A model generated the notes under the pieces. That model was given only the letters and a program-made list of their open reading frames with translations. It ran no database searches and had not been told where the DNA came from. A stretch of 33,788 nt of DNA from Deltaproteobacteria bacterium (GTDB lineage: Bacteria > Desulfobacterota > Syntrophobacteria > BM002), in contig JAJDNL010000095.1 of NCBI GenBank assembly GCA_022340745.1, positions 1 through 33,788 of the forward strand. Direction: 5' to 3'. A program made the translations under genes and the position numbers. Below, piece by piece: positions 1 to 33,788 of the stretch. Position 1 is the stretch's first letter; every line of letters starts with the position of its first letter.

Positions 1-3000
1 CCAACTGTTCACTGTACTTCAACAGAAACGGCAGAGTGACCTTTAATTCCCCTTTTTCCGGCTCCGGCAAGGTCCAGGCACGGGTGACATCGGGGATGGC
101 AATGGCGGCTGCCACCCGAGAGGGATATATTACTGATATGAGCACTACCATCATCACTAGAATCATGGCCGCAACTCCTGCCAAAGATGAATAGTTCACC
201 GTAATTCCCTGCCAGAGTGAGGTAGTGGCGAAAAGACCTGCACAGGTTTGAGCCAGAAGGTAACCCAATACTACGCTGATCACTGCGAAGGCCAGCGCTT
301 CGGCAATAAAAAGGAAAGAGACGTGAGAGGGCGCCAACCCCACCGAGGTGTACACCCCAATTTCTCTTTTGCGTTCGTACACGCTACCGATCATGGTATT
401 CAGCACGATAAGTACGGAAATTAACATGGGGATGAGGATGTTGGGCACGCCGCTGTAACTCAGGGCATCGGAGGCGTTATACATGAAGGTCCCCTGACTT
501 TCTCCGGTAAAAAGGGTGAGGCCAAAACGGTCCACCAGGTTTCGGGCGATGGTCCTCGTCGTTTCAGGGGACTCGGGCTTTATGGCAATGGCCTTGAGAG
601 CCCCACCAAAGGCCATGAGAGTCTGATACGGCATAATTACGGTCAAATCTCCGGGTATATGTTCATAGCGGCTTTGAAAGGCCTGCACATCCTCCCCGGC
701 CTCTATGGCCTCCATCTCAACCTCGGTAACCTCCATCGCCGCTTCGCTTGGAAATATCACAGGTGTAAGGGGCTCACCATCCAAATCCGCATGGGTTTCC
801 AACTCCTCACCCCGGAAGCAACCAACCACTTTAAAGTCCATGCCCCAGAACGAGATCGTAGCCTTTTCAGGCTGCTGCAACGAAATGCCCAGGCTGCGCG
901 CCAGTCTATCAGATAGTAGTACCACTTGCCGTTCGCCCTTCCGAAACCAGCGCCCGCGGCTCAGGATACTCCCAAGCTGACTCACCTCGGGCTCCAGATA
1001 GTTCAAGCCCACCACCCCGCTTGCCAGAACTTCCTTACCCTCCATATGGATGGGAACTACCGTCGCCCTGGTGCGATCCTTGGCTTCCAGCCATACCCTT
1101 GGCACCACTACTGCCTGGCCCTGGAATTTGTTCTCTACTATGCCCAGAGCTTCCGGCGGCAGGTTGTCCCAGTCGAGGATTTTCAGAAGGAGACCTTGAT
1201 AGGGGGATTGTTCTTTCAGCCGCAGACGACCGCGATGCCGCATGCTCTTAACGCTGGTGAAGCTCATGATGGTGAAGGTCAGGATGATGAGGGTGATACA
1301 GGTAAGTGCGGTCCGGATAGGCCGACGTCGTAAGTTACTCACTCCCAGCACAAAAGCAGCCGCGAATGCCTTGGTCCGGCTTATCTCAGAGCCTTTCATG
1401 TGACTGGCTCGCTGTTGGAGCAGTACCATCTCCTGCTCAAAACGACCCGTAATAATCAAAGCGACAATCACTGACAAACCGAGGATGAAGAAGGCAAGGA
1501 TTACCACGAGAGGACTGTAGGTTAGTTGAAATGCGGGATGCACAGAGTAGATAAGACCTATGACCACTCCCAATATAAGCAAAAAAGCAACGATCCTTTT
1601 GTGGATGTCCACAAAAGAAAAAAGCAGACGCTCCAGGCAGTAAGAGAATGGAACGAAAAGAGCTATATAAAAAAGCACCCCGAAAAGAACGTCCTTCTGT
1701 GTTCGTTCCACATCGTTGTAGATACGGCTGGCCAAAGCCCAGGAGGTTCTTGCCTCCTCCATGAAGCGATCGTACTGGTAACTGTCCAATGCTTGCTCAG
1801 CGCTCTCCAGAGCCTCAATTCCTTCACGTTGGAGAGAGCGAATTCGCTCATTACTTATACCGTGTTTTTCTAAGTTGGCTATCCTGGGCTGTAAGAGATT
1901 CCACATGTCGCGAGCAACCAGGTATTCTGTGGTCGGAAGGATTGGCCAGTTTTCGGCGCGATATCCACTGCCCTCGGGCTTGGAGGGTGCAGAATTCAGC
2001 AAAACCAGCTTGCGTTTGAGCACAGTATCCGACAGGGTCAGTTTGAACGGTGTAATTGGTTCCAGAAAAACATTGGCAATAGTCGAGGAGCCGGTATCAA
2101 TTCTACTCCACCAGTAGCGTAGGGGTGTGGCCTCGCTCCGGCCGTCTATTAACTTGATCTTGGTCAGGTAACTAAAGGTACGGGGTTCCAGGAGGGCAAA
2201 AAGGGTGGTAACTCGACAGGCAAACATGACCAGGTCAGTCTCCATAAAGCTGCGTCTCATCTTAACCCGGTAGGCTGATATGCCGGTCATAGCCTTATCA
2301 ATAGCCCAGATGATCTCACCACTTTCTTTATCAAAACGAAATCCTTCCAAAATCGCCTTGTGAACCGTGTGCTTGCTGTCGGCCAGACCCCGTACGTGAA
2401 ACAAACCGGCAGTGTCCACCATGCTATAAAACAAACTGGGTCCCTGGTAAGTAAGAATGAGAGTTCCAGGGGCCGGCTGATCAGGAAATAACTCTCCTTG
2501 ACGGATGAAGTTTGCTCGGCCGCTGAGCGTTGAAAAACCTTTAAGAGGACGCCGGTCGGAAACCAATTCGGGCTCCTCTGCTAATTTCAGAACTAAACCT
2601 GAGATCAGCCGGCCCTGCTGCTCCAGATATTCCCAGTCCACATTTTTCGGCTTGTCAAAGGGTGTTCCCCACAGTGGACGGCCATCGTGAGTTGTGACCA
2701 GACTGAAACCTAATATTCCAGCCAGAGCACTAACCTCACCCCCCAGTGCCGGATGATCAGGAAGGTAGCTCTGCCAGGGGCGCAGCGGACTGGGTCGCAA
2801 TGTATCCCGAAAGAAACGGCGCAAGCCCAGCTGTTCTTCTACTTGGCGGCTGCAACGATTCAGTATCCGGTCAATGGTCGCATAGGTCGATGTGCGGTTG
2901 ATTTGAGGTCGCAATTCATACAGCCAGCCATAATTAAAACCGCCAACCCCATCGCCATGACTGGAAAGATGTAGAGATATGAAAACGGTGAGTTCATAGT

Positions 3001-4372
3001 CACTGAAAAATCTTCGCAACCTGCGAGCGCTTTTTAGACATTTCAATTGTTCCCGGGCGTCATCGAGAACAGCCTGATTGCCTCTGATCGCTGCTGGAAT
3101 CAGTTCCCTCAACACCCTCCTTTCCTGAAGAGTAACATCTTGATAAGACCCGCGCCAGTCAAGCTGCCGCAGAACAAATCGTCTGTCCGCTAACTTCCGA
3201 ATCAGAGCTTGCTTATCATCTGCTTGCCTTTCCAAGCGGAGTTGCGTCAGTCTTTGACTTAATGTCTCTACTTCTCTTTTAATCTCCTCGGCCAGTGCTT
3301 CTCGCAAGCGTTCAGCTGATGTTTCGTCTAACGTATCAAAGACCACTGGTGGCTCAAGTGCTGCCAGAGCCTCCTCAGCCCGTTCAATGCGAGCTTTCAG
3401 CTCCCTTCGCAGGTTTTTTCGTTCTTTGCTTCTGGCCACAAGAGGCCAGATGAACTCCCGCATCCCTGCTAGACCTTGAGCATGTCCACTGGTCGCCATC
3501 AGCAGCACGGATCTAGCCGGTGGATGATCACGAAGGCGACGTGCCAGATCCAATAAAGCGACGACGCTCGTGGCCTCGTCAGCACCGGGAGACATTCCTG
3601 GCACCAAGGCAGTGCTGTCATAGAACGCTTCTACCACCAGAAGCTGCTCTTTGAGGACTGCGTCTTTACCCTCAATCAATGCGTAAATATTCTCACCCTG
3701 GACCCGTCGCCAGCCACCGTTGGAAGTAAGGAGTACGTCAGGGGCGACCAGACCGCTTTCAGCAGCCTCGAAAGAGCCGAAGACTGTTCGTGCCTGAGAA
3801 AGTGGCATCCATAAGCGTGGAAACTCTACAGAGGTCAGCTCGTATTTATCCTCAAAATTCCATTTTGTTGTTGGCCCCCGATCCACGTATATCAGAGCTT
3901 TTGCTCCAAGCGTGGCCGCATTGAGCCAATTCTTACCGGAATCCAACTCCATCAGGATGATACTGCCTTTCACCTTCATGCCATTGAAATTGTGGAGTTG
4001 ACCGGCTCCCACATAGTAAAGCGGTCCCTTAAGACCGGAATCAGGGGTAGCTTGCGGACTGAGGGCATTGAGCCGCAAAGGTTTGATTGGAACTCGGTCT
4101 CCCTTCACAGTGAGATAGGCGGACTGGTATTGGGTGACTGGCAGCAGGAATCGCTGTCGTCCTACACGTTCAATTCCCAGATCCCTGAAACTTCGTGCAA
4201 TTATATCCGCCGCCTTTGCGCATCCTGGAGTTCCCGTACTCCGGTCTCCAAGTTCAGCGAATTGCTGAATCAAAGTCCGGTTGGAATGAGCGGCAACTGC
4301 AACCTGAGTTAATAACAAGGATAGGGCGGCAAACAGAGACAAGAAACCAATCCCATGCCTCAACTTTGGCAT
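1..4372 (-). CDS. M28-peptidase-like ectodomain fused to FtsX-type ABC permease (3' end off the window)
   Basis: I translated the minus strand by hand. It stays open for 1,457 codons and leaves the window without a stop. Residues 1-28 look like a signal peptide (MPKLRHG then a hydrophobic stretch ending VAVAA). Residues about 247-590 follow the M28 metallopeptidase layout (AFYDS, PGADEATS, GHAQGLAG, then a late THDGRPLWGTPFDKP segment). The zinc and catalytic residues look replaced: F250 for the usual His, E266 for Asp, H297-A298 for the Glu pair. A highly charged, probably coiled-coil stretch (about 315-460) interrupts this domain. Predicted membrane helices start near 895, 927, 954 and 1021. 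They are followed by about 270 periplasmic residues, then a classic FtsX core (VLNTMIGSVYERKREIGVYT, near 1320) with helices near 1311, 1352 and 1400. The frame is also open upstream of 4372 into repeats. I chose 4372 because the signal peptide begins there, but no clear ribosome site is visible. It probably works with the ATPase and short permease upstream. Substrate unknown. Confidence 0.85.
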   Translation of the reverse strand, partial: MPKLRHGIGFLSLFAALSLLLTQVAVAAHSNRTLIQQFAELGDRSTGTPGCAKAADIIARSFRDLGIERVGRQRFLLPVTQYQSAYLTVKGDRVPIKPLRLNALSPQATPDSGLKGPLYYVGAGQLHNFNGMKVKGSIILMELDSGKNWLNAATLGAKALIYVDRGPTTKWNFEDKYELTSVEFPRLWMPLSQARTVFGSFEAAESGLVAPDVLLTSNGGWRRVQGENIYALIEGKDAVLKEQLLVVEAFYDSTALVPGMSPGADEATSVVALLDLARRLRDHPPARSVLLMATSGHAQGLAGMREFIWPLVARSKERKNLRRELKARIERAEEALAALEPPVVFDTLDETSAERLREALAEEIKREVETLSQRLTQLRLERQADDKQALIRKLADRRFVLRQLDWRGSYQDVTLQERRVLRELIPAAIRGNQAVLDDAREQLKCLKSARRLRRFFSDYELTVFISLHLSSHGDGVGGFNYGWLYELRPQINRTSTYATIDRILNRCSRQVEEQLGLRRFFRDTLRPSPLRPWQSYLPDHPALGGEVSALAGILGFSLVTTHDGRPLWGTPFDKPKNVDWEYLEQQGRLISGLVLKLAEEPELVSDRRPLKGFSTLSGRANFIRQGELFPDQPAPGTLILTYQGPSLFYSMVDTAGLFHVRGLADSKHTVHKAILEGFRFDKESGEIIWAIDKAMTGISAYRVKMRRSFMETDLVMFACRVTTLFALLEPRTFSYLTKIKLIDGRSEATPLRYWWSRIDTGSSTIANVFLEPITPFKLTLSDTVLKRKLVLLNSAPSKPEGSGYRAENWPILPTTEYLVARDMWNLLQPRIANLEKHGISNERIRSLQREGIEALESAEQALDSYQYDRFMEEARTSWALASRIYNDVERTQKDVLFGVLFYIALFVPFSYCLERLLFSFVDIHKRIVAFLLILGVVIGLIYSVHPAFQLTYSPLVVILAFFILGLSVIVALIITGRFEQEMVLLQQRASHMKGSEISRTKAFAAAFVLGVSNLRRRPIRTALTCITLIILTFTIMSFTSVKSMRHRGRLRLKEQSPYQGLLLKILDWDNLPPEALGIVENKFQGQAVVVPRVWLEAKDRTRATVVPIHMEGKEVLASGVVGLNYLEPEVSQLGSILSRGRWFRKGERQVVLLSDRLARSLGISLQQPEKATISFWGMDFKVVGCFRGEELETHADLDGEPLTPVIFPSEAAMEVTEVEMEAIEAGEDVQAFQSRYEHIPGDLTVIMPYQTLMAFGGALKAIAIKPESPETTRTIARNLVDRFGLTLFTGESQGTFMYNASDALSYSGVPNILIPMLISVLIVLNTMIGSVYERKREIGVYTSVGLAPSHVSFLFIAEALAFAVISVVLGYLLAQTCAGLFATTSLWQGITVNYSSLAGVAAMILVMMVVLISVIYPSRVAAAIAIPDVTRAWTLPEPEKGELKVTLPFLLKYSEQL

Positions 4373-4488
4373 TTTCACTGATTCTGCTACTCTTTTCCTA
4401 TGGCAGATCCATGTCATGGCCATTAGTTCGCGAAGTCGCCTCTCGCATACGGCTAGTAATTGTGGGTAAAGAATCCGGCCTTGGAATG

Positions 4489-4960
4489 CCCCCTGTGGGA
4501 GCTTCAACGGTCTTTTTCCTCTGGCGGCAGTCTGCCGGAGTAGTGGAGCATTGTAAAATATCAAATTCCAAGCACCAAACCGGGGCCCCGCCCAGATGGT
4601 GGGGACTCCGAAGGACAAACCGGGAACCCACCCGAAGGGTGGGAGTCCGAAGGACAAACTGGGAACCCACCCGAATGGTGGGAGTCCGAAGGACAAACCG
4701 GGAACCCACCCGAAGGGTGGGAGTCCGAAGGACAAACCGGGAACCCACCCGAAGGGTGGGAGTCCGAAGGACAAACCGGGAACCCACCCGAAGGGTGGGA
4801 GTCCGAAGGACAAATCTCAGGGTTTCAGGTGTCGGGTGTCAGGTGTCAGGAAGGAAAAACAAAAAAGCTGAAACCTGAACACTGAAACCTCAGTCTTTGA
4901 GATCGGCAAAGCCATTGAACTCTGGTTTGGCCCCTAAGGACCAGGTTTTCGATTTTGAAC
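4489..4960. repeat. Long copy (A) of a dispersed intergenic element
   Basis: This 600-base gap between the ATPase and the giant permease gene holds no convincing gene. It shares ordered blocks with positions 24858-25085. These are a C-run/G-run hairpin, GGTCTTT...GGCAGTCTGC, CCAAGCACCA, GGTTTCAGGTGTCGGGTGTC, CTGAAACCTGAACACTGAAA, GCCATTGAACTCTG and AAGGACCAGGTTTTC. Compared with the other copy, this one carries an extra tandem array in the middle. The element ends a few bases from the stop codon of the minus-strand ATPase gene. Confidence 0.8.
4607..4815. repeat. 39-bp tandem repeat, five full copies plus a partial one
   Basis: Units begin at 4607, 4646, 4685, 4724 and 4763, and a truncated sixth starts at 4802. 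Copies are near identical; the second differs at two positions. Each unit contains two perfect mini-palindromes with the same three-base loop: GTCC-GAA-GGAC and CCCACCC-GAA-GGGTGGG. The period is a multiple of three, so several frames stay open across it. I treat those frames as artefacts of the repeat, not genes. Confidence 0.95.
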
Positions 4961-4968
4961 TATGTGGG

Positions 4969-5706
4969 CTACCCCCGGTGTGCAATTTCCCCCACCGAAA
5001 TGGAAAGTTGTTCACGCTCTTCGACCTTGTCTATACGGCCATCTCGAATCCAGACGACACGATCCGAAACACTGAGCATCTTGAAATCATGGGTGGCTGA
5101 AATGACGGTCACACTGTTTTCTTCACTCAAACGCTTGAGCAGTTCGATGATCTCTTCTCCTGTGGTCAGATCAAGATTCCCAGTGGGTTCGTCGGCGAGG
5201 ATGATGGCTGGATCATTTGCCATAGCCCGAGCAATTGCTACCCTTTGCTGCTGGCCTCCAGAAAGCTCGAAAGGCTTGTGCTGAAATCGATCTCCCAAAC
5301 CCACCACCCCCAGAAGTTCCAGACCTTTCTCTACCGCTGCATCATTATGCATCCCAGCAAAAATCATCGGCAAAGTAACGTTCTCTAGAGCTGTCATGAC
5401 CTGAATCAAGTTGAAGGTCTGGAAGATATAGCCAATCTTGCGGCAGCGAAGCCAGGCCAATTCATACGCATCCAATTGGGCAATATCCACTTCGTCGATA
5501 AAGACCTTGCCGGATGACGGTTTATCCAAACCACCTATCATATTGAACAGAGTACTCTTCCCTGATCCCGAAGGCCCCATGATGGAAAGATACTCACCGG
5601 AGTAGATTTCCAGATCAACGCCCCGGAGTGCCTCCACGTCATGTTTTCTCAGTTTAAAAATTTTGGTAACTCCAGAAACTCTTACTATGCTGTGGGAATT
5701 TGACAT
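4969..5706 (-). CDS. ABC transporter ATP-binding protein, LolD/MacB type
   Basis: This 245-residue protein has the length of a stand-alone LolD/MacB/FtsE-class ATPase. Walker A is GPSGSGKST (44-52), the signature is LSGGQ (148-152) and Walker B is [11 protein letters not shown] (169-179, catalytic Glu 173). An H-loop follows in SATHD. I chose the ATG at 5706 (MSNSHSIV), which has GGGAG upstream. An upstream TTG at 5796 would add 30 residues that do not resemble the family. Such ATPases power FtsX-type permeases that act on periplasmic or outer-membrane substrates rather than import solutes. The likely partners are the short FtsX protein upstream and the giant FtsX fusion downstream, both on the same strand. 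The 242-base gap to the upstream permease shows only a short repeated word (AAAATGCCTA) and no clear gene. Confidence 0.95.
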
Positions 5707-5948
5707 GGCTACTCGGTCGCTCCCGCCACCACTAAATGGGCTAGTTGTTCGTATTGTTTCTCCACGTTTTCCATTATGAGTGAACCTAAATGCCAAAATT
5801 GCCTAGAATGTCTAAAATGCCTAACGTTTGGATGCATCCATCCTTTTAAGAATAAGTTAATCTGTTTTGTTAACAGCCCTGTTGCTTTCGACAAAGAATT
5901 CAGAAATTTTAGACACTTTAGCTCATTCTATCTCACTGACCTTCAGAA

Positions 5949-6635
5949 CTACTGCTCGACCCTCATTGCCTCTACCGGATGCATGCGGGCAGCGACAATT
6001 GCTGGATATATCACACCCAGCAGGCTCAAAACGCAGCCGACTGTCAGAGCAAAAACAATGGACTTGGCCACTGCCAGCCAATAGACATGTTTCCAGGCAA
6101 CCAAGCCGAAGCGGATAATACTGTTCAGTAGAGCGGCTACAGTGCCCAGCAGGGCACCAATCCCTGCCCCTGCCAACCCTTGCATGCCCGCTTCCAAAAC
6201 GAAGAGACGCAAAACAAAGCTATCAAGCGCCCCTAAACACTTGATCGTGCCGATCTCACGAAAGCGTTCGGTCACCGCCATGAGTTGAGCATTAACAATT
6301 CCCACCACGCAAACCAACAGTGAGAGAATAACTATCCAGCGTTCCTTGGCACTGCTGCCCGTGGAAGTGGCTCCAGGTTCCAAATCATAGCCGGCTTGCA
6401 TCAGAGCCTGACGATAGGTGGGATCCTGAGTCTGCAGCAAACCATTGGCCGTGTCAGTCCCCACACGCACAAAAGTTAAAAACGAAACGCCCAAAATAAA
6501 ACTCACGGTGGTGATCATGGAACGGAAAAATCGGACGCGGATACTCTTCAGGCTGATTTCAAGAGATTTCATAAAAGGGAGCACTACCTGCCTGGAAATC
6601 TCAGTCCTTTTATTTGCAGATTTGATCACCTTCAT
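5949..6635 (-). CDS. Short FtsX-like ABC transporter permease
   Basis: A 228-residue membrane protein with helices near 39-57, 99-118, 147-170 and 191-215. The conserved FtsX segment is visible as MAVTERFREIGTIKCLGA after the second helix, and the C-terminus ends in the typical ...P.EAMR form (MHPVEAMRVEQ). Full MacB/LolC-type permeases have a periplasmic domain of roughly 200 residues between helices 1 and 2. Here only about 40 residues lie there, so this is a stripped-down half permease. The giant fusion downstream could supply the ectodomain of the pair. The start could instead be the internal ATG at 6572 (MKSLEISLKS), where the family-like sequence begins. Neither start has a good ribosome site. 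Confidence 0.88.
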   Translation of the reverse strand: MKVIKSANKRTEISRQVVLPFMKSLEISLKSIRVRFFRSMITTVSFILGVSFLTFVRVGTDTANGLLQTQDPTYRQALMQAGYDLEPGATSTGSSAKERWIVILSLLVCVVGIVNAQLMAVTERFREIGTIKCLGALDSFVLRLFVLEAGMQGLAGAGIGALLGTVAALLNSIIRFGLVAWKHVYWLAVAKSIVFALTVGCVLSLLGVIYPAIVAARMHPVEAMRVEQ

Positions 6636-6663
6636 CCTTTTGTGAATGAGTTTTTTTATATAG

Positions 6664-6904
6664 GCCCGGATATTTCAAGAATAACTTGCTGCGACCACGA
6701 AACTGGGAACCCGCTTGCGGGACTGAGCGGAGCGAAGCGAGCGCGAATCATATGGCCGTCCTCCCTGGCGTCCTCGGGTGTCGGCCCCTGCGACGTACCG
6801 TTCAGGTACGCCTCGGAACCAATCCCGCGGTACCGCGGGACGAGTTTCCAGGTGGCCCGCCCATCTTTGTGGTCTCGCGACAGCAATTCATGAAATATCC
6901 GGGC
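6664..6904. mobile_element. 241-bp structured element with terminal inverted repeats (MITE-like)
   Basis: The 337-base gap between 6636 and 6972 is mostly this element. Its ends are inverted copies of GCCCGGATATTTCA (6664-6677 and 6891-6904). The similarity continues inward for about 45 bases in imperfect form (GAAT, TGCTG, GACCAC, TGGG). The interior contains a perfect 16-base palindrome, CCCGCGGTACCGCGGG, the hairpin CGTACC-GTTCA-GGTACG, and short GC-rich hairpins. No transposase is encoded. An open frame crosses it on the minus strand but looks like no protein. I see no obvious target-site duplication. Confidence 0.65.
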
Positions 6905-6972
6905 TATGCCAAAGATCATCAAAATAACACAAAAGCAGTATGCGGGAAACAGCAATCACCGGCCTACCCCTC

Positions 6973-7788
6973 TTAACTTTTTACCACATACCCTTCCCTT
7001 AAGAGGGTGTCCACATGCACAAGGCGGGGAAGATTGCGTCGTTTGAGTTCAGACAGGAGTAATTCCAAGAAATCAAAAGCTGCATTGTTCATGAGCTGAT
7101 GGTGAATCATGATGCCACAGAAGCCGTTGCCAAGGCCTTTCCTGAGTTCTTTGAAAAAGTTTTGCCACCCACTTTCACCATCTCTCTCTTTTCTCGTATG
7201 AAGATCCACATTCACCGGGTACTCGGTGAGTGCAGCAGAGGCTGGCGGCTGGGCACCTAGATTGCGGGAAAGCGCCTGGTACCCTAATTCCTTGAGAGCC
7301 TTGAGGGTTTCAGAATCGCAGCGGTTCCAAGGCGGAGTAAAGGCTGGGGTGAATGAATCACCCAGGAGTCTGTTCAGCCGCTGGAAGCCCGTCAGCACGT
7401 CCTTCCGCTTCTGAGAAAACGACCTGCTTGAACCAAACTCTGCCTTCCTTCCTTGCGTCTCGTAATTGAAATGCCGCCAGCCATGCTGTATCCAGCACCA
7501 TAAGGAGTGGTTTCTGCGGCAAAGCTCAATAATTCTCTGCCATCGAGTTTCCGTAAGCCAAGCTGGCACCACGGCCAAGGTTAAAGGCACCTGTTGTTTA
7601 CCGAAGATATCGACCAACCTGGCTAATCTTTGCCCCGGCACAGCCACATCATCCGCTCTGAAGAAAACATTACTATCACCCCCGTGTGACAGTTCAGTTT
7701 CACCTTGATCCAGACAATGATGTAACCGGCGATGGATGTCGGCCGGTATGTTCTGCCAGAGCGCAGCGGGATATTTCTCTGAAGTCAT
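6973..7788 (-). CDS. Polysaccharide deacetylase-like protein (CE4 / NodB-like)
   Basis: A 271-residue protein without a signal peptide. It has the metal-binding pattern of CE4-type deacetylases in a divergent form: FFRADD (D46, D47) in place of TFDD, an H-x3-H motif HGWRH (H102, H106), FTPPWNR in place of the usual RPPY-type motif, and a late IMIHH. It would remove acyl groups from sugars, perhaps on a lipid-linked or intracellular glycan because no export signal is seen. Its ATG overlaps the upstream glycosyltransferase stop by four bases, with a strong GGAGGAGGG upstream. The two are therefore almost certainly co-translated. The exact substrate cannot be told. Confidence 0.82.
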   Translation of the reverse strand: MTSEKYPAALWQNIPADIHRRLHHCLDQGETELSHGGDSNVFFRADDVAVPGQRLARLVDIFGKQQVPLTLAVVPAWLTETRWQRIIELCRRNHSLWCWIQHGWRHFNYETQGRKAEFGSSRSFSQKRKDVLTGFQRLNRLLGDSFTPAFTPPWNRCDSETLKALKELGYQALSRNLGAQPPASAALTEYPVNVDLHTRKERDGESGWQNFFKELRKGLGNGFCGIMIHHQLMNNAAFDFLELLLSELKRRNLPRLVHVDTLLREGYVVKS

Positions 7789-8969
7789 GGCTTTCTACCC
7801 TCCTCCTGATCACACCACTCCTCCAGCCACCGAGTTGTCACCTCGGCTCCAGCCAAATTGACCAAAGGCTTCACGGACCCTCTTCCAGCCATGAGGGCTT
7901 TCTCCATCAGGACCGCCAGTCGAGTCGGTTCCAGGTCCTCTTGGTTCAACAGCGTTAAACCGCCGAGGGCTGCAAGTTTTTCCGCCCGGAGTCGCTGCTC
8001 TTGATTTTGAGCGAATGGCCACACCAGCGATGGGACTCTCGCCGCCAATATATTCATGCAGGTATTGTAACCCGCCATACTGATGGAAAGATCAGCGGCT
8101 GCCAGATAGGAAAGAAATTCAGTTGTAAATCTGGCCAACTGTACTTTTGGCACTGAGGCTGCCTTACCCTGTAGATCGGAAAAATCTCCCTCAGCCATAA
8201 ACGGCCCGGTGAAAACGCACAGCCGCAATTGTCTGGACTTAGTTAGTCGAGCATGAGCATCCAACACTGTCTTCAGAAGATCCGCCCCTACTCTTCCTCC
8301 TCCAGCGCTCGCCACAATCAGCGGCTCGTTCTCTTTGAGTTCTAGTCGCCTCTTTATGATTGTAGCATCGTCGCCACCTGGCCGGGCTGTTACATAGCCT
8401 GTGTACACCACCGGTATTTTGATATCAGCCGTTCTTGCAAAGGTCTCATCCAGAGAAACCAGGGTCGCATCGGCGTGTACCAACAACGCCCCAAAATACT
8501 TGTTGAGTATCTCCAGCACTTTGCGTTCATAAAACTCTTGTTCTTTCTTTTCCACCAAAATGTCGCGGAGGCTGCAGACTACTCTGGTAGAGCCGAAATC
8601 ACCTCGGTGAATTGCCTTTAGGATTGGGAGTAACTCGAAATGGAACCGTTTTCGCCCAAACGGATACAATTCGACCACAAAAAGGTCGGGAGCGATTTTT
8701 TCAAACAAGGAATAGAGAAGATTCGTGCGTTCCTCCTGGACTTCCTCCAGGGAACGGTTTTTTTCGGTTGGGAAAATGGTGCTGAACCCTGAATCCATCT
8801 GTAACCCCGGTAGTACATATTCACTTACATGCGAGGGTAATTCCGCAGCCACTGGAGGTCCGCCGCTCACGAAAACCAGTTGATGACGGTGTAGTGCCCG
8901 GGCAATCTCCAGACTTCGGAAGTAGTGGCCTATACCCAGGACGTGTTGGCAATATTGAATGATTCTCAT
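7785..8969 (-). CDS. MurG-like (GT28-fold) glycosyltransferase
   Basis: A 394-residue protein with a two-domain GT-B layout. The N-terminal loop GIGHYFRSLEIARAL matches the glycine-histidine loop of MurG-like enzymes. The middle has VASAGGGRVGADLL at the start of the nucleotide-sugar domain. Near the C-terminus MAGYNTCMNILAARVPSLVW followed by QNQEQRLRAEKL is typical of the GT28 donor-binding region. It resembles the 411-residue protein at 12724-13947, so the two are probably paralogous. The start ATG has no Shine-Dalgarno site and sits in a stuttering AT-rich repeat. It overlaps the deacetylase gene by four bases, suggesting that the sugar it transfers, or the product, is then deacetylated. 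Donor and acceptor are unknown. Confidence 0.85.
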   Translation of the reverse strand: MRIIQYCQHVLGIGHYFRSLEIARALHRHQLVFVSGGPPVAAELPSHVSEYVLPGLQMDSGFSTIFPTEKNRSLEEVQEERTNLLYSLFEKIAPDLFVVELYPFGRKRFHFELLPILKAIHRGDFGSTRVVCSLRDILVEKKEQEFYERKVLEILNKYFGALLVHADATLVSLDETFARTADIKIPVVYTGYVTARPGGDDATIIKRRLELKENEPLIVASAGGGRVGADLLKTVLDAHARLTKSRQLRLCVFTGPFMAEGDFSDLQGKAASVPKVQLARFTTEFLSYLAAADLSISMAGYNTCMNILAARVPSLVWPFAQNQEQRLRAEKLAALGGLTLLNQEDLEPTRLAVLMEKALMAGRGSVKPLVNLAGAEVTTRWLEEWCDQEEGRKP

Positions 8970-9072
8970 TTTAGATTTTAGATTTCAGATTTTTGATTTT
9001 GTACTGACAGCAAACGCTTTACACTCCTTAGGTGTTACCTTCAATCTGCATTCTGCAATCTACAATCTGAAA
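8966..9072. repeat. Inverted repeat with stuttering arms (AGATTT / CAATCTG family)
   Basis: The left arm (about 8966-9000) iterates ATTTTAGATTT and ATTTCAGATTT. The right arm (about 9039-9072) iterates CAATCTGCATTCTG and CTACAATCTG, and is roughly its reverse complement. It fills the gap between the phosphatase and the glycosyltransferase and touches the start codon of the latter. Related copies lie at 12524-12632 and 22116-22227, with one arm at 19860-19880. Confidence 0.75.
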
Positions 9073-9080
9073 TACCCATC

Positions 9081-9683
9081 TCAGATCTCTTCATTCAGCC
9101 TCTGGACCTCGAAACCCGCTCCATTATAGCTCAGCCAGTGCAAACGATAAGGTTTTATCAGGGCCGGTTCATCCGCTAAGAACTTTCTGCCCCACAGCCG
9201 ATAGAGCAAACATCTGATGACTCCCCCATGGGTAATCACCAGGATACGCTTGCCCCTCATCTTTTGCGCAGTATCAGCCAGCGCTTGCCGACTACGCTGC
9301 AAAACTTCCAGACGACTTTCTCCATCTAAGGGCCTGAAGTCCCAGCCCAGTTTCTCCTGATCCTTGAGTTCACTCGTGTTGAGGAGGTCGCTGACTTTAC
9401 TGCCTGACCAACTACCCCAATCCTGCTCTCGCAGTCGGGGCTCCAGCGAGCAGGGGAGCACCAGACTATGGTTTATCAAGGTAGCTGTGTGGGTCGCTCT
9501 GCCAAGATCACTAGCCAGCATGTAATCCAGCTGATGTCGCGCCAGGGCACATCCCCATTCCCTCGCCTGTTGCCTGCCGCTGAAAGTGAGAGGGGCATCC
9601 TGCTGACCCTGGATACGCTTCTCGCGGTTCCATGTGGTCTCAGCGTGTCGCATCAAGGCGAAATAAGTGAGCACGAAGGCCAT
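9081..9683 (-). CDS. Histidine phosphatase superfamily protein (phosphoglycerate mutase-like)
   Basis: A 200-residue protein of the usual length for the family. The N-terminal catalytic motif is LMRHAET (His 13), an RHA variant of RHG. The second half has LREQDWGSWSG (E86, the usual acid position) and VITHGGVIRCLL (H152, the second catalytic His). It would remove phosphate from a small molecule or sugar phosphate. It lies inside a run of glycosyltransferase genes, so a sugar-phosphate or glycosyl-phosphoglycerate substrate is a reasonable guess, but the sequence does not decide this. GGAGG touches the ATG at 9683 directly. A GTG at 9674, nine bases after GGAGG, may be the true start. Confidence 0.9.
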   Translation of the reverse strand: MAFVLTYFALMRHAETTWNREKRIQGQQDAPLTFSGRQQAREWGCALARHQLDYMLASDLGRATHTATLINHSLVLPCSLEPRLREQDWGSWSGSKVSDLLNTSELKDQEKLGWDFRPLDGESRLEVLQRSRQALADTAQKMRGKRILVITHGGVIRCLLYRLWGRKFLADEPALIKPYRLHWLSYNGAGFEVQRLNEEI

Positions 9684-9734
9684 CCTCCGTTGTTTATCAG
9701 TTAATTAGGCAGTGAGTCACATCGTCACATCGTA

Positions 9735-9883
9735 AATGGTAAGCAGTGAGCAGTGAGCGGTAAACAATTCATCTGTTTGACTAATTTTCTAATTCTCTTA
9801 TTCTCTAATAATCCTATCCTGTCCTCTGCCTGCTCCCAGCTTCATTTCCCCATGCTCTATGCTCTATGCTCTATGCTCTATGC
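9735..9883. repeat. Stuttering intergenic repeats, including (ATGCTCT)n heptamers
   Basis: The gap contains GTAAGCAGTGAGCAGTGAG-type words (from about 9737), then CTAATTCTCTTATTCTC words. From 9851 it has at least four copies of the heptamer ATGCTCT. The heptamer run extends into the 3' end of the glycosyltransferase gene and supplies its stop codon. No gene is seen here. Confidence 0.85.
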
Positions 9884-11019
9884 CTCTTCGGGTTTTGCCT
9901 TTCAACCAGCCCCAGCAAAATTTCCTCGACTACGCGGTAATTACTCTCGAGATCGTGTTTGCTCCGTACGCAACTACTTGCGGCCGCTCCCATCCGTTTT
10001 CTCAAAACCTGATCAGCCAGTAGCCGGACAATGGCCTCATTGAACTCTCTGGCATCAAAAGGGGGAACCAAATAACCGCAGACGCCATCTTCCACCACCT
10101 CCGGTACCCCACCGTCTGCAAAGGCCACTACAGGGAGCCCGCAGGATTGAGCTTCCAAGAAAACCATGCCCAGTGACTCACGAATGCCCGGGAAGACAAA
10201 CAAATCCCCCGCGCTGTAAAAGCGGTACATCTCCTCCCGTGCTACCTTGCCAAGAAATCGAACTCGTCCAGGAAGGCAGGAGTCAGCCATTTGGCGAAGA
10301 TGGCGCTCTTCCTTACCTTCTCCCGCTATCACCAGATACAGGGGGACATTCTGGCTGAAAAGCTCACCACAGGACCGAATCACCCAGGAAAGTCCTTCGC
10401 TTTTGACCCCTGGACGGAACATGGCGGCGGTAAGCACCACAACCCCTTCAGTTATGTCCCACTCTTGTCGCAGTTGCTTTCTGAATCTTGCATCAAAACT
10501 AAACTGCTCTGGCAAGATTCCTGGGACCACGTAGGTGAGACTTTCTTCTGGCACGATCCTGCCTAGATTAACAAAATCTTCTTTCCTGTTGGTGAAAACG
10601 TGGTCGGCAGCCAGAAGCGCTCTTCGGTTCAGGACAAAACCGGCCCACGTATGCCAGCGCTTACGCCTCTTGGTGGAATAGATGCCCTGAAAAATCGTGT
10701 AAGGCAGCCCCAAACGGCGACTGCAGTCGGGGCCAAGGAGATCGGGTGCTTTGTAGTAGCTGTGGTAGGTAAGCCAAAGATCAGCACCCAGTCTATTACA
10801 GCTCTGCAGCGAACGACTGCGAGCTCTGAGGAACTGAAGCCAGTGCCAAGGCTTCCAGTAAATCCAGCGGCTTCGGAACTGGCTGATGCTTTCCAGACAA
10901 TGACCACGTCCTTGGAGAAACTCATACAAGCCAGTACCAATAACCAGATCACCAGAAGGATGGGGGTGTCCCAATGGTTTTAACGGAGCATAAAACGCTA
11001 TGCGCAACGAATCAGACAT
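9871..11019 (-). CDS. GT4 family glycosyltransferase
   Basis: A 382-residue GT-B enzyme with the C-terminal donor-sugar motif of GT4, FPGIRESLGMVFLEAQSCG, followed by LPVVAFADGGVPEVVEDG. The N-terminal acceptor domain starts LRIAFYAPLKPLGHPHPSGD. Such retaining enzymes move a sugar from a nucleotide donor to a growing glycan or lipid carrier on the cytoplasmic side. No signal peptide or membrane segment is seen. The last residues (RHRA, then TAG) are encoded by heptamer repeat DNA, so the original C-terminus may have been trimmed or extended. The gene lies 65 bases downstream of a second GT4 gene on the same strand. No ribosome site is clear at the ATG. Confidence 0.92.
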   Translation of the reverse strand: MSDSLRIAFYAPLKPLGHPHPSGDLVIGTGLYEFLQGRGHCLESISQFRSRWIYWKPWHWLQFLRARSRSLQSCNRLGADLWLTYHSYYKAPDLLGPDCSRRLGLPYTIFQGIYSTKRRKRWHTWAGFVLNRRALLAADHVFTNRKEDFVNLGRIVPEESLTYVVPGILPEQFSFDARFRKQLRQEWDITEGVVVLTAAMFRPGVKSEGLSWVIRSCGELFSQNVPLYLVIAGEGKEERHLRQMADSCLPGRVRFLGKVAREEMYRFYSAGDLFVFPGIRESLGMVFLEAQSCGLPVVAFADGGVPEVVEDGVCGYLVPPFDAREFNEAIVRLLADQVLRKRMGAAASSCVRSKHDLESNYRVVEEILLGLVERQNPKRHRA

Positions 11020-11073
11020 GACAATATTTAAATGCTAGATTGAGCAATTCAGATAAATAGAAATCAGGTTTTT

Positions 11074-11092
11074 TGCGCTATGCTCTATGCGC
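11074..11092. repeat. Short heptamer repeat at a gene end
   Basis: GCGCTATGCTCTATGCGCG on the plus strand. The minus-strand reading gives GCATAGAGCATAG, whose first TAG is the stop codon (11085-11087) of the GT4 gene. This is the same arrangement as at 9871. Confidence 0.8.
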
Positions 11093-12335
11093 GCCTCAGC
11101 CCTGCTTGTTCAAATACTGCAGCGAGCTTGTGAATGAGGGTGCGGTTATCGAAATCTTCCCTTACTTGTTGGCGTGCGGCGGCGATAACGCGGTGACGCA
11201 AATTCTGATCAATTAACAATCGGACCATAGCTGCGGCCATTGCTTCAGGTTGACCAGGTTCCACAAGTAGGCCGGTGCACCCGTCTTCCACAAGCTCTGG
11301 GATAGCTGAAACTCGAGTGGCCAACACCGGCACCCCCATGGCCATACTCTCGAGGAAAACATTGGGAATCCCATCCCGGTCACCGTTACTGGCCACCTCG
11401 CAGCCCAAGACGAAAAGATCCGCTTGCCTATACTCATCAATCACCCTGTCGTGCGGCTGGGTCCCCAACCACCGGCAAGCATCACCAAGCCCTAAATTGT
11501 GTAGATGATTTAGAATTGGTTGCCGCTCTTCCCCGTCACCGATAAGTGTGTAGCGTACAGAGTATCCCTGGTCGAGCAGAATGCTCAAGGCACGAATCAC
11601 CGTGCGTAACCCCTTTTTTTCAACCAGGCGGGCAATGCTTAGTATCCGGTACGGAGGAGAGGGTTCCCGCGGCTCGGAAGGCTCATCAAAAAGTCTGGCG
11701 TCGATGCCGTGATAGATGCAGTGAATGGACGGACCCCCTGGAGTCAACTCTTCAAGAAAACGGCGGTTGTATTCGGTGCAGGTCACCACAAAGCTCGCCA
11801 GAGCAATTTTCTCCTTCAGCTGGGCGGGAGTCGAAGTATAGATATCCTTGGCGTGGGCGCTAAAACTGAATGGTAGGCCGCTCAGTTTGTTGGCGAACAG
11901 GGCCACCGAGGTGGGCGAGTGAGCAAAGTGAGCGTGCAGGTGACAGACGTTCGTGCCGGGAAGCAGGGCGTGAACTAGATATCCTGCCTGGAGTAGGTGT
12001 TTAATGGTGGCAACTTTCCTGGAACGGCGCAGGCGCCTGGCCATGACCCGGAAGGCTTCAGAATAGGTCTCCGGACGCTTTCTTGCCAGCAGGACATTAT
12101 GGTAAAGTAGACGAGGCAACGGGGCCAGGAGGGTTTCGGGAAGATAGTCTACCGAGGCCTGTATGTCTTTTACGCTTTCGTGGGTAAATTGCTCCCGCGG
12201 CTGACGCATGGGAAAAAGATGGAGCGGGAAACCAAGATTTTCCAACAAGTTAATCTCATTGGATATGAAGGTCTCACTGATACGGGGATAGCCTTTGAGT
12301 ATATAGCCTATTACTCTCTCTCGGCCTTCAGTCAA
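11085..12335 (-). CDS. GT4 family glycosyltransferase (colanic-acid WcaL-like)
   Basis: A 416-residue GT-B protein. The N-terminus IGYILKGYPRISETFISNEI is the pattern of WcaL/ExoB-like exopolysaccharide transferases. HLHAHFAHSPTSVALF and FSAHAKDIY are typical of the acceptor half. ILSIARLVEKKGLRTVIRAL opens the donor half, and DGIPNVFLESMAMGVPVLAT carries the GT4 Glu motif. The start is a TTG with AAGGA upstream, because no ATG fits the conserved N-terminus. The C-terminus ends in heptamer repeat DNA. The likely role is adding a sugar to an exopolysaccharide or lipid-linked oligosaccharide. The cluster in view lacks flippase, polymerase and initiating transferase genes, so the product stays unknown. 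Confidence 0.92.
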   Translation of the reverse strand: MTEGRERVIGYILKGYPRISETFISNEINLLENLGFPLHLFPMRQPREQFTHESVKDIQASVDYLPETLLAPLPRLLYHNVLLARKRPETYSEAFRVMARRLRRSRKVATIKHLLQAGYLVHALLPGTNVCHLHAHFAHSPTSVALFANKLSGLPFSFSAHAKDIYTSTPAQLKEKIALASFVVTCTEYNRRFLEELTPGGPSIHCIYHGIDARLFDEPSEPREPSPPYRILSIARLVEKKGLRTVIRALSILLDQGYSVRYTLIGDGEERQPILNHLHNLGLGDACRWLGTQPHDRVIDEYRQADLFVLGCEVASNGDRDGIPNVFLESMAMGVPVLATRVSAIPELVEDGCTGLLVEPGQPEAMAAAMVRLLIDQNLRHRVIAAARQQVREDFDNRTLIHKLAAVFEQAGLRRA

Positions 12336-12485
12336 TTTTCTCTATCCTTACGATAAAAAATAGGTCGGTTGGACCAGAGGCAGCGAATCATCAGACCAAC
12401 CAACTACTCCAAAAAACATAGTTTTTCATACTATCACGCAGAACCTCGCTCAGTCCAGGTTTGTTAAGTTGGCCAAAAATGTTCC

Positions 12486-12632
12486 GATCTTGCGGCAGTC
12501 TGCTGGAGTGATGAAGTCCAGTGATTTTAGATTTTAGAATGCAGATTTCAGATCTAAAAGCTTAAGACCTTCTGGTGAAGAATGCATCCGCCTCAATCTG
12601 CAATCTTCAATCTGCAATCATAAATCACACAT
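12486..12632. repeat. Dispersed repeat copy (B): GCAGTCTGC core plus stuttering inverted arms
   Basis: The 388-base gap between the two genes holds this repeat. It begins TCTTGCGGCAGTCTGCTGGA and is followed by GATTTTAGATTTTAGAATGC. It closes with CAATCTGCAATCTTCAATCT and CATAAATCACACAT. Positions 22052-22227 carry the same parts in the same order. I see no gene in the gap. Confidence 0.85.
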
Positions 12633-12666
12633 AGACTGTCTTTGAGAACCATGGTTTTTAGGTCTA

Positions 12667-12692
12667 AATAAAAAAACCCGCCGAAACGGGCC
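12667..12692 (-). terminator. Rho-independent terminator after the glycosyltransferase gene
   Basis: On the minus strand, GCCCG-TTTCGG-CGGGT is followed by a run of T residues. It lies about 30 bases past the stop codon at 12724 and would end transcription of the 12724-13947 gene. This makes that gene a separate unit from the glycosyltransferases downstream. Confidence 0.75.
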
Positions 12693-12723
12693 GTCCACTT
12701 CACTCTCGCTCATTCAGCTCGCC

Positions 12724-13947
12724 TTAGAGCTGCATTACCTTTCGCTCTCTGGTGACCTCTCCCCGGAACTCGGCTAGCCTCTGCCGCATGACCTCAAGTC
12801 CGGTAAAGTCGAATTCCTGTATGGCCCGGTGATAGGGCTGCGGATTTTCAAGCATGGCCAGCAGCTTGTCTCTCAATAGAGCGGGGCTTACTCGGCGCCA
12901 TGGTATAAAGTCAGCCAGGTTCCGCTCATGCAAAATTTTAGCCCTGATCAACTGCTCTTGCCGCGGTTGCTCTCGAGGGATTATGACAGACGGTTTTCCC
13001 TGGCTCAGAATCTCGCAAACCGTATTGTACCCCCCCATGCTCACCACAACATCGGCAGCCCCAATCAATCTTTCCATGCGTCTATAGAACCGGTAAGTAC
13101 GTATCGAAAGCTTTCTGCTTCTGTTGAAAATTTCCATCCTCATCTTCTTGGGCATGAAGGGCCCGGTAACCATAACTGTTCGAAAAGGAGGTTGTCCTCC
13201 CCATTCTTCCAGCATTCTGAGATATGCATCCATATGAGCATAGCCGTCGCCACCGCCCCCAGTTGTGACCACCACCAATTTCTCTTCGGGTTCAAGTCGC
13301 TGTTCCCAGCGCACTTCGCGCACCTCTCCAGGCTTGGTGACCCGGCGCGGAATGTAGCCGGTAAATACTATCTTCCTGCTGATATTTTCCGGAATATCAT
13401 ACTCACGAATCGGGTCATAAAAATCCTGATTGCCATACACCCAGATTTCTGAATAGTATTGTTCCAGCACATCATAAACGCTCTTTTCTTCCCAGTCTCT
13501 TTTCGTACTAGCGGCATCGTCCATGATGTCCCTGAGACCAAGAATGGTCTGAGTGTCTGGATGACAGCGTCTCAGCCACTGCAGGGTCGGGATGATCTCC
13601 CTTTTGAGGCCAAGAGGAGCCTTGTCTACGATAAACAGGCGTGGTTGGAAAGCCTTGGCAGTACTGGTAATGATGGTTTGTCTAATTTTTAAGGCATGAC
13701 GGGTGTTTATCTTGATGGAAAGGGGAAGGTATTCCTCGTTCGTCATCTTGATCATTCCGGGTACCCGGACAAAATCGATTTGTCGGGGAAAACTGAATCG
13801 GCCGACGATTGGACTCCCGGTGAGAATGATGGTATTGACATTGGTGGCTCGCAGGTGGGCGGCAATGGCTAGGGTTCGACGAATGTGCCCGAGGCCATAG
13901 GTGTCGTGGGAGTACATCAGAATGTTATAGGTGGACTTGCGGGCCAT
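12724..13947 (-). CDS. Predicted MurG-like glycosyltransferase
   Basis: A 407-residue protein. The N-terminus MYSHDTYGLGHIRRTLAIAA is characteristic of a family of predicted GT28-like transferases. LVVVTTGGGGDGYAHMDAYL opens the donor domain. MGGYNTVCEILSQGKPSVII and PRQEQLIRAKIL form the nucleotide-sugar site. The start is the ATG at 13947, with GGGAG five to nine bases upstream. A TTG four codons earlier is less likely. It is similar in design to the protein at 7785-8969. It is followed by its own terminator and reads away from the NamZ gene across a 265-base divergent gap. The acceptor is unknown. Confidence 0.87.
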   Translation of the reverse strand: MARKSTYNILMYSHDTYGLGHIRRTLAIAAHLRATNVNTIILTGSPIVGRFSFPRQIDFVRVPGMIKMTNEEYLPLSIKINTRHALKIRQTIITSTAKAFQPRLFIVDKAPLGLKREIIPTLQWLRRCHPDTQTILGLRDIMDDAASTKRDWEEKSVYDVLEQYYSEIWVYGNQDFYDPIREYDIPENISRKIVFTGYIPRRVTKPGEVREVRWEQRLEPEEKLVVVTTGGGGDGYAHMDAYLRMLEEWGGQPPFRTVMVTGPFMPKKMRMEIFNRSRKLSIRTYRFYRRMERLIGAADVVVSMGGYNTVCEILSQGKPSVIIPREQPRQEQLIRAKILHERNLADFIPWRRVSPALLRDKLLAMLENPQPYHRAIQEFDFTGLEVMRQRLAEFRGEVTRERKVMQL

Positions 13948-14081
13948 GCATACTCCCAATTAGATCTCTGTTGATGGAGCAGTGCTCATGAAAGTGGTGT
14001 CTTTTAAAGGCCCACTTAGCTCATCCCGGCAAACACCGCGACTCTACTAGAATACCCCTGAAAGGTCAAGGAGAAGCCCCC

Positions 14082-14109
14082 TTGACTGTAGAGCAGGCTC
14101 TCCTATAAT
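14082..14109 (+). promoter_or_regulatory. Sigma-70-type promoter for the NamZ-like gene
   Basis: TTGACT, a 16-base spacer and a perfect TATAAT lie about 100 bases ahead of the start codon. They are in the divergent gap and point toward the NamZ-like gene. Confidence 0.65.
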
Positions 14110-14212
14110 CATAGCTTAAAGCGAGCCCGTCTCGCCAAGAATTGTGCTCAGTACTCAGTGCTTGGTGCTTCGTATATAATCCTTAGTGCCTATTTTCGGA
14201 GGGATTACCCTT

Positions 14213-15385
14213 ATGGCTGCTGTAGAGCTCGGCATAGACAACCTGCTAGCATCACAGCCAAACTGGCTGCGAAGCGCACGGATCGGCTTGCTTGCCAACC
14301 AGGCCTCTGTGGACAACCGTCTCCGCCACACTCAAAATCGACTGCTCGAGGCCGGAGCCAATCTCGCTGCCATCTTTGCCCCTCAGCACGGTTATCTTGG
14401 TGAACAGCAGGCCAACATGATCGAGTCCGATGATTTTATCGACAAGCACCTGGGCATCCCTGTGTTCAGCCTCTACAGTGCGACCCGGCAACCCACAGAC
14501 GCTATGCTCTCACACATTGACATTCTCATCGTTGATCTACAAGACGTTGGTACCCGAGTCTACACCTTCGCCTCCACCTTGGCTTTATGCATGGAAGCCG
14601 CCAGGGATAAAGATGTTAAAGTGGTGGTTCTGGATCGACCAAACCCCATCGGCGGCAATCGAAGTGAAGGGAACCTTCTTGACTCTGAGCGCAGCTCTTT
14701 CGTTGGGCGTTTCCCGATACCTATGCGCCACGGTCTCACTGTAGCAGAGCTGGCGCTCCTTTTTAATGAAGCCTTTGGCGTTGGCGCCCCTTTAGAGGTC
14801 TTTCACCTGAATGGCTGGAGACGTTCGATGCTTCATAGGCACACCGGGCTGTATTGGGTTCCCCCCTCACCCAATTTGCCCACCCCAGAGTCAACACTCG
14901 TATACCCTGGCCAGGTCATACTAGAGGGTACCAATCTCTCAGAGGGCAGGGGCACCACTACACCATTTGAGCTTTGGGGTTCCCCATACCTTAAACCTGA
15001 ACTGGTTACTGAACGTCTCGCCCAGGAGGACTTGTCCGGCCTGATATTGCGGTCTGCCCGTTTCACGCCCTCATTTGACAAATGGACAGGCCAGAGCTGC
15101 GCTGGCTTCCAAATTCACCTGACCGATCCTGAAACGTACAATCCGTACGCCACCTCTCTCACCCTGGTGCAGGCGGTTCTGACTACACACCGCGACGAAT
15201 TCCAATGGGCTTCGCCACCTTACGAGTATGAATTCAACCACTTACCCATAGAAATCATCCTGGGCAGCGTTAACCTGCATGCCCAATTGGAGGCAGGAGC
15301 TCCGATAAAAGATCTGCAGCGAAGCTGGGAACCCCAGTTGCGTGATTTCCGCAGACTTTGTGAGCCCTATTTACTCTATTCCTAG
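14213..15385 (+). CDS. NamZ-like exo-beta-N-acetylmuramidase (DUF1343 / GH171)
   Basis: A 390-residue protein of the DUF1343 family. Bacillus NamZ in this family cleaves N-acetylmuramic acid from the non-reducing end of peptidoglycan fragments. Family blocks are visible: RIGLLANQASVD (23-34), IFAPQHGYLG (54-63), VDLQDVGTRVYTFASTL, LDRPNPIGG, EGNLL, PMRHGLT, VILEGTNLSEGRGTTTPFEL and GFQIHLTDP. I chose the ATG at 14213, which has GGAGG ten bases upstream. A GTG at 14186 is less likely. No signal peptide is visible, unlike secreted members, so it may act on recycled wall fragments in the cytoplasm. The stop codon TAG overlaps a GCCCGG repeat. Confidence 0.9.
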   Translation: MAAVELGIDNLLASQPNWLRSARIGLLANQASVDNRLRHTQNRLLEAGANLAAIFAPQHGYLGEQQANMIESDDFIDKHLGIPVFSLYSATRQPTDAMLSHIDILIVDLQDVGTRVYTFASTLALCMEAARDKDVKVVVLDRPNPIGGNRSEGNLLDSERSSFVGRFPIPMRHGLTVAELALLFNEAFGVGAPLEVFHLNGWRRSMLHRHTGLYWVPPSPNLPTPESTLVYPGQVILEGTNLSEGRGTTTPFELWGSPYLKPELVTERLAQEDLSGLILRSARFTPSFDKWTGQSCAGFQIHLTDPETYNPYATSLTLVQAVLTTHRDEFQWASPPYEYEFNHLPIEIILGSVNLHAQLEAGAPIKDLQRSWEPQLRDFRRLCEPYLLYS

Positions 15386-15403
15386 CCCGGCTATTTCATG
15401 AAT
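15385..15403. repeat. Solo GCCCGGCTATTTCATGAAT repeat
   Basis: It matches the terminal repeat of the element at 6664-6904 with one change. Its first base is the last base of the NamZ-like stop codon. Other copies lie at 22621 and, on the opposite strand, at 28026-28045. Confidence 0.75.
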
Positions 15404-15511
15404 CCTCCTGTGTGTTGGAACAGGTGAATATTGCAAGACTGGATGGCTTACAATTTGCAACACCTGGCCATGACGGCAGAATGAAGACTTGTCGCCGTTT
15501 ACTGTTTTTTT

Positions 15512-15581
15512 CGCTATGCGCTATGCGCTATGCTCTATGCGAACTGGACTGGCCCTGAAGGATAGATTTTCGATTTTGAAT
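15512..15581. repeat. Heptamer repeat (CTATGCG)n plus partial dispersed element
   Basis: Three to four CTATGCG/CTATGCT heptamers (15512-15541) run into GAACTGGACTGGCCCTGAAG and ATTTTCGATTTTGAA. The latter match the tail of the dispersed element copy at 4489-4960. The remaining gap up to 15636 holds no visible gene. Confidence 0.7.
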
Positions 15582-15636
15582 ATTTTTTTAAAAGCAGTTG
15601 TGCTCTCTGTTTCTCCTTATAACTGAGACAACGTCT

Positions 15637-16236
15637 ATGGCTTGCATCTATCATCCCGATCGAGACTCTGTCGCTTACTGTGATCAGTGCGAAGCCGAAC
15701 TTTGTGAAGGCTGCACCCTCCGCGTTGAGAACGGCCGTGCTGTTTGCCATCGCTGCATGCTGGCTCTTTCACTCAACGATGTTAAGAGTGAAACCACCAT
15801 GCGTGAGCAGGAAGAAGAGGATCTACGCGTCGGTCTGCATAAAAAGTGGCGCCCCACTTACATTGAGTCAGTGCTCACGATTGCTTTGGTATTGGTACTG
15901 GGGCTTGTAGGGCTCAGGTTTTACTGGGATCGGACCGAACTGAAATCAGCGATTTCTTTGGATGTCACCGACCCGGTGGAACTGCTCGCAGAATTTCAGT
16001 CAATATTGGCCCATTATTCGGTGGCAAACGGCGATACTTACCCTGAAAGCCTTTTTGAGCTCGTGCCCCGCTATCTCAATGATGAAGCAGAGGATCTCAG
16101 GGTGTTACGGTATCTTGAGTACAACCGCAACGAGCGCGACGGCTATCTCCTTCGCATTAAGCCGGGATCACCAATTTCAGGAGAAGACTTAATTGCCACC
16201 GCACAGGATATTTATCCTGTCGGGAAGGAAAGATAG
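15637..16236 (+). CDS. B-box-type zinc-finger membrane protein with pilin-like outer domain
   Basis: A 199-residue protein. Residues 3-40 carry a B-box-like zinc finger (C3, H6, C15, C18, C23, C26, C37, C40) of the kind often annotated in bacterial membrane proteins. A charged stretch follows, then one membrane helix (about 76-96, VLTIALVLVLGLVGLRFYW). The outer part (DPVELLAEFQSILAHYS, then GDTYPESLFELVPRYL) resembles the globular part of GspG-type pseudopilins, with the xYPxSLxxLVPxYL pattern. That similarity is my own reading and needs a structure check. The start is the ATG at 15637, because the upstream residues are not conserved-looking. It lies six bases ahead of a prepilin-like gene, so the two probably form one operon. 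Confidence 0.78.
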   Translation: MACIYHPDRDSVAYCDQCEAELCEGCTLRVENGRAVCHRCMLALSLNDVKSETTMREQEEEDLRVGLHKKWRPTYIESVLTIALVLVLGLVGLRFYWDRTELKSAISLDVTDPVELLAEFQSILAHYSVANGDTYPESLFELVPRYLNDEAEDLRVLRYLEYNRNERDGYLLRIKPGSPISGEDLIATAQDIYPVGKER

Positions 16237-16242
16237 CCCGTA

Positions 16243-16851
16243 ATGTCAATGAAGCACCAGTGGTCTAGGAGAAGTAGTGGTTTTACTCTAGTGGAACTTG
16301 CGGTGACCGTAGGGGTGGTGGGTGTTCTTGTGGCAGTGGCGATTCCAACCCTTACTGCGTACCACCGGAACGAAAGCAAAGTTGAATGCCAGGCCTCAGT
16401 ACTGAACTTCCTTAATGCTCAAAACTTGTACTATATGGACAATCAGACTTTTTATCCTCTCAGGTCCGGCCAGGTAACCGACAATGCGGGAGTCGTCACC
16501 ACCATCGGCTGGGACCCAAACAGTCGACCCGCCCCAGCGGGAAGATACCTGCTGCCAGAACTGGCTATGGAATTCAAACCTGAAGGCCATCGTGGCTACA
16601 AAATAAGAGCGGTAAACGTGCAAAAGCAAGATATGTTCAATCAAGCCCTCTTTTTTACCTTACGGACCAATGAAGGTTTCCACAACGACGGCCTGACCGA
16701 CTACGAATACACCTTCAAGATGTTCAATCGGCAACAGCCAACTAGTCAGTCTGGATGGAGTACTCACGGCCAGTGGATGATCCGCAACGGATTCTGGTTC
16801 GACATCTTTCGGTGCCCAGCTTGGCAGTGGACTCCTGCGTGTCTAAGATAA
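16243..16851 (+). CDS. Type IV pilin / pseudopilin-like protein
   Basis: A 202-residue protein with a class III (prepilin) signal: a short basic leader, then SSG|FTLVELAV, where cleavage would leave F14 as the first residue and E18 as the conserved Glu5. The hydrophobic helix follows (VTVGVVGVLVAVAIPTLTAY). The rest is a soluble domain with little recognisable detail (LNAQNLYYMDNQTFYPL is pilin-like). A prepilin peptidase and assembly ATPase would be needed, and none lies in this window. It is directly downstream of the zinc-finger membrane protein and converges on the helicase gene, with only 16 bases between them. Confidence 0.87.
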   Translation: MSMKHQWSRRSSGFTLVELAVTVGVVGVLVAVAIPTLTAYHRNESKVECQASVLNFLNAQNLYYMDNQTFYPLRSGQVTDNAGVVTTIGWDPNSRPAPAGRYLLPELAMEFKPEGHRGYKIRAVNVQKQDMFNQALFFTLRTNEGFHNDGLTDYEYTFKMFNRQQPTSQSGWSTHGQWMIRNGFWFDIFRCPAWQWTPACLR

Positions 16852-16867
16852 GTTCCTCTTCACCGCT

Positions 16868-19771
16868 TCAACTTTGGCTCATTTTGTGTAGAATCCGATC
16901 CATGTTCCAATTCACCGGTAACCGAACTGCTTGCCCTGCCCGGGTGCGATAAAGCAGATAACCGTTGCTGAGACCAAATTCGAAGAGCTCTTTGGTAATG
17001 GCTACGTCTTCTTTGCAGTAGTCTGTCACCGCACCAAGATTTCCCTCCCGAAACCAGCGCACTGCCTGGATTCCGTCGGCAATCTTGGCCTTTCCTAGAG
17101 TCTGTTCGGCCAAGTGACCCAGGCTAAGGCGAAAGCCCAAACGGCGGTGGATATCTTCCAGAATGTCAAAAGTGGGTATGGCGCGAAAATCCAGGGCGGT
17201 GTACGCTCCCAGCACCCGGTAATCAAAGCGCTTGATATTAAATCCCACCACCAAATCGAAGTTTTGAAGTCGTTCAATCAAGCTTTCCACCTGCTCTTCG
17301 GTAAAAGCTTCGTAGATATCGGAGCGATTGTCGTATAACACTGCCACCGCCAACCGCATGAGGTGGACATTCCCCCACCCCCCCACTTCGTCGGCCAGCC
17401 GCTGGGTTTCGATATCAAATAGGCCCACGGCCGGGTCGCTGCTATTATTTTTCTCCACGTCCTCTTCCGGTACAGCCACGAAATCCTCCCCTTGCTCTCT
17501 CGGTTCCACCTTCAGTGGAATCTCGCCGAGCAAACCCTTCACCAAAAGCAAGGCAGCCGTCTTGTCCAATGGTTTATTGCCAGCGCCACACTTGGGTGAA
17601 TGAATACAGGAAGGACATCCCGAATCACACGGGCAGCAACCGATGAGCTCCCCTGTTTTCACCAAAAGTTCTTCTATCATCTCGAAACCATGAGCTGCCA
17701 GCCCCACCCCGCCCGGATATCCGTCATAGATAAAAACCGCGCTTTTTTGCGTCTGCGGATGGAGAGGTACGGCAATACCACCAATGTCATTGCGGTCACA
17801 CAAGGCAAAAAGGGGAAACATGCTAATCAAAGCGTGCTCCAGGGCGTGAATGCCACCCATAAAGTGTAGCCCCCGACTTCGTACCATTTCTTTCAAGATA
17901 TCATCGATTTCCAGCCAGAGCCCGACGGTCTCAAAGCTCTGTGGCGGTAGATCCAACGATAGTTTATCCAGTAGCTCTCCACTGTACACCTTACGCTTCT
18001 CATAACCTACCACTTGTTCGGTGACCCGTACACGGCCCAGTCGCGCTACAAAATTGGCAACCGGACGACTGCGGTCCACCGCCAATATCTCAGTTTCCTT
18101 TGCACTCAGAGCTCTGGTGTAGTAGCGGGCCTTGATTGGTTTAACGAACACGTTCTGTCGTTCCAGATCAAGGCGGGTCACCAGATGCTGCTGGCCTCTG
18201 TGGAGATAAATTGCCCCCTGGTGGCATTCCTTGAAAACCCTTACGCCATCATTCTTTCCCACCACCTTATCACTGGACTCATCAAAAATAGTATAGCCCA
18301 GCCCCACACTCCGTATATCCACCAGACGTTGCGGCTGTCGCCTAGCAGCATACCAAACATCACCCTCGGCGCTTCGTAATAGATCACCGCTGGCCTCAAG
18401 CTCTGGCGCCCTGGCAGCTAGAATGCCACCGCGATCATAAAGATCATTACTTGCACGCAACGGAATCTCTGCGGCAGCACAAGGAAGATGAGCGTCCACC
18501 ACTTCGGAATTATTTGGGTCCACCACTGCTGCCTCGAAGGGTCGTTGAAAAAAATCTCCGGGGTGCCGCATGAAGTATTGGTCAAGAGCATCTGGCTGGG
18601 CGATCAGGATCACCAGTGAATCTCGTTCTCCCCGCCCTACCCTGCCACTTCGCTGCCAGGTATTGATAATAGTTCCTGGATAACCCACAAGGATGCAGCT
18701 ATCCAGGCCGCCGATGTCGATTCCCATCTCCAGGGCGCTGGTGGAGATAACTCCAGCCACAGAACCGCTGGCCAATCCTTTTTCAATCTCCCGCCTTTCC
18801 TCGGCTAAAAAACCGGCGCGGTAGGAGCTGACTTTCGTAGCAAGCTCCGGGGCGGCCGCAGCAACATTCATATGGAGGATTTCAGTTAGCTTGCGCGCTT
18901 GAGTGAAAGCGATGGTCTTGAGCCCCTCTTGCAGAGCCTTTACAAATAGACGTCCAGCCACAGTGGTGGCGCTGCTGTCAGGATTAATGAAAAAGAAATG
19001 CCTCCCTGCCTGTGGGGCGCCGTTTTTCTCAACTGCGCTGAACTTCATTCCGGTTAAGCGGTTGGCGAAATTTCTAGCGTTGGCAATCGTAGCAGAAAGC
19101 AGAATGTACCTGGGCTCCGACCCATACAGCTGACACACCCGCTGCAGCCTCCGCAGAATCTGAACCACGTGTGAGCCAAAAATACCTCGGTAGGTATGTA
19201 CTTCATCAATTACCACAAGGCGCAGGTTTCGAAAAAAGTCCTCCCACTGCTGATGGAAAGGCAAAAGTCCCAAGTGGAGCATATCCGGATTGGAAATGAT
19301 CAGGTGGGGCAGGTTCTCTTTTATGCGTCGCCGACGGCCCGGAGGGGTATCCCCATCGTACACGGCAGCTTCCAGACGTAGCTCGTTTGGTAGTTCCTGA
19401 TTGAATGAGACGAAGGCCTGATACTGATCTTGCGCCAGGGCTTTCAGGGGAAAGAGGTAAAGGCCGTGACCATTCTTCTCTTTACTCAGCAATTCTACCA
19501 GGGCAAGATTGTAGACCAGTGACTTGCCGCTGGCAGTTGGTGTAGCGATAACCACATTCTCGCCGTTTCGAAAGCGGGAAAGACCTTCCGCCTGGTGCTG
19601 GTAAAGTCTGGTAATGTCCTCTTTGGCCAGAGCTAAACGCAAGGTCGTGGCAAGCGGTGGATCGAGGTTTCCATAGATAACACCACCACTCGGAATGAAT
19701 TCATGATGCACCAATCGGGCGCCTGGGAGCGGAGCGGTTTTCAAATACTCAATGAATCGTTGCACATTCAC
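16868..19771 (-). CDS. MrfA-like DEAD/DEAH helicase fused to MrfB-like exonuclease
   Basis: A 967-residue protein. The helicase part has Walker A ATPTASGKS (76-84), DEVH (189-192), SAT (226-228) and QRSGRVGRG (motif VI). It also has the C-terminal DUF1998-type cysteine cluster (C712, C713, C715, C719, C722, C728), with GCPSCIHSPKCG as in MrfA/YprA. After a linker (about 740-782) comes an RNase H-fold 3'-5' exonuclease with DIE (D786, E788), D850 (FNIKRFD) and YCKED (Y918, D922), a DEDDy set as in MrfB/YprB. In Bacillus subtilis MrfA and MrfB are separate proteins that act together in mitomycin-induced DNA repair. Here they are one chain, without the C-terminal TPR part of MrfB. The start is a GTG with no strong ribosome site. 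Confidence 0.9.
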   Translation of the reverse strand: MNVQRFIEYLKTAPLPGARLVHHEFIPSGGVIYGNLDPPLATTLRLALAKEDITRLYQHQAEGLSRFRNGENVVIATPTASGKSLVYNLALVELLSKEKNGHGLYLFPLKALAQDQYQAFVSFNQELPNELRLEAAVYDGDTPPGRRRRIKENLPHLIISNPDMLHLGLLPFHQQWEDFFRNLRLVVIDEVHTYRGIFGSHVVQILRRLQRVCQLYGSEPRYILLSATIANARNFANRLTGMKFSAVEKNGAPQAGRHFFFINPDSSATTVAGRLFVKALQEGLKTIAFTQARKLTEILHMNVAAAAPELATKVSSYRAGFLAEERREIEKGLASGSVAGVISTSALEMGIDIGGLDSCILVGYPGTIINTWQRSGRVGRGERDSLVILIAQPDALDQYFMRHPGDFFQRPFEAAVVDPNNSEVVDAHLPCAAAEIPLRASNDLYDRGGILAARAPELEASGDLLRSAEGDVWYAARRQPQRLVDIRSVGLGYTIFDESSDKVVGKNDGVRVFKECHQGAIYLHRGQQHLVTRLDLERQNVFVKPIKARYYTRALSAKETEILAVDRSRPVANFVARLGRVRVTEQVVGYEKRKVYSGELLDKLSLDLPPQSFETVGLWLEIDDILKEMVRSRGLHFMGGIHALEHALISMFPLFALCDRNDIGGIAVPLHPQTQKSAVFIYDGYPGGVGLAAHGFEMIEELLVKTGELIGCCPCDSGCPSCIHSPKCGAGNKPLDKTAALLLVKGLLGEIPLKVEPREQGEDFVAVPEEDVEKNNSSDPAVGLFDIETQRLADEVGGWGNVHLMRLAVAVLYDNRSDIYEAFTEEQVESLIERLQNFDLVVGFNIKRFDYRVLGAYTALDFRAIPTFDILEDIHRRLGFRLSLGHLAEQTLGKAKIADGIQAVRWFREGNLGAVTDYCKEDVAITKELFEFGLSNGYLLYRTRAGQAVRLPVNWNMDRILHKMSQS

Positions 19772-19798
19772 CGACCGTTCAAGTCGTTAAAACCTAAC

Positions 19799-19999
19799 GT
19801 AAGCGGTAAGCAGTAAGCGGTGAGCAGTAAAAGGAATTCTACATCACACATCTCATATCTCAAATCTGCAATCTACAATCTCCCTCTACCTCTTACAACA
19901 AATGACAGCGAAGCGTAGTGACCTAATGACGCCGAAGGCATATGACGCGCAGCGTTGCTGCCTGTTGCCCGCTGTATTTCCCTTTGCTCCATGCTCCAA
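19799..19999. repeat. Mosaic of stuttering repeats and GAA-loop hairpins
   Basis: The 231-base gap is almost entirely repeat. It runs GTAAGCGGTAAGCAGTAAGC, then AATCTGCAATCTACAATCT. Next is a run of ATGAC-spaced mini-hairpins (GC-GAA-GC at about 19907, GCC-GAA-GGC at about 19931, GCGCAGCG). It ends in CTCCATGCTCC heptamers beside the adenine deaminase stop codon. No gene is seen. Confidence 0.75.
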
Positions 20000-20002
20000 G
20001 CC

Positions 20003-21724
20003 TTAGACAAACAAGGGCACATGAGTAAAACTCATCACATCCACGAGTCCCTGGTCTGTCAGCTTCAGTTTGGGTATGACCGGCAAGGCCAGAAATGAGA
20101 GAGCCATAAAGGGATGCTCCAAAGTTGCCCCCAACTCCAGAGCAGCTTGATTGACGTCTTTCTTCCATGCCACTACCTGTTCCAAAGGAGCGGCTGTCAT
20201 GAGCCCGGCGACTGGCAGCGGTAGCTGAGCTCGAACGTGACCATCACTCACCACCACCAGTCCACCACCTAGTTTTCTCAAGGTGTTGGCGGCAACTACC
20301 ATGTCCGAATCACTTGCTCCTACTACGATCAGATTGTGAGAGTCGTGAGCCACCGTGGACGCAAGCGCTCCCTTCCGCAGACCGAGTCCACGAACAAAGC
20401 CAAACCCTTTACGGCCGCTACCCTGGTGCCGTTCAATCACCACTATTTTCAGCAAGTCACGATTTGCATCGCTGACGGCCTGACCCTGACGCTCTGCCAC
20501 AGGAACGATCTCTTCCTCAGTTATAAGTGTATTTGGAACGGCACGGATGGCCCGCATCTCAGGGCCCTGAGCCTGCAACCGCAGGTCTTCCTCAATCAAC
20601 TCTTCGAGCTTCATCGAAATCAGTTGAACCTTGGGCGCGCCCGGTTTCTCAGCCAGCAGACATTCACCATCTTCTGCTACCAGCCTTCCTTTTTTGTACA
20701 CTCGACCGATGTGCAGCGGCTGCAAGGAATTGAGCAACACCATATCGGCCTGAAATCCTGGCGCAATAGCACCCAGGGTGCGCAGGCCGAAGTAGCGGGC
20801 CGGATTAAGGCTAACCAGTTGGATGGCGGTTATTGGGTCGATGGACAACTCCATTGCCCTCTTCAAGACCCGATTCAAGTGCCCATGGTCCAGCAAGTCC
20901 TCCGGATGGCAGTCGTCACTGACGAGTATGCAGCGCTGTTTTGTTTGAGCGGTCACCAGCGGAGCCAGGGCCTCCAAGTCTCGGGCCTGACTCCCTTCCC
21001 GCAGCATGATGTGCATCCCTTTGCTCAGCTTTTCTCTGGCTTCTTTAAGATGAGTGCACTCATGATCTGAGCCAATCCCCGCACATAAATAGGCATCAAG
21101 CTGAGCACCGCTGAGTCCAGGGGAATGTCCATCAATCGTTTTGTCCATAAAACGTTCAAGTTTGTCCAATATTTCCTTGTCCCCCATGATCACCCCAGGG
21201 AAATTCATCACCTCAGCGAGTCCCAATACTCTAGGATGTTTGCCTAATTCTTCAATGTCATTACCGCTCAACTCCGCTCCGGCTGTCTCCAGGTGAGTAG
21301 CTGGCACACAGGAAGGAGCCATATAGAAAACCTCGAGCCCGATGTCCTCGCTCGCCTCGAGCATAAACTGAACACCAGCAATACCGGCGACATTGGCAAT
21401 CTCATGAGGATCAGCCACCACGGTTGTGGTACCATGAGGAAGCACTGCCCGAGCAAATTCGGCTGGTATGAGCAGGCTGCTTTCCAGATGAAAATGGCCA
21501 TCAATAAAGCCTGGAGCAAGTATCCCGCCTTCGAGTTCGACAACCTCGTTGGCCTGACGCTCACCAAAACCCACAACCACCCCATCGAATACGGCAACGG
21601 AGGTTGAGGCGAGCTCCCCTGTGAAAACGTTGACCACCTTTCCTCCCCGAAAAAGAAGATCAACGGGCCTGTCACCTCTGGCCGCCTCAAGTCGCCTGGC
21701 CAGTCGCTGCTGCCACTCAGTCAT
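20003..21724 (-). CDS. ade: Adenine deaminase
   Basis: A 573-residue amidohydrolase close to the usual length of Ade (about 590), which converts adenine to hypoxanthine and ammonia in purine salvage. The metal-binding HxH is in PGFIDGHFHLES (H77, H79). Other family blocks are TTTVVADPHEIANV, GLAEVMNFPGVIMGD, DGHSPGLSG, SDDCHPEDLL, NPARYFGL and the C-terminal HDSHNLIVVG, which separates adenine deaminases from other amidohydrolases. The ATG has GGAG at a good distance. The gene stands alone between repeat-filled gaps. Confidence 0.96.
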   Translation of the reverse strand: MTEWQQRLARRLEAARGDRPVDLLFRGGKVVNVFTGELASTSVAVFDGVVVGFGERQANEVVELEGGILAPGFIDGHFHLESSLLIPAEFARAVLPHGTTTVVADPHEIANVAGIAGVQFMLEASEDIGLEVFYMAPSCVPATHLETAGAELSGNDIEELGKHPRVLGLAEVMNFPGVIMGDKEILDKLERFMDKTIDGHSPGLSGAQLDAYLCAGIGSDHECTHLKEAREKLSKGMHIMLREGSQARDLEALAPLVTAQTKQRCILVSDDCHPEDLLDHGHLNRVLKRAMELSIDPITAIQLVSLNPARYFGLRTLGAIAPGFQADMVLLNSLQPLHIGRVYKKGRLVAEDGECLLAEKPGAPKVQLISMKLEELIEEDLRLQAQGPEMRAIRAVPNTLITEEEIVPVAERQGQAVSDANRDLLKIVVIERHQGSGRKGFGFVRGLGLRKGALASTVAHDSHNLIVVGASDSDMVVAANTLRKLGGGLVVVSDGHVRAQLPLPVAGLMTAAPLEQVVAWKKDVNQAALELGATLEHPFMALSFLALPVIPKLKLTDQGLVDVMSFTHVPLFV

Positions 21725-21768
21725 TTTTTAGCTCCACTTCAGCCACCCAGACTAGATCGAAAGGTCTA

Positions 21769-21864
21769 ACCACAAAGAACACAAAAGACACAAAGAGATG
21801 GAATTTCAGATTGTTGTCTGAAATTATATTCTCAAATATCCTTGGTGCTCTTCGTGACCTTCGT
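21769..21864. repeat. Imperfect inverted repeat of the ACACAAAGA type with inner perfect hairpin
   Basis: The left arm iterates CACAAAGAACACAAAAGACA. The right arm (CTTGGTGCTCTTCGTGACCT...) is its degraded reverse complement. Inside is a perfect nine-base hairpin, AATTTCAGA-TTGTTG-TCTGAAATT (21802-21825). It lies 45 bases upstream of ade and is part of the 685-base gap before 22410. The rest of that gap is the repeat at 22052, a promoter and unremarkable DNA. Confidence 0.7.
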
Positions 21865-22051
21865 AATCCAACACCTCAGGTTCACCTCGCCTGAAAACGG
21901 CGTCACTATAACAAAATTGCATCGGAGCAACAACTGAGTACATCAGATCAAAGGTTTCCTACAGATGGCTGAAAATTTCATTAAAATGATATACATAACA
22001 CCCTGAATTTTAAATAAATCATCCGGATCCAAAGGAACCGGTTTTGGGTCG

Positions 22052-22227
22052 CCCCCAGAGGGGCTTCAATGGTCTTTCCCCTCTTGCCATAGTCTGCTGG
22101 AGTCATGGAGACTAGCGATTTTAGATTTTAAAATGCAGGTCTCAGATTTGACAGCTCAGAGTCTTTTGATAAAGCATGCATATACCTCAATCTGCAATCT
22201 CCAATCTGCAATCATAAATCATACATG
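22052..22227. repeat. Dispersed repeat copy (C), colinear with copy B
   Basis: It starts CCCCCAGAGGGGCTTCAATG, continues GGTCTTTCCCCTCTTGCCAT and AGTCTGCTGGAGTCATGGAG, and then carries the stuttering arms GATTTTAGATTTTAAAATGC and CAATCTGCAATCTCCAATCT. The order matches 12486-12632. Its front hairpin part matches copies A and D. Confidence 0.85.
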
Positions 22228-22323
22228 TTAGCGGTGATTCACTGGTTCAGCCATAGCGTGGATTGGCAGTCGGACAAGGGCTCCATGGCCTTCTGTTGGT
22301 TGGCTGATTGACTCCTATTTTGA

Positions 22324-22351
22324 TTGACAGGAGTAAAAAGTTTGGTACAAT
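22324..22351 (+). promoter_or_regulatory. Sigma-70-type promoter for the small cysteine-rich protein
   Basis: A perfect TTGACA, a 16-base spacer and TACAAT lie about 60 bases ahead of the start codon at 22410. Confidence 0.7.
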
Positions 22352-22385
22352 GAAAAAAGATTAAGTCCTATGAACCCCAAGCTTG

Positions 22386-22402
22386 CCCTCTAGGTGAGAG
22401 GG
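22386..22402 (+). promoter_or_regulatory. Hairpin holding the ribosome binding site
   Basis: CCCTCT-AGGTG-AGAGGG forms a perfect six-base stem. Its 3' arm is part of the very strong AGAGGGGG ribosome site of the gene starting at 22410, so folding of the message could hide that site. Confidence 0.5.
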
Positions 22403-22409
22403 GGTGAAA

Positions 22410-22595
22410 ATGGAATTCAATGAAAGGATGATCGTTAAGACCATTGAGAGTCCGTGCCGCGGTTGTTCGAGACTGGACGAAGATAGAGAACTTTGCATGC
22501 GAGACTGCGACAAACTAGAAGCTTTTCAGAATGCTATGGTCAAGTTCCATGAGGACAAAGTACATTGGTTCTCAGCCCGTCTTCGTGCGGCGTAA
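22410..22595 (+). CDS. Small cysteine-rich protein, function unknown
   Basis: A 61-residue protein starting MEFNERMIVK. The cysteines form PCRGCSRLD followed by LCMRDCDKLEAF (CxxC, ten residues, CxxxC), which suggests one bound zinc. The rest is charged and helical. The start at 22410 is set by AGAGGGGG five bases upstream. A GTG two codons earlier lies inside that site. It has its own good promoter and a hairpin over the ribosome site, and it stands alone. I do not recognise the family. Real expression is likely, but no role can be assigned. Confidence 0.72.
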   Translation: MEFNERMIVKTIESPCRGCSRLDEDRELCMRDCDKLEAFQNAMVKFHEDKVHWFSARLRAA

Positions 22596-22620
22596 ACTTG
22601 ACTCCTTCACAGCTCCTCTA

Positions 22621-22640
22621 GCCCGGCTATTTCACTGAGC
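22621..22640. repeat. Solo GCCCGGCTATTTCA repeat
   Basis: Preceded by CTA as at 15385, and matching the ends of the 6664-6904 element for 14 bases with one change. It sits in the 57-base gap between two convergent small genes. Confidence 0.65.
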
Positions 22641-22652
22641 CAATCTGCGTCA

Positions 22653-22823
22653 TCAGTGGAGAGTACTCTCTCCTGCTTCCTCTTCAGGCCTATAGTACGA
22701 CCATGCATGCTCGCAATGAGGGCAGGCCAAGGCCATTTTCTCACCGACCTCAGCGGTCATGCCCTCGAGTTCCAGGTCAAAGTAAAAGTTTTCGCCGCAG
22801 CTGGCGCACTGGAAACGATCCAT
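22653..22823 (-). CDS. Small zinc-ribbon protein
   Basis: Found by reading the minus strand directly. ATG with GGGAGAGG three bases upstream, 56 codons, stop TGA. The protein begins MDRFQCASCGENFYF and later has ALACPHCEHAWSYY, giving two CxxC knuckles (C6, C9 and C34, C37) about 25 residues apart. This is the layout of a minimal zinc ribbon. The tail is acidic. Such proteins may bind nucleic acid or a protein partner, or be orphan rubredoxin-like folds. It converges on the cysteine-rich gene at 22410. The perfect spacing of the cysteines and the strong ribosome site make it a real gene despite its size. Confidence 0.75.
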   Translation of the reverse strand: MDRFQCASCGENFYFDLELEGMTAEVGEKMALACPHCEHAWSYYRPEEEAGESTLH

Positions 22824-22842
22824 TTCCCTCTCCCAACATTGC

Positions 22843-22883
22843 GGGTTTCAGGTGCCAGAAAAAAACACTGAAACCTGAAACCT
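22843..22883. repeat. Partial copy of the GGTTTCAGGTG / CTGAAACCTG inverted repeat
   Basis: GGTTTCAGGTGCCAG faces CACTGAAACCTGAAACCT across a short A-rich loop. This is a shortened version of the inverted arms in the elements at 4489-4960 and 24858-25085. Confidence 0.7.
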
Positions 22884-22913
22884 CAGTAATTGTGATTTGG
22901 AATTACTATTCCT

Positions 22914-23741
22914 TCAGTTCTCCTCCAGGCACTTTCTGACCAAACGCGCCGTGTGTTTGCAAAACGGCATGCCAACGTGATTTACTATTCGAGTCTCTAT
23001 GTTCTCCGCCGCATCGCTGGTGAGTTTGGCAGATTCATTGGGGAGTACCAAGTTGTCCACAATAGTGTAAATGGCATAAACGCGGCCGCTTGCCGGCAGC
23101 TGAAGTTCCCGATTCAATTCCTCCAGAAAAGGGCTGCCCGGAATCATCTCTTTCACCGCCTTGCCCACGCCCAAAACCGCCAGTTTTGAGCCGGCATGAG
23201 GACTACCCAAAGTAACAACCCTCCGAGCTTTAGTGCTTCCAGGATTATTCGCCAGATAAGAACGAATCACAAGGCCACCCATGCTATGGCCCACCAAGTC
23301 TACCTGATCGCTTCCTGTTTCTCTTAAAACCTCATCAACTGCTTCGTTCAGGACCTTGTCAAAATCCTGAATGGACCGAAATTTTCCCGGTATATTCAGA
23401 GCCATAACATGCTGCCAGCCCCATTTGCGAAACCAACGCAGGTAGAGATACCAGGCTGTGTGGTTGTGGTATAGACCGTGTACAAAGATAACCGGTGTCC
23501 GCTCGGCCGGTCCGGTAGGTAAACGATAGAAACTGCGGTACAATGCCGTGGTTGTTGTCACCAGAACCATAAGATGACTATACAGACTCCAGAGAAAACC
23601 TCTGAATAGCAGCAGAGATACCGCACCCCGCGCACGCAGAATCTCCAGGTGTGAGCCGTTGGCTGATTCATAGTAGAAGATCAAGTAGGTCATTGCTACC
23701 ACCGACATCCAAAACAATAGTATCAAGAATATCCAACACAT
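22914..23741 (-). CDS. Membrane-anchored alpha/beta hydrolase (lipase-like)
   Basis: A 275-residue protein. One N-terminal membrane helix (2-22) anchors it, and a second hydrophobic stretch lies near 42-65. The catalytic domain has the oxyanion strand VIFVHGLYHN (84-93), nucleophile elbow GHSMGG (S153), LGSPHAGS, an Asp in YTIVDNLVLP (D229) and a His in NHVGMP (H255), a full Ser-Asp-His set. The blocks resemble triacylglycerol lipases and related esterases. The start is the ATG at 23741 with GAGG upstream. A TTG eight codons earlier is possible. It probably acts at the membrane on lipid esters. The neighbours do not reveal the substrate. Confidence 0.88.
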   Translation of the reverse strand: MCWIFLILLFWMSVVAMTYLIFYYESANGSHLEILRARGAVSLLLFRGFLWSLYSHLMVLVTTTTALYRSFYRLPTGPAERTPVIFVHGLYHNHTAWYLYLRWFRKWGWQHVMALNIPGKFRSIQDFDKVLNEAVDEVLRETGSDQVDLVGHSMGGLVIRSYLANNPGSTKARRVVTLGSPHAGSKLAVLGVGKAVKEMIPGSPFLEELNRELQLPASGRVYAIYTIVDNLVLPNESAKLTSDAAENIETRIVNHVGMPFCKHTARLVRKCLEEN

Positions 23742-23830
23742 GTTCACCTCGGACTCATTCTGCAACGTTTGGGTTTACTAATCCGCAGTTCCCGCTTACA
23801 CTATGAGCGCAAACCTTTTGGAGGAAATCA

Positions 23831-24823
23831 TTGATCCAACCTGTCCCTCTTCAGATCAAGAACCTCAGGGTAGACCCACCACTTGTTCTGGCTCCCATGA
23901 GCGGCCTGAGCCACACTGTCTTACGACAGTTAATAGCTGAATACGGCGGTTGCGGTCTTTATTATTCCGAGATGCTCAGCGCCCGGGCTCTTCCCTTGGA
24001 GACCGCCGATTCCTCACCCTGGTTGCGCAGTACTGCCAGAGAGCGGCCAATTATTCACCAGTTGCTCGTTTCGTCTGCAGACGAGCTACCCACCGCCATT
24101 GAGAAAATTGAATCATGCAATGGAGATGGGCTGGATTTGAACATGGGATGCACCACTGCCCTCATAACCAAACGGGGCGGGGGTATTTCCCTGATGAAAG
24201 ATCTAAAACGCGCTGAAGTGATAGTTAAGACCAGCCGCAGTGTAACGAGCTTGCCGCTTACCGCAAAAATCCGACTGGGCTGGGCCCTCGATTGGGACAC
24301 ACTGAAAGAGTTTTGTTTGATGCTCCAAGACAGTGGGGTGGATGCGATTTCAGTGCATCCGCGGCTGAAACAGGATCGATTCAAAAGGCCGGCAAGGTGG
24401 GAATACATTGGCAGGATCAAAGAGCTTATCGATATCCCGGTTATTGGTAATGGCGACGTTGACTCGCCTGGCGCAGCCATGCGTATGTTCGAACAAACCG
24501 GGTGTGACGCGGTTATGATCGGTCGCGCTGCTGTGCAGTGTCCCTGGCTTTTTCGCCAAATAGCCGCCGCCCTTTCATCTCATGTTAACCACGAGAACCT
24601 GCCTGAACCTCCTGCTGCCTACAACCGTTTCGTCTCTCTCTTGGCAACTTCTTTTGAACCTGAATATACCTTTCCTCTCCTCAAACGGTTCACTTTTTAC
24701 TTTGCCGAGAATTACGCCTTCGGCCACACTTTACGAAGGCTGGTCCACAATGCCGGTTCTGTGGCGAAAGCGGCCGAGCTTGCCAATGAGTTCTTCAGCA
24801 CCCAGACACCGGAGCAAGCTTAG
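23831..24823 (+). CDS. tRNA-dihydrouridine synthase family protein
   Basis: A 330-residue flavoenzyme of the Dus family, which reduces uridine to dihydrouridine in tRNA. Family blocks are LAPMSGLSHTVLR (20-32), YYSEMLSA (44-51), DLNMGCTTALITKRGGG (102-118), TAKIRLGW, DAISVHPRLKQDRF, IPVIGNGDV and DAVMIGRAA. The catalytic Cys is C107. The residue after it is Thr where most members have Pro, a mild oddity. The C-terminal helical part that holds tRNA is present. Start: TTG preceded by GGAGG at six bases, matching the expected N-terminus. Subgroup (DusA, B or C) not decided. It reads divergently from the hydrolase gene. Confidence 0.93.
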   Translation: MIQPVPLQIKNLRVDPPLVLAPMSGLSHTVLRQLIAEYGGCGLYYSEMLSARALPLETADSSPWLRSTARERPIIHQLLVSSADELPTAIEKIESCNGDGLDLNMGCTTALITKRGGGISLMKDLKRAEVIVKTSRSVTSLPLTAKIRLGWALDWDTLKEFCLMLQDSGVDAISVHPRLKQDRFKRPARWEYIGRIKELIDIPVIGNGDVDSPGAAMRMFEQTGCDAVMIGRAAVQCPWLFRQIAAALSSHVNHENLPEPPAAYNRFVSLLATSFEPEYTFPLLKRFTFYFAENYAFGHTLRRLVHNAGSVAKAAELANEFFSTQTPEQA

Positions 24824-24857
24824 TAAAAAAACAGCTCCAAAGGACCCAGCTCTGGTC

Positions 24858-25085
24858 CACCCCCTGGGGGGGTTATGGTGGTCTTTCCTCTCGTGCGGCA
24901 GTCTGCTGGAGTGATGCAGTCTACCAAATCCCAAACTCCAAGCACCACCTCTCAAGGTTTCAGGTGTCGGGTGTCAGGAAATAATAAAAAAAACTGAAAC
25001 CTGAACACTGAAACCTGAAACCTTTTATACCGGCAGAGCCATTGAACTCTGACCTGGCCATAAGGACCAGGTTTTCTATGTTGAA
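24858..25085. repeat. Copy (D) of the dispersed intergenic element
   Basis: It has the same ordered blocks as 4489-4960 but without the 39-bp array: CACCCCCTGGGGGGGT hairpin, GGTCTTTCCTCTCGTGCGGC, AGTCTGCTGGAGTGATG, CCAAGCACCA, GGTTTCAGGTGTCGGGTGTC, CTGAAACCTGAACACTGAAA, GCCATTGAACTCTG, AAGGACCAGGTTTTC. It ends about ten bases from the stop codon of the radical SAM gene, just as copy A ends beside the ATPase stop codon. Confidence 0.88.
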
Positions 25086-25095
25086 TGAACGACCT

Positions 25096-26259
25096 CTATG
25101 TTCTCTTTGAAAGATCCCAAATACCGGGTATGGGTTGATCACATTTGTCACAGCGGCCTTTTTTTAGGTGTAAGACTTCAACTCTGTAACCCCGGCGCTG
25201 GATAAGTCTGGTCCCACATTTTGGACAATCTGTGTGTTCGCCCGGATGGCCGGGGACATTGCCAATGTACACAAAATGGAGCCCACTTTGCAAAGCCGTT
25301 TTTCGCGCTCGCTCCAGGGTAGACACCGGGGTTGGGGGCAGACTTTTCAGCTTGTACAGGGGGTAAAACCTGCTGAAGTGCAACGGCACATCCGGCCCCA
25401 ACTCATCCTTAATCCACCGGCACATGGCAGCCACTTGGTTCATGTCGTCATTCTTCCCCGGTACCATTAAAGTAACGATTTCAGTATGGATAGCCAAGCC
25501 TTTGAGCCTCTTAAGTGTCTCTAGCACTGGCTCCAATGTTCCTTCAGTGATATCTCTGTAGTACGATTCATTAAAGCCCTTCAAATCGATACAGGCCGCG
25601 TCTAGATATTTACCCAGTTCTTGAAGCGGAGCTGCATTGATGTAGCCATTGGAGTGCATGACCTTCAACAATCCTTGCTGTTTGGCCAGCACGCCAATAT
25701 CTATCATATACTCTGTAAACACAGTGGGTTCCACATAGGTAGAGGCGATGGATTGGCACTGGTAACGGCTAGCTAATTCGACCGCCTGCTCTGGCGGCAG
25801 TTCGTAGTTGTGAGTATCATCAGGCCGGGCTTGGGAAATCTCCCAGTTTTGACAAAACTTACAGTCGAAGTTGCACCCTGCGGTGGCAATGGAAAAAGAG
25901 CTGCTCGTCGGGAGCACATGGAAAAATGGTTTTTTCTCAATCGGGTCCACATGCACTGCACAAGGGTTGCCGTAAACCAGCGAGTAATAGCGCCCACCTA
26001 TATTTTCCCGAACCTCGCAATATCCCCTTTCGCCCTCATCTACCTCACAGGAGTGCGGACAGAGTTCGCAACGAACACGACCACCTTCCAGTGAGGTGTA
26101 AAATGGAGAAAGTTTGCGACCGAGGTAGCCCTTTTTCAAGCTTAAAGCTTGCGCTTGGGAGGTATGCGTCAGCAAGATAGCAGATTCCAGGCTGGCACAC
26201 AGAAGGGCACATCGCCCAGACTGTTTTAAAAAATCTCGCCTGCTAATCTTTTTATTCAT
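25096..26259 (-). CDS. AmmeMemoRadiSam system radical SAM enzyme, with Tat-like signal
   Basis: A 387-residue protein. Residues 1-40 look like a twin-arginine signal: SRRDFLKQSG (R7, R8), a hydrophobic stretch, then AQA. An N-terminal cysteine set follows (C64, C67, C71, C81). The radical SAM cluster is CNFDCKFC (C129, C133, C136). Downstream blocks ASTYVEPTVFTEY, SNGYINAAPL and DLKGFNESYYRDI mark the pyruvate-formate-lyase-activase-like branch. A C-terminal zinc ribbon is formed by C345, C348, C370 and C373. I chose the ATG at 26259 because the signal begins there. The upstream extension to 26409 is repeat DNA. The gene follows the MEMO1-AMMECR1 fusion on the same strand. The reaction of this widespread system is not known. 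Confidence 0.92.
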   Translation of the reverse strand: MNKKISRRDFLKQSGRCALLCASLESAILLTHTSQAQALSLKKGYLGRKLSPFYTSLEGGRVRCELCPHSCEVDEGERGYCEVRENIGGRYYSLVYGNPCAVHVDPIEKKPFFHVLPTSSSFSIATAGCNFDCKFCQNWEISQARPDDTHNYELPPEQAVELASRYQCQSIASTYVEPTVFTEYMIDIGVLAKQQGLLKVMHSNGYINAAPLQELGKYLDAACIDLKGFNESYYRDITEGTLEPVLETLKRLKGLAIHTEIVTLMVPGKNDDMNQVAAMCRWIKDELGPDVPLHFSRFYPLYKLKSLPPTPVSTLERARKTALQSGLHFVYIGNVPGHPGEHTDCPKCGTRLIQRRGYRVEVLHLKKGRCDKCDQPIPGIWDLSKRT

Positions 26260-26291
26260 TTGCTTGAAACCATTGAAACCGTAACTTCGCC

Positions 26292-26357
26292 GGTGATAGG
26301 TAATGGGTAATTGGTCATAGATTGGACCCATCACCCATGACCTATAACCTATGACCT
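26292..26357. repeat. Inverted repeat with stuttering GGTCATAGGT arms
   Basis: The left arm GGTGATAGGTAATGGGTAAT faces the right arm ACCCATCACCCATGACCTAT, which continues with AACCTATGACC. Each arm is a chain of similar 7-10 base words. It lies in the 198-base gap of the AmmeMemoRadiSam pair. Confidence 0.75.
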
Positions 26358-26457
26358 GAGAATTCTTTCTCGCCCGACCTCCCGTCCCGCCTCCTTCTCC
26401 ATGCCCCATGCTCTCCTCGGCTGGCGCTTGGGTCCTCGCTTTTGAAACATGCCAGGC

Positions 26458-27987
26458 TCATAAATCATCGGGTGAGAATACATCAGCGGAGAAGATGTAG
26501 ATCTCAGTCTTCTTATCCTTCCAAGCATCCTCTGGCAGGCCGGCTTTTGTGCAAGTGTGCTCCAAAAAAGTGGTGCGATCCCAACCCCATTCTGTCGCCA
26601 CCTGTGGCAAGAGTAAACCGCTGCAACTGCCCCGTTTTATGTAAATTCCGTGTCTGCCGACTTCTATTTCATCCACATCTTTAATCAGCTGGAGTGGGGT
26701 GAGAACAGAAATCTCATACTCAAGGAGCCCTAATTCCTTTGAGGATACCGGCGAGAACCGGGGATCGTGGAAAGCAGCGGCCTCGGCCATTTCGACAATA
26801 GTCTTGACCAAAGGTCCTTTGGCGCGAATGTGACCAATACAGCCTCTGAGCTTGCCTTCTTTATGGAGCGTCACAAACGCTCCTCGGGGCTCTTGCAACG
26901 TTGGAGAGTTAACCACGAATTCACCCGTTTTCTCACCGCGACAGTGAGATTCCACCACATCCCGAGCAATTGCAAGCAGCTGCGCTTTCTCCTCAGAGGT
27001 GAGTCCCAAATCTACTCCAACTCTTTTATTCTTGGATTCCTTCCCTTGGGATTTTTTGGAGTCGGACCATAGAGCAGCAGCCATATAACCTACTACGCCA
27101 CTGTGATCTCCAGTAACATCACCGGAGTTGGCATAGTGCAGCACCCGGCTTTTGTTTGCCCCCAAGCGGCGGGCAATAAGCATGGCAGTGACCATAGGGC
27201 CACCGCCACAGGCTTCACACAGCCCATTGGCTAGGTCGTCGCTCAACCCTTGCGGATCAAAATCATTCACCTTGTCCAGCACCACCTGATCCAACCGCTT
27301 TGCCTGTTTATACGGGTGAAAGTGGGAAAGATCAGAACTTGCAACGACCAGAACCGATCTGTTCTCAATGCAGTCGGCCACCGCCTCCGCTAGCCACTCG
27401 CAGGTGGCAAAATCCTGGTTTCCCATGACCAGGGGAACAAGCTTGGCATCAGGCATGAGCACTTGAAGAAAGGGAAGCTGGATCTCCAGCGAATGCTCCT
27501 GACTGTGGGCCTCAGGGACATACTCGATGCGGCTCTCTCTTTGTTTCATGGCCGAAATTAACTCTCGGTCCAAAGGTACCACACCTAGTGGCGTGCGATA
27601 ACCGCCTCGATCATACACGGATACACCCCGAAAATAGGAGCGGTGGCTGGGGGCGATGACCACAACGCTGGAGAACTTTCTCTCGCTTAATAGCTTGTAA
27701 GCGTAGGCAGCGACCTGTCCCGAGTAGCGGTATCCAGCATGGGGAGATATGAGGGCGATGAGCTGTCCTTTGAAATCGACCGCTGATGCCTGGCTCACAT
27801 ACTCCTGGACTTCCCGCTGCAGGTGAGAAGCATTTCCCGAATACCACGATCCGGCAATCACCGACTCACGAATGTGTTCCGACGGCATGGTCTTATCCTC
27901 CATCGCGGCCGCATTGTCGGTGCCCACGCTCATGCACAAAAAGAGGATAGCAGCCAGGGTGGTGAAAATGAACAACCGGAGAGTCAT
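26458..27987 (-). CDS. MEMO1-AMMECR1 fusion protein (AmmeMemoRadiSam proteins B and A in one chain)
   Basis: A 509-residue protein. Residues 1-28 form a signal peptide or anchor (MTLRLFIFTTLAAILF, then NAAA). Residues about 38-310 are the MEMO1 domain, related to non-haem iron dioxygenases: SPHAGYRYSG (H83), HSLEIQLPFL (H165), SSDLSHFHP (H222 or H224), and CEACGGGP, where C260 matches the human Cys244 position. Residues about 325-509 are the AMMECR1 domain with the family signature LRGCIGHI (380-387), FHDPRF and LEYEISVL. In many genomes these are separate genes next to a radical SAM gene, as here. Start at 27987: an upstream ATG at 28038 would read through a GCCCG repeat. Function unknown. 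Confidence 0.93.
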   Translation of the reverse strand: MTLRLFIFTTLAAILFLCMSVGTDNAAAMEDKTMPSEHIRESVIAGSWYSGNASHLQREVQEYVSQASAVDFKGQLIALISPHAGYRYSGQVAAYAYKLLSERKFSSVVVIAPSHRSYFRGVSVYDRGGYRTPLGVVPLDRELISAMKQRESRIEYVPEAHSQEHSLEIQLPFLQVLMPDAKLVPLVMGNQDFATCEWLAEAVADCIENRSVLVVASSDLSHFHPYKQAKRLDQVVLDKVNDFDPQGLSDDLANGLCEACGGGPMVTAMLIARRLGANKSRVLHYANSGDVTGDHSGVVGYMAAALWSDSKKSQGKESKNKRVGVDLGLTSEEKAQLLAIARDVVESHCRGEKTGEFVVNSPTLQEPRGAFVTLHKEGKLRGCIGHIRAKGPLVKTIVEMAEAAAFHDPRFSPVSSKELGLLEYEISVLTPLQLIKDVDEIEVGRHGIYIKRGSCSGLLLPQVATEWGWDRTTFLEHTCTKAGLPEDAWKDKKTEIYIFSADVFSPDDL

Positions 27988-28025
27988 ATTGTCAGCGCAA
28001 CCTTTCGTGCTATTGGAGGCAGGCG

Positions 28026-28045
28026 ATTCGTGAAACATACGGGCT
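28026..28045. repeat. Diverged GCCCG..TTTCA repeat, reverse orientation
   Basis: The minus strand reads AGCCCGTATGTTTCACGAAT, matching the solo repeat at 15385 at most positions. It creates an upstream ATG in frame with the MEMO1-AMMECR1 gene, which would mislead start calling. Confidence 0.6.
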
Positions 28046-28198
28046 AGGATACGTTGTCCACGTCAGCGCTGATAGATTTTTTCTATTCTAATAAAGAGCT
28101 GCGAGTTCTGTCAACAAGAGGTGCGCAGGACTAACTTCTCATCCGAGGTGAGCTGGAGTATACTATCATCTCGACACGTGTTACTGATGAGGTAGTTC

Positions 28199-28960
28199 AT
28201 GTTAAATTCCAGCCACTATCTTGACCAGGTTACCATCATCCTGCACCGGCCTCGGTTTCCTGAAAATATAGGCGCAGCAGTGCGGGCAGCCTGCAATATG
28301 GGAATCTCTCGGTTGATGTTGGTTTCGCCGGAGGACTGCGACCTTACCCGCATCTTTAAGATGGCCACCCATGCCGCGGCTGACCTGGTGGAAAACATGG
28401 AGGTATACTCTGATCTGGGCGCAGCCTTGAAGCCTTTTCATTACATTGTGGGAACCACCGCCAGAACTGGCGGCCAACGCCAGGAGCTCAATTCACCCCG
28501 GGAGATAGCGGAGAAGCTGGTACCCATCTCTGCCAACAATCAGGTTGCCTTGTTATTCGGACCAGAGGATCGGGGACTTACTAACGCTCAACTCCGATAC
28601 TGTCACGCTGTGGTCACGATTCCCACCTTGGGTTTTTCCTCATTGAATCTGGCACAAGCAGTAATGATACTGTGCTACGAACTTATGATGGCAGGCGCCA
28701 AACCAACCGATCATTTTGTACCACGGTTGGCCACTCGGCGTGAGCTTGACGGTATGTATGAACACTTGAAGGAAACCTTCATAAAAATCAATTTCATCAA
28801 TCCAGAGAACCCGGACTACTGGATGCAAAACATCAGACGTTTTTTCTCCCGGATAGGACTTCGGGCCCGAGATGTGAAAATAATCCGCGGAATCTGCCGT
28901 CAGCTTGATTGGTACACACAGAGAACAGTAGAAAATATAGATCAGCTCGAAGCGGAATGA
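28199..28960 (+). CDS. trmJ: tRNA (cytidine/uridine-2'-O-)-methyltransferase TrmJ-like
   Basis: A 253-residue SPOUT methyltransferase, the length of E. coli TrmJ (246), which methylates the ribose of nucleotide 32 in tRNA. Motif 1 is ENIGAAVRAACNMG, motif 2 is ALLFGPEDRGLT and motif 3 is SSLNLAQAVMILCYEL, the three parts of the knotted SAM site. A C-terminal helical region ending in ARDVKIIRGICRQL fits TrmJ. The ATG has GAGG at a good distance. It reads divergently from the MEMO1-AMMECR1 gene. An alternative is another SpoU-family RNA methylase of the same group. Confidence 0.92.
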   Translation: MLNSSHYLDQVTIILHRPRFPENIGAAVRAACNMGISRLMLVSPEDCDLTRIFKMATHAAADLVENMEVYSDLGAALKPFHYIVGTTARTGGQRQELNSPREIAEKLVPISANNQVALLFGPEDRGLTNAQLRYCHAVVTIPTLGFSSLNLAQAVMILCYELMMAGAKPTDHFVPRLATRRELDGMYEHLKETFIKINFINPENPDYWMQNIRRFFSRIGLRARDVKIIRGICRQLDWYTQRTVENIDQLEAE

Positions 28961-29000
28961 GCCTTACTGACGGAAATGGTCATTCTGTACAAAGACGTGA

Positions 29001-29016
29001 GACTAGTAAACTAGTC
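29001..29016. promoter_or_regulatory. Palindrome between convergent genes
   Basis: GACTAG-TAAA-CTAGTC is a perfect six-base hairpin that overlaps the trpS stop codon (29003-29005), 40 bases past the trmJ stop. No T-run follows on either strand, so it is at best a weak terminator. Confidence 0.4.
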
Positions 29017-29968
29017 CTACCCGCTCTTTCGCCAGTTCCAAGGTCGGCAGAGCTTTTGCTCTGGCCTTCTCAGCCCCGGCTTTCAGAATTTCCCGAACAT
29101 TATCAGGGGCTTGTTCCAGTTGTTTCCGTTTCTCCCGCGCCGGTCCAAAAAACTCCCATATCCGACCGAAAAGTTCCTCCTTGACCTCACTGTATTTGAG
29201 CCCCCCCCTTCGATAGCGTTCTGCCAAGTCAGTCTTTTCATCTTCACTCAAAAACAGGGAAATAATGGCAAAGAGATTACATTTGTCCGGGTCCTTGGGC
29301 TCTGCCACGGGGGTGGAATCGGTGACGATTCCCCCAATTTTTTTCCGGAGACTTTCCTCTGCGGTAAAGATCTCAATGGTGTTGTCATACGACTTGCTCA
29401 TCTTCCTGCCATCTAAACCCAACACTGTTGGTATATTCGGATTAATCTCCGCCTCGGGGATGACAAAAGTCTCTCCAAACAAATGGTTGAATTTGATGGC
29501 GATGTCACGTGCGATCTCAAGATGCTGCTGTTGATCTTGTCCTACCGGGACCTTTTCCGATTGATAGAGCAGAATATCGGCGGCCATTAATACGGGATAG
29601 GAAAGGAGTCCATGATTTGGAGACAACCCTTGAGCTATCTTATCTTTATAGGAGTGGCTCCTGAGCAGAAGCCCCACTGGGGTGACATTGTTGAGTATCC
29701 AGGTCAATTCCGCCACCTCCGGCACGTCCGACTGTACCCAGAAAATAGCCTGATCAGGATCCAGCCCGAGAGCAAGAAAATCCATAGCGGCATCAACGGT
29801 CCCCTTGGCGAGTTGCTTGCCGTCAGTCACTGAAGTCATGGCGTGATAATTGACGATGAAGCAATACAGTTCGCCCACCTCTTGGTACTCAATCATGGGC
29901 CTCATCATGCCGAAGTAGTTACCTATATGCAGACTGCCTGACGGTTGAATGCCTGAAAGTATGCGCAT
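29003..29968 (-). CDS. trpS: Tryptophanyl-tRNA synthetase
   Basis: A 321-residue class I synthetase, the usual bacterial length, which charges tRNA-Trp. The nucleotide-binding signature is GSLHIGNY (11-18) and the second signature is GRKMSKSYDN (KMSKS at 189-193). SGIQPSG at the N-terminus, PVLMAADILLY and VPVGQDQQQHLE are typical of TrpS and separate it from TyrS. The start ATG is at the conserved N-terminus (MRILSGIQPSG). It is convergent with trmJ. Confidence 0.97.
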   Translation of the reverse strand: MRILSGIQPSGSLHIGNYFGMMRPMIEYQEVGELYCFIVNYHAMTSVTDGKQLAKGTVDAAMDFLALGLDPDQAIFWVQSDVPEVAELTWILNNVTPVGLLLRSHSYKDKIAQGLSPNHGLLSYPVLMAADILLYQSEKVPVGQDQQQHLEIARDIAIKFNHLFGETFVIPEAEINPNIPTVLGLDGRKMSKSYDNTIEIFTAEESLRKKIGGIVTDSTPVAEPKDPDKCNLFAIISLFLSEDEKTDLAERYRRGGLKYSEVKEELFGRIWEFFGPAREKRKQLEQAPDNVREILKAGAEKARAKALPTLELAKERVGLVY

Positions 29969-30103
29969 TATGAATAGCTCCTGTGGCTGGTAGAAGTGAA
30001 ATTCCGATGGAAGTCAAAGGTTTCTTTTACCCAATTTGAGAAAATATTCAACCCCTAATTACCCTCTGCTACCCGGATCTCCTTCTTTTTCCGCATACAA
30101 CTC

Positions 30104-30133
30104 TTGTACTCATTTGTACATTTACAGTAAAGT
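30104..30133 (+). promoter_or_regulatory. Possible promoter upstream of the 30183 gene
   Basis: TTGTAC, an 18-base spacer and TAAAGT lie 50 bases ahead of the start codon. The TGTAC word repeats twice (TGTACTCATTTGTACA), which could also be a regulator site. The match is moderate. Confidence 0.35.
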
Positions 30134-30182
30134 GATTACCGAAAAAAGAGGCCCTGTGCACACTATAGTAGGAGGAGATTCT

Positions 30183-30932
30183 ATGCCAAAGAAACACTTA
30201 AAACAGATATCTTTCAAGCGATTTGTTGAAGGGACGCAGGTTTTTGCGAATGATTATGATATCGTGGGTCACCCCGAGCTAGAGATACGGACCTGTTGGG
30301 AGGAGCCAAACGACGCAGGGACATATTCTTTGACCCAAATTCCGGCAGGAATGACTGAGGTTGAGTTTTTAGAAAAAATGCAGCCCATTACCGACATTGC
30401 CGTTACCTGTATGGATCAAGATTGCGCTCATAGTACCTGGGAGAAAATCGAGGCTGAGCCTGAGCAGATCATGATGCTGACTTGGGGTGGGGGTGTTGTT
30501 CAAAAAGGGAGAGAGCGAGTGCGAGCCTTGCGGGATATTGCTTCATACCTGAGTCAATTGAAATGGGATGGGAAGTTGCCAGATCTCTCCTTGATCCATG
30601 CCGATGACCACGATCATGTTTGCGGTGCAGTAAAGGTTTGGTTGGGGCAACCATTACCAGAATTCTTGACCGAGCTGTATGGCAAGGAGATTACACCTCA
30701 ATCTGAAGAAGAAGATGCGCTTATGGAGAGCTTAATACGAGACGGAGCTTTTATTTGGATAGCCGCCTTTGCAGGTACAGGAGTTAATGTGCTATCTCAT
30801 TTGCATGTCACTGATAGAGATAATCCGGAGAATAACTACCTTAGGAGAATTGATTTGGATTTGAGTGCAGCTAAGATGAATGTTCAAATGCTTATAAATC
30901 TAAGAGAGCTGATGCGGAAGTTGCGTAGCTAA
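30183..30932 (+). CDS. Unrecognised protein with a possible beta-carbonic-anhydrase-like pattern
   Basis: A 249-residue soluble protein with no signal peptide. The start is fixed by a strong AGGAGGAG ahead of ATG. I do not recognise the family with certainty. The order of motifs recalls beta-carbonic anhydrases: a strand ending in a Cys-x-Asp (AVTCMDQDC, C76 and D78), then MMLTWGGGVV where the family has a glycine-rich strand, a helix RALRDIASYL, and then a strand running into IHADDHDHVCGAVK (H139, H143, H145, C147) where the family has GHSDCGA. The histidine spacing is not canonical, so zinc binding or activity is uncertain. The gene stands alone between two long gaps. Codon use looks more AT-rich than its neighbours. 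Confidence 0.8.
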   Translation: MPKKHLKQISFKRFVEGTQVFANDYDIVGHPELEIRTCWEEPNDAGTYSLTQIPAGMTEVEFLEKMQPITDIAVTCMDQDCAHSTWEKIEAEPEQIMMLTWGGGVVQKGRERVRALRDIASYLSQLKWDGKLPDLSLIHADDHDHVCGAVKVWLGQPLPEFLTELYGKEITPQSEEEDALMESLIRDGAFIWIAAFAGTGVNVLSHLHVTDRDNPENNYLRRIDLDLSAAKMNVQMLINLRELMRKLRS

Positions 30933-31403
30933 TGAAGTCGTTGTTGGATCTTCTTCTAGGTCGCTGGCGAACCCTGGGCATTTTGCTGGAAGTCTAAGTT
31001 CTCACTTACTTCATGCCACTTCAAGGCAAGGTATTTGCTGTGGATTAATCAAGAAAAAGCATGACGCAGAGCGCGTAGCGCATAGTGAGAGAACTTCCTT
31101 TCTACGCTTCGAGCTCTGCGCTTCGCGCTTTGCTTGTGTGCATAAAAATATACATTTGGATATCTATTTGTGCACAAAAATGCTTCCTTGGTTGCCTCCC
31201 ACTGAATGCTGCTTTTTCTTAACCCTCCATGTCATCTCACCTATAACCTTTTAGCATTATTCAACTTTTTTCTTCACATTACCTCGTTTCCTTCGGTGAG
31301 TTGAGCATCTGAGACCACTTCCACCCTTTTTTCCCATGGCATAGCCTTTGCTTGGAAACCAGGTTGTGCAGAAAGATAAATCTGTTAGGATGAGGAGAAG
31401 ATT
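30933..31403. other. Long non-coding gap with inverted repeats
   Basis: About 470 bases with no convincing gene. Positions 31134-31177 hold an imperfect inverted repeat (TTGTGTGCATAAAAATAT facing ATATCTATTTGTGCACAA). Before it, about 31058-31140 is a degraded inverted repeat of GCGC-rich words, including GCGC-TTC-GCGC, related to the heptamer repeats. The last 100 bases are pyrimidine-rich and probably contain the promoter of the next gene, but I see no clear match. Confidence 0.5.
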
Positions 31404-31712
31404 ATGAAAAAGCAAGGCGCCCTCATCACCTTGCTTACCTTCGTGGTGATAGTCACCGGTTCTCTTACTTGGACCCTGCCAAGCAGTTTGGTTTCCCAAG
31501 CTTGCGCCAAAGAAATGGCTCATACGAGCAAGATAATTGCAGACACCCTCGCAGCTCATAAGCTCACCTGTTTGAGCAGAGACGGCGTGATCAAGACGGT
31601 TTTGCTTGATGGTAAATGGATTGAGGTTCGGGAGGTGGAACTGGTTAACCGCACCCTCGTGATCAGAACTGATATAGGGAACATTAGTCTGGCAGCGGTG
31701 GTCAACAACTAA
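31404..31712 (+). CDS. Small exported protein, function unknown
   Basis: A 102-residue protein with a clear signal peptide (MKKQGALITLLTFVVIVTGS, cleavage probably after SQACA, near 35). The mature part is about 67 residues: a short helix (AHTSKIIADTLAAHK), then a probable beta-rich segment (VIKTVLLDGKWIEVREVELV, IRTDIGNISLAAVV). It has one cysteine in the mature part. GAGGAGA stands ahead of the ATG and a strong terminator follows 22 bases after the stop. This is therefore a single-gene unit that may be well expressed. I know of no family for it. A periplasmic role is likely. Confidence 0.82.
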   Translation: MKKQGALITLLTFVVIVTGSLTWTLPSSLVSQACAKEMAHTSKIIADTLAAHKLTCLSRDGVIKTVLLDGKWIEVREVELVNRTLVIRTDIGNISLAAVVNN

Positions 31713-31733
31713 ACATTTTCCTTTCTATCTGGG

Positions 31734-31765
31734 GGCGGTCCTTATCTAAGGACCGCCTTTTTTTT
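31734..31765 (+). terminator. Strong Rho-independent terminator
   Basis: GGCGGTCCTT-ATCT-AAGGACCGCC is a perfect ten-base stem with a four-base loop followed by eight T residues. It ends the transcript of the small exported protein. Confidence 0.95.
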
Positions 31766-31850
31766 GACCTTTTTTGAACTGGGATGGCGTTCAATTGCAG
31801 GGTCCGCTGGAAAGATTTTTCTTTTTGAGTTAAAAAGGCTTTGACAGTTG

Positions 31851-31878
31851 TTGCACTATTTTTTACAATTGTTATAAT
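31851..31878 (+). promoter_or_regulatory. Sigma-70-type promoter for the U32-phosphatase operon
   Basis: TTGCAC, a 16-base spacer and a perfect TATAAT. A TTGACA lies ten bases further upstream but is too far from the -10 box. Transcription would start near 31885 and give a leader of about 114 bases. Confidence 0.65.
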
Positions 31879-31895
31879 TATCACGAACTTTGGGC

Positions 31896-31976
31896 GGTTG
31901 CTAAAATGGACTGTTGGCGCTGATTTGGGCTGACTCTCTAACCGACTGCCGATGTTGAGGTTCAGGTTAGCAACCT
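31896..31976 (+). promoter_or_regulatory. Structured 5' leader with alternative pairings
   Basis: GGTTGCTAA (31896-31904) is a perfect match to TTAGCAACC (31967-31975), closing a 60-base loop. The same downstream segment can instead form a local hairpin, AGGTT-AGC-AACCT (31964-31976). The two cannot coexist. The GAGGAGG ribosome site follows directly. Confidence 0.4.
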
Positions 31977-31998
31977 AAAGTGAGGAGGACTTTTTACC

Positions 31999-33039
31999 AT
32001 GAATGAGTTGCTGGCTCCAGGTGGCAGCCTTGAAATGGTGGCAGAGGTTTTTGCCTCCGGTGCTGATTCTGTCTACGTCGGAGCAAGGGGATTCAGCCGA
32101 AGGAAATGCGCCTGGGAATTGGAAGATAGCCAGATCAAAGAGGCAATTAGTATTGCTGCAGACTATGGTGGCAACGTCAGGGTAGCCATCAACACCGACA
32201 TTTCTGAAGAAAAGTTCTTCCGCGTCCTCAGCAAAGCTTCCAAATGGGCTCAATGGGGTGCTGAAGGTGTGATCGCCAAAACTCCAGAACTGATGCGGCT
32301 GATCAAACGCGATCACCCTGAACTGACCATCCACGCCAGCGTTGGCTGTAATATCCGCACCAAGGAAGAAATGCAATACTACCGGGAGGCTGGTGCTACT
32401 CAGGTCGTGGTCTCCACTGAAATCAACACCCTGGAAAAGCTGGCCCGTTTTAAAAAGGAAGCAGATGCAGTTGGTGTCCAAACCGAAGTACTCATTCATG
32501 GCAACCGTTGCATCGGCGGTGTAGGGAACTGCTTATTTCACGAAATAACCAGTGATTCTTATGTCAAGAAGGTTTACACGGATGAGGATGGCCAGGAAAT
32601 CGTTGAATATCAGGGTTGGCCTGACAAGAGTGGGAGTTGCTACCGCTTCTGCTTGCTGAGCGAAGCCCAAAGAGAGAAACTAATGCGGCGTAAAGGCAAG
32701 AGCATTAAAGAAATCAAAGCCGTGAATGAAAAAATTCGCCGCAATCCCAATGTAGCCTTTGCTATTCAGGGCGAGGAACTCAAAAGCTACATTGATCTGG
32801 GCCTGCACACCTTGAAAGTCCAGGGCCGTGAGTATCCGATTGCGCTCATTGGCCAGATGATCCGTGACTATCGAATCCTTATCGACGCCCATCTTCAGGG
32901 GAGAAAATCTACTGACCCCGAATTGATCGAGGTGGAGGAAAATCTCGAAGGACTCGTCAAAGACCGTGATCGGGCCAGGATGGAAAAAACCAGGGAATTA
33001 CACCAGCAAATCAAGGGTCTCTCAGATATGGAGGGCTGA
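31999..33039 (+). CDS. Peptidase U32 family protein (UbiU/UbiV/RlhA-type)
   Basis: A 346-residue protein opening [20 protein letters not shown] and [13 protein letters not shown], the U32 start. [11 protein letters not shown] and [17 protein letters not shown] follow the family. Four cysteines (C171, C178, C214, C218, in [12 protein letters not shown] and [10 protein letters not shown]) could hold a [4Fe-4S] cluster as in UbiU and UbiV. Known members act in oxygen-independent hydroxylation (UbiU/UbiV in ubiquinone synthesis, RlhA and TrhP in RNA), although the name says peptidase. Which one applies here cannot be told. The gene has its own promoter, a structured leader and GAGGAGG ahead of ATG. 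The phosphatase gene starts three bases after its stop. Confidence 0.92.
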
Positions 33040-33042
33040 GTG

Positions 33043-33678
33043 ATGTCCAGAGTCTACCTGGTGCGTCACGGCCAGACAGCCTGGAACGTGGGCGAGATTT
33101 TTCGCGGTCGGGCAGACATCCCGTTGGATGAGACTGGGAAGCATGAGGCACACCTGGCCGGTGAGACACTCAAGGACGAAACGCTCCATGCTGTTTACAG
33201 CAGCCCCCTTTCCCGCTCCATGGAAACAGCCGACAATATAGCTAAATTTCATGATATATCTGTAACGCCCCTTGATGCCATAGTCGATATCAGTTATGGA
33301 GAATGGGAGGGATTGGGCAATCAGGAGGTTCAGCAGAAATATCCCGAACTCCATGCCCTTTGGCTCAGTGAACCCCACAAGGTCATCTTTCCCGGAGGTG
33401 AAAGCCTTGATGAGGTGCGCTCCCGCACTATGGCTGCCCTGGAAAACCTGTTGGTAAAGCACCAGGACGAGAACTTTGTCCTCGTCGCCCACCGAGTGCC
33501 GAACAAGGTAATCTGCTGTGCCGTGCTGGGACTGGACAACAGCCACTTCTGGCGCATTCAGCAGGACACCGCTTCCACCAATCTATTTGTCTACCAGAAC
33601 GGACAATGGATCATATCCTACCTGAATGACACCTCTTATCTCAAGTCGCTGGGGAAAGAAACTCTGGCTGACTTTTAA
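33043..33678 (+). CDS. Histidine phosphatase family protein
   Basis: A 211-residue phosphoglycerate-mutase-like phosphatase. The catalytic motif is YLVRHGQTAWN (His 9), the acid position lies in DISYGEWEG (near E87) and the second His is in LVAHRVPNKV (H150). In most members the residue after this His is Gly; here it is Arg. Sequence features such as GRADIPLDETGKHEA resemble alpha-ribazole or phosphoserine phosphatase-like members, but the substrate is not evident. The start is the ATG at 33043 with GGAGGG upstream inside the U32 gene. A GTG one codon earlier is also possible. It is translationally linked to the U32 gene. Confidence 0.9.
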   Translation: MSRVYLVRHGQTAWNVGEIFRGRADIPLDETGKHEAHLAGETLKDETLHAVYSSPLSRSMETADNIAKFHDISVTPLDAIVDISYGEWEGLGNQEVQQKYPELHALWLSEPHKVIFPGGESLDEVRSRTMAALENLLVKHQDENFVLVAHRVPNKVICCAVLGLDNSHFWRIQQDTASTNLFVYQNGQWIISYLNDTSYLKSLGKETLADF

Positions 33679-33788
33679 TTCCCCCCCAAATGCCACGTTG
33701 CCCATACGAGGTTCCCTCTGGCTATCACCAGGAGTTTCCCAAAAAATGTTATGAGCGACACGGGCCAACGGGGAAGGCTCATCCACAA
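33679..33788. other. Window end, no gene seen
   Basis: The last 110 bases start with a C-run after the phosphatase stop codon. I see no supported gene start, terminator or repeat here. Short open frames on the minus strand look random. Confidence 0.4.

Follow-up and report, generated by a model that had tools for sequence, protein, structure and literature searches.

Related systems

FtsEX is a type VII ABC system whose role is to regulate hydrolases and not to transport. The M28 peptidase fold naturally binds peptide N-termini and also occurs in pseudoenzymes of eukaryotes, among them the transferrin receptor, nicastrin and GPAA1, which use it for binding without catalysis. Lipid extraction has been proposed for YbbAP-TesA (PMC12646458) and DevBCA exports glycolipids (PMC5985334). 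No description of an M28-FtsX fusion or of DUF6785 was found in the literature searched. The window analysed here (33,788 bp) is an entire contig, C41, of a 3.9 Mb Desulfobacterota genome. It carries a gene for such a fusion, hereafter the giant, whose chain includes in order a signal peptide, PA and M28 domains, a coiled-coil insertion, a beta region and three extra helices, followed by an FtsX permease of the MacB/LolC type.

The giant gene

The giant is encoded on the minus strand (2..4417), as are all its parts described below. A preliminary description of this DNA had reported a single open frame of more than 1,450 codons. The frame is indeed open from base 2 past 4372 and has 1472 codons within the window. 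The extent given at that time, 1-4372, needs correction at the start. The Met at 4372 is absent from orthologues and the start was therefore moved upstream, their alignment placing the conserved ATG at about 4417/4423 (MAMTWICHRKR...). Upstream of 4423 the frame crosses a dispersed 39-bp hairpin repeat with 79 sites genome-wide, and coding sequence in this region was rejected.

The stop, sought beyond the left edge, was found on contig C262 of the same genome together with the final 184 codons. Complete giants of relatives are as a rule 1,590-1,680 aa long. Where the ends of C41 and C262 overlap (102 bp), they are only 90% identical, and the join is therefore not base-perfect. This overlap and the fact that the contig stops inside the gene could point to an assembly artefact or to a chance peptidase-permease gene fusion. 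The probability of either is negligible, since the full-length architecture is repeated in dozens of independent assemblies, including the single-contig G161, G277 and G352. The preliminary description had considered a frameshift or misassembly between residues 600 and 895. Residues 600-990 are 391 aa long in all nine orthologues measured, which come from independent assemblies, and this constant length indicates that there is no frameshift there. Chance fusion and frameshift are thus ruled out by the orthologues.

A peptidase-like head without its zinc site

The N-terminus (4292..4417) carries a signal peptide recognised by hydropathy, with a hydrophobic core and an AVA-A type end. This segment is weakly conserved in sequence, yet hydrophobic in the relatives examined. 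The first half of the M28 fold and the PA domain occupy residues 28-313 (3434..4291). Pfam detects Peptidase_M28 (PF04389) above cut-off at residues 228-314 (5.8e-9) and the PA domain below cut-off at residues 115-172 (0.013). The PA domain is absent from the preliminary description. The giant also matches YwaD in a phmmer search (6hc6, 4.5e-8). Its AlphaFold model is confident (pLDDT 88, pTM 0.84) and the best Foldseek matches are PA-domain M28 aminopeptidases (BSAP/YwaD 6hc6, E 1.7e-20, target TM 0.63), with PaAP, transferrin receptor and GCPII also among the matches. A motif table and control peptidases (see below) complete this assignment. A long helical, coiled-coil-like insertion (residues 314-456, 3005..3433), the least conserved stretch of the mature chain, separates this half from the second (residues 457-600, 2573..3004), which was delineated by phmmer, the motif table, AlphaFold and Foldseek. 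Pfam, AlphaFold and Foldseek agree on the M28 fold, and a secreted M28-like domain and an FtsX core do stand in one chain, as had been proposed from the sequence. The M28 fold expected at residues 240-590 is present according to the model and Foldseek, and the predicted coiled-coil insertion appears as helices at model residues 289-430.

The zinc-ligand motifs HxD, ADD and EE have become FYD, ADE and HA in the giant. According to the motif table, no more than one of the five zinc ligands (H, D, E, D, H) is kept in any of about 33 orthologues, and the catalytic Glu is kept in none. The Asp ligand is replaced by His, Ser, Tyr or Asn and remains in one orthologue, while the final His ligand is replaced by Gly, Thr, Ser, Glu or Asp. 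Genuine M28 peptidases from the same genomes, which served as positive control, retain alignable zinc motifs. With these as control, the motif loss led us to reject an active peptidase. From the end of the N-terminal segment onwards, every domain has a dN/dS of 0.04-0.30. Judged from these sequences, the giant is a pseudopeptidase under purifying selection, and the pseudoenzyme suspected earlier is borne out by the orthologues. It is very improbable that the domain remains enzymatically active through a metal or catalytic site built anew. Many orthologues do place a His where two ligand or catalytic residues formerly stood (GHAQ, SLHLSSHG), and HxD retains its scaffold Asp, but these His residues are not conserved among divergent orthologues and no full replacement site invariant in the M28 region was found.

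Membrane part, ATPase and second permease

The head continues with a well conserved beta-rich region seen in the AlphaFold model (residues 601-808, 1949..2572), for which no relatives were found in PDB or Pfam. A helical hairpin or stalk precedes the membrane (residues 809-890, 1703..1948; AlphaFold) and is followed by three additional transmembrane helices (residues 891-976, 1445..1702; hydropathy and AlphaFold) and by the first helix of the FtsX core (approximately residues 1005-1042, 1247..1360; hydropathy). Where about four helices had been counted, three are additional and the other is TM1 of the FtsX core. The 270-residue periplasmic part noted earlier is present and corresponds to a MacB/LolC-type domain (residues 1043-1305, 458..1246), a relationship that had been missed; the profile matches are modest and derive from sequence only (MacB 3ftj E=0.0016, 5xu1 0.0071 and 5lil 0.018; LolC 6f49 0.057). 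Helices 2-4 (residues 1306-1425, 98..457) complete the FtsX core, which has four helices (PF02687 2.7e-11, residues 1314-1422; MacB 5gko 2.3e-5). A cytoplasmic C-terminal domain of about 180 aa, delineated with contig C262 and the orthologues, starts at 2..97 and continues on C262 (4836-5387). It has no relative in Pfam or PDB. The small periplasmic domains attributed to known relatives are only partly apt as a contrast, the usual MacB-type domain of about 260 residues being present here too. The novelty of the giant is the additional periplasmic part of about 870 residues ahead of this domain.

The neighboring gene encodes a LolD/MacB-type ABC ATPase (4969..5796, minus strand, likely ATG near 5706; PF00005 9.8e-35). 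Its nucleotide-binding motifs are intact in all orthologues checked. The LolD model scores best (220.5 bits, under its cut-off of 307.75). The preliminary description had expected such an ATPase beside the giant, and the unit is conserved in relatives. The next gene, not mentioned there, encodes a minimal second FtsX permease (5949..6635, minus strand; PF02687 3.7e-13), which is 228 aa long and whose periplasmic loop is short. It stays a short protein across relatives. PF02687 is above cut-off in both permeases and several features of type VII ABC systems (MacB superfamily) are present, namely an FtsX core with a large periplasmic domain between helices 1 and 2, the MacB/LolC-like (Porter/Sabre) type of that domain, and an ATPase of the LolD/MacB class with intact motifs. 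The LolCE model gives the small FtsX 42.5 bits for a cut-off of 362.45; membership of LolCDE was rejected, as neither the LolD nor the LolCE equivalog cut-off is reached.

A conserved gene unit and its genome distribution

The conserved core order is minimal FtsX, LolD-like ATPase, giant, a DUF6785 membrane protein and U665. The latter is a highly conserved polytopic membrane protein of 660 aa without relative in Pfam, NCBIfam or PDB. The giant is single-copy and answers the question of how widely the fusion occurs with 27 of the 395 genomes sampled, all from one phylum, Desulfobacterota. Each match exceeds 700 bits and is therefore not due to chance. The giant, DUF6785, U665 and the glycosyltransferase GT28b have identical distributions, each being present in the same 27 of the 395 genomes, counts that are not fully independent owing to shared ancestry; for GT28b the E-value limit was chosen once initial results had been inspected, with the weakest positive at 1e-96 and the best negative seen at 6e-44. 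A second glycosyltransferase, GT4a, is found at E ~2e-134 or better in 17/17 giant-positive genomes and in 0/20 negatives at that score. That the giant co-occurs strictly with DUF6785, with an orphan membrane protein and with glycosyltransferases lay outside the preliminary description. Orthologue identities correlate across the giant, DUF6785, U665 and the small FtsX (Spearman 0.86-0.95). U665 was not found in plasmids, nor U665 or the giant in viral contigs.

In the window, the minus strand further encodes a polysaccharide-deacetylase-like protein (DUF2334, 6973..7788) that is linked in a subset of loci, GT28b, which has a family-28 C-terminal domain (7785..8969; PF04101 9.7e-16), a histidine phosphatase family protein (9081..9683), two family 4 glycosyltransferases, GT4b (9871..11019) and the EpsE-like GT4a (11085..12335), and GT28a (12724..13959), a second glycosyltransferase with a family-28 C-terminal domain. 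Glycosyltransferases adjoin the unit only in a subset of loci. Loci without them show no common neighbor among those seen (regulators, amidohydrolases and others). GT28b lies far from the giant in the complete or near-complete genomes G277 and G391, and more than 1 Mb away in some. In a genome without the unit, GT28a-GT4a homologues adjoin a fusion of a glycosyltransferase with an ABC exporter of the MsbA/PglK class, which hints at a membrane-linked product. None of the cluster genes identified was seen to encode an outer-membrane partner or an adaptor resembling MacA.

The window also includes a NamZ muramidase gene (14186-15385). This gene, the behavior of FtsEX and the binding role of M28-fold pseudoenzymes such as transferrin receptor and nicastrin would fit an FtsEX-like regulator, in which the dead head is an ATP-driven docking platform switching a separate periplasmic hydrolase (of peptidoglycan or protein) without transport. 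We regard this as unlikely: NamZ was not seen in the conserved unit among the syntenic loci examined, and the genes conserved with it are those of two polytopic membrane proteins and glycosyltransferases rather than of any adjacent hydrolase.

U665 and DUF6785 show only sub-threshold matches to the OPT family (PF03169), making OPT membership suggestive only. If U665, and perhaps DUF6785, were distant OPT transporters of oligopeptides or metal chelates, the dead M28 head might be a peptide receptor feeding them, for uptake or export, in line with the affinity of this fold for peptide N-termini. Weak Pfam matches in the U665 C-terminus (whole-genome search; E 0.004 in G277 and 0.008 in G211) are in register with the OPT C-terminus, hhalign aligns the same region, and inspection shows that both families have similar motifs of the form [DE]K[LM]x[FY]P. 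However, hmmscan gives no significant OPT match, the hhalign probability is below 2%, local hmmsearch is not significant against reversed controls, and the strict glycosyltransferase link is left unexplained. Peptide or chelate transport is accordingly an improbable function.

A proposed machine

On a modest balance of probability, the giant is the bigger half of an asymmetric ABC machine of type VII, which handles an envelope glycan or glycolipid from these glycosyltransferases. This inner-membrane machine would be of the MacB/LolCDE class, with the LolD-like ATPase as motor beneath the giant and the minimal FtsX subunit, which would pair as a heterodimer. ATP-driven closing of the FtsX stalk would move the MacB-type periplasmic domain. 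From there, and with the extra three-helix bundle, motion might be transmitted to the periplasmic head of about 870 residues. As its zinc site is lost, the most likely role of the PA+M28 head is to bind or present something and not to cut it. The machine may act as one unit with DUF6785/6784 and U665, the polytopic membrane proteins encoded by the two downstream genes. What the dead-peptidase head handles would be the glycan or glycolipid made by the co-occurring glycosyltransferases, co-occurrence being the one line of evidence for this cargo. More tentatively, an ATP-driven and extremely asymmetric transporter including DUF6785 and U665 (possibly both OPT-like) could flip, extract or export a glycan or glycolipid that a dedicated set of glycosyltransferases makes. 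If true, this machine would represent a still unnamed kind of transport system.

With the giant, the type VII ABC class comes to include a pseudoenzyme head fused to a permease as well as a permease pair of strong asymmetry. DUF6785 and the conserved, family-less U665 gain a genomic context that we did not find described in the literature searched. Four genes, one of them often unlinked, with identical distribution over 395 genomes lead to a testable prediction, an envelope glycan pathway in Desulfobacterota.

Comparison with known systems

The BSAP/YwaD and PaAP aminopeptidases share the PA+M28 fold and are the best sequence and structure matches of the giant. Unlike it, they are active secreted zinc enzymes retaining their zinc motifs. 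Transferrin receptor, nicastrin and GPAA1 also have a non-catalytic M28 fold serving binding, and transferrin receptor, a Foldseek match of the giant, has a PA domain as well. However, they are not ABC subunits and have no FtsX permease.

The DevBCA-HgdD heterocyst glycolipid exporter is likewise a MacB-type ABC system tied to glycolipids, but is a tripartite pump with an adaptor and a TolC homologue, for which neither a peptidase-like domain nor DUF6785/U665 is described (PMC5985334). YbbAP-TesA of E. coli is a type VII ABC system with extra helices that works with a periplasmic protein of hydrolase fold (PMC12646458). That protein, TesA, is an active esterase, separate and unrelated, whereas the enzyme fold of the giant is fused, M28-type and dead, and YbbP differs in carrying ten helices and two MacB-type domains in a single chain. 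A hydrolase complex of the YbbAP-TesA type was rejected because the fused hydrolase-like domain has no catalytic residues; a separate partner could be encoded elsewhere.

With MacB, LolCDE and FtsEX the system shares a LolD-like ATPase with intact motifs, a four-helix FtsX core and a MacB/LolC-type periplasmic domain. The giant differs from them by its signal peptide, its head of about 870 residues (PA+M28 pseudopeptidase and beta region), three additional helices and a cytoplasmic C-terminal domain. The partner FtsX is minimal and has hardly any periplasmic part, and two polytopic partners are always present.

Domain organization of the giant permease subunit

The giant gene lies in an open frame on the minus strand that runs from base 2 to past 4372 of the window and encodes an FtsX permease subunit carrying an M28-like head. 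The union of these two domains in one frame, noted in the preliminary description, was recovered by Pfam searches, which matched Peptidase_M28 at residues 228-314 (5.8e-9) and FtsX at residues 1314-1422 (2.7e-11); a PA domain scored below threshold (0.013). The protein begins with a signal peptide, followed by a PA+M28 fold (residues 28-313 and 457-600) split by a long helical insert (314-456), a beta-rich region (601-808), a helical stalk (809-890) and three extra helices (891-976). FtsX helix 1 comes next, then a MacB/LolC-type periplasmic domain (1043-1305; MacB 3ftj, E 0.0016), FtsX helices 2-4 and, at the C-terminus, a cytoplasmic domain of some 180 aa for which no known relatives were found. 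Positive charges are numerous in the loop past the third extra helix, some occur between FtsX helices 2 and 3, and neither of the short loops assigned to the periplasm by prediction has any, a distribution that agrees with the topology.

A genuine M28 fold with a dead site

Residues 27-990 were modelled with AlphaFold from 30 orthologues (mean pLDDT 88, pTM 0.84), and the model contains the expected M28 fold. In a Foldseek search of the PDB it is matched best by PA-domain M28 proteins, namely BSAP/YwaD (E 1.7e-20, target TM-score 0.63), PaAP, transferrin receptor and glutamate carboxypeptidase II. The ligand positions, assigned by alignment to known M28 enzymes and in part from what is established for the family, were compared in about 33 orthologues. 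The His of HxD is replaced by Phe, Pro, Ala, Ser or Arg, the bridging Asp by Glu or Gln, and the final His by Gly, Thr, Ser, Glu or Asp; the EE pair is absent, and the fourth ligand Asp, retained in a single orthologue, is otherwise His, Ser, Tyr or Asn. In contrast, when M28/M20-type peptidases of the genomes that carry the orthologues are aligned in a similar way as a control, HxD, the GADD/GAADM-type motif, EE and the final His are all retained; their fourth ligand could not be aligned. The domain is therefore a genuine but catalytically dead fold, as the earlier proposal of a pseudoenzyme had it. It is nonetheless under purifying selection, with dN/dS values of about 0.08-0.20 in the M28 parts and as high as 0.30 in the coiled-coil insert.

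Gene boundaries

The window is contig C41 of a 3.9-Mb assembly, and the end of this contig truncates the frame. Another contig of the same genome, C262, carries the rest of the C-terminus followed by the DUF6785 and U665 genes. The two ends (window 1-106 and the end of C262) overlap by 102 bp inside the giant gene, but only 90% of these positions are identical. The ends thus probably come from variant strains and cannot be joined exactly, which suggests mixed strains in the assembly. The start first placed at 4372 was abandoned since aligned orthologues begin with MTW..., which corresponds to an ATG at about 4417. Full-length orthologues are as a rule 1,590-1,680 aa, longer open frames taking in untranslated upstream sequence. 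In the window, the frame upstream of the start is a repeat with a 39-bp unit that contains the hairpin CCCACCCGAAGGGTGGG, present in six copies between the ATPase and giant genes (4576-4814). The hairpin occurs at 79 sites genome-wide (at most one mismatch) and a reversed control pattern at none: this is a dispersed REP-like repeat. One orthologue (CP070692.1, locus L015) has an in-frame stop after FtsX helix 1 (11049-11051), beyond which the frame continues; this is either a recent loss or a sequencing error.

A conserved gene unit

Genes at the loci examined follow the order small FtsX (5949-6635 in the window), LolD-like ATPase (4969-5796), giant, DUF6785/DUF6784 protein and U665, with contig breaks and a few rearrangements as the exceptions. 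A SurA-like PPIase gene separates giant from DUF6785 in G161 (L038, 13299-14324); the DUF6785-U665 pair is found about 15 kb farther along in G106 and on a separate contig in G254. The small FtsX, in the examples read, has about 220-240 aa and a short periplasmic loop. Walker A, LSGGQ, Walker B and the H-loop are intact in all ATPase orthologues checked. U665 (C262, L016 353-2338) is a polytopic protein of about 655-665 aa with 67-96% identity across the set and orthologues in 27/27 positive genomes. Searches of Pfam, NCBIfam and PDB sequences returned nothing for it.

Independent searches with giant (E <=1e-30), U665 (<=1e-5), DUF6785 (<=1e-10) and the glycosyltransferase GT28b (<=1e-60) retrieved the identical 27 of 395 genomes from one phylum, taken to be Desulfobacterota. 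The GT28b limit was set post hoc, once a first comparison had shown the weakest positive (1e-96) to be well separated from the best negative (6e-44, G014). The family 4 enzyme GT4a behaves alike and reaches about 2e-134 or better in 17/17 positives against 4e-95 in the best negative, the negatives in both cases being 20 genomes without U665 (four checked for U665 only). In G277 and G391, complete or nearly complete, over 1 Mb separates the glycosyltransferases from the unit, and linkage alone therefore does not explain why they occur together. U665 is found in 35 of the 56 genomes of the window's class; plasmid and viral collections gave no matches.

A NamZ exo-beta-N-acetylmuramidase gene (14186-15385) adjoins the glycosyltransferase cluster on the opposite strand. 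A second histidine phosphatase gene (His_Phos_1, 33040-33678), next to a peptidase U32 gene, is a distant relative (27%) of that in the cluster.

Possible mechanism and cargo

Among the known glycosyltransferases with a family-28 C-terminal domain are enzymes that act on lipid acceptors, MurG for example. The unit is strictly accompanied by glycosyltransferases, two with this domain, which suggests that the cargo could be their product. This also draws on G014, which lacks the unit: there, GT28a-GT4a homologues adjoin a 1046-aa frame (L098, 5024-8161) fusing a family 4 glycosyltransferase to an MsbA/PglK-class exporter (ABC_membrane and ABC_tran). DUF6785 and U665 may provide the route across the membrane; there are hints, short of proof, that U665 is distantly related to OPT transporters. 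The head, an exopeptidase fold devoid of its metal site like transferrin receptor, is more likely to serve in binding or presentation than in cutting. Type VII ABC systems act by mechanotransmission on the periplasmic side (PMC5985334, PMC12646458). Because motor and FtsX core are canonical, the same cycle would be the likeliest here.

Comparison with known systems

LolCDE identity was rejected, scores falling below curated cut-offs. In the literature covered, which leaves out most subscription papers, no description was found of a fused pseudo-M28 head, of a comparable asymmetry of the permease pair or of obligatory DUF6785/U665 partners. The features tested place the unit in the type VII ABC class. 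YbbAP-TesA is a complex with an active hydrolase and differs from it as far as the fused domain goes. The unit as a whole stands a fair chance of being a new kind of system.
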